Assembly: GCA_030710605.1 (NCBI GenBank)
Contig: CP092875.1
Location: 62,524,394-62,588,393, forward strand
Direction of reading: 5' to 3'
Source: Cordylochernes scorpioides
Lineage: Eukaryota; Arthropoda; Arachnida; Pseudoscorpiones; Chernetidae
Length of the DNA: 64,000 nt
Shown: one piece after another, positions 1 to 64,000 of the stretch
Layout of the letters: each line of letters starts with the position of its first letter
Position numbering within the stretch: the stretch's first letter is position 1
Program-made: the position numbers and the translations under genes
The notes under the pieces: generated by a model
Database searches by the model: none
What the model was told of the DNA's origin: nothing
What the model saw: the letters and a program-made list of their open reading frames with translations, nothing else

Positions 1-219
1 AAATAAATTTTATTTGGAGAGAAATCTATTCACATTCTGCATACTGAATTAAATTTCGAAGTTGTGAATCTAATTTGTACAAATATGACAAATTCCTTTT
101 GAAAAACCTTTTAAATACACACATATTATAGCAACAGATTTGAAAATTTTTAACCCTTAATAAATAAATATATCTAGTATATAGTAAATGAATAAATTTT
201 GTATTAATAAGAAAATTAT

Positions 220-716
220 ATACCTCGAAACGCGTCTGTGGTTAGCTTTTCTTGATTAATCAATAATAGGTATTTGGCCAATTCTTGAATAATTAAAAAT
301 CAACGAGAATAGTTGATATTTATTCCGATAGATGGCGCAAGCCACCAGAAACTTTCACTTGCACGATAAGGAGATGTTTTTTTCATAATTTATGCACCTT
401 ATCCCAGTACAATATCACATTTGTACTATAATTTCACATTGTGTAGCGTTCTCACGCAATTCTGGCCTTAACTACCCGTTTCGTGGATTTTCAGGATGCC
501 TGAATGACCAATTATTTGGTCGTTGAGGTACAGCTTACACCACGCTGAAGAGGGCCAACAGCCCGAAACGCGTCCGTGGTTAGCTTTTTTTGATGAATCA
601 ATAATGGGTATTTGGCCAATTCTTGAATTCTCGAAATAGAATAGTTGATATTTATTCCGATAGATGGCGCAAACCATCAGCAACCTTCAGTTGCACGATA
701 AGGAGATGCCTTTTTC
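220..716 (+). mobile_element. Family B repeat, partial tandem carrying a hammerhead motif (copy 1)
   Basis: Two head-to-tail units share the same order: the end of a hammerhead (GAAACGCGTC), TGGTTAGC, a TTGATTAATCAATAAT-like stretch, TATTTGGCCAATTCTTGAA, GATAGATGGCGCAA, TTGCACGATAAGGAGATG. Unit 1 runs from the cleavage position at 236/237 to the next one at 574/575, which is 338 nt. Unit 2 is cut short near 716. The left hammerhead is truncated (only its 3' half, from about 226, is kept); the middle one at 532-585 is complete. Tandem units bounded by type I hammerheads are the layout of animal retrozymes. No ORF is present, as expected for a non-autonomous element. Confidence 0.75.
532..585 (+). 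ncRNA. Type I hammerhead ribozyme
   Basis: Core CTGAAGA (545-551; consensus CTGANGA) is followed by stem II GGGC/GCCC (552-555 with 561-564) closed by loop CAACA, then GAAA (565-568). Stem III is minimal: AC/GT (568-569 with 572-573) with loop GC. The cleavage triplet is GTC, with C17 at 574. Stem I pairs ACCACG (539-544) with CGTGGT (575-580), six perfect base pairs; after an internal loop (536-538 against 581) AGCT (532-535) pairs with AGCT (582-585). Every conserved hammerhead position is present. Hammerheads with so short a stem III usually cleave best as dimers, which fits the tandem layout. Activity is inferred, not shown. Confidence 0.85.
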
Positions 717-900
717 ATAAAAGAATATCTTACTTATCAACACATATAAGTTACAGTGATTATCAATTTACTGTCTACAGCAAAAACCCATCAAAAAAGC
801 GCAAAAGCTTACAAAAAAACAAATATATAGAATAACAAAAATTACTAACAAGTATGTAACTACGCGCCATTTTCCTATTAATATAATTTACTATTGATTG

Positions 901-1092
901 AAAAGACATATATTGTATCAAAATTTCATTTATTTTTACCAATATTTCAGTTGGCTGACACCAATCTTTATCAAGGTGTTATAACATATTCATGACAACA
1001 ACAATACCTGATAGAGGTTGGCGTTCAGCCAACTGAAATATTCGTAAAATAAATGAAATTTTGATACAATATATGCCTTTTTAATTAAAGAT
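901..1092. mobile_element. Family A foldback element
   Basis: Inverted repeat of two arms of about 85 bases around a short centre (TTCATGACAACAACA). Outer ends read AAAGACATATATTG and CAATATATGCCTTTTT. Each arm holds ATTTCAGTTGGCTGA with CCAA and CTTTATCAAGG, a hairpin GTTGGC/GCCAAC flanked by TTGATAA-type and GAAATAT-type sequence. Flanked by TTAATTAAAG and a TGGATTGCTCTATTTTC-like stretch. The same element is at 57690-57886 and relatives are at 7866-8148 and 31540-31735. Confidence 0.85.
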
Positions 1093-1479
1093 TTATTTAT
1101 GGATTGCTCTATTTTCAAAATAATTTACCATTTAATATAAATACTTGTTACTTCATTTAGAATTTCCATTTAAAAATGATAGTAATATTTAAAAGAGCAC
1201 CTCTATGCTTTCAAAATACACGATACAATTAAATGTTTCTATCACCTTTATTCAAAGATAGTAAACTTTGATTTATATATTTATTTGTCCTAAATAAAAC
1301 CTTTCACTTCATCAGGTAAAACCTTTTGGAAATCGCGCCGATCTCACTTCAAACCTTGTTGATTGTAATGTTTTTTTTTCTTCTAATTAAAATTTGAAAG
1401 AACTACATAAAGTGTTGTGTGTGTGTGTAATTTTATTAGCCAAGTTTTGAAGAGAAATATTTTTTTATAATAGAGCAAC

Positions 1480-1640
1480 CCACATTTAATTCATTAGACA
1501 ATAAAAAGGCATATATTGGATTTAATAAAAGATTTATTTTGCCAATATTTTGGCTGGCTGAACACCAATCTTTATCGAGGCATTACACGCATAACACTAT
1601 GCGGCGCTGAGTTTGTGTATAGAAAAATTGTAGTTAAGAA
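1480..1640. mobile_element. Family A half-element
   Basis: Only one arm is present: GAGCAACCCACATTTAATTC, AAAAAGGCATATATTGGATT, CCAATATTTTGGCTGGCTGA, CTTTATCGAGGCATTACACG, then ACACTATGCGGCGCTGAG. The hairpin bases are partly changed. The same half-element is at about 58270-58430 in copy 2. Confidence 0.65.
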
Positions 1641-1745
1641 AAAAGACATCTCCTTATCGTGCAACTGAAAGTTGCTGCTGGCTTGCGCCATCTATCGAAA
1701 TAAATATCAACTATTCTCGTTGATTTTTAATTATTCCAGAATTGT
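1640..1745 (-). mobile_element. Family B fragment
   Basis: Reverse-oriented part of the family B unit: AAAAGACATCTCCTTATCGTG, AACTGAAAGTTGCTGCTGGC, TTGCGCCATCTATCG, ATCAACTATTCTCGTTGATT, TTTAATTATTCCAGAATTG. It lacks the hammerhead part and ends directly against the transposase relic at 1767. Confidence 0.7.
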
Positions 1746-1766
1746 GCCAATGTGTTGCAACTTGTA

Positions 1767-2090
1767 GTGTTACCATTTCTTGAGCATAGTAATAATGTCA
1801 TTTTCCAACAAGATAATGCCCAAGTACAATAAAGCCAACATCTCACGAGACTTCTTTCAAAATTTTGACATCCTTCTTTAGTTCGCATGTTCCCCAAATA
1901 TTTTCCCAATTGAGCATGTATGGGAAATTTGGCAATCTCCATAGGCAATAATCTTCAATAACTGGGCAAAAATGTTTAATGTCTAGCATTCACAAGATGG
2001 AATTAAAGAGCTGTATGATAGTATGTCTCACGGTGTATCTACTTGTTTACTTGCCAAAGAAAGACAGCAAATATTGATTAAAAAAACTGT
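1767..2090 (+). pseudogene. Tc1-type transposase, C-terminal relic (copy 1)
   Basis: Read through frameshifts and stops, this region gives VLPFLEHSNNVIFQQDNAQV, then ISRDFFQNFDIL, PNIFPIEHVWEIWQS and finally HSQDGIKELYDSMSHGVSTC. These match the order of the Tc1 family: the second catalytic Asp in FQQDNA, the catalytic Glu in PIEHVW, and the C-terminal region usually read as IPQ-D-LYDSMPRRV-AC. The N-terminal half, including DNA-binding domain and first Asp, is not seen. Several stops rule out function. Confidence 0.8.
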
Positions 2091-2099
2091 CTATCTCAA

Positions 2100-2940
2100 T
2101 GAATTTATATCGCTATTTTAAAATTTCAATCATTTTTTACATTATCATTATATAGTTCATCAATTTACAGAAATATACATAAGTATATTTAGGTGATACA
2201 ATTATTATTTTTTATTTTTTGCTTATTGTATAAAAGTATATAAATATTCTTTGAATTCTCAGCTTATAGAATTGACAAATACTTTTGAAAATAATTGAAA
2301 ATGATTGTGCATTTAAATTTCTAAATCATTTACAAATAGAAATTCTATAAGCCGCTGTGTCTTCTTCTGTAGATTTCTCAAATAATGAATCTTCTCCGAC
2401 AAATTAATTTTACTGCTGTAGTGAATGAAGTTGAATTGTTGAAATAATAAATGAGAAAATTCTATTACAGCTGTTCTCTCCTGTATTAGATGGTTAAATG
2501 AAGCTGGAAACAAAGGTCAATAGTTAGATTCCGAGTTATCTCTGGAGGGTTCCTAACCAACTTTGTTTCCCTAAATTAGATTCAAATTTATGTCTCATTA
2601 CATATCATTAGTAGTACCTTACTGTATAACATCGCCGGCATTGCTTGAATACAGTGCCAATACGAAGAGAATTGATTTTAACAAAACAAATATCTGCTTT
2701 ATCATTTTTCTAAATCAAAATTTTTAAAGTAAATTTTTAAATATATTTACATTCATATAATATCTATAATAACTCTGAATATATTATTTTTATTATTGAT
2801 TCACACAGATTAAATAAGATCTATACTGGAAGAGAGAAAAGGTAAGCTAGCATTATATCACATGACCTAAAAACTCCGTCTGATTGGGTAAATAAGAAAA
2901 ACGAATATAAAATAATTTCTGATTTTACAAGTAAATATAT
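2100..2940. other. AT-rich stretch without a recognised gene
   Basis: I see no coding, RNA or clear repeat signal here. The stretch recurs in copy 2 (about 58900-59700) with scattered differences. Confidence 0.5.
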
Positions 2941-3070
2941 TGTTCTTAGAACCCAAACGACTATAAAACAGGTCTCTATAGGCTTCTCTTCAAATGAAGC
3001 TTGTGTTTAGAAACAAAATTGGAAAGTTAAATTTCATTTGGCTAGTCAGGTTCCAGGATGGCTGTGTGGA

Positions 3071-3151
3071 CCAATCAATGAGCTACGGCCGGCGCGTGCG
3101 CGGTGGGGCGGTGTGATGCGGCGAGCGGGATGAGGGTAGTGCGAGAGGGAC
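3071..3151 (+). promoter_or_regulatory. GC-rich promoter or 5' UTR of the signal-peptide exon
   Basis: A sharp CpG- and GC-rich island in AT-rich surroundings, directly before the start codon. It holds a CCAAT box (CCAATCA, 3071-3077), an NRF1-like GCGCGTGCGC and a GC box GGGGCGG (3105-3111). No TATA box is evident, which suits a CpG-type promoter. By eye the block 2945-3219 shows no difference between the two copies, longer than most identical runs. The start-codon context GGGACATGG has G at -3 and G at +4. Confidence 0.6.
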
Positions 3152-3203
3152 ATGGCCTTCTACCTAGGAATACTATGGTTCGTCTTCCTCTGTCTTCCAT
3201 CAG
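3152..3203 (+). CDS. First coding exon, signal peptide (unknown gene)
   Basis: The ATG at 3152 opens a 52-nt coding stretch, MAFYLGILWFVFLCLPS plus one base of the next codon, ending in CAG and followed at once by the donor GTAAGT (3204-3209). The 17 residues are almost all hydrophobic and end in a short polar turn, as in a secretory signal peptide or signal anchor. It follows a GC-rich island with CCAAT and GC boxes. Reading past the donor gives a 67-residue frame with no recognisable domain and ending in a stop, so splicing is the better reading. The downstream exon is not certain: 49798 and 6428 are both phase-compatible. The product is probably secreted or membrane-inserted; I do not recognise the gene. 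Confidence 0.6.
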
Positions 3204-3359
3204 GTAAGTTCTTCTCTTCCTCAGACTCCATAGGAATCCACTTAATACTACCTGGCCAGCATCGACCATATCGCCTGAAATGGCTCTCGGTAAAAGCGAA
3301 GCTATGGCTTCCACATTTCCATGCAACCTGTACACTCTGGCTTTCTCCTACTTAAAGAT

Positions 3360-4340
3360 TTTATTAATACTTTTCTAGTTCTAATAAATCTATTCTATTA
3401 TTTCTATCGTTGATTTGTTTTCGTAACTTAGTTGTTCTTCTGTATATATGAATGTTGACATATTTTGATGATTGATAACTTCTAACAGCGCTTTTCTTAT
3501 CAATCACTTTGTGAATTCCTATGGTGTGGCTCTAAATACTTTATTCTATAATTAGCTATTGTACTTTTTTAACTTCTGGATCATATTGATATATTTATCT
3601 AATTGGTAACTTTTCACACTTTGCTTTCTTGACGAACGGAACAGCTTAATCGCTTCCCTTCACGGACTTTCTCTCTTCCATCACTTCAATCATTATCTCA
3701 TTAGTGGATTCTAATTAGTAACCTACGGATACAAACTCGGAAATACTTATCTGGTGGTCGCTATTAACAAACGGGGCGATTTTCAAACCTCATATTATAT
3801 GGTCAAAGTGTAATGTATATATTCTAGAATATGTTTTTTGTTCATATAAAATGTAATATATGCTATTATTCATCTCTATTTTATATATTTAAGCTCTAAG
3901 AAACATCTTATGAAATCTTTAAAAAAAACTTTTATAAAGGATTAATCAATCAAGTTTCATAAGGCTTACATTTTTTTAGGGATATATTACGTACGTTCAG
4001 GTAACATTATATATATTCCAAATTTATCTTTCACTCTTATATTCGACTATTATAAATATATATTTTTTGAAAATTGTTTCTAATAAATATTAAGGTGTTT
4101 ATATATATGCGTGTTCCAATTTTTACAGGTGTGCGCTGGGCATCATTCCCATATATATGTATATTCTTTATATTTCATCGGTTTAATATAACATTTTTTT
4201 CATCCAGAATAAATTATTTTCATAAAAGGTGTGTTATTAGCATATATGATCAATAATTGAAAATTTTCGATACCATTATATAGATTTATATTTTTAATTA
4301 AAAAGGCATATATTGGCTCAAATTGCAAATCATTTTTCAT
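3360..4340. other. Probable intron sequence, no gene seen
   Basis: AT-rich sequence downstream of the signal-peptide exon, well conserved in copy 2 (60160-61140). I see no further coding exon. A fragment with AATTAAAAAGGCATATATTGG near 4300 resembles a family A end and is absent or degraded in copy 2. Confidence 0.5.
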
Positions 4341-4345
4341 TATAC

Positions 4346-4525
4346 ATTAGAACCTCCATGAGAGTACACTCATGCTAGAGGACCGTTCTCTATAAAGAAC
4401 AGTTTTCATTTGCAAAATTGCCATTTTTACTATTTTGAAACTCTCCGGTAAGAGGATACCTCTCTCTAAAGGACGCTTTGGCTCTGAAATTAGGTGTTGT
4501 CCTTTACAGGGAGGTTTTTCTGTAT
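4346..4525 (-). mobile_element. Pogo/Tigger-like MITE (family I)
   Basis: Reads TTAGAACCTCCATGAGAG, ACACTCATGCTAGAGGAC, TTTTCATTTGCAAAATTGCC, ACTCTCCGGTAAGAGGATAC, CTGAAATTAGGTGTTGTCC and ends GGGAGGTTTTTCTGTAT. The terminal TAGAACCTC and its inverse GAGGTT-ACTGTA resemble the CAGTAGAACCTC ends of pogo/Tigger elements. Further copies are at 33461, 38450, 41330 and 61145. Confidence 0.75.
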
Positions 4526-5322
4526 CTTGCATTTCACAGATAAAGAATATTTGTGTGTGGTCATTTATATGTAATTCAATTTTCAGTTTTTCTATTTAGG
4601 TTGTTTGATTCCACTCTGAATGACGTTATGAAATCCCAACATTATTCATTCCAAAATTATCTTGTGATAACCAGTAGAAAATCCTGTCGTCTCTACTGAA
4701 CAAAAATTCTATCCTTTATTTATCGCGGACATTTACAGGGATTGTGATCAGCGGTTTCTTATCCAACCGACATACACATTAGAATGTTTTGCCTATAAGG
4801 ATATTTGGGTTCAATTCGTTAAGATCAACTAGATTTAAGATCGAATTTTTCGGAAGTTTTGAAGATTTTTAAAATGATTAAAAAATCTATGTTTTAATTG
4901 ATACTTATATAATATATATATATATATAGAGTATATATATATTCATACGACTTATAAATATATATCTTGGTTATTTATTAGTTAGAAGAAGCGAAGTTCT
5001 CGAAGGACATTTGGAAGGCAATTCATGGCCTAAGGCCACACTAGATATATCTAGAGGTACGCAATGCCATTACATAAATGAGCTCGTAACGGAAGATAGA
5101 CTAGGTCTGCATGTAGTACGACTAGTTTTCTATTTCAGCAAGAGAGTTGGGATCATCGATAATTCAATGATATAATTGATGATTATAGAAGATCCCTCAG
5201 AAGAATTGTCTTCACTACCAACAGTGTATTTAGCTGACTACAGGAATGTTTATTTTATTGATTGATGATATGATTCTTCTTGGAGAAACCAGAATAAGTA
5301 GATTTAAAACGAAATGTCTTAC

Positions 5323-5500
5323 AAGGTTGTCCCAAAAGTTCGTAAACACTTTCAAAAAATTAAAATACCAATATTATTCGCCATGATATTATTCGCCGTT
5401 ATGTATAATGTCTTTGATTTATGTATAAATCATTGTATTATGTATTCGCCGTAATTATTCGCCAAGTAATGAGAAAAACACGAACCTTTGAGACAACCTT
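5323..5500. mobile_element. Mariner-type MITE (family Q)
   Basis: Terminal inverted repeats AAGGTTGTCCCAAAAGTTCG and its inverse (CACGAACCTTTGAGACAACCTT region). The interior is AT-rich with repeated TATTATTCGCC. Copies at 36668-36841 and 62115-62293. Confidence 0.8.
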
Positions 5501-5687
5501 TTAATACAAGTTTTTGTTACTTCTAAATCGGTCTGTTATTAAAGATTATGTGTTTGAATTAAATTTATAAATGCTGATATATTTGGTGATACATGTCAAA
5601 TCTTTTATTGACTTTTTTCGCATTCCGAAATTGAAATTTCACGATATTGCAATTCAATGTCAATTTGCATCTAAAAGTAATTTCTAC

Positions 5688-5805
5688 TGCCTTTACTGCG
5701 TTGATAAAAATACTGGTAGGTCCTGGCTCATCAAGGTGAACTCTCCCAGCGGTTTAGCCAAGAATGATCTAGAACCTCTCAATATTTTCTTCTCCCGGTA
5801 GGAGC
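5688..5805. mobile_element. Family D fragment
   Basis: Contains TTTCTACTGCCTTTACTGCG, GGTAGGTCCTGGCTCATCAA and TCCCAGCGGTTTAGCC, the diagnostic blocks of family D. Counterpart at 62695-62815. Confidence 0.65.
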
Positions 5806-6289
5806 GTATAGTAGTAAATTATTTTACAATCCTAAATGTTGCTTCAATACTATTTTTGATCATAAAAGGCATCATAAACTATTTTCTTAATAAATGTCCT
5901 CATTTGTGGTATTTTTGTCTGAAAGAAAATAAAAGTTAGTAGATTCCGCTCTCTCTTTCTCGTGTATTTAGATAGCAAAAACTATAACATTGCAACATCT
6001 AACAGATTGAGTCACGATATCGCCAATTACTTAGTATACTTGAAGCTCTAATAATGAAAAAAACTCATTTTTGACTCATATTTCTGAGGCGGTTTCAATT
6101 ATAATATCGAATTTTTATTTTCGAGCTTTCAAAAATGTATTTTCAATCTTTCTTAAAATCAAATCAAGCTTCAAATTAACTCATATTTGGAAAGACGACA
6201 CACACTTAGACAGAGAGAGATATCGTATTCATATAAATAACTTTTAAAATAAATTTCTAAAATGAGAATGTTTTCTTTAAGTTTGAAAT

Positions 6290-6560
6290 CGAGATGGCGA
6301 ATGTTATGTGGGGGCCATCTTGGAATGTGGGGATTCCAGACCGGTGATTAGCACCAATCGATGCTGCTTATGCAAAACAAGAAGGAAAATTCCTATCGCC
6401 CACATCATTTTGCTTATTTCATTCCAGAATATTCCACAAATTCCTCGCTTCCTCCATTACGCTTTATGGCGGAGGAATTGATCCTGCCATATACCTGCCT
6501 TCAGTGGATCATTACTGAATAGTGGTCGGCAACATGGGATCGAACCCCGTACTGATAGGT
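6290..6560. other. Conserved block with YY1-like motifs and a tRNA-like B box
   Basis: From about 6297 to 6530 the two segment copies show no difference by eye. It holds two YY1-like sites (GAGATGGCGAA and its inverse form GGGCCATCTTGG) and, on the minus strand near 6540, a tRNA B-box-like GGGGTTCGATCCC. A splice-acceptor-like TTGCTTATTTCATTCCAG ends at 6427; the frame after it is open for about 30 codons in the phase of the exon at 3152 and then meets a stop. It may be an exon, a regulatory element or an old SINE. Confidence 0.4.
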
Positions 6561-6579
6561 TTTTATATAAATATACAGT

Positions 6580-7018
6580 AGAAAAAACTCGGTTAATGCG
6601 AATGTCTTCAATTCGAAAACGTTTTAATTCGAATATTTATTATAAAATAAATGAAGCTTCCAGGGTTAAGTTTCTTGTGCAACTTTTTATTTTCAAGCTT
6701 TCAGACTTGTAAGTCCTTCAACAGGATTATCATATCAAAAACTTAATAATAAATACAATTTTTATATACACATTATTATATACATATTTTAAATACTTAT
6801 TATATATTGTGAGGGGAAAATATATTACATTATTTTTCAGATTGAAAAAAAAATATATTTTGAAAAAATACGTGCGTGGTGGCGTGGTGAATGATACAAT
6901 ATTTATCTTGGTCCCTATACTTTTAAGCCTTTCATTCAAAACGTTTTCAATTCGAAATTTTTGGATAACTTGAATTCCTTTTTGGTTTCTTGGGCTTTGA
7001 ATTATCCAAGGTTGACTG
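6580..7018. mobile_element. Pogo/Tigger-like element with nested foldback
   Basis: Left end CAGTAGAAAAAACTCGGTTA, right end GAATTATCCAAGGTTGACTG, with the usual GAATTCGAA and GGGCTTTGAATTATCC signatures of AT-rich Tigger-derived MITEs. A short element carrying CAAGCTTTCAGACTTGTAAG-TCCTTCAACAGG (6695-6726) appears inserted in it. The left part recurs at 63590-64000. Confidence 0.65.
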
Positions 7019-7285
7019 TGTATGTAAAATAATAATACATTAATTGTTTTCCATTTGCGTAAGCTAGCCCCAACACTGAGTGAAAGTAATCAAACAAGGT
7101 TTTCTGATACCTTGTAAGTGTAAAATCGATCTTCCTTAGACTTGTGGCTATGGGGTGTACTTAGAATATAGATATGGCAATCTTCTAACTAGCATAGCTA
7201 TCATCATCTGAACGATGTTTACTTGAGGTAATGTATAAGAAATATGAACTATTTTCGTCCCGTATGATTATTTTTATATTAAAAC

Positions 7286-7495
7286 AATTTCTACTGCCCT
7301 TACTTCAATGATAAAATAATGGGAGGGCCTGACTAATTAATGGTGAACTCTACCAGTTTTCGGCAGTTTATTCTACCATATCGCTGTAATATTGCATTTA
7401 GCTGTTTTCCTTTTATACTAATATTGAAACTAGAATCTTGGAAGGCGTATTTTATCTTTGCAGTAAGAGTAGTATGAAATTGTTTAGGCATTGAT
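7286..7495. mobile_element. Family D fragment
   Basis: Contains AATTTCTACTGCCCTTACTT, GGGAGGGCCTGACTAATTAA and GTGAACTCTACCAG, degraded versions of family D blocks, followed by CATATCGCTGTAATATTGCA. Confidence 0.55.
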
Positions 7496-7662
7496 AAAAT
7501 GAGGGAAGAAGTGCACAACTCCACAGACAACGGCTGATTACTTCCCCACTCATCTCTAAATTTCCTTTCCTTCTCACTCATGTACATATATAACCTTTTA
7601 GGGGAATCCCCTTGTAAGACAATAGTGTCTTAATAAAGGTTTTTGTTGTTGTTGTATGAAAT
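7495..7662 (+). mobile_element. 3' end of a non-LTR retrotransposon
   Basis: Ends CTTAATAAAGGTTTTTGTTG followed by TTG repeats, a poly-A signal plus simple-repeat tail typical of non-LTR elements. The same 3' end occurs inverted at 32098-32280 (CAACAAAAACCTTTATTAAG). No reverse transcriptase frame remains here. Confidence 0.6.
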
Positions 7663-7865
7663 TGTTTTAATTCAAAAATAATTGTACACACGTCGAGAAA
7701 ATAGTTTATATTATTTCATATAACAGATGATAGGCTAATGCAACATATTGAGATAATGTGTTAAAGTGAGAATATAGTCTAACAAATTATAACTACCCTG
7801 TTTATCAAGACTTGTATGCGTATGTATAAATACAATTGATATAGATTATTATATTGAAAATAGAG

Positions 7866-8148
7866 CAATCCATAAATAAATCTTTAAATAAAAAGGCATA
7901 TATTTGGTCGAAAAACCGTTTATTTTACCAATATTTCAGTTGGCTGGATGCCAACCTTTATCAAGTTATTATAACATTTTAAAGTGTGAACATTTTAAGT
8001 GTTAGTTTAAGTTTTATTTTAGTTTTTAAGTGTTAAACATTTAAAAATGTTATAATACCTTGATAAAGGTTGGCGTTCAGCCAACTGAAATATTGGTAAA
8101 ATAAATGATATTTTGATCCAATATATGCCTTTTTATTTATAGATTATT
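7866..8148. mobile_element. Family A foldback element, long centre
   Basis: Arms as in other family A copies (GTTGGC/GCCAAC hairpin, TTATCAAG, ATATATGCCTTTTT), separated by a longer AT-rich centre that itself repeats AAAGTGT and TTAAGTG. Left flank GAAAATAGAGCAATCCAT, with the inverse of that flank only at 8255. Confidence 0.8.
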
Positions 8149-8149
8149 G

Positions 8150-8224
8150 TATATATTGGATTGAATAAAATATATATTTGCCTAAAGGCAAATACATCTT
8201 TCATTCAATCCAATATATGCCTTT
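8150..8224. repeat. Short perfect hairpin nested next to family A
   Basis: ATATATTGGATTGAAT and its inverse ATTCAATCCAATATAT surround the centre TTTGCCTAAAGGCAAA. It sits between the family A element and the terminal TGGATTGCTCTATTTTC, so it looks like a second foldback inserted in a larger unit. Confidence 0.7.
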
Positions 8225-8229
8225 TAAGT

Positions 8230-8800
8230 ATCTAATGATTTAAGTATGGATTGCTCTATTTTCAGAATAGATTATTGTGTTAAGTTGAGAATATCAAGCA
8301 TCCTGGGAAACGTTTGTTTTTAAATATTATTAATTCAAAAATCTATAGATTTCGGGAACGAAACCGCTAGAAGCCATGCTACAATAAATAATCAATAGGA
8401 CAAGAGTTATAATAAATACATAGGGTTCTATTGTGTGTGTGGCGACTTATTGTAGCGTGTATTTTCTTGTGGAAGAATTTTCTTGCCTGAGAGTTAGAGA
8501 TTTGTGAATTCAAATGTTTCAAAAGAAACGTATCCTCTTAAACCAGATATCTTAACTTTAATATTGAAACAATGGATTATTACAATACTCAATTTATTAC
8601 AAACCACGGAAATTTCAAAAGTTTTTTAAATAGAATAAAGGCAGTGGAGGATTCAAGTTGCTTTTGTGGTATTGAGTAACAAACTTCAAGACATCTACTG
8701 ATCGATTTTCCAGCATTTCAAGATTATAGAATGAAGAATGAACTAGTTGTTTGTGAACTTAACGATTTGATTTCCAAAAAAAAAAACATATTTAAAGTTC
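8230..8800. other. AT-rich stretch, nothing recognised
   Basis: No convincing coding frame, RNA or named repeat seen, apart from the family A terminal sequence at about 8240-8270. Confidence 0.4.
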
Positions 8801-8972
8801 AATTCATTTTGTAAATACATTCTAAACATTCTACAAAATATGGATCTCTAATGTTTTCATTCGTTGAAAAATGTAAATAACTTATGTAAATTAACATTTC
8901 TCCTTGTTTGGCGCAAGTATCCCTTGCGGGATATAGCGCTTTGGAAATAAAATAATTGTAATTGAAATTGAA
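8800..8972 (+). mobile_element. 3' tail of a short retroelement (TTGAAA tail)
   Basis: CTCCTTGTTTGGCGCAAGTA, TCCCTTGCGGGATATAGCGC, TTTGGAAATAAAATAATTG and a TTGAAA-type tail. The same sequence lies inverted at 26445-26612. A shared end with a simple-repeat tail suggests a retroposed element. Confidence 0.6.
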
Positions 8973-9059
8973 ATGGATTATTACAAGAGAAGGAGTCGCC
9001 TGACATCATCTTGAAAAAGGAACAAAGTTAACGGCGACGAGTTCTTTTATTAATGCTGT

Positions 9060-9130
9060 AAATTCTACAAGTTTTCGGACCTTTACGTCCTTCTACAGGC
9101 AACCTTTCAAGAAACTGAAAGATATTATTT
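9060..9130. repeat. Hairpin module, CTTTTCGGAC type
   Basis: GTTTTCGGACCTTTACGTCC followed by TTCTACAGG. On the minus strand this is CCTGTAGAAGGACGTAAAGG then TCCGAAAAC, a short stem (GGAC/GTCC) between CTGTAGAA and CGAAA. Confidence 0.55.
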
Positions 9131-9399
9131 ATATATAGAGGTAAATATTTACATATATATAATTAGAACTTTTCTTAGCGAATTTAATGATTATTATACA
9201 AAATATTCTCCTCTTTATCTATGTAAACAATTTGTTCTAATAAAAGGATGACTACCTTAGGATGCAAGGAAAGGCAAAAAACCATCTGAAACCCACCATG
9301 GGTGGTACCATGGATTATTTTATTTATTAGATCATTGTGTGTAGTTTTTATAAACAATCACCTTTTTTTAGCCAAAAGGCGATCCATTAATTAAGAATA

Positions 9400-9592
9400 T
9401 ATAAAAGGGTGTACCTGGATCTGTGAAGAAAAAAAAACATTTTTTTTCTCAAAATATTTCGAAAGATTGCTCCCTCTTTATCAATAAAGACTGTGCAATA
9501 AATTGATAAAGAGGGAGCAATCTCTCGAAATATTTTGAGAATATTTTTTTTTCTTTACAGATCCAGGTACACCCTTTTATATAATCTCGATT
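9400..9592. mobile_element. Family E foldback element
   Basis: Arms of about 80 bases: AAAAGGGTGTACCTGGATCT and inverse AGATCCAGGTACACCCTTTT, each containing ATATTTCGAAAGATTGCTCC-type sequence and TTTATCAA, around the centre AATAAAGACTGTGCAATA. A half-copy is at 30948-31040. Confidence 0.85.
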
Positions 9593-9878
9593 ACTTTTTA
9601 TCAGAATAGAACAAAATATAAAATTACGTGAAGTCAGGTACTAAAGTTGGCAAAAATAATTTCCTGATTTCCCAAGATGTTTAATCGTTGTATTCAAGAA
9701 TGGTGGTTAATTTCTCGGTAAATTCAAAATCTCGCTTCAGTTTAATTAAGTTTCTAATTTGTATTAGTTTGTATTTATGTAACTGTACAAATATTTTCAA
9801 TACGTATTTTGTCAGAATTGTATACACTTTTTTTGAACCAGGAAGGATCGATTCTTCCTTCTTGCTATGTGATAGCCG

Positions 9879-9935
9879 CCTGTAGAAGGGTTTTTACCCG
9901 AAAGCTCGTGCTCGTTTTATATAAAAAAGACACCC
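9879..9935 (+). repeat. Hairpin module, CCTGTAGAAGGG type
   Basis: CCTGTAGAAGGGTTTTTACC then CGAAAGCTCG. The stem differs in sequence from the other modules but remains paired (GGGT/ACCC). Confidence 0.5.
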
Positions 9936-10017
9936 ATTTTCCTTATCGCCTGGTTCATTTCAAAGTTTACTAGGAAGAGTTCTTTGCAATACACTTTTTT
10001 AATTGAATAAATAGTAC

Positions 10018-10180
10018 GAATGTGATTGTTGGCCCTCCTCAGCGTCGTGCAAAGTCTACTTTTAATTGGACGATAAGGAGATGCCTTTTTTTGAATTCTT
10101 GTCCGAAACGTGTAGGTGGTTAGCTTTTTTTTAGTAAATCAAGAATGGGTAATTGGCTAATTCTGAAATTATTAAATTCA
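10018..10180. mobile_element. Family B fragment with split hammerhead halves
   Basis: The minus strand at about 10028-10045 reads CGACGCTGAGGAGGGCCAAC, a 5' hammerhead half (CTGANGA with N=G). The plus strand at 10104-10125 reads GAAACGTGTAGGTGGTTAGC, a 3' half. They lie in opposite orientation, so this fragment cannot form one hammerhead. Confidence 0.6.
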
Positions 10181-10186
10181 TTGTAT

Positions 10187-10562
10187 AGTAAACTCTCCTA
10201 TAACGCGATTAATGTGTTCCGTGTTGTATGAAATCGCGTTATAGGAATTCGCGTTGTAAGAAATAAAACTTGCATAACGCGAACATTGTTAGGGTAAATT
10301 GTTAGTGACAAATATCACGTAAAAATGTATCGTATAAAATGATGTATGTAGGAAAAATAATTATATACTAAAACAAAACTAAATGTTATATTATTTTATA
10401 TGCAAATGTATTGCACAGTTGTCAATAAGGAAATTTTCGCATTTTATTTTATAACTCGTTATACGAAAATTCGCGTTGTATAGATAAATTTGTCGCAATT
10501 GTTTTATTGCGTTGTACGAAATCGCGTTGTAAAAACTCGCGTTATAGGAGAGTCTACTGTAT
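10187..10562. mobile_element. Pogo/Tigger-like MITE with long terminal repeats
   Basis: TATAGTAAACTCTCCTATAA-CGCG at the left and CGCGTTATAGGAGAGTCTAC-TGTATA at the right form imperfect terminal inverted repeats starting CAGTAGACTCTCC. The ends are rich in GCGTTATA/GCGTTGTA repeats. Confidence 0.75.
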
Positions 10563-10816
10563 ATATTATTCACTGTATATGTTCTACTGTAGAAATGTAG
10601 AAATGGCCGAAAGCTTGAGACGATTGTAAAATAAAATGAAACTCATTTGTTTTTTTATTTTTTTAATTAAGGTCCATGAGATTTAAATCAATTTGTGAAA
10701 TAATTAGTTTATAAACAACATATACTATGCACACAAAGTGGCACCTCTCCCTTTTAACATGTATTTAAATATTAAACTTATTCAATTTTTACAGGTTGGC
10801 TTTTTGTATGACTATC

Positions 10817-10990
10817 AAAAAGACATCTCCTTATCGTGCAACTGAAAGTTGCTGATGGCTTGCGAGCCAAGCTCGCATCTTCCCCCATCAGCAACTTTAA
10901 GTTGCACAATAAGGAGATGTCTTTTTCTATAATTTATGCACCTTATCCCAGTACAATATCACATTTGTACTATTTCTTCACTTTTTATCT
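10817..10990. mobile_element. Family B foldback variant
   Basis: A hairpin of about 50-base arms: GACATCTCCTTATCGTGCAA, CTGAAAGTTGCTGATGG and inverse CCATCAGCAACTTTAAGTTG, CACAATAAGGAGATGTC, with the centre CTTGCGAGCCAAGCTCGCA, followed by TTATGCACCTTATCCCAGTA. Confidence 0.8.
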
Positions 10991-11092
10991 GATGTTGTCG
11001 AAAACTGGTATTGTAGCTTATTCGTTTTAGACTGGATGATAACTTAATAATGTATTATTGTTATTATTTGAATACATTTCAATATATAGTTA

Positions 11093-11290
11093 TTTATAAT
11101 ACAATATGATGCAGCTTATGATTGTAGAACGACATTTGAAAATTATCCCGCATGTGTTTCTTTTGAACGAAAAATCGAAAATTTTAAAGGAGAAATTACG
11201 ATTATTTCTAACCTTAGGGATGAGGTATGAAAGAATGAATTGTGAAGAGTAATGATGATCGGAAATTTCAAAATACCATTCTACAATTTT
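11093..11290 (+). mobile_element. MITE family H
   Basis: ATATGATGCAGCTTATGATT, GAACGACATTTGAAAATTAT, CCCGCATGTGTTTCTTTTGA, AACCTTAGGGATGAGG and GAATTGTGAAGAGTAATGAT. Further copies at 22745, 28095, 44728 and 52918; the last is a complete foldback. Confidence 0.75.
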
Positions 11291-11480
11291 AATATATTAT
11301 AATTTTAAGACGCTTTAATATATGATCCTCTTTTAACTTTATATATAATCTAGCCTGAGTGAATCTATATATATATGACAAAATAATCTTCAATTAAAAG
11401 GTTTTAAGAAAATTAGGTATTTGTATCTAACAATAAATACTTAGAACTTCTAAATATAAATATTATATATAAAATATATA

Positions 11481-11641
11481 CAGGGTGGCCCTATAAGTTT
11501 CTAAACCTTTTAATTTTTAATTAAAAATATAAAAGGAAAACTAGAATAAAAAAACTGTGTATAACTATTTTATTCTAGCGTTTGCCTTCAATTTGCAATA
11601 AAAAATAAAAAGTTTTCTGGACTTATGGTTCACCCTGTATA
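11481..11641. mobile_element. Mariner-type MITE (family M)
   Basis: Ends ACAGGGTGGCCCTATAAGTT and its inverse form (CTTATGGTTCACCCTGTAT), flanked by TA. The interior repeats ATTTTATTCTAG. A related, interrupted copy is at 34950-35392. Confidence 0.75.
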
Positions 11642-11675
11642 ATATAAGGATACTGTATACATGTTAATGAAAAAA

Positions 11676-11962
11676 TAAAAAGGCATATCCTGTCCAGGAG
11701 CACATGTGCTTTACAGAAGGCAGAGCGCCATCTGGTGGAACAGATATCAACTAAACCTTGATTTAACCTGTTCCCTCACGAGCGCCAAAAGCGCGAAAAC
11801 GCGTTCGTGGATGGCTTTTCTTGATTTATCAATAAATTGGGTTTGCCAAATATCAGGTAACAGGCTAAATCAATGTTTAGTTGATTTCTGTTCCACCAGA
11901 TGGCGCTCTGCCTTCTCTAAAGCACATGTACTCCTGGTCAGGATATGTCTTTTTTTTTTTAA
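11676..11962. mobile_element. Family C foldback element
   Basis: Outer arms AAAAAGGCATATCCTGTCCA and inverse TGGTCAGGATATGTC; each arm holds CAGAGCGCCATCTGGTGGAA or its inverse. The centre, GAGCGCCAAAAGCGCGAAAA then CGCGTTCGTGG, is a decayed hammerhead core with stem II changed to GCGC/GCGC. Confidence 0.85.
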
Positions 11963-12239
11963 TATCAACACCTGACCTTTTTATTTTTTTCTATTATTTT
12001 TCACATACATGTTATTGTGTAAAAAATAGGAAAGCAATGAGAAGAACTGAACAAAAGATTAAAATTGTGAAGAAAAGAAAACATAAACGAGAAGAAAGCT
12101 GGCTACAGTCGTCGGTATAAAATATCGACTAAATCAGATGTCAAGACCGTTGACCAGAAAATAAGATTTCCGTCAATTACCTGCCAGACATTGCATTTAG
12201 AAGGGAGAGCGTTTCTGTTCCTATTTTTGACTAAAGACA

Positions 12240-12520
12240 ATACACAAGTATGTCTACAATAGAAACTCTCTTTAAAGGACAGCACCAGGTTACAGAGCAA
12301 ATGCGTCGTTTGTATAAGTGATTTCTAGAGGGAGTGTCCTCTCATAGAGGTTCTACTCTATACAGTAGAATAGGGTAATTCGAACGGTATATTTCGAATA
12401 TAAATCTTGGTTCTTAGAATTTCCTATAAATATAATATCCGTTTTTAATTCGAATTTTTGGATAATTCGATTTTTTTTTTGGTCCCTTGGGCTTCGAGTA
12501 ATCCAAGTTCAACTGTTCGA
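12240..12520. mobile_element. Two adjacent pogo/Tigger-like fragments
   Basis: 12255-12362 is a family I fragment (CTCTCTTTAAAGGACAGC, GAGTGTCCTCTCATAGAGGT, TCTACTCTATACAGTAGAA). 12363-12515 is the second type (GGGTAATTCGAAC, GGGCTTCGAGTAATCCAAG, TTCAACTG). Confidence 0.6.
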
Positions 12521-12619
12521 CAAGTTGACCACATCAAGAAATACAAAACCTGATGTAACTTTGAAATGGAATAAATGAAAAGGACAGGGAAAAGGAAAGG
12601 AGGCACCCAGAAAGGTGTA

Positions 12620-13030
12620 TAACAGGCCGCAACTCGAGGAGAATGTAAACATATCAGTCATCCCAGTCCTTGATTAGACAACAATGGCCGTCATCTCTGA
12701 CGTCACTAACCACTGACACGACCACGTCTCTGGCCTATAATCTGTGTTTATTCTGAGCCCAACAGGCGGCATCAGACTGTGGCTGTACAGGAGACAGTTC
12801 AGCAGCAGAAGTAAGAGAAGAATCAGGAGTGTCAGTTGAAGTTAGGTCGCCATGTTGCCCAACCGACCAGCCTTCACAGGATCTCCGCTTAGTCCGTCTC
12901 ACCTTCCCGGATGCCACCCCCTAAACCGAGATAACCATGTTTCTATTTGTGTGGGTTTATTTTGTCTTCAGGCTAATGCGACCCCACTACAGCCCATAAC
13001 TGCAAGTTGGATGAGAAGCCTATTACAACG
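12620..13030. other. GC-rich, apparently low-copy region
   Basis: Higher GC than its surroundings and not matched by any repeat family elsewhere in the window. It contains a perfect CRE palindrome TGACGTCA (about 12699). Open frames of 60-71 residues exist on both strands but lack recognisable motifs. An acceptor-like GTTTATTTTGTCTTCAG (+) ends near 12972 and a donor-like AAG/GTGAGA (-) lies near 12900. It may be a promoter or exon; I cannot decide. Confidence 0.3.
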
Positions 13031-13084
13031 GTCATCATATTTTACAACCTACATATGTGAAAAATGAAAAGAAAATATAAAATT

Positions 13085-13515
13085 TGCCAGGTGTTGATAT
13101 TAAAAAACCAAAATTGGCATTTCCTGACCGCTCACATGAGCATTCTAGATAACAGAGCGCCATCTAGTGTAACAAAAATAAACTAAACCTTGATTTAGCT
13201 TTTTCCAAAAATATTTAGCCAACCCAATTTCTTTATAGTATATCAAGAAAGGTCAACCACGTACACGTTTCGGGCTGTTGACCCTGGTCAGCCTGGTGCT
13301 GACTCTACCTCTATGAACAGAATATTGAATCTCGAGGAGCAATATTTGATCGTGAAGGTACGGTCTGCATCATACTGACGAACGCCAACTGTCCGTAAGG
13401 CATACGTGGTTGACCATTCTTCATTCAAGAAATGAGGTTGACCAAATATCTTTGGAACAAGTTAAATCAACGTTTAGTTTATTTTTATTCCACTAGATGG
13501 CGCTCTGCGTGTAAG
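13085..13515. mobile_element. Family C foldback with decayed hammerhead
   Basis: Arms AACAGAGCGCCATCTAGTGT and inverse CCACTAGATGGCGCTCTGC enclose two opposed half-units. On the minus strand, 13256-13297 has the hammerhead layout: CTGACCA (G8 changed to C), stem II GGGT/GCCC, GAAACGTGTA, CGTGGT. The G8 change should block catalysis. Confidence 0.8.
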
Positions 13516-13687
13516 GTCTGAAAGGATTTATTGTTTCGATCTCAGAATATGTAAATTAGTCATGCAATAAAATAAACTGCGTATTTTGGCATAGTAAATG
13601 CTGACAAAATATTAATGAATTTCTGTCATCATCGAAAATAATATTATTATTACTACCATCATTCAGAGTAATAACGACGTAAACATA

Positions 13688-13993
13688 CTTTTTTTGCTTA
13701 TCCCTAGTACGCGTGGTACAGGTCATGATAATCATGGTGGCGAGTTAGCGACTGCTTTTACTGTAAGTGCACCACATGTCTACACATGTGAAAAGCAGTT
13801 CGACTTTGCACTTACAAATGTACCAGAGCCCCGTTTTGGTACATGCACTCGCTGGTGGGGTTGGACTTTTGCAAGAATCGGGGGCCATTGGAGCATTTAT
13901 TTTAAATCAGAAAAAAAGTGCCCAATGCGGGAATCGAACCCGGGTCGTAGCGGTCGTAAACCAACGGTTTAGACCATCTTTCCACCGACCCCC
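13688..13993 (-). mobile_element. tRNA-derived SINE, copy 1
   Basis: A perfect 10-base target duplication, CGTAAACATA, flanks it (13678-13687 and 13994-14003). On the minus strand it starts with a tRNA-like head (GGGTCGGTGGAAAGATGG-T, B box GGGTTCGATTCCC), then a body of about 200 bases, then an A-rich tail (plus-strand CTTTTTTTGC at the left end). A second copy of equal length lies at 40824-41129 with its own target duplication. A run of seven T follows the tRNA head on the transcribed strand, an odd feature for a Pol III unit. Frames read through it are not genes. Confidence 0.88.
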
Positions 13994-14099
13994 CGTAAAC
14001 ATAATAAATAGCATTTACTGTTATTCTATTCGTTCGGCAAACATATTCACGTCAGAAGAATCTAAGAATTCGGCTGGTAAGGTATAATAGAGTGACAAT

Positions 14100-14480
14100 A
14101 AAATTGTAAATTGAGGTTCACTACGAATCCAGCTGAAGTTGAATCTATGCATTCCCAAGGGTACAATAGGCTATGATGGATTGCTATATAGGCAACAATG
14201 CAGTAGTAGCCGCTGGGCAGCTTGTAAAACAGATAAGAATAAATGTCCTTTCCTTCTTATCTTACTGGAGATAAGTAGGTGTTGCTAACTCCTGTTAGCA
14301 GAGGGAGCTCATAATTCCCTCCAGGGGTGTGACCCTACGGTATTGTTGGTCCTATAGTGAAGGATAATAAGGGTTGTAAATCTTGTTAGTCTCTAGTTAA
14401 GATTGTCTTTTTTATCTTTATGGCTTTCTGTGGTAATCGACCGTTTGGATTATCTAACCTTATTGTTCCATACTTGACAT
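14100..14480. other. Moderately GC-rich stretch, not recognised
   Basis: Includes GTTAGCAGAGGGAGCTCATA and CCCTCCAGGGGTGTGACCC. No open frame or repeat partner seen in the window; it may be the tail of an old retroelement. Confidence 0.3.
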
Positions 14481-14812
14481 AAAAGAAATATTGTCGTTGA
14501 TTAGATTAGAAAGATATTATTTTAAAGCCTTTAATAATAACATTTTTAATGTAGCTAGAAGCACAAAACTGATTAATATCGATTTTGTGGTTTCATACAT
14601 TCAAAACAATAGGTTTTGGTGATATTTAGCTGTAATTCTGAACTTTACAAACTCTAACAAATTCATATGTTAGATGATTATTTTACAAATGTGTACTTTT
14701 CTGAAAATATAGAAATCCATAGGAAGTATGCGTTCTAATTCTTCTGAATTTAACCATACACTTTGGTTAGTAAAATTCGAAACTATTATAGACGCGTATA
14801 TATATTTTTTTA

Positions 14813-15160
14813 AATAAACAATTTCTACTGTCCTTACTGCAATGGGAAAGTAATGGGAGGGCCTGGTTCATCAGTGGTGAACCCTCCCAGCGGTTTCGCT
14901 AGTTTAATCTACCATACCGCTGTTATTTTGCATTTTTCGAACTTCCTTTTATAGTCATAATGATGCTAGACTCTTTAAATGGGTATTTTAGATGAACTAT
15001 GGACAAAATCTTTGAGGACAGCAGAATTACATACATTTATAAATATATAAAATGATCGAGCAATCGCTCTTCCGCAAATATCAAATTGTGTCTTTTATTA
15101 TAGAAATTATAATATGATGCACTAGCGCGCCATCTGTTATCAAAATTCGAAACTCTGGTT
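14813..15160. mobile_element. Family D element
   Basis: CAATTTCTACTGTCCTTACT, GGGAGGGCCTGGTTCATCAG, TGGTGAACCCTCCCAGCGG, ACCATACCGCTGTTATTTTG and, at the right, ATGATGCACTAGCGCGCC-ATCTGTTATC. The right end carries the shared GCGCCATCT 9-mer (15127-15135). Confidence 0.75.
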
Positions 15161-15383
15161 AGTAGCCTCTAAAATCATATTCTCTCTCTATGCGTTCTAA
15201 TAAATGAGGTGTATCTTGGTTCTATATGAAATTTACCTTTTCGGTACTCAGACGAGCAGCCAGCTTGTCTTTCTAAGAATAAACGATTCTATTATGATTG
15301 TTATTGCGTTCATCAAGCGTATTGCTCGATAATATATAGCAATACAACGTGAAGGTCAAAGAGATGCGGCCCATTTATTAATA

Positions 15384-15545
15384 CAGTCTAACTTGGATAA
15401 TTCAAAGCCCAAGAGATCGAAAAAAATCAAATTATCCAAAAATTCGAATTGAAAACGCAAATTCTATATATAAGAAATTCTCTAGGGACCAATATACATA
15501 TTTGAATTAAAGAGGTTTGAATTACCTAGGTTCTATTGAATTAAA
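15384..15545. mobile_element. Pogo/Tigger-like MITE
   Basis: ACAGTCTAACTTGGATAATT, CAAAGCCCAAGAGATCG, ATCCAAAAATTCGAATTG and the right end TTTGAATTACCTAGGTTCTA. Same type as 6580 and 12363. Confidence 0.65.
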
Positions 15546-15596
15546 AGTATAATTATAATATATAATAGAAGGAATTTCAAACACATCACCATGGAT

Positions 15597-15621
15597 AGAG
15601 AGAGAGAGAGAGAGAGAGAGA
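15597..15621. repeat. AG microsatellite
   Basis: About twelve AG units in a row. Confidence 0.95.
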
Positions 15622-16162
15622 TTTAGGACCATCTATCGCTGAAAATTAGAAATAATATTTTATTTTTTCAAATGCAGATTTCATCACTTATGAGCCCTGC
15701 CCTATTTTCTTAAAATGTCATTGATTGAACTTTATAGTCTTGAGGAAAAAGTTTTTAATTATAAATTTTTAGAAGAAAAAAGAAACCTAGCTAAGAAAGT
15801 GTAATGAATTTAAAATTTAATATCTACCTATGGAATAGACTCCGAGTTATCATATACACAGAAAGTTTTGCATTATCTGAAAAAATAGAGGTTTTTTGTG
15901 ACAATTTACAATTAAAAATAGTTTATTAACATCTTGTCAACGGTCAAGAGAGAGTTTACAGAGTTTAAAATAGTAGAGAAAATATATACACCAGACGAGG
16001 CATTCTCCGAAAGGACGTTAGAGGTTTGTAGTGGCAGAGGTGCCTGGAACGATTCCTAGAATTCAGGTTCTTGAAGAGAGATTATAGAAAGACCTCCAGT
16101 CATGATGATATCATGATAAAAAAAGTCAGGACTTCAATTCAAAGATGAATATTGCACTAAAA

Positions 16163-16356
16163 TATGGGTCGGCAACCTGCGGCTGGCGAGCCACATACGG
16201 CTCTTTGGATGTGAAGTTGCGTGTAGTACTCGCATAAATAAAATCTCTGCGAGTACTATTTTTGTTATCAAGAAACAATTTTGTAACTCTCGAAAAATTT
16301 CGAATTTTGCTATTTGTAATTTTTGACCCTTCGCACTCAAAAGGTTGCCGACTCTG
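16163..16356. mobile_element. Non-autonomous hAT element
   Basis: Flanked by 8-base direct repeats CACTAAAA (16155-16162) and CCCTAAAA (16357-16364; 7 of 8 match). Ends GGGTCGGCAACCTGCGGC and, inverted at the right, AAAAGGTTGCCGACTC. The GGTCGGCAACCTGCGGCTC-type end with an 8-base duplication is characteristic of a widespread hAT MITE type. Confidence 0.82.
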
Positions 16357-16379
16357 CCCTAAAACCATTGGATGGAAGA

Positions 16380-17480
16380 AGTTATCTCACAGCTCATACT
16401 AATCAAAATTTATTTTTCAGCGAAGTTAAATATATTTTTGAAAATTCGAATTTTCAGTCACAAATCAAAGACAGCTCTGAATAAAATGCAGAAGACAACT
16501 TTTATGCACAAATTAAACTAATTTATTTATATTTTTACGTTTTTTATATATTTGAAGGGAGAGGCATCTCTCTCTCTTTTGGTTCAACTTACTTTATTGT
16601 TCGTCAGTAATTGAAATGCATATTGAAAGTGATATAAACTACGTGTTTGTTTAACATAATATGATAATTCGGATTAAAGATCAATTTAAAAAAATAATAT
16701 TGAATTTGAGACTTTGTGAAATCTTAAATCCAATTTCTTTTAAATGTGTTAAAGGTCATATTTATTATTAGTTAACTTACTATAATTGATTTGGAACCAG
16801 TTCTAAAAACACTTTACTAGGTACGGCTCAAAAAGAAAAACCTAGTTTATGATATTTTCAACAATAAATAATATGTGTGAAGGTTATTCACATATTAAAC
16901 AAAATTTCAACGCGGAATTCGACCCAGGTTAATGGCTGTCGGGAATCGAGTGTGTTACCCACTCGTCCATCGCCTCTTTAGAACTAGAGATTAGAAAATT
17001 TTGTTTTAAAATATGGTTTGATACTGAACCAGGGAAATTTATAAAATTATCTGCAAATATTTCTATATATTTTATTCTACCAATTTAATTAAATGGGTGT
17101 CTTTGTTTACAGGGGGGTGGGAAATAAAAGGGAAAACAATAATTTAAACTTTGGAAAGGTTTATTTTCGGCTTCATTTCCATAGAACCATCGTTGACTTA
17201 ATGCCTTCACATCTGCTAAATGCAATAAGATTTTATTTGTTGGCTCGCTGCCTCATCAATTCCATCCTCACGCCCATCCCATTATCTAATCAGCCATATC
17301 AACTTGGTTTTGACCGTATTGGGCAATTCTAAATTCTACATTTCCATAGTTAAACTAAACAAATTAAAACTTTGCGCTCTCTTAATGAAAATCATTACAA
17401 TCTCTTCATGAGAACCATCCACATCTGTGACCATATTATCCGGGCCCGAAACCAGAATACAATTCTCGATATATAATTAC
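16380..17480. other. AT-rich stretch with a tRNA-Ser/Leu-like fragment
   Basis: Mostly featureless. On the minus strand at about 16912-16981, GGCGATGGACGAGTGGGTAA resembles the A box of tRNA-Ser/Leu, and GGGTCGAATTCC a weakened B box. Probably an old tRNA-derived relic. Confidence 0.35.
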
Positions 17481-17494
17481 ATATCAATTACACT

Positions 17495-17640
17495 GGTCCA
17501 CAAAATTTTAAAAGGTTTTTGATGTTTGAGCATTTAAAATGCTTTTTGGGTGATCCAATTGTGCTGATTCTGAATCTGTTCTTAGTTTTTCTGTATGTCA
17601 TCAAAATCTATAGATAATGTCCATAAAGTGAAATATTAAC
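17495..17640 (+). repeat. Family L repeat
   Basis: TTTAAAAGGTTTTTGATGTT, GAGCATTTAAAATGCTTTTT, GGGTGATCCAATTGTGCTGA, TCATCAAAATCTATAGATAA. Other copies at 18793-18925 and, inverted, 51235-51365. The central GCATTTAAAATGC is a palindrome. Class unknown. Confidence 0.8.
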
Positions 17641-17854
17641 AATTAAAATAAATAAACAACTTCCAAACATTATAAGACCATATAGAAAAAGGACGATTAT
17701 TTTTAAAATTTCTGATTCAATCTTATACAGAGTCTATATCGAATTCAAGACTAAGATACAAAAATGTTAATAACCCTTTTATTTATGTAAAGAGTAAAAG
17801 AAAAAGTGAAAAGATGCCAAAAGATCAAACAGTTAAAATGAATGAAAAATGCGT

Positions 17855-18015
17855 GCCTTAAACCGCTCAAATGATTTATATAGATAGCATAACGCCATCT
17901 GTCGGAGTAAATAGCAACTAAAAGTTAATATCAACTTTATTCCATTATATTGACTAACCTATTTTGTCGATAAATCAAGAAAGTCAAATCTTTTGATTCT
18001 CTCATGTTATTTTTT
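17855..18015. mobile_element. Family C half-element
   Basis: ATAACGCCATCTGTCGGAGT, CAACTAAAAGTTAATATC, TTGATAAATCAAGAAAGTCA. One arm only. Confidence 0.55.
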
Positions 18016-18094
18016 TTTTTAATAAAAAGTTCAATTTTAATTACATTGTGAAAAATAGCGAAAATGTGAAAGTTGTGTCCGAAGTATCTTTAGT

Positions 18095-18345
18095 TCTAAG
18101 AATTAACAACTAATCGTTGATTTCTAATTATTCCCGAATTAGTCAAATACTGATGATGGCCAACATCCTGAAACGCGTACGTTATTAGCTTTTCTTGATT
18201 AATTAAAAAAGGGCATTCGGCAAATTTTGGAATAATTAAAAATCAACAATTAGGTCATATTTATTCCGATAGATTTCGCAAGACATCAGCAAATTTTATT
18301 TTCACGATTAGTAGATGCCTTTTAATACCTGATCCCAGTACAATT
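18095..18345 (+). mobile_element. Family B element with decayed hammerhead
   Basis: 18150-18180 reads CTGATGA, GGCCAACATCC, GAAACGCGTA, ACGT: the catalytic core is intact (CTGATGA, GAAA) but stem II keeps only two GC pairs and stem I no longer pairs. The downstream part matches the family B unit (TTAGCTTTTCTTGATTAATT, GATAGATTTCGCAAGAC). Confidence 0.7.
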
Positions 18346-18792
18346 TCACTTTTTAAAATATTTTTTCTTATTTTCACAAAGAAATTATTATCTTAGAAGT
18401 ATTTTCACAACTGGCGTATTGATATCACTAACATTTGAATTGATGCAGAGAGAGAGATAGTCTAAAACCATAAAATTCAGGACAGTAAGCTGTCATCCAA
18501 CTAAGAAAATACCATTTCTAAAACTCCAATTGGATATAATGAACTTTACATCTTTTTAAAAGGTATTGTTCAACTTTCTTCCATATCTTTCCACAATAGT
18601 ATGATCAATTTTTAATATATTTTCAGAGCATGCTAGTTGACAAACCTTCATTTTTCTTGGGTTCGGTAATGGACTAATATTTTATCAAAGTATTTACTAT
18701 TTTATTAACAGATTGTCAATTTTGTTATGTATATATTTTGTTGCTCAGTAAACTTCCCTCATTTCTAATATTTTATCAATTATAATTAGGTC

Positions 18793-18925
18793 TACAAATT
18801 TTTAAAAGGTTTTTGATGTTTGAGCATTTAAAATGCTCTTTGGGTAATCCAATGGCGCTGATTCTGAATCTGCTTTTAGGTTTTCTGTATGCCATCAAAA
18901 TCTATAGATAATGACCATAAATAGT
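18793..18925 (+). repeat. Family L repeat
   Basis: Second copy of the family L repeat (GTCTACAAATTTTTAAAAGG, GCATTTAAAATGCTCTTTGG). Confidence 0.8.
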
Positions 18926-18929
18926 GTAT

Positions 18930-19665
18930 TTCACCAAAATAATATATATAATAATTATAATATTATTTATATATAAAATTATAGTTTAATTTTTGCCTTA
19001 AATAAATTGTTGTGTTATCCTGAACTTTGTCTTTCCTAATTTTCCACGTGGCAATCTATATTTCCTTTCTAATTTTGTATTATTTTTATCATATATTTCC
19101 TGATCACGTAGAAGTATGATATTTTATAGACAATTTTGAACTAAAGTAAGTATTAGTAAGTAATGGTAAATTAATAAAATCTAAGAATACTTTTATTTTG
19201 TAAATAGTGTGTTGCCCCAAACAAAATAAAATGTCAGGAAATCATGAAGACAACTCTGGTGTTATAAAGGTATTCTGGGGAAGATGAAAATATTTCCCTA
19301 TAAAACTTCCAAACCATTACTCTTCTACATTGTTTTAAGTTTAGAAGTGAAACTTTCTGCGCTCGATATTCTTCCCATTTTTTATTACGGCATTCCTTCT
19401 CAATAAAGATGCAACTACCCTGTTAATCCTTTTTCTTTTATATTATATATGAAATATTGTATCTCACAACAGCTTTTATAAATTGCGAGAGGCTACTTTG
19501 TGGATACAAAGAAGTGTATTTAATGAAAATAAATAGAACATTTACAATTTCAGTGCGTTTCTTGTTATCCTTATAAATTATATATGAACGTTGGAGGTAT
19601 TAAATATTTCAAAACAATTCTTAAGATAAATGTTCATTTTGGATATTTAAATTTCTCAAAACCTG
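18930..19665. other. AT-rich stretch, nothing recognised
   Basis: The part CCTAATTTTCCACGTGGCAA (near 19035) recurs at about 42490-42520, so some of this is repeat sequence; no genes seen. Confidence 0.4.
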
Positions 19666-19668
19666 ATA

Positions 19669-19830
19669 TTTTCAGAAAAATAAAACGGAGATTGAAAAGG
19701 AGTTTCTGGTGCGATTTTTTTTTTAATAGAAAGCTTTCGGACGTATGCGTCCTTCTACAGGTTTTTTTACGATCATACAAAAATTCGCACAAGAATCTCC
19801 TCTTTAATCTTAGTTTTATTTTTCTATTTT
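19669..19830. mobile_element. Foldback element with CTTTCGGAC hairpin centre
   Basis: Arms AAAATAAAACGGAGATTGAA and inverse TCCTCTTTAATCTTAGTTTT. The centre is GAAAGCTTTCGGACGTATGC-GTCC then TTCTACAGG, i.e. on the minus strand CTGTAGAA, stem GGAC/GTCC, CGAAAGC. A matching arm fragment is at 34425-34450. Confidence 0.7.
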
Positions 19831-20273
19831 AACTCGAAGAGTTTATTATAGTCGACCTAATATATTTATTAACGTTTTCTCTCTTTGACTTCTCTCTCAA
19901 TATAGGTTTAATAAATTATGCTAATAACTAAATTTGTGTTTATTTAAAGAGATATTTAGTGTCTCAACTATCAAAAGAAGAGCTGAAAACTATAAAATTT
20001 TGAAAATTAATTTTAAAATCTATGACAGTGTGTTGAAGCGTCAAATTTTTAATGTCTTCAATTTTAGATATAAACAATTTATGTTTTTTTTAATTTTATT
20101 TATATATAAAAAATATTTCCTATATATAATACTAGCCGAATGGCCCGAGCAACGCCCTGGTTTTACCCGATTAAATGCTTTTATTCAAATACTATCCGTT
20201 ACAATTATAAATTGGCGCCGTGGATGTCATTCTTGTATAATATATAAATGAGTTTTAAAAATTGTAAAAAAAA

Positions 20274-20343
20274 GCATCGGCTGGGAATCGAACCCGGGCC
20301 GCCCGCGTGGCAGGCGAGAATTCTACCACTGAACCACCGATGT
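20274..20343 (-). tRNA. tRNA-Gly (GCC)
   Basis: The minus strand folds as a standard tRNA-Gly: GGTGGTTCAGTGGTAGAATT (A box), anticodon loop CTGCCAC with anticodon GCC, B box GGGTTCGATTCCC. A run of eight T follows the 3' end, a Pol III terminator. Two mismatches from the usual animal tRNA-Gly are visible: A1 opposite C in the acceptor stem and a C/A pair in the T stem. It is either a slightly altered gene or a young pseudogene. Confidence 0.8.
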
Positions 20344-20572
20344 TTATGAGAAATGGCCATATTTGGGTATTTATTCCATTCATAAAAGCAAACGGTGACA
20401 GAATTGATTATGACGCTGATAACTGTATATTTTATCCACTGCTGGTCAACCAAATTGCAACACCAAGAAAGACAAGGGATATCACAACAAAATTTATTTT
20501 GTAGATAACATGTTGACCAAGTATCAAATGATGAAATTTATAGACTTTTGCGAAGTGTGGTTCCTGCCAGAA

Positions 20573-21568
20573 TCAGTAGCCAGAGTAGCCGCCATTGTTG
20601 GAGATCACCGCTGCCACACTCCTCGGCATTGATTCAAAGAGACTTTTGATGTGTTCTTAGGGTACAGCAGACCAAGCAGCTTCCACACGTTGCCAAAGTT
20701 GATCTGGTGTGGCAGCTGGGGATGTAATCTGGGTCAATCGTTTAGCAATCATGGACCATGTTTTCTATTGGCGAAAGATCCGGAGAGCGAGCCAGCCAGG
20801 GAAGCAATTCAATCTAGCGATTGACGAAGAACCTTTGGACAATGCGTGCCACGTATGGCCACGCATTATCCCGTTGAAATATGGCTGTGGGCAAGCCCTG
20901 AAGGTTAGGAAGGACAACTGGCTCCAACACCCCGGAGATGTAGCGTTGGCTGTTTAAAGTACCGGCAATGCGTACTAGAGGAGTGCGAGAGTGATTTCCA
21001 ATACCGCCCCATACTATGAGTGCAGGACCAGTGTGTTGGTGCATAACGCAGCTGTTCAGCATCCTCTCTCCACGGTGTCTCCAGACTCGAATCCGACCAT
21101 CGTGGTGTTGCAGACAAAAGCGTGACTCGTCATTAAAGACAATTTCATTTCGGCGGCGGAGACGTCTGTAGTTCTGCTTCAAATGTAGACGAAACAATGG
21201 GCGTCTTGTGGACAGACCACTCTGAAGTAAAAGGCGTCGAATGGTACGCACAGACACTGGATGATGCGTTACAGACTGAATGTGATGTGCTACGGTTCGT
21301 GATGTGACTGAGCGATCTGTCACTGCCATGCGTACAATTTGCCTGTCAGCACGTGAAGTGGTGCACTGAGGTGGATGCGATCGAACACGTCGGACCGTCG
21401 TACCTTCCTGCGTCCAACGATCACATATCCGCATTACAGTTGTTGGCTTTTTCCAACACGACTACCGATATTCCTAAAAGATAATCCACAATTTCGGTAA
21501 GCCACTATCCTTCCTCTGTCGAACTCGGATACTTGATCAAAAGACGATCGCTGTTTTCTACGAGTCAT
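20573..21568 (-). pseudogene. Tc1-type transposase, frameshifted
   Basis: Starts MTRRKQRSSFDQVSEFDRGR at 21568. Two N-terminal frames join by a frameshift at about 21434. The first catalytic Asp is in VFNDESRFCL, the second in FQRDNAWPY, and the Glu in SPDLSPIEN after a stop near 20814. The C-terminus, read through more breaks, ends in SMPRSVAAVISNNGGYSGY. A short deletion before the first Asp removes the usual Trp-rich linker. Tc1 transposase cuts and pastes its own element; this copy cannot. Its terminal repeats are not clearly resolved; candidate left sequence is AATTGCAACACCAAGAAAG near 20455. Confidence 0.85.
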
Positions 21569-21839
21569 AATTGATCTTTTTTTTTCGAAAAAAAAAACAC
21601 AGGAAAAACACAATTGCCGAACTTTAAATCGTCGATATTTCCAAGCCTTAAATAATGCTTTGAAGTGGAACCACAGACGTGCGTGATGTGCGTTTGCGCT
21701 GAAATTCAACTCATTTGCATATCTCACCACTGCTAAGGCATGTTGTAAATTTCATGGCATTTGCATGCTTCTTTCAGGGTTTTGCATTTACAGTGGCCAG
21801 AAGTTTTTATATACTAAGATAAATACAAACAATATTTAT

Positions 21840-22020
21840 AATATGATGCACTAGCGCGCCATCTGTTATCAAAATTCAAAACTATTTTAAAGTAGATTAA
21901 ACTGGCGAAACCGCTGAGAGGGTTCACCACTGATGAGCCAGGCCCTCTCATTAATTTTTCCATTGCAGTAAGGGCAGTATAAATGGTTTAATATCAAAAG
22001 GAATCTTACGCCTTTAAAAT
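21840..22020. mobile_element. Family D element
   Basis: ATGATGCACTAGCGCGCC-ATCTGTTATC, CGCTGAGAGGGTTCACCACT, GATGAGCCAGGCCCTCTCAT, TTGCAGTAAGGGCAGTATAA. It carries the 9-mer at 21856-21864. Confidence 0.75.
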
Positions 22021-22745
22021 AGTTTTGAATTTTGACAAACAATATCGTTCACGAATAATATTGAAATCTAGAAAAAATGTCCTGACTTCGCCTAGTTTCT
22101 GGCTAACCGAATGTCTTTTCAAACAATATAGTCGTAACAAATGTTTATTACTAATAGTAGTAATGGTGAAATAGTTATAATAATTTTCCATTCCGTTTCA
22201 TATATCCCATAGTTAAACCTATACTCCTGATTCCTTTCATACTTAACACTTTGTCGTTGGGAAATCATCATGTTAAATATAGTAGAAAATATTTATTACA
22301 AACAAATATGTTCGTTTATTTATATAATATTGATAATAAATATATAACTTTATGTAACTTAGAAAAATACGCATATTAAAACTATTACACAATACTATCA
22401 TTTATTGTGCTCATATATAGTCATACCTGATACGTTTCTATTAAATGTTGAATATTAATGGTGAAAATTATTTTATAAGAAATTTCACTTTATATATATT
22501 TAAAGATAAATGAAAGATACACCATTTTTAAGCTACTATAATTATTTTATTCTTTTTACAATTCTTGCACACGTGCTCATTATATCGAACATGTTGTTGT
22601 CTACAAGATGATGATAAAAAAACAAGATGATCAAAACAGAGTAGAGTAATAATATATCACTGATATATTATCTTTAAACAAAACAGATCAATACTAAATA
22701 TAGGCGGTTAAGAATGCAATGAATATCTTCAGGAAAATATAGAAA
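22020..22745. other. AT-rich stretch, nothing recognised
   Basis: No coding or repeat signal that I can support. Confidence 0.4.
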
Positions 22746-22890
22746 TTGTAAAACGACACTTGAAGTTACACCGCATGAGTTTCTTTTCAACGAAAAATTA
22801 ACATTTTCATTTCAAGGTAAAATATCGATTATTTTTAACCTTTTTTGGATGAGGTATGAAAGGGTGAATTATGAAGAGTAATGACGATCG
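22745..22890 (+). mobile_element. MITE family H
   Basis: GTAAAACGACACTTGAAGTT, ACCGCATGAGTTTCTTTTCA, TTTTGGATGAGGTATGAAAG, GAATTATGAAGAGTAATGAC. Confidence 0.7.
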
Positions 22891-22899
22891 GAAAAATAA

Positions 22900-23000
22900 A
22901 ATGTTGTTGTTGTCGTGTCCACACACACAATGAAGAGCCTCAGTCTCCATACATCTCTATCACAGCAGTCGTTCTCTATCTTGGGTGTGTAAAGCTGCTG
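22900..23000 (-). repeat. Retroelement tail, family R
   Basis: GTTGTTGTTGTCGTGTCC, ATGAAGAGCCTCAGTCTCCA, ATCTCTATCACAGCAG. The inverse is at 52570-52660 (ATAGATATGCATGGAGACAT, GAAGCTCTTCATTGAACACG). Confidence 0.55.
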
Positions 23001-23837
23001 TAAAATAGAAATGCTGGAAATATAGAAATATTAACACAAAGCAAAAACGCGCCATCTATTCATATAAAATGAAAATATTTAAAAGCACGAATGTTTCTTT
23101 CATACATAATACAAACTTCTACTGCCCTTACTGCGATGAAAAGACAGTAATAGACAGTATTAATAGACAGTAATAGATATATGTAGATAAATTTGACATG
23201 ACACCTATTGGTTGTAATTTAAGGCGTCTCTATGACCCCAGCACAGAAGTAGTCAGTAAGGAAAATGAAATCCTTCAACCTCCCAGAAAGGAGAGTCCAG
23301 TAAATAACATTGCCGTCAATAATGGAAACTCGGAGGTCAAGTAGATCATAAACTTGGCGAGTTCTTCTATTAATTGTTGATGATCTCTGCCAAGAAATTA
23401 TTTCTAATAAAACTTTCTTGAAGATAGATATCTTTAACGTTTTAAATATTTACTTACTTTTTGAGAAATTCGGAAATAAAAATTTCATATAGACATTGTA
23501 CAATGTTTTATTTTCAAATTAGTTAACACTCTCAAGTTTGAGAATTCTTTATAAATTGATTGAGATATAAAAATAATATTAGGGGCTGTAATAGTCTCTT
23601 AGGGTATGCTATAATATTTTTGAATGTTGTTTTTAGGAAACTATGTGTGGTGGAATCTCTAATGATTGATTAAATCTATGTGAATAAAGAAGCTTGTTTG
23701 TATGTTTTTGTTCCGCATACATTTCTATACTCTCTTTAACTTTATGAAACTATGATACACCACATATAGAATTAGTTTGGAAGAAGTCACTGTCATAGTG
23801 TAAATCATAGAATATGCAAATATTTGATATGTATATA

Positions 23838-25256
23838 CACTGCGTGACATTGAAAATAGAACACCAAGAAATAGTGGCCAGAAAATTATGCAAATTTCAG
23901 GGTAGACGCGCCTAACCGAGTTATGCAAATGATGTAAAATGCGCAGCTCTCGTGCGCACATGGAGTAAGATATAAGGGAAGGAACTTGCAGAAAGGACAG
24001 TATTCGTGTCGTTATTTCTTCAAGGAAAATCATTGTAGAATTTTTGTTCTTGTGTCAAAAGACACGTGTAATAACAGAGAATGCCAGGTCATCGTAAACG
24101 GAGGCAGTTCAAGCAGACAGACGCTTTTACGAGGGGCATGGTGATCGGACTGAAAAGGGCAGGTTGGTCCATACGTCAAATCGCAGCTGATACACACCTT
24201 GGTGCGTCCACGGTGCACCGACTGTGGAGAAGATGGTTGAAACAAGGAAATGTAGCAATTTATAGGAATGCCGGTGCAACCAGAGTGACGTCAACACGTG
24301 TGGATCGGCGTATCCTTCGACAAGCAGTGGCGGCCCCACAAGCCACTTGTACCGCCATCCTGCAACATGTGCAAGACACCCTAGATCATTCCATCTCGAC
24401 CAGAACCATTTCCCGTCGATTGGTTGCTAATGGCTTGCACTCATGCCGTCCGCTAAGAAGACTGCCATTGACCCCACCGAATAGGCGCCAACGTTTGGAA
24501 TGGTGCCGGGCTAGATCGACGTGGATGACGGAATGGCACAGGGTCGTGTTCTCAGATGAGTCGCGTTTCTGCTTGTCCAGTGATAGTCGCCGTGTACGCG
24601 TGTGGCGTCGACGTGGAGAAAGGTCCAATCCGGCAGCAATTGTGGAACGCCCCACCGTGCGACAACGTGGAATCATGGTTTGGGGCGCAATCGCGTATGA
24701 TTCCAGGTCACCTTTACTTCGTATTCAGGGCACTATGACGGCTCAACGATACGTTGATGATGTGCTGCGACCGGTGACACTCCCCTACCTTCAGGGGGTA
24801 CCCAATGCCCTTTATCAGCAGGATAACGCCCGACCGCACACTGCTCGCATTAGCCAACAAGCTCTGCGAGATGTACAGATGCTTCCCTGGCCACCGTACT
24901 CTCCTGATCTCTCACCAATCGAGCACGTCTGGGACATCATTGGATGCCGTTTGCATGTCTTGCCACAGCCGCGTTCAGAAGACGAACTGTGGCAAATGGT
25001 TGAGAGGGAATGGAGAGCCATCCCTCAGGACGCCATCCGTACTCTGATTGACTCTCTACCTAGACGTGTTGCTGCGTGCATCGCCGTCCGCGGTGGTCCT
25101 ACTTGCTACTAAGCCGACGCCGTTCTCGCTCTGTATTATGACTATCATTTTGAAATAAAGATCACTTATTGTTCGTCCCTGTCTCTCTCTGTCTGCCAAG
25201 TTTCATCACTCTCTGGCCACTATTTCTTGGTGTTCCATTTTCAATGTCACGCAGTG
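23838..25256 (+). mobile_element. Complete Tc1-type transposon
   Basis: 1419 bp bounded by TA on both sides (23836-23837, 25257-25258). Terminal inverted repeats of about 45 bases (CACTGCGTGACATTGAAAAT and onward to TAGTGGCCAGA; 25212-25256 is the inverse, with one mismatch). It encodes one uninterrupted transposase at 24081-25112. Its GC content is far above the neighbouring DNA. Intact ends, an intact frame and nearly identical terminal repeats indicate a recent insertion. Confidence 0.95.
24081..25112 (+). CDS. Tc1-type DDE transposase, intact
   Basis: 343 residues, the usual Tc1 length. Residues about 1-60 form a helix-turn-helix (AFTRGMVIGLKRAGWSIRQI, LGASTVHRLWRRW), followed by a second DNA-binding helical region to about 125 with basic stretches (RRPLRRLPL-like). 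The catalytic domain has D159 in VVFSDESRFCL, D248 in YQQDNARPHTAR and E281 in YSPDLSPIEHVWD. By my count 32 residues lie between the second Asp and the Glu, against 34 in textbook Tc1. The C-terminus ends VAACIAVRGGPTCY. The first ATG gives the expected N-terminus MPGHRKRRQF. The protein should act in the nucleus, binding the 45-base ends and moving the element into TA sites. It is the only full-length intact gene in the window. Confidence 0.95.
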   Translation: MPGHRKRRQFKQTDAFTRGMVIGLKRAGWSIRQIAADTHLGASTVHRLWRRWLKQGNVAIYRNAGATRVTSTRVDRRILRQAVAAPQATCTAILQHVQDTLDHSISTRTISRRLVANGLHSCRPLRRLPLTPPNRRQRLEWCRARSTWMTEWHRVVFSDESRFCLSSDSRRVRVWRRRGERSNPAAIVERPTVRQRGIMVWGAIAYDSRSPLLRIQGTMTAQRYVDDVLRPVTLPYLQGVPNALYQQDNARPHTARISQQALRDVQMLPWPPYSPDLSPIEHVWDIIGCRLHVLPQPRSEDELWQMVEREWRAIPQDAIRTLIDSLPRRVAACIAVRGGPTCY

Positions 25257-25259
25257 TAT

Positions 25260-26035
25260 ATTATATAATAAAAAATGCAAATATTTTATTTTTCAAAAAC
25301 ACGTATTTCATTTTGACCATTAGATTTAGAGCATAATACTTTGAATATTGTTGTAAATATGTATAGTTAACCTACCTATTTTTTTTTAATTCACGAATAT
25401 AGGATTCATTTTATGAATTCTATATTACTGTGAAAAATAATTTAATGTGTAATTTACTTCAAGTATATAATTGAAAATAAAAACTACTTGATATTTTCTA
25501 TATTTCTTTTTTCACGACTGTACCTTCAATTCTATATCTTTTCAACATCAAAATATTATAATCATAATAAATATATATAAATAGCGGACGAATATTTAGA
25601 GTGTTGTATTTAGAAATTTAGATCAGAAGGAGTCCACACATACTAATATCAAGTTTGGAATATGCAAATTGAACTCTTTATAGGCTAATTTGCATATCCC
25701 ACTCGTTTCCGCATATAGGGTGATTCCAGATATTTGTTTAGTACATTATAATCCAGGCATCTTCTGGAGATGGTAGATCATAGAAGGTTGGCTATTATAT
25801 TTCAGCCTAAGTATTTTATTTTACAAGAGCGGTTGTTAATCAGGAGGGTCGTATATGAGAGCTTTTATTAAATATTTTAGATTTTATATAAAATATATTA
25901 AAGTAAATTCTCAATGTTGTTAAACTTTGAAAATTTAATTTTAATAATAAATTATTGAATATTCAGTGATTGCTTTATCATCATCAGTTAAATGTTCGTC
26001 TGGTAATTTAATAAACAATAAATACAAGTTATGAA
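25260..26035. other. AT-rich stretch with an inverted octamer pair
   Basis: AATATGCAAATT (about 25660) and AATTTGCATATCC (about 25686) form a small inverted repeat of the ATGCAAAT octamer. Nothing else is recognised. Confidence 0.35.
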
Positions 26036-26037
26036 AA

Positions 26038-26098
26038 GGGAATCTCCTTATCGAGTAACTGAAAGTTGCTGATGTCTTGCGCCATCTATCGGTTTGTT
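26038..26098 (-). mobile_element. Family B fragment
   Basis: ATCTCCTTATCGAGTAACTG, AAAGTTGCTGATGTCTTGCG, CCATCTATCGG. It carries the 9-mer at 26079-26087. Confidence 0.6.
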
Positions 26099-26162
26099 AT
26101 TTGACAAACCATAAAGATGAAACTTTGTATATATGAATACCTAACTATTAGCTATATATCAT

Positions 26163-26292
26163 TCAATATATCCACCTTTCCTCTGTACACATTTGGTCCA
26201 GCGTTTTTTCCAACTCACAAAAGTACTTTGGTAAAATGCTGCATCTTGCTTTCTGAACCACCCTCTAACCTCATGGAATAACATTTCATATT
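26163..26292 (-). pseudogene. Mariner-type transposase, C-terminal fragment
   Basis: The minus strand reads FHEVRGWFRKQDAAFYQST, then FVSWKKRWTKCVQRKGGYIE and a stop. The pattern W-KRW-KC-...G-YIE followed by a stop is the usual end of mariner-type transposases. The catalytic domain is absent. Confidence 0.7.
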
Positions 26293-26444
26293 TTTATAGA
26301 AGTGATTGTGCATTACTTATTGACCCAAACTTGTATTTAGGAATATCGTGGGTAGTTAGTCATCTATGGATACGATTCAGGAGCCTGGGTTACCTATATG
26401 TTATTAGAAATATATAATAATGGCATTACGATTTTTTTTAGTAC

Positions 26445-26612
26445 AATTCAATTCAATTATTTTATTTCCAAAGCGCTATATCCCTCAAGGGATACTTGCG
26501 CAAAACAAGGAGAAAAGTTCATTTACATAAGTTATTTACATTATTCAACACATGAAAACGCTAGAGATCCAGATTTTGTAGAAAGTTTAGAATGTATTAA
26601 CAAAATGAATTA
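26445..26612 (-). mobile_element. 3' tail of a short retroelement (inverted copy)
   Basis: Inverse of 8800-8972: TTATTTCCAAAGCGCTATAT, CCCTCAAGGGATACTTGCGC, AAAACAAGGAGAAAAGTTC. The frame running through it is not a gene. Confidence 0.6.
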
Positions 26613-26696
26613 AACAAAAAAAATGGGTACAATGAAATTTTTGTTGTACACTAATATGATTTCTATTCATGATAAAATTGTGAAAACGTTTTAAAA

Positions 26697-26888
26697 TTAC
26701 AATATATTTTCTAACAATGAGTTTCTTTTTATTTCAAAACGCTAGCTTTCAAGCGATAATCGCTCTTCAACGGGCTTTATAAAACAATATTGTTTTTTTA
26801 AGCTCGTTGAAGAGAGATTATCGCTTGAAAGCTAGCGTTTTGAAATAAAAAGAAACTCATTGTTAGAAAATATTTTGTAATTTTAAAA
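26697..26888. mobile_element. Family F foldback element
   Basis: Nearly perfect arms of about 80 bases: AATGAGTTTCTTTTTATTTC, AAAACGCTAGCTTTCAAGCG and inverse, around GGGCTTTATAAAACAATATTG. Within each arm, CTTTCAAGCGATAATCGCTC-TTCAACG holds a small hairpin (AGCG/CGCT) in the same setting as the GGAC/GTCC modules. Confidence 0.9.
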
Positions 26889-26889
26889 C

Positions 26890-27740
26890 TAATATGATTT
26901 ATTTAACATAAATATTATTCCCTTATTAATAATTGAAAAATATGGTTTCTGGATGATTACGTTAAAATTAATTTATTTCATTAGGAAAAGATTGAATTTC
27001 AATAAAAAAAAAACATATTTTAAAAAGATGAAATAATTAGATAAATTAATAGTTTTTTGGAAAACCTACAATATCCTATATCTAATAAATTTAGTATATG
27101 AAAAGATTTCTTTCCAATCTAGATTCTAATTTAATATATTGAGTTATTCTCATATGAGCACAGAAGCAAAAAAGGTTTGAATATATTCTTGTTAAAAATT
27201 TGATTATTTATCGAGTATTAATTAAGAATTGCGCATTTCATTTTTATTAGTTTAAAAAAAATGTGTTCACTCAAATATCAAAGGATTCATTTGTTTTGAT
27301 GGATTGGAGTTATAATTAATTGGTGATATTCAGTTTGCGATATTAATATTTTAACTGGGTTTAGTTCTGCAAATACATTAATTTTTTCTCTTTATTCAGT
27401 TGGCTGTCTTTTCTGAATAAGTTCCAGCCATTATATAAAATAAGTTTGATCACTAAAATACTTGTTATATCAAAATATATTATTTTTCCGAGGAACGGAA
27501 TAAGATCTTAAAGAACATTATCCAAGTCTACGTGAACCCAGTTCAGCTAATCAGAATAATGTCCGAGAAAAAATATATAGCGATGGAATTGTTTAACTTT
27601 CATAAAGCTTTAGAGAATAAGGTAATCTCTAAGAACTAAAATTACAGAACAATTTCCATCCATAGTTAATTTGTATAGTTATGTTGAATACTTTGATTTC
27701 CTTTTCATTTTCCCTTCTCTCCTTTGTTTATATTTTTCCC
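26890..27740. other. AT-rich stretch, nothing recognised
   Basis: No coding frame or repeat partner that I can support. Confidence 0.4.
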
Positions 27741-27744
27741 CCTT

Positions 27745-27828
27745 TCCATGAAAATTATGTATGGCGAGTCCTTACAGGATGGAAATGTCCTAATAAAGCT
27801 GCTGTTGTTGTTGTTGATTATTCTCCCT
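27745..27828 (+). mobile_element. Non-LTR 3' end with TTG tail
   Basis: GAGTCCTTACAGGATGGAAA, TGTCCTAATAAAGCTGCTG followed by TTG repeats; a poly-A signal plus short-unit tail. Confidence 0.55.
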
Positions 27829-27918
27829 ACACATATATCTACAAAGAGGTGTAAAAGTAAAAGTGTTTAGAAATATGAATAATGATTATATAATAAAAAC
27901 AGTAAATATGTTTTCTTA

Positions 27919-27958
27919 TCTCGACATTTCGATAAAATATTTTGCCCTCGTCAGGAGA
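27919..27958 (-). ncRNA. Hammerhead-like motif (decayed stem II)
   Basis: The minus strand reads TCTC, CTGACGA, a weak stem around GCAAAATATTTTAT, then GAAATGTC and GAGA. Stem I is TCTC/GAGA and the cleavage position would be GTC. Core bases are intact, stem II is mostly unpaired near its base, and stem III has no loop. Likely a relic. Confidence 0.45.
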
Positions 27959-28094
27959 CGAAGTACCTCTAATTCTTATAACTATGAATGCCGATCAGGC
28001 AACCTCTATATTTTCATGATAATAAAATAAAAACAATCTAATAATAATAATAAATTGAAAAACATTTAATTTGATACTTTTAAATTAATTTTTA

Positions 28095-28275
28095 TACAAT
28101 ATAATGCGGCCTATGATTGTAGAACGACATTTTAAAATATCCCGCATGTGTTTCTTTTGAACGAAAAACCGAAATTTATTCCAAGGAGAAATAACGATTA
28201 TTTCTAACCTTAGGAATGAAGTATGAAAGGATGAATTGTGAAGAGTAATGATAAACGGAAAAGTAAAAGTGTCCA
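28095..28275 (+). mobile_element. MITE family H
   Basis: ACAATATAATGCGGCCTATG, GAACGACATTTTAAAATATC, CCGCATGTGTTTCTTTTGAA, GATGAATTGTGAAGAGTAAT. Confidence 0.75.
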
Positions 28276-28497
28276 GGGATGGGAAGTTATTTTGAATTGA
28301 TGTGGAGAGGCGTATTAAACATGATGCAACAAAATCGATATACGTTCTTACAAAATGGTCATTTTCTTCTGTCCCTTAGTCTATATGTCATCATATGTAC
28401 TATTCATTTCTGTCTTCTGTTCACTAATTCCTACTTCTCAGAGTGAGGTTAGTCCTATCTCCCCTCATCTTTCCTTGGCCTTTTCTCTTCTACCATA

Positions 28498-28930
28498 ATC
28501 AACAACAACAACAAAAATGCTTTTATTAGGGCCCATTGCCCTGTATGGATTCGCCGTACAACAACAAAATAATACAGTATTTTTTTCTCCTTTTCCCCAT
28601 GTGCACGTGAGCCTTTGTTTGAAAAGGGATTTATTTACACATCTGTTCTAAAACTTTCTTCACAACCTCTTTTGCGTGTGAATCTATTTACAATCAATCT
28701 GTAGAAATTATAGAGTTCTTTTGCTATATTTTTCTTTTCTGAATAGTTCTCAGCGTCTGCAGTGGGTTGCTGAATCTCCAGAAGGTGTTTTTAAGAGTTT
28801 CCATCTTTACCCACCATAATCTGGTCTTCTCATTAAGTTTTGTTTGTTTACCTATTTTTCCTATCAATACAACTAGCCTATCTCAATTAAATTTTCTTTA
28901 CATTAGTAGAGGGTCTTTCATTTTAGTTTC
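28498..28930 (-). mobile_element. 3' region of a non-LTR element (inverted)
   Basis: Begins with CAACAACAACAACAAAAATG and CTTTTATTAGGGCCCATTGC, i.e. a TTG tail after a poly-A signal on the minus strand. The following GC-richer 300 bases are presumably its 3' UTR. No clear reverse transcriptase frame. Confidence 0.45.
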
Positions 28931-28962
28931 TTATCGAACGTAAAAAATGTTATTATCCCGAG

Positions 28963-29118
28963 TCATTGAAGACCACAGGATTGTGGAAGGCAACCATCTA
29001 GAATTGCCATCTTTGGTTTGAATTGGACAATGTCAGACACCACATCGAACTGTGCATTCTTTGGGAAAGAACTCTTGAGCTGCACAATGTTGGGGTAAAT
29101 CTTCCCTACTTCGGAATA
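28963..29118 (-). pseudogene. Possible coding fragment, unrecognised
   Basis: The minus strand is open for about 51 codons ending in a stop: SEVGKIYPNIVQLKSSFP, then QFDVVSDIVQFKPKMAILDG and PQSCGLQ. The composition looks protein-like, but I recognise no family. It may be a fragment of the neighbouring retroelement. Confidence 0.25.
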
Positions 29119-29149
29119 ATACGATTTAGTATATATATATTATATTAAA

Positions 29150-29390
29150 ATATTATATTTAAAATTATATTTCATAGATTCAAATAATCTGCTGATTCGA
29201 CCGCCAGAGGTCACGCTTCCCCTATAAAAACCCATTGTTGTTGCTTCCCGATGGCCGGCTCAAATCTTTTGTACAATATGTAAATAAGTTTTTCATTCTT
29301 TTATTCTTACGCCTTAAGACAGGCAGTACTTTTATCAAATTATGTTTTCTATATTCCATAAGCTCAATTAAAGCTATCTTTGATCTTTAA
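29150..29390 (+). repeat. Family K repeat
   Basis: GACCGCCAGAGGTCACGCTT, CCCTATAAAAACCCATTGTT, CCCGATGGCCGGCTCAAATC, CTTACGCCTTAAGACAGGCA. Other copies at 42555-42800 (+) and 34590-34830 (-). Probably a retroelement 3' part; class uncertain. Confidence 0.75.
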
Positions 29391-29614
29391 TATTTTTATT
29401 ATACTTTCAAGATTTCAACCAGGACTGCATTACCATAATCCTCAACATGATCAAAAATCAACAGAATCTTATATTTTTCTTTTTATAATATATATATTAT
29501 AGGTATATCCATTTCTTGGTTTCTAATGAAACCTCTTGTTAAAGTCATAATTAGCAATGCAAATATTCAAAGTTGTAATATTGTGCCTTTGGTCAATTTG
29601 TGAGATGGAGACTC

Positions 29615-29818
29615 GTGAGTGTTGCAGTTATCAGTCAAATCAACAACGTTCTGATTTTTTTGTGGATGGCTTCCATTAACGATGTGCTTGAGAAAGATCT
29701 GGTGATTTTCTAGGCCAAAGTAGCATGGTGACATTCTGTAGAGAACATGATGTGAATGCAGTTCTATGAGGAAGAGCGTTATCCTGTTGCAAAATAGCTT
29801 CTGAAGGCGTATATCCTA
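29615..29818 (-). pseudogene. Tc1-type transposase fragment
   Basis: The minus strand reads TPSEAILQQDNALPHRTAF, then LQNVTMLLWPRKSPDLS. This is the Tc1 block holding the second catalytic Asp (QQDNA-PH) and the SPDLS sequence before the Glu, which is itself lost (SQAHR follows). Stops occur downstream. Confidence 0.75.
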
Positions 29819-29854
29819 TAATCGTCCAATACAATATTAGAGCTCTAAGAGGCA

Positions 29855-29980
29855 GTCTGGTGGATTAAATAGGCAAACCGCTGGGAGAGTTCACCACTGA
29901 TAAGCTAAGTCCTCCCAATATATTTTTTTCATTGTAGTAAGGACAGTAGAAGTTTGTATCGTATATAAATGAAACATTCG
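29855..29980. mobile_element. Family D fragment
   Basis: CAAACCGCTGGGAGAGTTCA, CCACTGATAAGCTAAGTCCT, TGTAGTAAGGACAGTAGAAG. Confidence 0.7.
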
Positions 29981-30292
29981 TGCTTAAATCCTTTCATTAT
30001 ATATATATCCTATATATTGAGAGAAAACATAATAACTTACTAATTCGATTTTTCGTTTCAATTCACATAGTTTAAATTTTCAAAATATTTGAGCAAGGCA
30101 TATAGTTTCACAAATACTTTATCACTTAGTTTTATTTAGGTACCACCTCCATACTATTTGAAGCCATCTTTCCTCCTAGACCATTCGTTGAACGAGCCAT
30201 TCTTCAAGTACATTCACGATACTATATTATCTATAACAAAAATAATGTATTCATCCTACGTGCACAATTCGCTTCATGAGAAAAATAAAATT

Positions 30293-30358
30293 CCTACACG
30301 GGAATCGAACCGTGGCCTTCCGTGCGAAAGCCATATATCCAAGTAGACCACGTAGGAT
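30293..30358 (-). tRNA. tRNA-Glu(TTC)-like pseudogene
   Basis: The minus strand begins TCCTACGTGGTCTACTTGG and ends CACGGTTCGATTCCCGTG-TAGGA. The acceptor arms pair, GGCTTTC gives a TTC anticodon, and the order matches animal tRNA-Glu (TGGTCTA, GGATAT, GGCTTTC, GAAGGCC). The D loop lacks several bases and the anticodon stem is mismatched, so I read it as a pseudogene or SINE head. A TTTT run follows. Confidence 0.6.
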
Positions 30359-30589
30359 TGTATATTTAAACACTCATATATAGCCACAATATAAACTCTT
30401 TCTAAATTATTTTGTACAAGTATATAAAGTTAGTTCTTGTAAGGTTCACCATGGTATTTCGAACATTATAAATTGGAGATTAGATATTGAAGGACTAAAA
30501 ACATATTTTAATCCGGAAAATGATTATTTACTTCCTTATATGTGAAAAAATACTAAAAAGGTCATGTGTTAGTATTAAAATTTAAAAAA

Positions 30590-30748
30590 GACATATCCTG
30601 ACCACAAGCACATAAACCTTTTAGATGGTAGAGCTCCATCTAGTGTAACAGAAATCAACTAAACGTTGATTTAGACTGTTCCCTAATATTTGATCAACTT
30701 ATTTTCTTGATAAATAAAGAAAAGTCATCCACGATTACTTATATATAT
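30590..30748. mobile_element. Family C half-element
   Basis: AAAGACATATCCTGACCACA, TAGAGCTCCATCTAGTGTAA, CAACTAAACGTTGATTTAGA, ATAAAGAAAAGTCATCCACG. The 9-mer is changed (GCTCCATCT). Confidence 0.65.
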
Positions 30749-30947
30749 AAAAATAAAATGATAAATCAATTTTGTTATTGTTCACCGCCTAAACTACTAA
30801 ATAAATAATTATGAAATTTTCCAAGTAACTACCCGAGATTGATATCAACATATAGAGAGACTATTCAACCTAATAATAAACTAATTTACATATTCAGGAG
30901 TTATAAAACGATAACAATGATTTATTAAATATTTCTTAAAGTTGATT

Positions 30948-31040
30948 GTGCAATAAATTGATAAAGGGAGAGCAATTCCTCGAAATTAATTGAGAAAAAA
31001 TTGTTTTTGTTTCACAGATCCAGGTACGCCCTTTTCTAAT
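30948..31040 (-). mobile_element. Family E half-element
   Basis: GTGCAATAAATTGATAAAGG, GAGAGCAATTCCTCGAAATT, CACAGATCCAGGTACGCCCT: the right arm of family E. Confidence 0.75.
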
Positions 31041-31535
31041 ATAAATATTTTCTATCATCATCTTTTCTTCTAGCTTCTTTAATAATACAATCTTAATACA
31101 TAACATTTGTTAAAATGTCGATCCCATAAATTGGCTACTTAAATTTGATTTGATGACACTTAATTATATTTTTCTGTGTGTCTTTGAGTAACTGATTGAG
31201 TATAAATCATTTTCAATAAGAGATAGAATTCCAATAATATTAATGTATGCTAGAACATTTTGTAGCTTTAAAATATTTATTATTTTATTTATTTATATCA
31301 CACCTATAGGATATATAATGGAAGACATATTGAAACAGCGAAACCCCTTGTCTTTCCTAGAGGGGGTTATTCAATGAATGTTGGATTATATTAGGACAAG
31401 TCATTTTTGGACCAAAATGGGCGTTCATGGAAGGCAGGTTTTACTATATTATTGTTCAATACGTGTTTTATTTTTATATATGAAAATGATATGAATTATA
31501 TGACACATACACATACACGTACAAGTGTATTGAAA
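31040..31535. other. AT-rich stretch, nothing recognised
   Basis: No coding frame supported. Confidence 0.4.
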
Positions 31536-31539
31536 ATAG

Positions 31540-31740
31540 AGCAATCCATAAATAAATCTTTAATTAAAAAGGCATATATTGGATCAAAATATAATTTATT
31601 TTACCATTATTTCAGTTGGCTGAACGCCAACCTTTATCAAGGTGTTTTAACATGTTGATAAAGGTTGGCGTTCAGCCAACTGAAATATTGGTAAAATAAA
31701 TTATATTTTGATTCAATGTATGCCTTTTTAATTAAATACA
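31540..31740. mobile_element. Family A foldback element, best preserved
   Basis: Arms of about 88 bases with very few mismatches around GGTGTTTTAACATGTTG. Each strand reads TTGATAAAGGTTGGCGTTCA then GCCAACTGAAATATTGG: a hairpin GTTGGC/GCCAAC in a hammerhead-like setting, but with C3 and G8 of the core changed (TTGATAA). Left flank GAAAATAGAGCAATCCAT. Confidence 0.9.
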
Positions 31741-32097
31741 AGTGTATATGTACACATATGTATTTTGTGCACATACTGTGTACCCTCTTGTAACTTAATG
31801 ATGTATTCATATAGGCCTTTGAATAGAAAGGTTGGACTGTTGTATATACTTGTATATATACCCTCCCCCCCTCCCAAAAAAGAGGCATCTCTCCCTTAAA
31901 TTATGCATCATTACGATGCACTTGTTCATCACCCTAGTAAAAAACATTACTAGTGATGATGGTGTTGGTGTCTTGTTCTAAATGCTTGGCTTCTTGGAAA
32001 CATGCAACATCAATGTGATGTAGTCTACTCTGTACTCTGACTGTAGTCAATGTGATTTTACTCAGATCTCCTATTTTCTTCTATGTTCCATTTATAT

Positions 32098-32280
32098 AAC
32101 AACAAACAACAGCAACAAAAACCTTTATTAAGACACTATTATATTACAAGGGGATTCCCTTAAAAGGTTATATATTTACATGAGTGAGGAGGAAAAGCAA
32201 TTTAGAGGGAAGGGGAAGCAATCAGCCGTTGTCTGTGGAGTTGAGCACTTCTTCCCTCATTTTATCAATCGCCTTGAAAA
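32098..32280 (-). mobile_element. 3' end of a non-LTR retrotransposon (inverted)
   Basis: CAACAAAAACCTTTATTAAG, ACACTATTATATTACAAGGG, GATTCCCTTAAAAGG, GCCGTTGTCTGTGGAGTTGA: inverse of 7495-7662. Confidence 0.6.
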
Positions 32281-32667
32281 ATTTAAAATATTTATAAACA
32301 AATGTTTTATCCAGCAGGAGAGTAGTGAAGATTTTATTTACATGTTGTTCATTGTAGTGAGTTGGTCCCGAAATTTCGCGAATTTCCAGTCTCTTTTCAT
32401 GTAGGTGTTCCATTTATATTTAATTGTATGATGTTCAGATTCCTCGTAGTATATTTCCCAATGATTCCCCGGACTGCAGGCCCCAGGCTTCCTCGGACGC
32501 AGTAACATGGATCGTCAATTTCTGATTTTATATTAGTGATGATGAAGTATGAGAAACAAAACCAGAAGATATGCCTATTTTGGTACATTAATATCATCTT
32601 CTTGCAACTTTATGATGTATTTATATTGCCTTTGAATAGAAAGGGTGAACCGTTAGCTATTATTTCT

Positions 32668-32878
32668 ATGAAAAATAGACACTTCGGCCAGTTAGAGTTT
32701 TTTATTTTCTCAACGTTTCGAAAAAAAAATATTCTGTCTTCGTCAGGAGAAGTAAATAAAAATAAAGCATTTGGCAGTTTTTTATTTACTTCTCCTGACG
32801 AAGACAAACGATTTTTGTCGAAACTTTGAGAAAATAAAAAACTCTAACTGGCCGAAGTGTCTATTTTTCATAAAAATA
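32668..32878. mobile_element. Family G foldback with hammerhead-like arms
   Basis: Arms ATGAAAAATAGACACTTCGG, CCAGTTAGAGTTTTTTATTT and inverse. Each arm carries a hammerhead-like motif (plus strand 32791-32831, minus strand about 32710-32750). Ends and centre resemble the element near 45187-45262. Confidence 0.85.
32791..32831 (+). ncRNA. Hammerhead-like motif, plus-strand arm
   Basis: TCTC, CTGACGA (32795-32801), one extra A, stem II GACAAA/TTTGTC, GAAA (32820-32823), CTTT, GAGA. Core bases fit CTGANGA and GAAA, and stem I is TCTC/GAGA. Against activity: the extra A between core and stem II, and a stem III that cannot pair well. The opposite arm reads GAAACGTT at this point. Confidence 0.5.
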
Positions 32879-32879
32879 T

Positions 32880-33455
32880 GAATGCCCCGGCCAGGCAACC
32901 TCTATCTTAAGGTTAATTATTAGGTGACCATTTTCTAATAAATCAATATTTTTCCTGGCATAATTTCCATCGATATATTTTAAATCAAGAATATTCACTT
33001 ATTTATTAAAAACCGATGGCAAATTTATAATCGGAATACAATATACGCGAATATAGGAGAATAAAATACTATTTACATAAAATTTATATCAAGAAAATGA
33101 TATATAATTTCAGTTTCGGATAGAGAATCTTTAGTGTGGACATTTGTCATAACTATGTCAAATGTACATGGACTTATTGAATATCAACAATAATATTGTT
33201 CTTTAAGTTAATGGATGATTTTTGGGAGATTTTTATGGACTTTGTCTTTCAGATAACATCGCCAATCAACCATTAATCTTGAAAGTGTTTTTCTCTCGAT
33301 CCAATGTTTCGTGGGTTCTCTATTTGTCATCAGAACAATGAAGAAAATTATTTAAATATAAAATTCTAGGATTTTTTTTTCAATTTCGTTTGTAAGTTTT
33401 ACCATCATGATTTCTACAAATTATCCTTATTTGGTTCAGAAGCAAAATATTTCTA
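32880..33455. other. AT-rich stretch, nothing recognised
   Basis: No feature that I can support. Confidence 0.4.
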
Positions 33456-33460
33456 ATTAC

Positions 33461-33635
33461 ATTAGAACCACCATGAGAGACACTCACGATAGAAGACACC
33501 TCTCTACAAAGGAAAATTTTCATTTACAAAATTACCATTTTTACTATTTAGAACTCTCCGGTGAAAGGACACCTCTCCCTAAAAGGCACTTTGGCTCTGC
33601 AATTAGGTGTTCTTTACAGGAATTTCTACTGTATT
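33461..33635 (-). mobile_element. Pogo/Tigger-like MITE (family I)
   Basis: ATTAGAACCACCATGAGAGA, ACTCTCCGGTGAAAGGACAC, GCAATTAGGTGTTCTTTACA, GGAATTTCTACTGTA. Confidence 0.75.
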
Positions 33636-33639
33636 TTCC

Positions 33640-34585
33640 TAAAAAACATTAATATTTCAAAATTTATAATATTTTCTATTCCAGCTTGTATAACACATAA
33701 AATAAAAAGATCAAATGCTGGTATCTGTCTCTCAATTGAATAAAATAAAAAGGACCACAAAATGTTGCTTAGAAAATTTCAAGAATTTTCTCTTCACTAG
33801 ATAAAAAAAAAACTTCAATTTTCTAACCTTATACAACAAATAGTAACAGAGAAAAATAAACAGAATTCACCGACTTCTAACTAAATTAAGAATATTAAAT
33901 TTTATATTTACTTAAAAAAAAAGAGTAAACAACTTGAGCGCTTTGCATATAAAGAGCTCTCCACAAATTCCTTTCTTTACATGTTAGAAGGAAATAGTTA
34001 GCATCTGTGTGAAAATACGTATGGAAGTATATAAGGAGAAAATAAACTTTTTCATGTTTTCCCCTGAACTTCTTAAGACAAAATATTTCAACCTTTTTTC
34101 CCGTAAAAGATTTTAAAAGGGAACAATTTACGTAATTTATTTACATTTTTTGTCGTCTTTGCTTCCTCTCTCTTCCTCTTGTGAATAAACTCGAACATTA
34201 TCTTATCACAAATGTAGACATTTTGAAAATATCTGAATTCCTGAAACGATAAATTCTATGGAAATAAGAGAATTCTTGTTTATGTACTAAGTGTTTCACT
34301 ATTTATACTTTTTACTTTCTTTATATATTTTATGCTCATTGTATATGTAAATTTTATTTTCTAAATGAATATTTTGTTACTATATATTTACTCTTTATTT
34401 TCTATATGTAATTAGTAGAAAAATAAAACGGAGATTAAAGAGGAGTATCTTGGGCATATGTAATTAGTGCTTACTGTATATATTAGAGTTATAGAATTAT
34501 TAGTTGTTGCTTTTTAGGACTAAATGGTATTGGAAATGCAGTCATGGCAAAAATATTCAAAAGAGAATAATAAAATGGTTTTGAT
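33640..34585. other. AT-rich stretch, nothing recognised
   Basis: Only the short repeat AAAATAAAACGGAGATTAAA near 34425 (foldback arm fragment) is identifiable. Confidence 0.4.
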
Positions 34586-34589
34586 CAGA

Positions 34590-34830
34590 TATTGCTTTAA
34601 TTGAACTAAGGAATATACAAAAAACATAATTGTATGAAGGTACTTCCTGGCTTAAGGCGTAAGAATAAAAAAATGAAAAACTTATTTACATAATGTACAA
34701 ATGATTTGAGCCGGCCATCGGGAAAAAACAACAATGAGTTTTTATAGGGGAAGCGTGACTTCTGGCGGTCGATTTCACAGAGTATTTGAATCGATGAAAT
34801 ATAATTCAAAATAAAATAATATTTTAATAT
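34590..34830 (-). repeat. Family K repeat (inverted)
   Basis: GCCGGCCATCGGGAAAAAAC, ATGAGTTTTTATAGGGGAAG, CGTGACTTCTGGCGGTCGAT. The 67-codon minus frame through it is not a gene. Confidence 0.75.
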
Positions 34831-34949
34831 AACATATATATATATCTCATATTTTTGTGTACTTTCTCCTCTTAATACTCTTTAACTGAATGCTCAGTTA
34901 ATTAATTATTGTTTTTTACTCTTTATAGTATTTTATATTTCAATATATT

Positions 34950-35392
34950 GGGTGGCCCATAAGTTCCGGAACCTTTTTTTTTTTCATTGAATATTGACAA
35001 ACTAGAATAGTAAACTATAAATATCAGCAAACAAATCTAAGGCAATAACTTACTATAATTTTTTTAGATCATCATTATGTAAGGACCAGTCAACAAGTGA
35101 ATGACTTTGAGACGAAGAGTAAAGCCAGTTCAATTTCTATTTCACTACCTATGTAAATAACACAAGATGATTATTACCTTACCCAATTGGGAGAATCTGA
35201 ATGGGGTAAGTCCCTAATAAAGGTTTTTGTGTGTGTGTGAATAGAAAACTATAACTATTTTATTTTAGGTAATATATTAAGGCTTAATTTATGACCTAAA
35301 ACACAATAGTTATAATATTTTATTCTAGTTTGCCTTTTAATTTTTAATAAAAAAATAAAATTTTCGAGACTTATGGGGCACCCTATATATGA
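34950..35392. mobile_element. Mariner-type MITE (family M) with nested retroelement tail
   Basis: Left end GGGTGGCCCATAAGTTCCGG, right end CTTATGGGGCACCCTATATA. The interior is interrupted at about 35070-35245 by CACTACCTATGTAAATAACA and TCCCTAATAAAGGTTTTTGT, a retroelement 3' end. Confidence 0.7.
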
Positions 35393-35559
35393 TTCTTATA
35401 CTAAAATGGGTAATCGCTTTATATTCGCTTTCACCTTACACATTAAAGAATATAAAATGTCATTTACATATTCATACATATACTGAATGAAGGTCGCCTT
35501 TATTTACAATGTATCAAATAAGGAGGGAAAGAGAAATAATGGCTTAGCATAGACTTATA

Positions 35560-35748
35560 TTAAATTATAAAACTATTTTAGAGGCGTAATATTCTTTTTA
35601 AAATAAAACAATTTCTACTGTCCTTACTGCGATGGAAAAATTAAATTTTTCCATCGCAGTTAGGACAGTAGAAATTGTTTATTTTAAAAAGAATATTACG
35701 CCTCTAAAATAGTTTTATAATTTGATAACAGATGGCGCGCAAGTGCAT
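35560..35748. mobile_element. Family D perfect foldback
   Basis: Arms of about 75 bases: ACTATTTTAGAGGCGTAATA, CAATTTCTACTGTCCTTACT, GCGATGGAAAAATT and exact inverses. The outer right end is GATAACAGATGGCGCGCA with the 9-mer at 35730-35738. Confidence 0.9.
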
Positions 35749-35749
35749 C

Positions 35750-36665
35750 GTAACATAGACTTATATACAAACACCCGAGAACATGAAGTTATTTTTCCTA
35801 AAGAAAAATAATTAGTAGAATTGACAGAAATATACATAATTATCAGGCCATCTAAATCATCCATCATGCACGTATACTTTGAAAATTTATTTTTAACACA
35901 CAAAGAATGTAATATATTTTCTCTCCATTTTAATATCATAAATAATTGATATATAAATAATAATTTGTATAGAAAATTAGTATTTATTATCAATTTATTA
36001 TCGGAATACTCCAGTTGAAGGACTAACAAGTCCGAAAGATTGAAAATTTGCACAAGAAACTTAGCCCTGGAAGCTTTATTTATTTTATAATATACAGGCT
36101 CCCTTATACATGGATGAATCAAGGATAGAGGTTTATCTAAAGACCGAATATAAAATTTGAACTTTAAGAACGAAATGTATTATGAATAAATGGATTATTT
36201 CGATATGTTTTGAAGATGGTTCTATAGGGATGCTGAAGATCTAAGAATGAGAAGATCCAGAGGAATTTCTCCGCTCTAAACCAATTTGGAAGAACCAAGT
36301 AGGTAGATGGAGGAGTCTCCTCCTCTCAAGAGATTTTCGCCTAAACACTCTTCATCTTGTTAGAAACTTAAATGGATTGATTGAAATACAAATGTTCTGT
36401 AAAAAGCTCCCCTTGAGTGAATTCTTTATATTGTAAAGTCTTATTTAGTTTCTTAAATATTTAGACATTTCCCCAAAAGGATACTTTATCCTTCACTGAA
36501 CAAATTTTGGATGCAATATCGACAACATCTGATTATATTTTTATTCGAATCTATTTTGATTTTATACTCGTATTTTAGTTTTAGAATGTGGATTTGATTT
36601 ATATACTTTGATTTATCATATGTATTGTGTTTGCTTTTTATGAGAATCTGCTTCATTTATTCCTA
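35750..36665. other. AT-rich stretch; one hairpin module
   Basis: The long minus-strand frame at 35715-36122 has no domain and partly overlaps the foldback, so I do not call it a gene. A hairpin module CCAGTTGAAGGACTAACAAG-TCCGAAAG is at 36011-36042. Confidence 0.45.
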
Positions 36666-36667
36666 TA

Positions 36668-36841
36668 AAGGTATCCAAAGGTTCGTAAACACTTGCTAAA
36701 AATTGAAATACCAATATTATTCGCCGTTATATATAATGTCTTTGTATTCTGTATAAAATAATTCCATTGTGTATTATGTATTCGTCATAATAAGAATATT
36801 CGCCAAGTAACAAGAAAAACACGAACTTTTGGGACAACCTT
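36668..36841. mobile_element. Mariner-type MITE (family Q)
   Basis: AAAGGTTCGTAAACACTTGC, ATTATTCGCCGTTATATATA, ACACGAACTTTTGGGACAAC-CT. Confidence 0.75.
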
Positions 36842-37077
36842 GTAAATACCTATTGTATCTATATCGTTCTCTAATTTCTCTCACGAAACAAATCTGTCAT
36901 TTCATAACCAACATTGTGTGAAAATGAGGTAATATTTATAACTATTATTTTTTTTAGTATGAATCACGAGCTGAAGATATCAATACGTTACCTTTTTGTT
37001 CAAATGAATCGCAATCCCATTGTCGTCTTTATATGAGAAATGAAAGTATGATTTTTAAGAATGATTATTTTTCATAC

Positions 37078-37200
37078 AAATCAAACTTCTGCTGTCCTTA
37101 CTGCGATGAAAATATATTAGGAGGTCTTGGCTTATCAATGGTGAACCCTCCCAGCGGTTTCACCAGTTTAATCTACAAGACCACTTCTTAGAGCTTTAAT
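37078..37200. mobile_element. Family D fragment
   Basis: AAACTTCTGCTGTCCTTACT, GGAGGTCTTGGCTTATCAAT, GGTGAACCCTCCCAGCGGTT. Confidence 0.7.
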
Positions 37201-37626
37201 ACTCTATTGAATCATTCTGCTTTTATATGCTATACTGAAGAATGGAATCTCAGAAATGGTATTCAATCAAACTCTCTATGGATATAAACTTTAAGGACAG
37301 TAGAATTACATATAAATTCTGTCGTATGTCGTCTTTGTTAAAAATACTAGTTAGTGATTATATATTATAGAATACGATTTAATTTTCACGAGTTTCTTTT
37401 TTATTAACACACTAAAACATCGGCCTTATACAGGTTCATCCTATAATCAAGAAATATCGACTATATTTATGTCTTGGAGGCTTGCGCTATTTGAAAAGCA
37501 GTTTTACTTATGATGCAAATACATAGATTCCTTTGTATATGGAATTTGAAACTATTTTATGCAAAATTTTAATTTCATATTATAAAATAATTTCAGATTT
37601 TCACTGAAAATCCAGGCACTTGCAAT

Positions 37627-37747
37627 AATTAAAATTTCACACAAATAAATTTACTGGCAATGCGTTTATTTTAAATATCATCAAATATTATCTCTGCAAT
37701 TTAAAAGAAACGCATTGCCAGTAAATTTATTTGTGTGAAATTTTAAC
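37627..37747. repeat. Perfect foldback, about 37-base arms
   Basis: AAAATTTCACACAAATAAAT, TTACTGGCAATGCGTTT at the left and the exact inverse at the right, separated by about 44 bases. It lacks the hammerhead-type core. Class unknown. Confidence 0.85.
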
Positions 37748-37971
37748 GATAGATGGCAATAAAATTTAATTTACTTGCAATAATTGTTCATCTCAGAAAG
37801 TACAATAAGGAATTGTTTCACTATTTTTATTTTCTATTGAAATTTACATTGAAATCAAGAAAATCGTATATATCATAACAATATTTTTCTAAATATATTA
37901 TAATATTAATAATATAAAATATTTGTGCAACGCATACCACTATATGTTAGAGGGAAATATGTTGATTAAAA

Positions 37972-38165
37972 TACACTCATGGACAAAACTAAAGAAATTT
38001 AACCTTTTATAATGTTTATCGGGATTCAGACAATAACTCTAAAATATAATACAGTGACCTTTATTGAAGATACACGGGATAAACAAGTAATAACAAAATT
38101 ACCAGTATTCTTTAAAAAAAGATAGACTACCGGCGACTTTCTACTTCTTTTTGTCCATGAGTGTA
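37972..38165. mobile_element. Tc1-type MITE
   Basis: Terminal repeats TACACTCATGGACAAAA and TTTTTGTCCATGAGTGTA. A diverged relative lies at about 51880-52052 (ATTGAAGACACACGAGATAA, TTTTTTCTACGAGTGTA). Confidence 0.8.
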
Positions 38166-38277
38166 AATTTAGAAGATTGCGTTTTTTTTTCACAAAAAGA
38201 GACGTAGCTATATGTTGTTTACAAATTATTATATTTTTATATATTCTATTTTATTTTAATATGAATAATTTATATAC

Positions 38278-38440
38278 AGTAGAACTTCCATGGGAGGACA
38301 CTCACGCTAAGTTACAATTTGAATTCAGATAATTGCCTGGAGCAGTAGATTATCAAAAGAACAATTTGGATTATAGATTAGACTAAAGAGTCAACATGTC
38401 CAAATCCAAATTATTGAAATGTACTAATCTGAATTTTTGT
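38278..38440. mobile_element. Pogo/Tigger-like fragments
   Basis: ACAGTAGAACTTCCATGGGA at 38278, then GCAGTAGATTATCAAAAG and AAATCCAAATTATTGAAATG: ends of two Tigger-like types next to each other. Confidence 0.5.
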
Positions 38441-38449
38441 CAATACAGT

Positions 38450-38628
38450 ATAACTTCCATGATAGGACACTCCTGCTAGAGGGCACCTCTCGATTAAGGA
38501 CAGTTTTCATTTCCAAAATTACCTTTTTTAATATTTAGCAACTCTCCTGTAAAATGACACTTCTCCCTAAAGGACACTTTAGCTCTGAAACTAGATGTCC
38601 TTTACAGAGAGGTTCTACTTTTTCTTAA
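38450..38628 (-). mobile_element. Pogo/Tigger-like MITE (family I)
   Basis: ACAGTATAACTTCCATGATA, AGGGCACCTCTCGATTAAGG, TGAAACTAGATGTCCTTTAC, AGAGAGGTTCTACTTT. Confidence 0.75.
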
Positions 38629-38629
38629 A

Positions 38630-39690
38630 TTTTATTCCGAAATATATATATATATACTTATTAAATGTAAATTTTTCAAATTAATAATAAATATTAGATA
38701 TTTTTACAAATTAATTTTTAGAAAATTAAAAAACAAACTCCTTTTATTCCTACAATTACACACAGGTCCTTCTTTTATAATAAATATAAAATATTACTGA
38801 ACATTTGTTACATTAAAATAAGAATAGAGCTATACAAACAATATTCTGACGTGAGACAATATCAAGCACGCAAAGGTGTGAAAAAGTTAAATTGTACACA
38901 AAAGGGTGGAATTGTATCCACCGATATAAAAAACCAGTACATGACATTACACACAAGGAATGTGCTCCAGAACAAACTACCAGTATGTGCCGGTTGTGTT
39001 GAATGGCGCGAAGAAAGAAAGAAAGTGAAAAAAAAAAACATTCAATATCTGGCAGAGGCCACTTGAACGTTCGCCAGCATTGATCCTGGAGTCACGTTCT
39101 TGGGATCGTTCGTGTTGGAATGGTGGACCATTAACCGCCGTGTGAAGGAATCCTCACTATCCCCAGCTTGTATTTGATCACAGTAATCTTCAAAGCTTTT
39201 TAATTAAAACTGTAACTCCAATTCGAGATTTCCCATAAATTTAATCTTTGTATCTACTAGTCGTTCATATTGGTTTAGATTACGGCCAGTCATTTGTGAA
39301 TTGACAAATTTGTTGTTATTTATTGGCAAAATATGATCTCTCTAATGGATACCAACTCTCCATTAGTTGATTATTCTCCCCAAATATTATGTTTTATGGT
39401 TTGGGTATAATCAGGGATATTTTGAGATAGGACACTATTGTTTTTGCACTCGATGCAAGTTGAGAATGTTTCGATGTTGCGTTTTTCGTTGATAATTGTG
39501 ATCGCTAAGGTAGATAGGCACTTATCAGATAGGTTATTCATGAGAGTTCACTTTTATTTCTGTAATTAAAAATCCTGCGAGAAGATGCTCGCGAAACAAA
39601 GAGATTTGGGCTGAAATATCCTATCAGAGATATCTGGAGTCAATCTAGCTGACATCGCCTTGAGGAACTTTGGCCGATTGATACTGGTAG
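38630..39690. other. Mixed low-copy stretch, no gene recognised
   Basis: Lower AT around 39050-39150. No convincing frame over 75 codons. Confidence 0.35.
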
Positions 39691-40210
39691 AAATACTCTA
39701 AGCTCAACATTGATAACATCTAGATTCTACCATGGCAATGGAAATTTGTCTATTCCTGAATAACGGGATCAGAAAGTGGAGTAGTTTATTAGTTCTATCA
39801 CTAATAGAAGTTCATGACATCACTGCATTCTGATATCAGTTTATTTGTTTCTTCTAGGGTCAGAACGGCGATTTTCTAATTTGGTCAGCATCTCTTACTC
39901 TGAACCTTTCTCACAATTTTTCATCTTTATAATTTCTTCTACAATAATTTTCTCCCAACGCTCTCAGAATTCAAGCATTTGTGTTCTAAACAGTATTTTC
40001 TTAACCTTTCGTCCCTATAGCATGTTAGCATAAGTTCTATTATGAATCCCTGAGCATCCTGCTTCAACATAGCAACTCAAAATCATTAATTCATTCTTTC
40101 CTGGCTATGTTAAGAGCCCAAGATTCACTTCCATAGGAGCCTATGTGTAACCTACTGCACTCACATTGTCAAAATTTTAGTAACTTTATATAGGTTTCTG
40201 TGTTTCCAGA
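39690..40210 (-). pseudogene. Faint non-LTR reverse transcriptase C-terminal relic
   Basis: On the minus strand, broken frames give CSRLHIGSYGSESWALNIARK, then NDFELLC, SRMLRDS: the order LLYGSE-W-L-, K-INAFE-WCYRRMLRIS seen downstream of the reverse transcriptase domain of many non-LTR elements. Many stops. The identification rests on this short pattern. Confidence 0.4.
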
Positions 40211-40639
40211 TAGTTGTTAACAACTTATTTTAGATACCATAATAATCGTTTTCTTTTAGTTTCCTTGATACAATCTCCATTTTCAATTATCAATTAGTCA
40301 AATAAACAAATAGGAAGTGAAAAGGCCCAATATTGATAAATATAGACTTTCTTAAGACTTTTATAAGTTAATACGATTATACTTCGGCATAATAATAAAA
40401 AACTATGATTAAGATTTTAAAATGAAAATTTTTCACTTAGAGATTATCTACTTGCATTTGTTGTGAAACTTGTTAGAATTATACATTGTATAAGTATACA
40501 TTGTATATATTTGTAGGATGTTTGCGTGCGTGTTGGTGTGGCTTGTGGAACGGCCGCTGATAAAAGTATAATTATTTTTTATAAAATAAATTAATTTATT
40601 TAAAGCCAGAAATATATGAAGAGAGAAGAAGTAACGGCC

Positions 40640-40823
40640 GTTGGAAGCAAGCCTTGTTGTTGACGACGCGCGTGGCCAGAGTCCGGATGCTGCCCGCGCA
40701 TGCGTAGTCAGGTTGCCGCTCGCGGTTGCCGAGGCCGTCACACTACTGCCTGTATGTTTAGTGAAGCTTTGTCCCAGTTCGCGCTCGCTGAAACAAAGTG
40801 TGGTCGCCACATATCTATCGAGA
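40640..40823. promoter_or_regulatory. CpG-rich island, possible promoter
   Basis: Dense CpG in AT-rich surroundings, with an NRF1-like palindrome GCGCATGCG (40696-40704) and several GCGC and CGCG runs. It ends at the SINE target duplication (40812). It resembles a CpG promoter, but no adjoining coding exon could be recognised on either strand; the 88- and 60-residue frames run into the SINE. Confidence 0.35.
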
Positions 40824-41129
40824 ATTTTTGTTTTATTATGCCTAGTACACGTGGTACAGGCCATTTTAATCATTATAGGTAGAAGTTTGGGACTGCTTTT
40901 ACTGTAAGTGCACCACATGTCTATACATGTGAAAATCAGTTTTTTTTCACTTAAAAATATCCCAGAGCCTCGTTTGGTTACTTGCCCTCGCTGGTGAGGT
41001 TTGACTTTTGTAAGAATCGGGGGTCATTTGAGTATTTTTTTATTAGAAAAAAGTGCCAAATGCGGGATTCGATCCCGGGTCGTAGCGGTCTAAAAACAAC
41101 GGTTTATGCAACCCTTCCACCGACCACCC
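40824..41129 (-). mobile_element. tRNA-derived SINE, copy 2
   Basis: Same family, orientation and length as 13688-13993, with roughly one base in five changed. Target duplication TATCTATCGAGA / TATCTATCAAGA (40812-40823 and 41130-41141; 11 of 12 match). The head on the minus strand keeps the B box as GGGATCGAATCCC. It lies directly beside a CpG-rich island (40640-40830). Confidence 0.88.
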
Positions 41130-41324
41130 TATCTATCAAGATGCTTATGCAAAATAAGAGGTTTATAACACTATATTATACATAAATGTTATATATGTGT
41201 ATAGAATATCCTTATTACCGAATCATTCAATCAGCATACAGTAGTTTCTTACCTAATGATTATATATGGCTATTTGATATGAGTTCGAAAAACAAATAAT
41301 ATTTATAACTCACAAAAATTTAAA

Positions 41325-41500
41325 TTACAGTAGAACCTCCCTGTAAAGGACACCTAATTTCAGAGCCTAAGTGTCCTTTATGGAGAGATGTCCATTTACT
41401 GGAGAGTTACTAAATTATAAAAATGGTAATTTTGCAAATGAAAACTGTCCTTTGTAGAGAGGTGTCCACTAGCGAGGTGTCCGCCAAAAGTAGTTTATAC
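41325..41500 (+). mobile_element. Pogo/Tigger-like MITE (family I)
   Basis: TACAGTAGAACCTCCCTGTA, AAGGACACCTAATTTCAGAG, TGTCCATTTACTGGAGAG, TCCTTTGTAGAGAGGTGTCC. Confidence 0.8.
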
Positions 41501-41529
41501 TCTACATTTTTTTTTTGCAATATTTTCTT

Positions 41530-41795
41530 TATAGACGCGTATGATTCTTTTGAAAATTAAATAATTTCTACTGCCCTTACTACAATGGAAAAATTAAAGG
41601 GAAGGCCTGGCTCATCATTGGTGAACCCTCCCAGCAGTTTCGCCAGTTTAATCTGGGAAGGTTCACCAATGATGAGCCAGGCCCTCCCTTTAATTTTTCC
41701 ATTGTAGTAAGGGCAGTAGAAATTATTTAATTTTCAAAAGAATCATACACGTCTATAATAGTTTCGAATATTCATAACAGATGGCGCGCTGATGC
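41530..41795. mobile_element. Family D long foldback
   Basis: Arms of about 90 bases (TTCTACTGCCCTTACTACAA, TGGAAAAATTAAAGGGAAGG, CCTGGCTCATCATTGGTGAA and inverses) around GCAGTTTCGCCAGTTTAATC. The right end ATAACAGATGGCGCGCTGAT carries the 9-mer at 41779-41787. Confidence 0.9.
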
Positions 41796-41879
41796 ATCAT
41801 AAAATATTTACTTTGGAAACAATAACCTGTTATAGAAATAAATTGTTAAAATAATATATCGGTATATGATTATTTCGGA

Positions 41880-42060
41880 AACTATTCTATCCTGAAGGAC
41901 GTTGGGCCGGATGGGGTCGCCAGAAATGGTCACTGGGACTATGCAAATTAAATATTGACTGGGATTAGCCTTCATCCTCCGGGATTTGGGACGGAAAAAT
42001 GACGTCGATTAATTTTCTGGGCAACCTGTTGGATTCGAACCCGTAACTACTATAATTTGG
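41880..42060. other. GC-richer block with tRNA B-box-like sequence
   Basis: GGGCCGGATGGGGTCGCCAG at the left; on the minus strand, TACGGGTTCGAATCCAACAG fits a B box. It could be a decayed SINE; no second copy is in the window. Confidence 0.35.
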
Positions 42061-42554
42061 GGTCATTTGTCTTTTGAATGGAAGAGAATTTATTTCGGAA
42101 AAGGTTTAGAAAATATTTTTCAGAATACATTTCACAATTGAATCCTAAGTTCCGCTATTTTTGTACTTGATTTATTTTTATTCTAGTCAAATAAGAGGAT
42201 CTATAATATATATAAAATACTTGATCAAGTACTTTGGGCAAAAAAAGAAACATTTTGAGGTGAACTTCCTTTTTTTTTTAAGTTTTTAAGTTTTTTAAAT
42301 ATTGTAGCAAAGTATTTATCATTCTATTAACAGAGTATCATTTTTTATATTTATATATTTGCTATTCTGTAAACTTCCTTCATTTTCATATCTTTCTTTT
42401 ATCATTCATAGTTCTTGCCTTAAATAAATTGCTGTGTCATCCTGAAGTTTGCCTATGGTTATTAGCCCGTAAACCATATTCTCTCTTAAGTTTGTCTTTC
42501 CTAATTTTCCACGTGGCAATATTTTTCTTCAGTTTGTTCAATGAATGAAACATT

Positions 42555-42800
42555 TATGTTACATTAAAATATTATTTTATTTAAAATTTTATTTCATAGA
42601 TCCAAATACTCTGTTAAATCGACCGCCAGAGGTCACGGTTCCCTTATAAAAACTCATTGTTGTTGTTTCTCGATGGCCGGCTCAAATCTTTTGTACATTG
42701 TGTAAATAAGTTTTTTATTCTTACGCCTTAAGCCAGGCAGCACTTTTATCAAATTATGTTTTTATATATTCCATAAGCTCAATTAAAGCTATTTTTGATA
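42555..42800 (+). repeat. Family K repeat
   Basis: GACCGCCAGAGGTCACGGTT, CCCTTATAAAAACTCATTGT, CGATGGCCGGCTCAAATC, CCTTAAGCCAGGCAGCAC. Confidence 0.75.
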
Positions 42801-42989
42801 ACTAATTTTATTATAATCTTTTCCACGACTGCATACCAAAATCAAGCAGAAAATCTATTTTTTATATATAACATATATGCATATGTCTCCTTATGGTATT
42901 GCACACATCGTGGAAATTATAATCAGCAAACAATAAGCTTTAAAAAGTAGCAATTATAAGTTATTAGAATAAAGACTGTTATATATATA

Positions 42990-43075
42990 TAGGCTCTGCG
43001 CTGCCTGGAGTATAGAAGCTCCATCTATGCTTCCTTCTTATTATGAATCTTTATAAGATTTATTAAATCTGTATA
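42990..43075 (+). repeat. Family P retroelement tail
   Basis: GGAGTATAGAAGCTCCATCT, ATGCTTCCTTCTTATTATGA. Matches 55160-55255 (AGCTCCATCTATGCTTCCTT, GGTCTTAATAAAGCTGTATG). Confidence 0.55.
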
Positions 43076-43630
43076 TATGTGAATAATCTATTAGCAAATT
43101 TTAACAGATTTATAAGTACTATTGAATGATTTTTCGCTCATAAAATATGTTACAATATCATGAATGTGAACAACTATACCTAAATATATTGCTTGTGTCT
43201 ATTGTAAATAAAATATGGCTTTAGTTTTAACCTAATAAAGTCACTTTATATGTATATATAACTGAAGGAATTTACAAAGGCTTATACCGAAGAATCCTCT
43301 TTCTCTCAAGTTCGAAGTAACTAGAGACTAAAATTTCCAATTTTATCAGAATTCTTCTTCTATTTCATTTGGTACAAGCTTCTTTATTTCGTAATATTAT
43401 ATTTCATCAAATGGGTTTAAGAAATCCATTATAAATTTTTCATAAATAAAATAGCTTATTTCGATGTGCAAAACTTCAAATAAATTTAAAGAAGGTTTTC
43501 GCCTTTTTAGGCTACTCTTGAAAAAAATGAAACAATATTGAAAAATAATTATGGAAAAATAAAAAGTGCATATATATATGAGAGCTAACAGTTCTTAATT
43601 CCCAATCATTTGCCTATATAATGATATATA
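43075..43630. other. AT-rich stretch, nothing recognised
   Basis: No feature that I can support. Confidence 0.4.
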
Positions 43631-43634
43631 AAAC

Positions 43635-43975
43635 ACAAAAAAGGTATATCCTGACCAGCTCACACGAGTATTTCTAGATGGCAGAGCGCCATCTAGTGGA
43701 ACAAAAATAAACGTTTATTTAACTTGTTCCCTGATATTTGGTCAACCCATTTTCTTGATAAATCAAGACAAGTCAACCATAAACGAGTTTCGGGCTGTTG
43801 GCCCTCGTCAGCGTGGTGCAGAATGTACCTTTATGACCAAAATTCGATCCCAGAGGCTTCCTGAGAAATCAAGAAATGGGTATTAAAGGCCAAATTGCGT
43901 GAATACACTTTTCATGTGAAAAAAATATATATATTTTTTAAAAAGGTCAGATGTTGATATTAAAAACAAAATATA
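43635..43975. mobile_element. Family C element carrying a hammerhead
   Basis: AAAGGTATATCCTGACCAGC, GCAGAGCGCCATCTAGTGGA, CATTTTCTTGATAAATCAAG on the left; AAAAAGGTCAGATGTTGATA on the right. Contains the minus-strand hammerhead at 43776-43817. Confidence 0.75.
43776..43817 (-). ncRNA. Type I hammerhead ribozyme, family C
   Basis: The minus strand reads ACCACG, CTGACGA, stem II GGGC/GCCC with loop CAACA, GAAA, CTCGTT, TATGGT. Core CTGANGA and GAAA are intact and position 17 is T, which is allowed. Stem I has one C/A mismatch and one G/T pair near the core. It should be weaker than the family B version but may still work. Confidence 0.65.
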
Positions 43976-44154
43976 TTTTTTATTATTTTTTTCACTTAAT
44001 GATATATGAAACCAGAATCATAACATTTTCATCTAAGCTTCTCATTTTTCAAGATTTTATGTCACTAGTACTCCGGGTACGTCATCTTATATCGACCAAT
44101 AGAAAAGTAAGCACGTAATACTAATGAAAGTAAGAAATTTAAACTATATATTAT

Positions 44155-44310
44155 ATGTAGCTTGTACGACGAGCTAATGCTCTTGTATCTTGTACCTCTC
44201 CTAGAATTATTTATTTTAAACGATAAAATTATTTAATAATGTAGATTTAGATTAGATATGTAGCTTGTACGACGAGCTAATGCTCTTGTATCTTATACCT
44301 CTCCCAGAAC
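44155..44310 (+). repeat. Duplicated 52-base unit
   Basis: ATGTAGCTTGTACGACGAGC then TAATGCTCTTGTATCTTGTA at 44155-44206 and again at 44259-44310. Each contains the small hairpin GAGC/GCTC. Confidence 0.9.
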
Positions 44311-44727
44311 TTATTCAACTTTGAAGAGAAATGTGTAGAGTGGCTGACTCCCGTTATGAAGGAACCACTGGTTCACCCAGTAGATCGATTAATCAATTCC
44401 TGTTAACACCGTGTAAAGTCAAAAGCCAATTGGCATCCAGGAAAATGGCCAACGTAATTATGGGCATCAACCTGACGACGTATTCAAATCGCCCGACGCT
44501 ATGTAAATAAGAAGAGGTTGGGTCAACGGAGCGATATCTTATTTGTGCAAATTAAATTAGCCACCGCTGTGTTCCAAGTTTGTCTTTTAAATTGTGGCTT
44601 CCGCTCTTTTCCTACATTTACATATCGGCTGGCGGCAAATTGAGAAATACCGCTCTTCTTAATCCTTTTTACATATATTCACGTTGTTTGAACATATTCA
44701 AATATGCAACGAATAGATAAACTATAT

Positions 44728-44905
44728 TACAATATAATATAATGCGGCTTGTGATTGTAAAACGACATTTGAAAATTATCCCGCATGTGTTTCTTTTCAA
44801 CGAAAAATCAAAATTTATTTTAAGGAGAAATAACGATTATTTCTAACCTTAGGAATGAGGTATGAAAGGATGAATTGTGAAGAGTAATGATAAACGAAAA
44901 AATAT
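44728..44905 (+). mobile_element. MITE family H
   Basis: ATATAATGCGGCTTGTGATT, AAACGACATTTGAAAATTAT, CCCGCATGTGTTTCTTTTCA, GAATTGTGAAGAGTAATGAT. Confidence 0.75.
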
Positions 44906-45035
44906 TATCTATATATTATCTATAAACGTTATTGGATGTATTAAAACAATTCCATTATATTCTCCATAGCCATAAAAACATGTTTTCAAATAGAAATTCA
45001 CAAAACTCCTATTTTTAGGATTCACCCTGACATCT

Positions 45036-45135
45036 NNNNNNNNNNNNNNNNNNNNNNNNNNNNNNNNNNNNNNNNNNNNNNNNNNNNNNNNNNNNNNNNN
45101 NNNNNNNNNNNNNNNNNNNNNNNNNNNNNNNNNNN
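45036..45135. other. Assembly gap (100 N)
   Basis: Exactly 100 N, a placeholder for a gap of unknown length between scaffolded contigs. Confidence 0.99.
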
Positions 45136-45179
45136 TGTACAAGAAGTAAAAACAAAATATACCTTTTACACATACACAA

Positions 45180-45265
45180 TCACTTTGTTCTTCAAATAAA
45201 AGGCACTTCGGGCAGACAATAAAAAGATTTACTGGACGAAGTGTCTTATATTTGAAGAACAATGA
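45180..45265. repeat. Short family G-like hairpin
   Basis: TTCTTCAAATAAAAGGCACT and inverse AGTGTCTTATATTTGAAGAA, followed by AATGAATGCCGGCCAGGCAG as in family G. Confidence 0.6.
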
Positions 45266-46025
45266 ATGCCGGCCAGGCAGCCTCTTTCTTTACGACAATC
45301 ACTTTGAATGTGTTATTAATATTACACTGATATTATCAAGAAGAGGTCGCCGTATAGAAAATAATTTTAAGAAACAGAGTCCAATTGCTAGATGCTATCC
45401 AGCTACCAGAATTTCAAGAACTACATGTAGGAATATCACCACACAGTCATCAAATACAATCAATCTTATAATCTTAATAATTTTCCTTGAGAATCTTGTC
45501 AGATATCATCTCTATCATAGATGAACCATTAACTTTGTAAAAAATGTTTCATTTTCTGATATTATAAATCAATCATATCCCAACATCATATGAAATTGTA
45601 AACATGAATTTCTTATTTTCATAGCTTATAACATATTTAAAATTATATCAAATTTATTTTAGTTTGTAAAATTATTCAGTTTCCTGGGACACGAGTCTTC
45701 AACAATTGGTTAGTTCTAGGACCCTAGCTTTGCTGGCGCCATCAGGTCAGATCCGATGGTGGGGTTAGTAAAAGCTAGAAGTGGAATAGGACTTCTCAGG
45801 ACCATTTAGGGCTCCTGGGGGGTGAACCGCCAAAAAGGGTAACGCGCCGAGGCAGGTACTTCCAGAGTGGTGAGGAAACTCTGCCGGATAAAAGTTTATT
45901 TTTTCAGGAGATACCTTTTATCCAAAATAATATATATATATCAATAATGCATTGATATATATATAATAGAAACATAATTTTTAGAGTGATAAAATGCACA
46001 CACCTTGAGAAAGAAATGTCCAACT
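45265..46025. other. Mixed stretch with a GC-richer block
   Basis: 45690-45900 is GC-richer (GCTTTGCTGGCGCCATCAGG, GGTAACGCGCCGAGGCAGG) but holds no recognisable frame. Confidence 0.35.
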
Positions 46026-46029
46026 TTTA

Positions 46030-47348
46030 TCCAAGGTAGGATAAAAACATTCCCGAACTTTTTAAAAATTAAACATTTATTCATAGTATAGTAATTTGAA
46101 TATGAAATATTTTTCAAAATAGGAGCCTTGTTTATCTACATATTTTTCTAGCATGAAAAAAGCTGTTGAAATGCTAGTTCAAAGTCAATTTTTCTAAGCT
46201 TGTTTAGCTCCACCGTTGCATTTTAATTTACTTCTGATGACGATGAAAAGCGCCTCCCTTTTAACGTCTTCTTAAGTTTTGGAAAGAAGAAGAAATCACA
46301 TGGGGCGATATCAGAAGAGTGAGAAGGATGCGGCAAGACAGATACAGAGTGTTTGGCTAAATAGTCTTGAACAATAATGGCTCTATGAGCAGGTGCATTA
46401 TCTTGTAGCAATTTCCACTGTTTTCATTTAAAAAGTTTGTTTCTTTTTCTTCTTATCGCATCACGAAGGCCAACAAGTATTTCTTTGTATAACTGTTTAT
46501 TAATAGTATTCCCCTCTTTATTAAATTCATAATAGACAAGTCCTTGATAATCTAAAAACACTACAAGCATTAATTTTCCTTTGGACTTGTCAAGACAAAC
46601 TTTCTTCCTCCTTGAAGAACTTGGTGTGTGCCATTCGAGTGATTGTTTTTTGGTTTGTGAATCAAAAAGAAAGCACCATGTTTCCTCACCAGTTATTATT
46701 CTTTTTGATAAATCAGAATCATTATTTTCAGTTTAATTAAATCTTTTCAAATTGATAATCTGGTTTCTCTTTGTTGATCTGTTAAATATCATGAGAAAAT
46801 AACCACAAAGTTTTATAATGTTTAAATTATCACCAATATTTTTTTGGCAACTACCACACGAAATTCCAAGTATTTCTGATATATTATCAATAGTAATTTT
46901 TCTATCAGCAACAATTAAATCACGTACCTGTCCGAAATTGCGAACCGTTGTTGATGTCAATGGCCGACCTGACCTTGAATCATCTGCGATGCTCTTGCGG
47001 CCATCTTTAAAACGTTTATACCAGAAATAAACCTGCGTCCGTGACAATTTTTCGTCTTCATAAGCCTCAATAATTAATGCTAATGTCTATGTGAAAGACC
47101 TTTTTAAATTTACACAAAATTTAATATTTGCACTTTGCTCGAATGATGTAATTGCAGAAACCGACGCGAGCTAAATACTTACAACTAAAATATGCCTAAA
47201 ATGAAAACTACGCATGATAATTTACTGGCGTTTCTAAATTAAATTATAGTCTAGACAATATGATTTACAGTAAAATTGATTTAACATTTTTAAAAAGTTG
47301 TTTATATTTTATTTTTTAAAGGTTCGGGAACTTTTTGATTCTACCGTG
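46030..47348 (-). mobile_element. Mariner element, degenerate
   Basis: Terminal sequences TCCAAGGTAGGATAAAAAC-ATTCCCGAAC at the left and, inverted at the right, CACGGTAGAATCAAAAAG-TTCCCGAAC, each next to TA. About 1.3 kb, the normal mariner size. The transposase frame inside is broken. Confidence 0.8.
46077..47096 (-). pseudogene. Mariner transposase pseudogene
   Basis: In order: LSRTQVYFWYKRFKDGRKSI and DDSRSGRPLTSTT (DNA-binding region), KRIITGEETWCFLFDSQTK (site of the first catalytic Asp, here Glu), LQDNAPAHRA (second Asp) and HSSDIAPCDFFFFPKLKK (third Asp of the DD34D triad), ending with KYVDKQGSYFEK. Stops fall after FN, after LFK and after SSEVN; the extreme N-terminus is missing. It cannot make a full transposase. 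Confidence 0.9.
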
Positions 47349-47544
47349 TATTTCGCTATACAATCATCTTCCTTGTTACTGTAATAATAAAATCTCCTCC
47401 TTTTAATGTGAACTCGTTCTGGATTCTTCTACGGCAACACTAGTGAACAAAAGCCATCTACATCCCAACATATAACAATATGATAATCGAGAAGGCGCCA
47501 TAATCGTTTCTCGGTGTGCCGAGAGGAGACTAAAACAGACATTG

Positions 47545-48310
47545 TATTTTCTCAATCTACCAGAACACATTGTTTAACATGTGCACAGAAGCAGTCTGAT
47601 GAGGTTGACAGTGATGAAGAAGGAACGTCTGCAAGAAAAAGCACTCGCGTCGATCGGAAAGGGTAAGTGACAAAGAATTTGTCAAATGTCAAGATTGATG
47701 GAGACCCTGTAAAAAATATCATGAGAGCCATAGACAAGAAGTTGGGTATTGACCTATTTCAGTTAGAACTTTCCATTAGAGCAACTATGGTCTCAAGCCT
47801 ATGTCCTTTAGAAATTACAATTGATGACTGAGGTATGAAGGAAAGCAGAAAAGGAAAGGCTACTGCTTTCCTCAGAAACCTGACACATGACTCTTGTGGC
47901 GTTCTGAGGTTCCTCTCTGATGAAAAGAACATTGAATAGGACCATATTTAAATGCCAGGAATGATCGTTGGATTTGTAATGACCCCTCAAAGGCACCTTT
48001 CGTGATGCACACGAGATTCCCTGCTCCCGTGATCTTCTTTGGCGTCATCAGCACTGAAGGGGATGTCATGTCTTCCCACATCTTTGAACAGGGCTTCAGG
48101 GTGAACGCTGACACCTACATCAATGTCCTGGAGGCCGTTTTACAGCCTTGAATGCACATGGTGGCCCCAGAAAGGAAGTTTTTCTTTTAACACAACTCAG
48201 TTCTAGTCTATAAGGCGGGGAAGACAGACTTGGCTGGCATTTAACATCCCCAAGCACTGGAGATCCAAGTTTTACTCTATTCAACAGCATAGACTAGAAA
48301 AAGAATCGTC
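47545..48310 (+). pseudogene. Second mariner-type transposase pseudogene
   Basis: Through several frameshifts: NIMRAIDKKLGIDLFQLEL (helix-turn-helix), GVLRFLSDEKNIE (first Asp), RNDRWICNDPSKAPFVMH, PVIFFGVISTEGDVMSSHIF, EQGFRVNADTYINVLEAVLQ, NSVLVYKAGKT (place of FQQDSAPAHKA, Asp lost) and WLAFNIPKHW. This order fits a mariner-related group in which VMVLGVVSSEG-V and FPQGLRVNAAAYIEVLE are typical. A different lineage from the element at 46030. Confidence 0.75.
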
Positions 48311-48739
48311 TCTAATATTTCATCCATTATCTGTTAGACCTTTTCAGTTCTAATACAAAATTAAACACCGAAGTGTAAGAGACCCTCGTTGACTTATTCC
48401 CAGGAAAAACCGATGTCATCTACGTAAAGTTTGTCGCAACTAAATACTTTGAAAATTACTCCAAGACCAAACAACCCTTGTACCTCAACTACATCTACGT
48501 TAAGAGGTAATTATTATGAACACCGAGACTGAACCATTGTCTACACAAGACCAACTTTTAGTCAGAATTGTGCACCCGACAACGCTCTCCGAGTAGAAGA
48601 ACTCGACCCCTAATTTCGAGGCACCTATTCTTCATCACTACGTGGTACGCATTACAAGAATTCCAAATTTTTGAACCTCCACCTCAGCACTCTAAGACCA
48701 CCTCCAGTGCTCCAGTAACGCCCAGCTACCCCCGATGCT

Positions 48740-49280
48740 CCTATCAGCCTTTAAATACTGCAAAGGCATCACAGGTACACCTGATGGGATGGTGGCGAAA
48801 GGTAGGGAGGCGCTATGCAGGCTGTCTAGATTGTCTCTGAACAGAAGGGGAAAGGAGGGTACCATTTTAAGAACCTCTACCGTACCTGCGTCGAGCGAAT
48901 ACTACTATACTACGCTTCCAGGGCCTGGTGGCAGCGAAATAGGGACCACAAGGTGGCATCGGAAAGGGTGCAATGACGGCGGCCGTTGGAATCACAGGGA
49001 GATACCATACTACCAGCACAGAGGCACTGTTGGTTCTCGCTTGGTTAGTCTCCCTGGGGTTGAACCTAGAGGAGGAAGCCATTAGGAAAAACATTTGGAT
49101 AGATAGGAAAGACGCCTTGTGGTGATAGAAGCGCCATGGAATGAAAGAGGGCCCCGAATAAACTAGCATCATTGAAGGAAATTAGTTGGCAGATAGGCTC
49201 GCGAAGGATGAATGCCAGAAAGGAATATCAGTGGATTTTCCAAAAACCAAGAAAGAGATGTATAAGAGAGTTTTTTAATT
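48740..49280 (+). pseudogene. Non-LTR retrotransposon, C-terminal relic with RNase H end
   Basis: Broken frames give GTPDGMVAKGREALCRLSRLS, LYRTCVERILLYYASRAWWQ, ITGRYHTTSTEALLVLAWLV, LNLEEEA and finally LADRLAKDECQKGISVDFPK. These match, in order, the thumb region after the reverse transcriptase of I/R1-type elements and the end of their RNase H domain (G-LADRLAK). Stops and frameshifts abound, and most of RNase H is deleted. The preceding 48340-48740 has protein-like frames that I do not recognise. Confidence 0.65.
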
Positions 49281-49797
49281 TTCAAATATTATTCGTTTAT
49301 TAAAATAATATTTTGAATAATAATTTTTATTTATAATTTTTATTATTATTTTTTATATTTTAACAGTTGGAATATTTTAGAGAATTATTATTTTTTCACT
49401 CTGTTAAAATAAAATTGACGGAAATTTTGAGGAAGGCGATAAGAAGAAGAGAGGGAAGGTAGCAGTAGAGACAGATCGGGGAGAGGTTCTGAGAAAATCG
49501 TCTAAAAATGTAGTTTTAAAATTTTAGTGGAAGAAAATTTCCAGCCCTTCAACTGAAGCATCAAAAAAGCTAAGTAACTTCTCATAATATATTTTTAACA
49601 GGTTGATTTTATGTATATTTACCCGTTTCATTCTCATTGCCTATTTTATTCTTTTCTGTTTGACCATTCCAATAGAACAATAAATATAAAAATGTTTTGA
49701 ATATCAACTTTGGCTTTGAGTCTTTAATTTGGTTTAGAGTCATTATTTTTAACCCCAGTGCGTACAGGATATTTACAAGTTGTATTTTTTATTTCAG

Positions 49798-50051
49798 AAA
49801 TCAGCTCACATCTTCAACATGAAATTGTGGAGATGCTGAGGGGAATAGATAGACGCTATTTTGGGTCAGAGGACACTCTCTCAACGAGGGCATTGAATGT
49901 ATTGATGGACTGGCAAAGGAATGATGCGATGGTCGTGGAATTTCCAATTCCCAGGAATGAGGTTTATAAGCGCATAAAGATAAATCCAGGATGGAGGGTG
50001 GGAACTGTACGTGAAGATTTCCCGTCGATTCTGACGAAAGAAGAGGGATGA
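49798..50051 (+). CDS. Terminal coding exon of an unknown gene
   Basis: A strong acceptor (TGTATTTTTTATTTCAG, ending 49797) is followed by 84 open codons and TGA at 50049-50051: EISSHLQHEIVEMLRGIDRR at the start, ALNVLMDWQRNDAMVVEFP in the middle, KEEG at the end. No Cys, no membrane segment; acidic-basic mixed composition typical of a soluble domain. A poly-A signal AATAAA lies at about 50172. The exon begins after the first base of a codon, the same phase in which the exon at 3152-3203 ends, so the two could join across a 46.6-kb intron; this is a one-in-three coincidence and unproven. I do not recognise the family. Confidence 0.55.
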
Positions 50052-50282
50052 TCTATGTAATATATAATATGTTTATATGGTTTTGACCAAGGAATTGGTT
50101 GTTGTTGTGTGATGTAATCAATATATAGCGTGAGGTATTCATGTTTTTAGTTCTTATGATAATTCTGTAATAATAAAATATTATGCAAATATATAACTTT
50201 TCAGTAGCATACAATCTCATTTAATAGAAACTACACTACCTAATATTCAATAATGATTGAATGATGATTCAATAATGAATCT

Positions 50283-50885
50283 TTATGAAAACAGTTCCGC
50301 ATCTTGTTTTGAAGGTCTCAGGTCACGTGTCAAATTATTCAGTTTTGGTTGTGAAAAACGTTTTGGACATTCTTGTTCTCCATAGTTCTCACTATCAGAA
50401 TCATCCAGTTCGATATATTTTTGTGTGGTGTCTTCTGATTCATCATAAAGAGGATTATTAGCACTGGATGAAAAAACTGGGAGGAGACTATTTGGGCTGT
50501 GTGGTATTGGAAGTCTAGCTGAATATAGGTCTTTGTATTTAAGATTTTTCTTACCATTCCTGTTAAAGTGTTTCAAGTCTTGTACGCAAAAGTAACAATC
50601 ATAGTCATGATTTTTTGGCCCTCGCCAAACCATAGGAATCCCAAATGTCAGTTGCCTTTCACCCTTTGTCCACTGGCGCAGTGTTTCGACACACGTTTTG
50701 CATACCTTATGTGGAGCCCATGTATTGTTCTGGTCTCCTAATTTTATATCAAAATATGCGAAATCCGCCCGCTTTACAAAGTCTGTTATTGCATTTCTTC
50801 GCACTTTTACAGTATATTCGCCACATATATAACGGAAATATTTGGGTTGTTTTTGCAGGATCTTCTTTTGGAAACCATGTCTGGA
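50283..50885 (-). CDS. CxxC-rich protein of a repeat-associated arthropod family, 5' incomplete
   Basis: The frame reads FRYICGEYTVKVRRNAITDF, FDIKLGDQNNTWAPHKVCKTC, FGIPMVWRGPKNHDYDCYFC, YSARLPIPHSPNS and then an acidic, Ser-rich tail ending at 50283. Two CxxC pairs (VCKTC, CYFC) plus the upstream ICG suggest a zinc-binding fold. I recognise the pattern APHKVCK-C, PMVWREPK-H--DCYFC, SA-RP-PHS from many uncharacterised arthropod and cnidarian proteins that occur in multiple copies. No ATG begins the visible frame (the codon before RRNA is GTG), and the 5' end fades near 50880, so an upstream exon is missing or lost. About 173 residues remain open from the GTG. Function unknown. Confidence 0.7.
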   Translation of the reverse strand, partial: SRHGFQKKILQKQPKYFRYICGEYTVKVRRNAITDFVKRADFAYFDIKLGDQNNTWAPHKVCKTCVETLRQWTKGERQLTFGIPMVWRGPKNHDYDCYFCVQDLKHFNRNGKKNLKYKDLYSARLPIPHSPNSLLPVFSSSANNPLYDESEDTTQKYIELDDSDSENYGEQECPKRFSQPKLNNLTRDLRPSKQDAELFS

Positions 50886-50889
50886 AGTG

Positions 50890-51230
50890 AATTGATTAAT
50901 GTGTTAAATTTTTATTTTCATAAAGTAGATGGCATAGCTTTTAAATGAATGATGCTTGAAATAATAATTTTCATTAAATTCAATCTGTATGAATAAAATA
51001 TATTTTCACTAAATATTTAAATACTTATTTAATTTTTGACAATTTCAAATTAGAAGTGATGGTATAATGTTTTAAGTTATTTATTTATTTTGATTGTTAA
51101 AATTTTATTTTTTACACAAAGTTAATGGCGTATGTTTTAGAAGAACTTTGAGATGTGATGATTGTAAAAATTATGAAGCAATCATGATGGCTTGGCAGTT
51201 TTCTTTATGAAAATATTATTTTTGTGAAAT
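50890..51230. other. AT-rich stretch, nothing recognised
   Basis: No feature that I can support. Confidence 0.4.
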
Positions 51231-51234
51231 ACAC

Positions 51235-51365
51235 TTTATGGTCATTATAGATTTTGATGACATACAGAAAACCTAAGTGCAGATACGGAATCAGCGTCAT
51301 TTTATTACCAAAAAAGCATTTTAAATGCCCAAACATCAAAAACTCTTTAAATTTTTGTAGACCTG
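51235..51365 (-). repeat. Family L repeat (inverted)
   Basis: TATAGATTTTGATGACATAC, AAAAAGCATTTTAAATGCCC, AAACATCAAAAACTCTTTAA. Confidence 0.8.
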
Positions 51366-51369
51366 TGTA

Positions 51370-52440
51370 ATCGATACTGAGAAATAGTTGAATTAAAAAA
51401 TTAGAAATTTATTATCTTCGAAATTTAAATCGCTGAGAGGATTCCAGCAAACTACAATATCATTTTTTTTGCTACATGTTTTAATTTGCATTTACCTATT
51501 TTACATATCTCTGATTGTATTTAAAAATCGTCAACCAATTCTTCTACTTTTGACGAAGTGGTGTTTTATTAATTTATCATTTGATATTATTAGGGTTCTT
51601 TCCTGTTATTCAAAAAGGAATAATACGTGTCGATCAGTTATAATTTTTCAATTTATCAAACAATTTGGCCGTTGACTCTTTGATACTGGTAGAGCGCCAT
51701 CTAGCGAATAATATTGTAACTAAAAACAATTTCGAATTTTTCACATTTTGCCATAAAAATTCGTATTGCATCCTGAACATAATGGTGTTTACCGCATTGT
51801 TCTAGCGCAAATATTTACGGAGTTATTAATTTTTAAAATTGTGCAAGACTTTTGAATCACCCTGTACTTCAAATATGTACGTATATCGGTATTCAGACAA
51901 TATCTCTGATAGATATTTGATAAACAGGGAATTCTATTGAAGACACACGAGATAAACAAGTGTGAACAAAATTGTTTCTGTCTCTTCAAAAAATAGACTA
52001 TCTATAACATCAGAGACACTTCACACTTTCTTTAGTTTTTTCTACGAGTGTATATTGCATTGTATATTTTAACCTTGAAAACATCAAGTTAGTTTAGGTC
52101 AGGTTAAGTTTGGCCAGGTCGTGGTTAGGTGATAGTTATGTGTACAGGAATTTTCAAATAAAAAACCCTTACCTGAAAGATGTGTTTTTTATTATGATAA
52201 ATATTGGGCTAAAAGAGAGAGAGATTTTAAAATAAAGAAGCTTTTACTCAAGACCCTAAAATATTTAAAAAAAAATTCTCCCTCTCATTATTCATTATTA
52301 ATTTAGGGTCGTAAAAGAGAGAGAGAAAGGAGAAGCTTACTCGGTTTTAGAAGCTCTCAGTCCAGTTTTTATCGTAATAAAAAACACATTGTTTAGATTT
52401 ATTTATTTTAAATAGAATAAATATATAATTCGTTTATTCT
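51370..52440. other. AT-rich stretch with a Tc1-type MITE relic
   Basis: 51694-51702 has one more GCGCCATCT. About 51880-52052 is related to the MITE at 37972. 52140-52390 has imperfect inverted arms (AAAAAACCCTTACCTG, TTTTTATCGTAATAAAAAAC) and short GAGAGAGA runs. Confidence 0.4.
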
Positions 52441-52441
52441 T

Positions 52442-52680
52442 ATGACCTATGTGGGTGGGAGAAGTCCGACCACACCTCCCTGCGGTTCCCCCTGGACCCT
52501 TGGAATATTCGACCAAATTCTGGTTCGTTTCCAAAGTGACTAACGTGGCAACGGCACCCATTTTTCAATGAAGAGCAAAGATAGTGGACATTGTTGCTGC
52601 TGTGATAGATATGCATGGAGACATCTGAAGCTCTTCATTGAACACGACTACAACCAAAACATATAACCTATGTATATGCT
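52442..52680 (+). repeat. Family R repeat
   Basis: GAAGTCCGACCACACCTCCC, CCCCTGGACCCTTGGAATAT, TCGACCAAATTCTGGT, GTGGCAACGGCACCCATTTT. A second copy is at 54895-55015 and its 3' part is inverted at 22900-23000. Probably a retroelement 3' region. Confidence 0.7.
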
Positions 52681-52917
52681 TCTAGTTTTTTCTTCCATGT
52701 TTTGTTGATTTATTTTAAAGAATAAAAAATATTCGTCTTTATAAAAGTTATTTTTTCTTCCTCCTCTCTCCTCCGAAGTTACCTAATAAGTGTTTTATTC
52801 GTGTAAATTTTAGTCTGTCTTAATAAAACGTCCAGATGTGTTAATTTTAATATAAACCAGAGAGAATGATCCAACATGATCAAGCAATCATCATGATTTT
52901 ATTTTTAAAATAAAACA

Positions 52918-53160
52918 TTTAGTTAAACGACATTTGAAAATTATCCCGCATGTGTTTCTTTTCAACGAAAAATCAAATTTTATTTTAAGGAGAAATAACG
53001 ATTATTTCTAACCTTAGGGATGAAGTATGAAAGGATGAATTGTGAAGAGTAATGATAAACGGAAAAATAAAGTGTCCAGGGATGGGACTCCCGAGAAACA
53101 CATGCGGGAAAATTTTCAAATGTCGTTTCACAATCACAAGCCGCATTATATTGTATTTTT
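52918..53160. mobile_element. MITE family H, complete foldback
   Basis: ACGACATTTGAAAATTATCC, CGCATGTGTTTCTTTTCAAC at the left and GAGAAACACATGCGGGAAAA, TTTTCAAATGTCGTTTCACA at the right, ending GCCGCATTATATTGTA. This defines the terminal inverted repeats of family H. Confidence 0.85.
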
Positions 53161-53559
53161 TTATATAAAACATTTAGTATTCTCCTTATTGATGAGACAG
53201 ACCGTCCAAAACTTTTCTATTGTAGTAAGGACAGTAGTAAGTTACTCAGTTTTATTGGGGGAAAATCGTGCTAAATGATTTAATTTTTTGAATATAGATA
53301 GCGAAATAGTGCTCTATATATAGAGAGAGATTTGCTAGCGTTTTAGATGCATCGAGTTATAGTAATTATGCTTTGAGGAAACTGCTGGATTGTTATATAT
53401 GTGAGCATCCAGGTGTTGCCACTATAGGTTTTGACTGCGGTAGGAACTGCGAAAACATACATTTGAAATGGAAGCGATAAAAAAATCAATAAGAAAAATT
53501 ATCGCCTAGTCTTGCCAATTAACATGCCTACTTCAATAATCGAATATTGAGAAGGCTTG

Positions 53560-53760
53560 TATTCGGTAGATGTTGGATTTTGTTATATTTATTCTATTTT
53601 TATTATTCTTTTTGTTGTTTTAATTGGATTTGACCACGGACGTCTGGTCACGTGCCTATTTTAAACTGTATATATTGTGATGCAAAATAAAGTAGTTGTG
53701 AGTCACCAGTTAATCGTGTCGGCCTCATCCTTCTGAGTGGTTATTTGGTAAACGTACTCC
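53560..53760 (+). mobile_element. Possible LTR fragment
   Basis: GATTTGACCACGGACGTCTG, GTCACGTGCC, GATGCAAAATAAAGTAGTTG, CCTTCTGAGTGGTTATTTGG. A poly-A signal, a short R-like stretch and an end like those of gypsy-type LTRs. An inverted fragment of its start lies at about 54105-54145 (CACGTGACCAGACACTCC). Confidence 0.3.
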
Positions 53761-54179
53761 CGTGGGCCAAGTACCGCATCCTCCAGAGAACACAGCCTCC
53801 CTTATCCCTAGGTCGCCGGCAGTTCGGATCTTCCCTCAAACAGCAAATCAACTATACAGTCCTCTAGATACGGTGGAGTGAGGTACAGCGGGTTGTTGCC
53901 TTTAGGTGAAACACCTCCTCCAGCCCAGGTTAAAACAGTAGACTTATTTTCGCTGATTTTCTTCTATTCACTTTTCAACCTAGAGGTATAGTTGGCGCAC
54001 AAGATTTCTCCTAAAATGTAGAGGGCTATCCAAAGCCCCCTAACTAGTTTCAAAGCACTGGTCTTACAAAATCTCAACTCTCTTTTATTTCCAACCACCG
54101 TATATATATACAATAAATTTACACACGTGACCAGACACTCCGGGTCAAATAATATATAATTATATATTGAATCAATAAT

Positions 54180-54295
54180 CCCTTCACTAAACTTTAATAA
54201 CGGACTACTCGATGAGGGAAGAGTAATTTTTAACAAGTACTCGATTAAAAGATACTCTTCCGTCATCGAGTAGTCCGTTATTAAAATAAATATAT
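54180..54295. repeat. Inverted repeat, about 30-base arms
   Basis: TAATAACGGACTACTCGATG, AGGGAAGAGTA and inverse TACTCTTCCGTCATCGAGTA, GTCCGTTATTA, about 38 bases apart. Confidence 0.8.
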
Positions 54296-54299
54296 ATAC

Positions 54300-54430
54300 A
54301 CAGAAGTGGTCTGGTAGATTAAATTGGCGAAACCGCTGGGAGAATTCAATAATGATGAGCTAAGCCCTCCCAATATTTTTTCATCGCAGTAGGGCAGTAG
54401 AAGTTTGATTTATTTGTAAAACGAAACATT
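54300..54430. mobile_element. Family D fragment
   Basis: AAACCGCTGGGAGAATTCAA, GATGAGCTAAGCCCTCCCAA, CGCAGTAGGGCAGTAGAAGT. A further piece is at 54515-54570 (GGCTCATCAGTGGTAAACCT). Confidence 0.7.
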
Positions 54431-54894
54431 CGTATCTCAGTGTCTCATTCATTATATATAGATGGTAATTATTGCTTTGTATTAACCGAGAGAGTTATTA
54501 AAAATAATAAGAAAAACTCTAACAGCTTGGCTCATCAGTGGTAAACCTTCCAGCGGTTTTGCCAATTTGATAAAACAGACTACTAGTAGATTGAGAAGTC
54601 ATATAGCCGACAATTTGGTGGAATTCTTGTTAAATATATTCTGAAAAATTATGGAGACATAAGCTTTGAAACATAATAAATACATTTTTAAATATTGCCT
54701 TGAGCATTGGTTCTCCGCAAAAAAATACTTTCAAACTAATAAAATGTAACTGCTAACAATCACCAATGCTGTACCCTGAGCATCCTTTCTTGTCATTAGA
54801 CACAAAATATTTATTTTTATCAATAGAGGGTTGGCTCATGTATTCTCTAAACTTTGTATTTCTAATCACATATTATCTGTCCACTGTTATCTAG

Positions 54895-55015
54895 AGGGAA
54901 AAAGAATTCCGATCACACTTCCCTACAGTCCCCCCTGGACCCTTGGAATATTCGACCAAATTCTGGTCCAAGATGACTAACGTGGCAACGGCACCCATTT
55001 AACAATGAATAGCAA
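54895..55015 (+). repeat. Family R repeat
   Basis: CCCCTGGACCCTTGGAATAT, TCGACCAAATTCTGGTCCAA, GATGACTAACGTGGCAACGG. Confidence 0.7.
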
Positions 55016-55139
55016 ACAACAACTGTTAACTATGATATTAATCCTGAAATGTTGTGGTCCATTTGGATGAGGAAAGTGAAGACTAAAACGCAGCTGATTC
55101 CACACTCACCTTTTCAGTGATACGCTAACCTATACACGG

Positions 55140-55275
55140 TGGATTCTGTGGCCACTGGACATCCGTATAGGAGCGTATGGAGTATAATAGCTCCATCTAT
55201 GCTTCCTTCCTGTGAGAAATCTGCATAAGACCGTTGGTCTTAATAAAGCTGTATGTTGTACTTGCAATGTGCAAT
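55140..55275 (+). repeat. Family P retroelement tail
   Basis: CCTATACACGGTGGATTCTG, TAGCTCCATCTATGCTTCCT, AGACCGTTGGTCTTAATAAA, ending GCTGTATGTTGTACTTG. Confidence 0.5.
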
Positions 55276-55769
55276 GTGTGCGTGATATTAATCCTGAGAA
55301 ATTGCTTCAAGCTTCTATGATATAGGTATGTAAAATTAAAAAAATAAGCCCTCAAGAACTCGACTATTAACCACTATGAAAGAACCGGGAATGTCCATTA
55401 ATAAACATTCAGGGCATTCCAATACAGTGGGTTCCGGTTAATTAGGGCAATATTCGATCAAGAAAAAACTTTATTTTTAAAAATGGTAAGAAAATAAATA
55501 AAAACTGATAATATCACATTTCAAAATATATTAAAAATATATATTTATATATAATTATCCCATGAAAGTTGAAATATTATTATTAAAGATTACAATTAAT
55601 CAGGTTCTTCTGTAATATCAAAACATTGAAATGAATAAGAAAAGGTTAACGCTTGGTCTTGTCGATGAACATCCCAACTGCAATAATGAAAAAATTTGAC
55701 AGGCTTTGCTTATAAGTATTGAACCTTCCAGAGGATTTTCCAATTTTTCCATGATTTCCAGGATTCCAG

Positions 55770-55978
55770 TTGATGGCAGAGCGCCATCTAGTGGAGCAAA
55801 AATTACTAAACGTTTATTTAGCTTGCTTCGTGATATTTGGCCAACCCAATTTCTTGATAAATAAACGCTTAGTTTATTTTTTCTCCACTAGATGGCTCTC
55901 TGCCATCTAAAAAGCACATGTGCTTGTGGTCAGGAGATACCTTTTTTATTATTAATATCAACACCTGACTCACTTATC
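55770..55978. mobile_element. Family C foldback element
   Basis: GATGGCAGAGCGCCATCTAG, TGGAGC at the left; CTCCACTAGATGGCTCTCTG, CCATCTAAAAAGCACATGTG, TGGTCAGGAGATACC at the right. The centre lacks the hammerhead. Confidence 0.8.
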
Positions 55979-56149
55979 TTTTATTTTTCTATTGTTTTTC
56001 ATATATATATAGTATATTTTAAACTGTATTAAAATGTACACCGTTTCTATTTGATACCACCCCCATATTTTGTATATATGCTATGTCCTTATTAATAATA
56101 CCTTTAAACCCATATTTGTATGTAAAACTAAAAATGTTGACGTCCAAAT

Positions 56150-56530
56150 AAAGATCCAAAGAGCGGTTAGCTGGGGAGAGAGAAGGAAAATGCCAACGCC
56201 CATGTGGGGCCGGCCCCCAGGGACTCTTTATAGACGACCCCTGAAAACAAGATAAGTTTTGACAGGGGGTCAGCAGATGTTCTAGAGGTGTTGCTCGGCA
56301 GTCCGCTTCAGGCTGTCTCACACACACAGTCTCTCTCTCTCTCCATGTATCGGTAATAGGCATCCAAGTTTGTGTCATGGCCTCTACCTCTGTCCCGTGG
56401 GCTGTCCCCGATCACTTTCGGTGCTAACATCTAGCCCTGCCTCTGCTTCTTGTTGTCCGCGTGTGGGAAGAATATCAACACTCGCCTCACGTACACGACT
56501 GCCAGTTCATCCATACGTCGGCACATTTGC
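56150..56530. other. GC-rich low-copy island
   Basis: ATGTGGGGCCGGCCCCCAGG, CTTTATAGACGACCCC and a short CT repeat. Open frames exist on both strands (up to 119 residues on the minus) without recognisable motifs. It may be a promoter or part of an LTR; undecided. Confidence 0.3.
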
Positions 56531-57014
56531 AACAATATTATATATATATATCATTTACCAAGTGACTCAATTTTTAACTTATTGATCGATTAAAAATATA
56601 TATATTTGAAGATATATTTTACTATTATTTCTTATTTTTTATATAAAATTTTAATTATCCAAAAATTTATATTTATAACATACTTTTCAAAACCTCACAG
56701 TAAATATTTATAAAAATGTAAATTCACACGTTGAAGTCAATTTTTAAATTTGCATAAGTAGAAGATATCGCATTACCAAATGTAATTTAAAAAATAAATA
56801 AATTTTATTTGGAGAGAAATCTATTCACATTCTGCATACTGAATTAAATTTCGAAGTTGTGAATCTAATTTGTACAAATATGACAAATTCCTTTTGAAAA
56901 ACCTTTTAAATACATACATATTATAGCAACAGATTTGAAAAACTTTAACCCTTAATAAATAAATATATCTAGTATATAGTAAATGAATAAGTTTTGTATT
57001 AATAAGAAAATTAT

Positions 57015-57520
57015 ATAGCTCGAATAGCGTCTGGGGTTAGCTTTCCTTGATTAATCAATAATAGGTATTTGGCCAATTCTGGAATAATTAAAAATCAACG
57101 AGAATAGTTGATATTTATTCCGATAGATGGCGCAAGCCTTAAGCAACTTTCAGTTGCACGATAAGGAGATGTTTTTTTCATAATTTATGCACCTTATCCC
57201 AGTACAATATCACATTTGTATTATAATTTCACATTGTGTAGCGTTCTCACCCAATTCTGGCCTTAACTACCCGTTTCATGGATTTTCAGGATGTCTGAAT
57301 GACCAAATATTTGGTCGTTGAGGTACAGCTTACACCACGCTGAAGAGGGCCAGCAGCCCGAAACGCGTCCGTGGTTAGCTTTTCTTGATTAATCAATAAT
57401 GGGTATTCGGCCAATTCTTGAATTGGCGAAATAGAATAGTTTATATTTATTCCGATAGATGGAGCAAACCATCAGCAACCTTCAGTTGCACGATAAGGAG
57501 ATGCCTTTTTCATAAAAGAA
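57015..57520 (+). mobile_element. Family B repeat, partial tandem carrying a hammerhead motif (copy 2)
   Basis: Same element as at 220-716, in the second copy of the duplicated segment. The left truncated hammerhead half has decayed further (GAATAGCGTC in place of GAAACGCGTC). Distance between the two cleavage positions (57031 and 57369) is again 338 nt. The right-hand unit has GATAGATGGAGCAAAC where copy 1 has GATAGATGGCGCAAAC. Confidence 0.75.
57327..57380 (+). ncRNA. Type I hammerhead ribozyme (second copy)
   Basis: Same design as at 532-585: stem I ACCACG (57334-57339) with CGTGGT (57370-57375), outer AGCT/AGCT pairing (57327-57330 with 57377-57380), core CTGAAGA (57340-57346), stem II GGGC/GCCC, GAAA (57360-57363), and C17 at 57369. 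The only change from the first copy is in loop II (CAGCA in place of CAACA), where base identity matters little to the catalytic core. Confidence 0.83.
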
Positions 57521-57689
57521 TATCTTACTTATCAACACATATAAGTTACAGTGATTATCAATTTACTGTCTACAGCAAAAAACCATCAAAGAAGCGCAAA
57601 AGCTTCCAAAAAACAAATATATAGAATAATAAAAATTACTAACAAGTATATGTATATAATTGTATTGTATATAATTTACTATTGATTGA

Positions 57690-57890
57690 AAAGACATATA
57701 TTGAATCAAAATATCATTTATTTTACCAATATTTCAGTTGGCTGACACCAACCTTTATCAAGGTGTTATAACATATTCATGTCAACAACAATACCTGATA
57801 AAGGTTGGCGTTCAGCCAACTTAAATATTCGTAAAATAAATGAAATTTTGATACAATATATACCTTTTTAATTAAAGATTTATTTATGGA
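57690..57890. mobile_element. Family A foldback element (copy 2)
   Basis: Copy of the element at 901-1092, with the same arms and centre and a few substitutions. Outer ends AAAAGACATATATTG and ATATATACCTTTTTAATT. Confidence 0.85.
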
Positions 57891-58429
57891 TTGCTCTATT
57901 TTCAAAATAATTTACCATTTAATATAAATACTTGTTACTTCATTTAGAATTTCCATTTAAAAATGATAGTAATATTTAAAAGAGCACTTCTATGCTTTCA
58001 AAATACACGATACAATTAAATGTTTCTATCACCTTTATTCAAAGATAGTAAACTTTGATTTACATATTTATTTGTCCTAAATAAGTCCTTTCAGACACAC
58101 TTCATCAAAAAAACCCTTTTGGAAATCTCGGCGATGTCACTTTCAATCCTTGGTGATTGGAAGGCTAGTTTTCTTTTTATTCTAATTGAATTTTGAAAGA
58201 ACTACCAAGAAGGTGTGTGTAATTTTCAGAGCCAAGATTTAAAGAAATATATTTTTTCAAAAAAGAGCAATCCATATTTAATTCATTTGATAATAAAAAG
58301 GCATATATTGGTTTTATAAAATATTTATTTTGGCAATATTTCGGCTGGCTGAACACCAACCTTTATCGAGGCATTACACGCATAACACTATGCGGCGCTG
58401 AGTTTGTGTATAGAAAAATTGTAGTTAAG

Positions 58430-58550
58430 AAAAAGGGCATCTCCTTATCGTGCAACTGAAAGTTGCTGCTGGCTTGCGCCATCTATCGGAATAAATATAA
58501 ATTATTCTCGTTGATTTTTTATTATTCCAGAATTGTGCCAATGTGTTGCA
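58430..58550 (-). mobile_element. Family B fragment (copy 2)
   Basis: GGCATCTCCTTATCGTGCAA, CTTGCGCCATCTATCGGAAT: counterpart of 1640-1745. Confidence 0.7.
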
Positions 58551-58557
58551 ACTTGTT

Positions 58558-58882
58558 GTGTTACCATTTCTTGAGCATAGTAATAATGCCATTTTTTTCC
58601 AACAAGATAATGCCCAAGTACAATAAAGCCAACATCTCACGAGACTTCCTTCAAAATTTTGACATCCTTCTTTAGTTCGAATGTTCCTAAAATATTTTAC
58701 CCAATTGAGCATGTATTGGAAATTTGGCAATCTCCATAGTCAATAATCTTCAATAACTGGGCAAAAATGTTTAATGTCTTGGTCTAGCATTCACAAGATG
58801 GAATTAAAGAACTGTATGATAGTATGTCTCACGGTCTATCTACTTGTTTACGTGCCGAAGAAAGATGCCAAATATTGATAAA
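58558..58882 (+). pseudogene. Tc1-type transposase, C-terminal relic (copy 2)
   Basis: Same relic as at 1767-2090, with the same FQQDNA and IEHV segments and the same stops, plus small indels such as a longer T run before CCAACAAGATAATG. It was therefore already dead before the two copies of the segment separated. Confidence 0.8.
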
Positions 58883-59870
58883 AGCTGTCTACCTCAATAA
58901 AATTATATCGCTATTTTAAAATTTCAATCATTTTTCACATTATTTTTATATAGTTCATCAATTTACAGAAATATACATAAGTATATTTAGGTGATACAAT
59001 TATTCTTTTTTTATTTTTTGCCCATTGTATAAAAGTATATAAATATTCTTTGAACTCTCAGCTTATAGAATTGACAAATACTTTTGAAAATAATTGAAAA
59101 TGATTGTGCATTTAGATTTCAAAATCATTTACAAATAGAAATTCTATAAGCCGCTGTGTCTTCTTCTGTAGCTTTCTCAAATAATGAATCTTTACCGACA
59201 AATTACTTTTACTGCTGTAGTGAATGAAGTTGAATTGATGAAATAATAAATGAGAAAATTCTATTACAGCTGTTCTCTCCTGTATTAGATGGTTAAATGA
59301 AGCTGGAAACAAAGGTCAATAGTTAGATTCCGAGTTATCTCTGGAGAGTTCCTAACCAACTTTGTTTCCCTAAATTAGATTCAAATTTATGTCTCATTAC
59401 ATATCATTAGTAGTACCTTACTGTATAACATCGCCGGGTTGACTTAAATACAGTACCAATACGAAGAATTGATTTTAACAAAACACATACCTGCTTTATC
59501 ATTCTTCAAAATCAAATATTTTAAAGTAAATTATTAAATATATTTACATTCATATAATATCTATATTAACTCTGAATATATTATTTTTATTATTAATTCA
59601 CAAAGATTAAATAAGATCTATACTGGAAGAGGGAGAAAAGGTAAGCTAGCATTATATCACATGACCCTAAAACTCCGTCTGATTGGGTAAATAAGAAAAA
59701 CGAATATAAAAGAATTTCTAATTTTTACAAGTAAATATATTGTTCTTAGAACCCAAACGACTATAAAACAGGTCTCTATAGGCTTCTCTTCAAATGAAGC
59801 TTGTGTTTAGAAACAAAATTGGAAAGTTAAATTTCATTTGGCTAGTCAGGTTCCAGGATGGCTGTGTGGA

Positions 59871-59951
59871 CCAATCAATGAGCTACGGCCGGCGCGTGCG
59901 CGGTGGGGCGGTGTGATGCGGCGAGCGGGATGAGGGTAGTGCGAGAGGGAC
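59871..59951 (+). promoter_or_regulatory. GC-rich promoter or 5' UTR (second copy)
   Basis: Matches 3071-3151 base for base by eye, including the CCAAT box at 59871-59877, the GCGCGTGCGC motif and the GGGGCGG box. Conservation here, against scattered differences elsewhere in the duplicated segment, supports a functional promoter or a very recent duplication. Confidence 0.6.
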
Positions 59952-60003
59952 ATGGCCTTCTACCTAGGAATACTATGGTTCGTCTTCCTCTGTCTTCCAT
60001 CAG
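59952..60003 (+). CDS. First coding exon, signal peptide (second copy)
   Basis: Identical to the exon at 3152-3203, including the CAG/GTAAGT donor. Differences between copies begin only in the intron (for example TTCTTCTCTTTC against TTCTTCTCTTCC). Its downstream exons would lie beyond the window end. If the duplication is real this is a paralogue; if it is an assembly artefact, the two exons are alleles of one gene. Confidence 0.6.
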
Positions 60004-61144
60004 GTAAGTTCTTCTCTTTCTCAGACTACATAGGAATCCACTTAATACTACCTAGCCAGCATCGACCATATCGCCTGAAATGGCTCTCGGTAAAAGCGAA
60101 GCTATGGCTTCCACATTTCCATGCAACCTGTACACTCTGGCTTTCTCCTACTTAAAGATTTTATGAATACTTTTCTAGTTCTTAATTAATCTATTCTATT
60201 AATTCTATCGTTGATTTGTTTTCGTAACTTAGTTGTTCTCCTGTATATATGAATGTTGACATATTTTGATGATTGATAACTTCTAACAGCGCTTTTCTTA
60301 TCAATCACTTTGTGAATTCCTATGGTGTGGCTCTAAATACTTTATTCTATAATTAGCTATTGTACTTTTTTTAACTTCTGGATTAAATTGATATATTTAT
60401 CTAATTGGTAACTTTTCACACTTTGCTTTCTTGACGAACGGAACAGCTTAATCGCTTCTCTTCACGGACTTTCTCTCTTCCATCACTTCAATCATTATCT
60501 CATTAGTGGATTCTAATTAGTAACCTACGGATACAAACTCGGAAATACTTATCTGGTGGTCGCTATTAACAAACGGGGCGATTTTCAAACCTCATATTAT
60601 ATGGTCAAAGTGTAATGTATATATTCTAGAATATGTTTTTGTTCATATGAAATGTAATATATATATGATATTATTCATCTCTATTATATATATTCAAGCT
60701 ATTATAAACATCTTGTAAGATCTTAAAATACCTTATATTAAGGATTAATCATTTAAGTTTCATAAGGCTTACATTTTTTTAGGGATATATTACGTACGTT
60801 CAGGTAACATTATATATATTCCAAATTTATCTTTCACTCTTATATTCGACTATTATAAATATATATTTTTTGAAAATTGTTTCTAATAAATATTAAGGTG
60901 TTTAAATATATATGCGTGTTCCAATTTTTACAGGTGTGCGCTGGGCATCATTCCCATATATATGTATATTCTTTATATTTCATCGGTTTAATATAGAAAT
61001 TTTTTCATCCAGAATAAAATATTTTTATAAAAGGTGTGTTATTAGCATATATGATCAATAATTAAAAATTTTCGATACCATTATATAGATTTATATGTTT
61101 TATGATATAAAGGATATAAGTTGCAAAGCATTTTTTATTATACA

Positions 61145-61324
61145 TTAGAACCTCCATGAGAGTACACTCATGCTAAAGGACAACTCTCTATAAAGAACAG
61201 TTTTCATTTGCAAAATTGCCATTTTTACTATTTTGAAACTCTCCGGTAAGAGGATACCTCTCTCTAAAGGATGCTTTGGCTCTGAAATTAGGTGTTGTCC
61301 TTTACAGGGAGGTTTTACTGTATC
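61145..61324 (-). mobile_element. Pogo/Tigger-like MITE (family I, copy 2)
   Basis: Counterpart of 4346-4525 in the second segment copy, with the better-kept end GGGAGGTTTTACTGTAT. Confidence 0.75.
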
Positions 61325-62114
61325 TTGTATTTCACAGATAAAGAATATTTGTGTGTGGTCATTTATATGTAATTCAATATTCAGTTTTTCTATTTTAGAT
61401 TGTTTAATTCCACTCTGAATGACGTTATGAAATCCCAACATTATTCATTCCAAAATTATCATGGATATTCAGTGAAAAAACCCGTCAGTCTCTACTGAAC
61501 AAAAATCCTATCCTTTATATATCGCGGACATTTACAGGGATTGTGATGAGCGGTTCCTTACCCAACCGACATACACATTAGAATGCTTCGCTTATAAGGA
61601 TATTTGGGTTCAATTCGTTAAAATCAACTAGATTTAAGATCGAATTTTTCGGAAGTATTGAAGATTTTTAAAATGATTAAAAATATATGTTTTAATTGAT
61701 ACTTATATGATATATATATATACAGTATATATATTCATACGACTTATGAATATATATCTTGGTTATTTATTAGTTTGAAGAAGCGAAGTTCTCGAAAGAC
61801 ATTTGGAAGGCAATTCGTTGCCTAAGGCCACACTAGATATATCTAGAGGTACGCAATGCCATTACATAAATGAGCTCGTAACGGAAGATAGACTAGATCT
61901 ACTTGTACGACCAGTTTTCCATTTCAGCAAGAGAGTTGGGATCATCGATAATTCAATGATATAATTGATGATTATAGAAGATCCCTCAGATGAATTGTCT
62001 TTCACTACCAACAGTGTATTTAGCTGACTACAGGAATGTTTATTTTATTGATTGATGTTATGATTCTTCTTGGAGAAATCTCAGAATAAGTAGATTTAAA
62101 ACAAAATGTCTTAC

Positions 62115-62293
62115 AAGGTTGTCCCAAAAGTTCGTCAACACTTTCAAAAAAATTGAAATACAAATATTATTCGCCCTAATATTATTCGCCGTTATGTATA
62201 ATGTCTTTGATTTATGTATAAATTATGGTATTATGTATTCGCCGTAATTATTCGCCAAGTAATAAGCAAAACACGAACTTTTTGGACAACCTA
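62115..62293. mobile_element. Mariner-type MITE (family Q, copy 2)
   Basis: Counterpart of 5323-5500. Its right end abuts the family B insertion that is found only in this copy of the segment. Confidence 0.8.
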
Positions 62294-62297
62294 ATAA

Positions 62298-62515
62298 CAA
62301 AATTAAGAAAAAAAGCATCTCCTTATCGTGCAATTGAAAGTTGCGGATGGCTTGCGCCATCTATCGGAATAAATATCAACTATTCTCGTTGATTTTTAAT
62401 TATTCCAGAATTGGCCAAATACCTATTCTTGATTAATCATAAGAAAATGCCTTTTTCTTAATTTATGCACCTTATCCCAGTACAATATCACATTTGTACT
62501 ATTTTTTCACTTATA
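62298..62515 (-). mobile_element. Family B insertion present only in copy 2
   Basis: GCATCTCCTTATCGTGCAAT, TTGCGCCATCTATCGGAATA, AATTATTCCAGAATTGGCCA, TATGCACCTTATCCCAGTAC. Copy 1 has none of this at the matching site (5500-5510), where the flanks ACAACCTTTTAATACAAG run straight on. Confidence 0.85.
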
Positions 62516-62694
62516 ATAAAAGTTTTTGTTACTTTTAAATTGGTCTGTATTAAAGATATGTCTTTGAATTAAATTTATAATATAAATGCTGATATATTTG
62601 GTGATACATGACAAATATTTTATTGACTTTTTCGCATTCCGAAATTGAAATTTCACGATATTGAAATTCAATGTAAATTTGTATCTAAAAATAA

Positions 62695-62815
62695 TTTCTA
62701 TTGCCTCTACTGCGATGATAAAAATACTGGTAGGTCCTGGCTCATCAAGGTGAACCATCCCATCGGTTTAGCCAAGAAAGATCTAGAACCTCTCAATATT
62801 TTCTTCTCCCGGTAG
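62695..62815. mobile_element. Family D fragment (copy 2)
   Basis: Same blocks as at 5688-5805 (TTTCTATTGCCTCTACTGCG, GGTAGGTCCTGGCTCATCAA). Confidence 0.65.
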
Positions 62816-64000
62816 GAGCGTATAGTAGGAAATTATTTTACAATCCTAAATGTTGCGTCAATACCATTTTTGATCATAAAAGGCATCCTAAACTATCTTC
62901 TTAATAAATATCCTCATTTGTGGTATTTTTGTCTGAAAGAAAACAAAAGTTAGTAGATTCCCCTCTTTTTTCTCGTGTATTCAGAAAGAAAAAACGATAA
63001 CATCGCAACATCTAACAGATTGAGTCACGATATCGCCAATTACTTAGTATACTTGAAGCTCTAATAATGAAAAAAACTCATTTTTGACTCATATTTCTGA
63101 GGCGGTTTCAATTATAATATCGAATTTTTTATTTTCGAGCTTTCAAAAATGTATATTCAATCTTTCTTAAAATCAAATCAAGCTTCAAATTAACTCATAT
63201 TTGGAAAGACGACACACACTTAGACAGAGAGAGATGTCGTATTCATATAAATAACTTTCTGAAATAAATTTCTAAAAAGAGAATGTTTTCTTTAAGTTTG
63301 AAATCGAGATGGCGAATGTTATGTGGGGGCCATCTTGGAATGTGGGGATTCCAGACCGGTGATTAGCACCAATCGATGCTGCTTATGCAAAACAAGAAGG
63401 AAAATTCCTATCGCCCACATCATTTTGCTTATTTCATTCCAGAATATTCCACAAATTCCTCGCTTCCTCCATTACGCTTTATGGCGGAGGAATTGATCCT
63501 GCCATATACCTGCCTTCAGTGGATCATTACTGAATGCTGGTAGACAACATGGGATCGAACCCCGTACTGATAGGTTTTTATATAAATATACAGTAGAAAA
63601 AACTCGGTTAATGCGAATGTCTTCAATTCGAAAACGTTTTAATTCGAATATTTATTATAAAAATAAATGAAGCTTCCAGGGTTAAGTTTCTTGTCTAACT
63701 TTTTATATACAAGCTTTCAGAGTTGTAAGTCCTTCAACAGGATTATCATATTAAAAACTTAATAATAAATACAATTTTTATATACAAATTATTATATACA
63801 TATTTTAAATACTTATTATATATTGAGAGAAAAATATATTACATTATTTCAGATTGAAAAAAAAAATATTTTGAAAATATACGTGCGTGGTGGCGTGGTG
63901 GATGATACGATATTTATCTTGGTCCCTATACTTTTAAGCCTTTCATTCAAAACGTTTTCAATTCGAATTTTTTGGATAAGTTGAATTCCTTTTTGGTCTT

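Follow-up and report, generated by a model that had tools for sequence, protein, structure and literature searches.

What kind of ribozyme is carried by a short repeat in the genome of the pseudoscorpion Cordylochernes scorpioides (2.62 Gb in 24 contigs), and how is that repeat copied? The question arises at positions 532-585, plus strand, of the stretch of DNA that was analysed (64,000 nucleotides, called the window), where an earlier note had claimed a complete type I hammerhead ribozyme inside a short repeat. That claim was correct, and the ribozyme was found to sit in a 338-bp unit. The repeat around it belongs to a retrozyme family that is dispersed and has an insertion anatomy of its own, and is not a plain tandem repeat.

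The letters of the motif were read directly. An outer stem I helix pairs AGCT (532-535) with AGCT (582-585), a 3-by-1 internal loop follows (TAC, 536-538, opposite T581), and the inner stem I pairs ACCACG (539-544) with CGTGGT (575-580). Enclosed by these are the catalytic core CTGAAGA (545-551; C3 to A9, with A at N7), stem-loop II (552-564; GGGC 552-555 and GCCC 561-564 around the loop CAACA 556-560), the GAA of the core (565-567) and a minimal stem III formed by the palindrome ACGCGT (568-573), in which A568-C569 faces G572-T573 across the 2-nt loop GC. The cleavage triplet GTC occupies 572-574, with the predicted cut at 574/575. A CUGANGA...GAA core, an A15.1-U16.1 pair, an NUH triplet and an open stem I are all present, so that the core letters of a type I hammerhead are complete and in the order that had been claimed, and the stems drawn earlier agree with the sequence. 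The core letters were intact in 40 of the 45 distinct window-like copies that span the ribozyme site. The 3-by-1 internal loop and a CAACA-like loop II were retained in most of 62 aligned rows (described below), and a putative tertiary contact between loop I and loop II is plausible.

The match had been judged to lie far beyond chance, and the searches bear this out. A covariance model (R2) trained on 39 rows, all from subfamilies other than the window's own, scored 531-586 at 80.6 bits in the 64-kb window (E 1e-24; E-values of this tool are rough), and gave six more sites with E of 6e-6 or less and one at 0.63. Alignment A1 has 47 rows outside plain family A, from which the 39 were drawn; two window rows, one out-of-register row and five others were left out, by no fixed selection rule. 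A 30-base core word (one base N) had 9,932 exact copies in the 2.62-Gb genome, as against 0 for the reversed pattern. The check with Rfam covariance models that had been suggested for the window gave a divided result: the site fell below threshold in Rfam and was clear with the model from other subfamilies. Rfam 15 at its curated gathering score reported neither 532-585 nor the other hammerhead copies of the window, although the family has about 10,000 exact hammerhead cores, and a permissive search of 1.2 kb (E up to 10) did not report 532-585. A search of 121 bases gave Hammerhead_HH9 (RF02275) at 27 bits (E 3.1e-5), which is sub-threshold against a cut-off of 52. The same sub-threshold match appeared in 6 of 14 other loci searched (10 sites in all) and was absent from the other 8, though several of these carry hammerhead-like motifs.

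Compensatory changes among the copies support the pairing of stems I and II. A regular expression that fixed the core letters and the first stem III pair, and left stems I and II free, was run over 90 loci and the window, some of them overlapping. It found 64 distinct 56-nt sequences, of which two chance matches outside the repeat were dropped; the remaining 62 form alignment A1, which excludes copies with indels or a broken core. Because RNAalifold by itself recovered just 3 pairs from A1, all in stem II, pairs were counted on a stated structure, under which 92.5% of 991 cells pair. There were 64 double-change cells, as compared to 24.7 ± 3.4 in shuffled alignments (0 of 500 as high), and these cells count descent as well as events, since the rows are related copies. 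Slid structures gave at most 11, a control that leans towards the stated structure because the latter was taken from one of the sequences. No excess was observed in the number of pairs with a double change (5 versus 4.4 in shuffles, 176 of 500 as high) or in further pair types (17 versus 16.3, 213 of 500 as high). The outer AGCT/AGCT helix proposed in the earlier note gained support from C-G to T-A double changes at columns 4/53 (4 of 62 rows) and 5/52 (16 of 62), and the rows that do not pair there number 15 and 5, respectively. T-A replaced A-T in 22 of the 62 rows where inner stem I ends, both sides of stem II columns 23/33 had changed in 21 (8 unpaired), and column pair 11/48 had one further row with both sides changed. 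The second pair of stem II is G-C, C-G or A-T among relatives. Covariation in the 39-row set behaved like that in A1.

The weak point of the motif is stem III, which within one copy has 2 bp closed by a 2-nt loop and between two copies has 6 bp. The energy model disallows the single-copy form with a 2-nt loop. The local fold of the hammerhead is unremarkable by itself (z -1.75, 7 of 200 shuffles equally good), and the best predicted single-copy fold is an inactive alternative with 542-545 paired with 570-573. With a 2-nt loop, fast cleavage by a single copy is unlikely, which points to a dimer as the active form. When two copies are folded together, a nested double hammerhead with 6 bp in stem III becomes possible. 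It is the predicted minimum-energy dimer of the window copy (-41.7 versus 2 x -17.7, or -35.4, kcal/mol), and for the commonest variant it is predicted to lie 0.5 kcal/mol above the best dimer. On these models the two-copy double hammerhead is the probable active form of the window ribozyme. Newt and axolotl hammerheads also cleave better as dimers, according to the available portions of PMC7229834 and PMC6155905.

Between two equivalent cleavage positions lies a 338-nt stretch (237-574, plus strand; GC 0.391, no long frame) that would, in an intact array, form the unit RNA. The ribozyme upstream of it is truncated (model R1 gives 12.6 bits at 195-248), and because that copy is cut inside the ribozyme, the window locus has only one intact ribozyme. 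Closed as a circle, the window unit is predicted to fold at -86.6 kcal/mol, as compared to -65.9 ± 5.0 for 100 shuffles (z -4.1), and the unit of locus L020 at -112.7, as compared to -68.8 ± 4.7 (100 shuffles, z -9.4). GC content ranges from 0.39 to 0.41 among the units, whose longest stop-free stretches measure 45-73 aa, the value for the tripled window unit being 45 aa. A core variant with stem II GCGC/GCGC had 9,286 copies in the genome and a word downstream of the ribozyme 23,645, with 0 for both reversed controls. For two of these words 100 places each were listed, in which same-strand neighbours lay 338-350 bp apart, and at one of the places listed six copies of the unit word stood in a row, 338 bp apart.

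Metazoan non-LTR retrozymes, in the available text of PMC7229834 (Cervera and de la Pena 2020), have a unit of 170-400 nt with a type I hammerhead, occur as dimers to multimers in thousands of copies, have low GC and a strongly self-paired circle, show target-site duplications (TSDs) of more than 4 bp when present, and share their genomes with Penelope-like elements (PLEs). The pseudoscorpion repeat was found to be non-coding, within the 170-400 bp range, present as dimers to multimers, low in GC and self-paired as a circle, with TSDs of more than 4 bp. Judged by its sequence, the 338-bp non-coding, self-paired, tandem unit is a metazoan non-LTR retrozyme. The loci examined were picked for resembling the window or one of three relatives, and of the thousands of candidates in each search the best 40 were scored, so the sample favours similar copies. 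Hammerhead-like motifs with a different stem III also occur in other repeats, at L071, L075, L076, L078 and L038 (ACCATGGT in several); at L071 and L075, stem III is ACCATGGT and the direct-repeat spacing is ~320 bp, and such repeats lie in the flanks of examined loci. The promoter scan looked for bacterial promoters and is uninformative for this host.

In what follows, positions marked U and B are those of the family A unit (338 nt, from L020) and the family B unit (349 nt, 71% identical to A over 318 alignment columns). In the window, the insertion arm at 226-720 (plus) comprises a 5'-truncated copy from 226 (U175, inside the ribozyme) to ~389, followed by a near-complete unit ending at U337; no head-to-head partner and no clear duplication were seen for this insertion. 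The stretch at 390-440 (plus), between the two family A 3'-end sites described below (U1 at ~390, U50 at ~439), holds a hairpin and is proposed as the counterpart of the PLE tail. Unit mapping placed an opposite-strand fragment (U223 to U337) at 1634-1750 (minus). Window positions 1-4000 and 56796-60803 form a 4.0-kb direct duplicate, 94% identical, with a retrozyme insertion in each, the second at 57017-57515 (plus) with its hammerhead at 57326-57381. The R2 model also marked a hammerhead of a related subfamily at 43770-43825 (minus, 70.1 bits) and hammerhead relatives at 13250-13305 (minus, 55.0 bits), head to head with this at 13361-13416 (plus, 37.1 bits), at 11764-11817 (plus, 42.8 bits) and, decayed, at 18140-18191 (plus, 25.5 bits). 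Two short insertions are head to head within themselves: 62300-62510 (minus arm ending at U2, plus arm at U48) and 10817-10984 (minus arm U332, plus arm U51).

The window holds other elements as well. An inverted-repeat element at 894-1088 has arms (894-936 and 1046-1088) that are 93% complementary, with relatives near 7848-8273, 31530-31736, 57682-57875 and 58254-58375; a microRNA reading of 915-1067 was rejected, as the Rfam matches were far below cut-offs and lay on the inverted repeat. Tc1-like transposase frames were found at 24075-25112 (plus; Pfam HTH_Tnp_Tc3_2 and DDE_3, open over 345 codons) and 20814-21461 (minus; HTH_Tnp_Tc3_2), and a tRNA gene at 20273-20343 (minus, 50.5 bits). An open frame at 50283-50903 (minus), which had no Pfam match, has relatives among hypothetical or unnamed proteins of the pseudoscorpion itself, two beetles, a sea slug and a spider.

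The insertion anatomy was determined for family A in 26 loci (L003-L030 minus two neighbour-repeats) together with the window. Mapping onto the L020 unit retained 48 arms of at least 40 nt and at least 88% identity, and 16 lesser matches were dropped. The 3' ends of 44 of the 48 arms fell into two zones, drawn after seeing the data (30 in U330-U8 and 14 in U43-U56), which gives two 3'-end sites ~45-50 nt apart; the other four lay at U13, U27, U143 and U282. The 5' ends were spread, with 3 of 48 inside the 3'-end zones. All 15 adjacent arm pairs ran minus then plus, that is, head to head, and in 11 of them one arm ended near U0 and the other at U47-U53, a pattern from which the pairs at L009, L017, L021 and L030 depart. 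None of the 48 arms began or ended within 3 nt of the cleavage bond. The bond was crossed by 36 of the 48 arms, ten of which crossed it at least twice, and those arms would therefore have been copied from a circle or from a multimer left uncleaved, rather than from a linear monomer produced by cleavage. Word searches gave a similar picture for neighbours less than 1.5 kb apart: 17 head-to-head, 1 tail-to-tail and 7 same-strand for the downstream word (100 places listed, contig C1), and 8, 1 and 12, respectively, for the ribozyme word (100 places listed).

Family B was sampled with 47 arms at an identity limit of 82% (8 dropped; L031 was excluded, as it repeats L004). Its 3' ends lay in B336-B6 (32 arms) and B27-B43 (11 arms), together 43 of 47, with four elsewhere and an offset between the two sites of ~32-48 nt. 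The 5' ends of two of the 47 arms fell in these zones, and a group of 5' ends in B1-B26 probably reflects how a T-rich stretch was aligned. All seven adjacent pairs were head to head, with one end per zone.

Many family A inserts carry target duplications of 11-15 bp. When 7 nt of play was allowed at the insert ends, direct repeats of at least 11 bp abutted 15 of 26 family A inserts versus 38 of 650 swapped flanks, and those holding a G or C abutted 11 of 26 versus 11 of 650. A repeat of this length was missing at 11 of the 26 inserts, and some of the repeats are plain (TA)n. The target flanks are AT-rich, with a mean GC of 0.188 over 20-nt flanks of the 26 inserts. A part of the head-to-head arms could be assembly errors, a reading opposed by the duplications, which match at both insert ends.

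Head-to-head arms, two 3'-end sites, an AT-rich target and a TSD together make up the layout of PLE inserts. In the available text of PMC3846280, PLE inserts have inverted head-to-head pseudo-LTRs (pLTRs), one with an optional 3' tail, which measured 31 bp in one insert of Adineta vaga; the TSDs described there are of 8, 9 and 10 bp, and some A. vaga inserts have none. A purified lizard PLE (PAc, from Anolis) cuts and extends both DNA strands, prefers AT-rich DNA, initiates reverse transcription at two internal RNA sites that are separated by the 30-40 nt of the tail, uses start sites that are alike on both strands, and inserts in vitro without hammerhead cleavage (PMC11167929). The insertion anatomy, as read from the assembled genome, supports mobilisation of the retrozyme by PLEs. 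A different enzyme with PLE-like habits could also make the inserts.

Many GIY-YIG domains are present in the genome. The genome search listed 146 matches after 150 of 17,015 first-look candidates had been scored, and all 11 neighbour pairs less than 10 kb apart among those listed were head to head. At L091 a GIY-YIG domain (Pfam) lies near the start of a long frame; at L093 the genome search placed one likewise near the start, and Pfam found none there at E 0.001. The order seen at these two loci is one that we take to be that of Naiad. The L091 domain lies within inverted arms of 2.7 kb that are 98.4% identical. At L092 the domain (PF01541) is near the end of its frame, and a minimal hammerhead with an ACGT stem III was recognised by eye ~285 nt downstream of the frame; neither Rfam nor model R1 reports it. 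A ~184-bp tandem repeat (L092:1051-1492) was also observed downstream of the PLE-like frame and the hammerhead-like motif. The family A unit had no BLAST match (E of 0.01 or less) in L091, L092 or L093, and the family B unit had T-rich matches in L091 only, among the three (51 bp, 78%, filter off).

The retrozyme unit is not itself a PLE, because no long frame (an RT plus GIY-YIG ORF) is present in it. It might still be the pLTR of an autonomous PLE, standing alone or in tandem, with a linear uncleaved transcript being copied and the ribozyme incidental. PLE pLTRs do carry type I hammerheads and occur in inverted, tailed copies (PMC11167929; available text of PMC3846280), and both the insertion in vitro without cleavage (PMC11167929) and the lack of arm ends at the cleavage bond would suit this explanation; the row of six unit words at 338 bp with no long frame in the unit, and the missing matches of unit A in the GIY-YIG loci (three only), do not. 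An incidental ribozyme is also difficult to reconcile with core letters retained between units that are ~29% different and with covariation in stems I and II, and we consider the pLTR explanation unlikely.

It is very unlikely that LINE-type copying with twin priming, or satellite amplification at the DNA level, produced the arrays and inversions. Twin priming is not known to place the 3' ends of both arms at the end of the element, which is where both were found here; the 5' truncation is LINE-like. The tandem arrays are satellite-like and a part of the window is a 4-kb duplicate, but copies that are dispersed, abutted by duplications and biased 17 to 1 towards head-to-head order would not arise from a satellite.

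That the motif is the fossil of a once active retrozyme, at the window locus or family-wide, is very unlikely: identity to the L020 unit is 91% for the window arm, as compared to at least 97% in 19 of the 48 arms, and its upstream copy is cut inside the ribozyme, leaving one intact ribozyme at the locus, but the core and stems of the window copy are intact, and the 9,932 exact cores together with 14 of 48 arms at 98% identity or more suggest recent activity of the family. It is quite possible that the window locus itself is inactive, since a dimer needs two copies.

We therefore return to the retrozyme as a non-autonomous, non-coding element of the metazoan type that is copied in the manner of PLEs, and consider it likely that the whole of the following cycle applies. 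Head-to-tail arrays of the 338-nt unit would be transcribed, and two ribozyme copies would pair through ACGCGT into a double hammerhead in vivo and cut after GTC, releasing unit RNAs that a host RNA ligase would close into circles. A PLE protein (RT plus GIY-YIG endonuclease) would then bind the RNA and cut both strands of AT-rich DNA. Reverse transcription would be primed inside the RNA by each of the cut ends, at ~U0 or ~U50. The cDNA would pass the closed cleavage bond and round the circle once or more, giving tandem units. The two 5'-truncated arms would meet head to head, and repair would leave duplications of 11-15 bp. Two-site priming with cDNA running round a circle would explain the head-to-head arms, the tandem units and the 'tail' by one mechanism. 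On balance we favour, with less confidence, the wider proposal that animal retrozymes are non-autonomous partners of PLEs in which both strands prime within a closed RNA circle, at two sites ~50 nt apart.

PLEs were named strong candidates for moving animal retrozymes in the available text of PMC7229834, because the two share type I hammerheads and a tandem layout and are found in the same genomes. The anatomy of insertions is stronger evidence for the link than shared traits and co-occurrence. The genome offers thousands of retrozyme copies of at least two subfamilies beside many PLE-like domains, and the question of PLEs and retrozymes can now be tested with one PLE protein, one 338-nt circle and two predicted start sites. 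What is new is the insertion anatomy of a retrozyme; the ribozyme and the repeat themselves are of a known kind. In the open-licence literature searched, which does not include two central papers on PLEs and hammerheads, we found no description of a head-to-head anatomy for animal retrozymes and no hammerhead ribozyme in a pseudoscorpion or spider. The word 'inverted', where it occurs with retrozyme and Penelope in the available text of PMC7761336 and PMC11722881, refers to other things.

The retrozyme resembles PLEs (PMC11167929; available text of PMC3846280) in its head-to-head inverted copies, 5' truncation, AT-rich targets, TSDs, tandem arrays, type I hammerhead, putative internal start of reverse transcription and putative optional tail on one arm. 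It differs in that its unit is without an ORF and its stem I has an internal loop. The family A offset of ~45-50 nt exceeds the published PLE tail of 30-40 nt (PMC11167929), the TSDs are 11-15 bp as compared to 8, 9 and 10 bp in the cases described in the available text of PMC3846280, and the arms usually end at different sites, whereas the start sites of PAc did not differ by strand (PMC11167929). Compared with the metazoan retrozymes in the available text of PMC7229834, the pseudoscorpion family agrees in unit size, tandem state, GC, fold, TSDs and copy number, and differs in its host and in the head-to-head arms and two fixed 3' ends, which do not appear in that text. Hammerhead_HH9, the best Rfam match, is also of type I, with similar core spacing and a longer stem III than the window hammerhead. 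The satellite hammerhead HHR_Amex1 of the axolotl, in the available text of PMC7229834, likewise has a unit of ~330 nt, a very weak palindromic stem III and dimers that cleave better; its stem III consists of one pair and a palindromic tetraloop, and that of the window consists of ACGCGT, with two pairs and a 2-nt loop.
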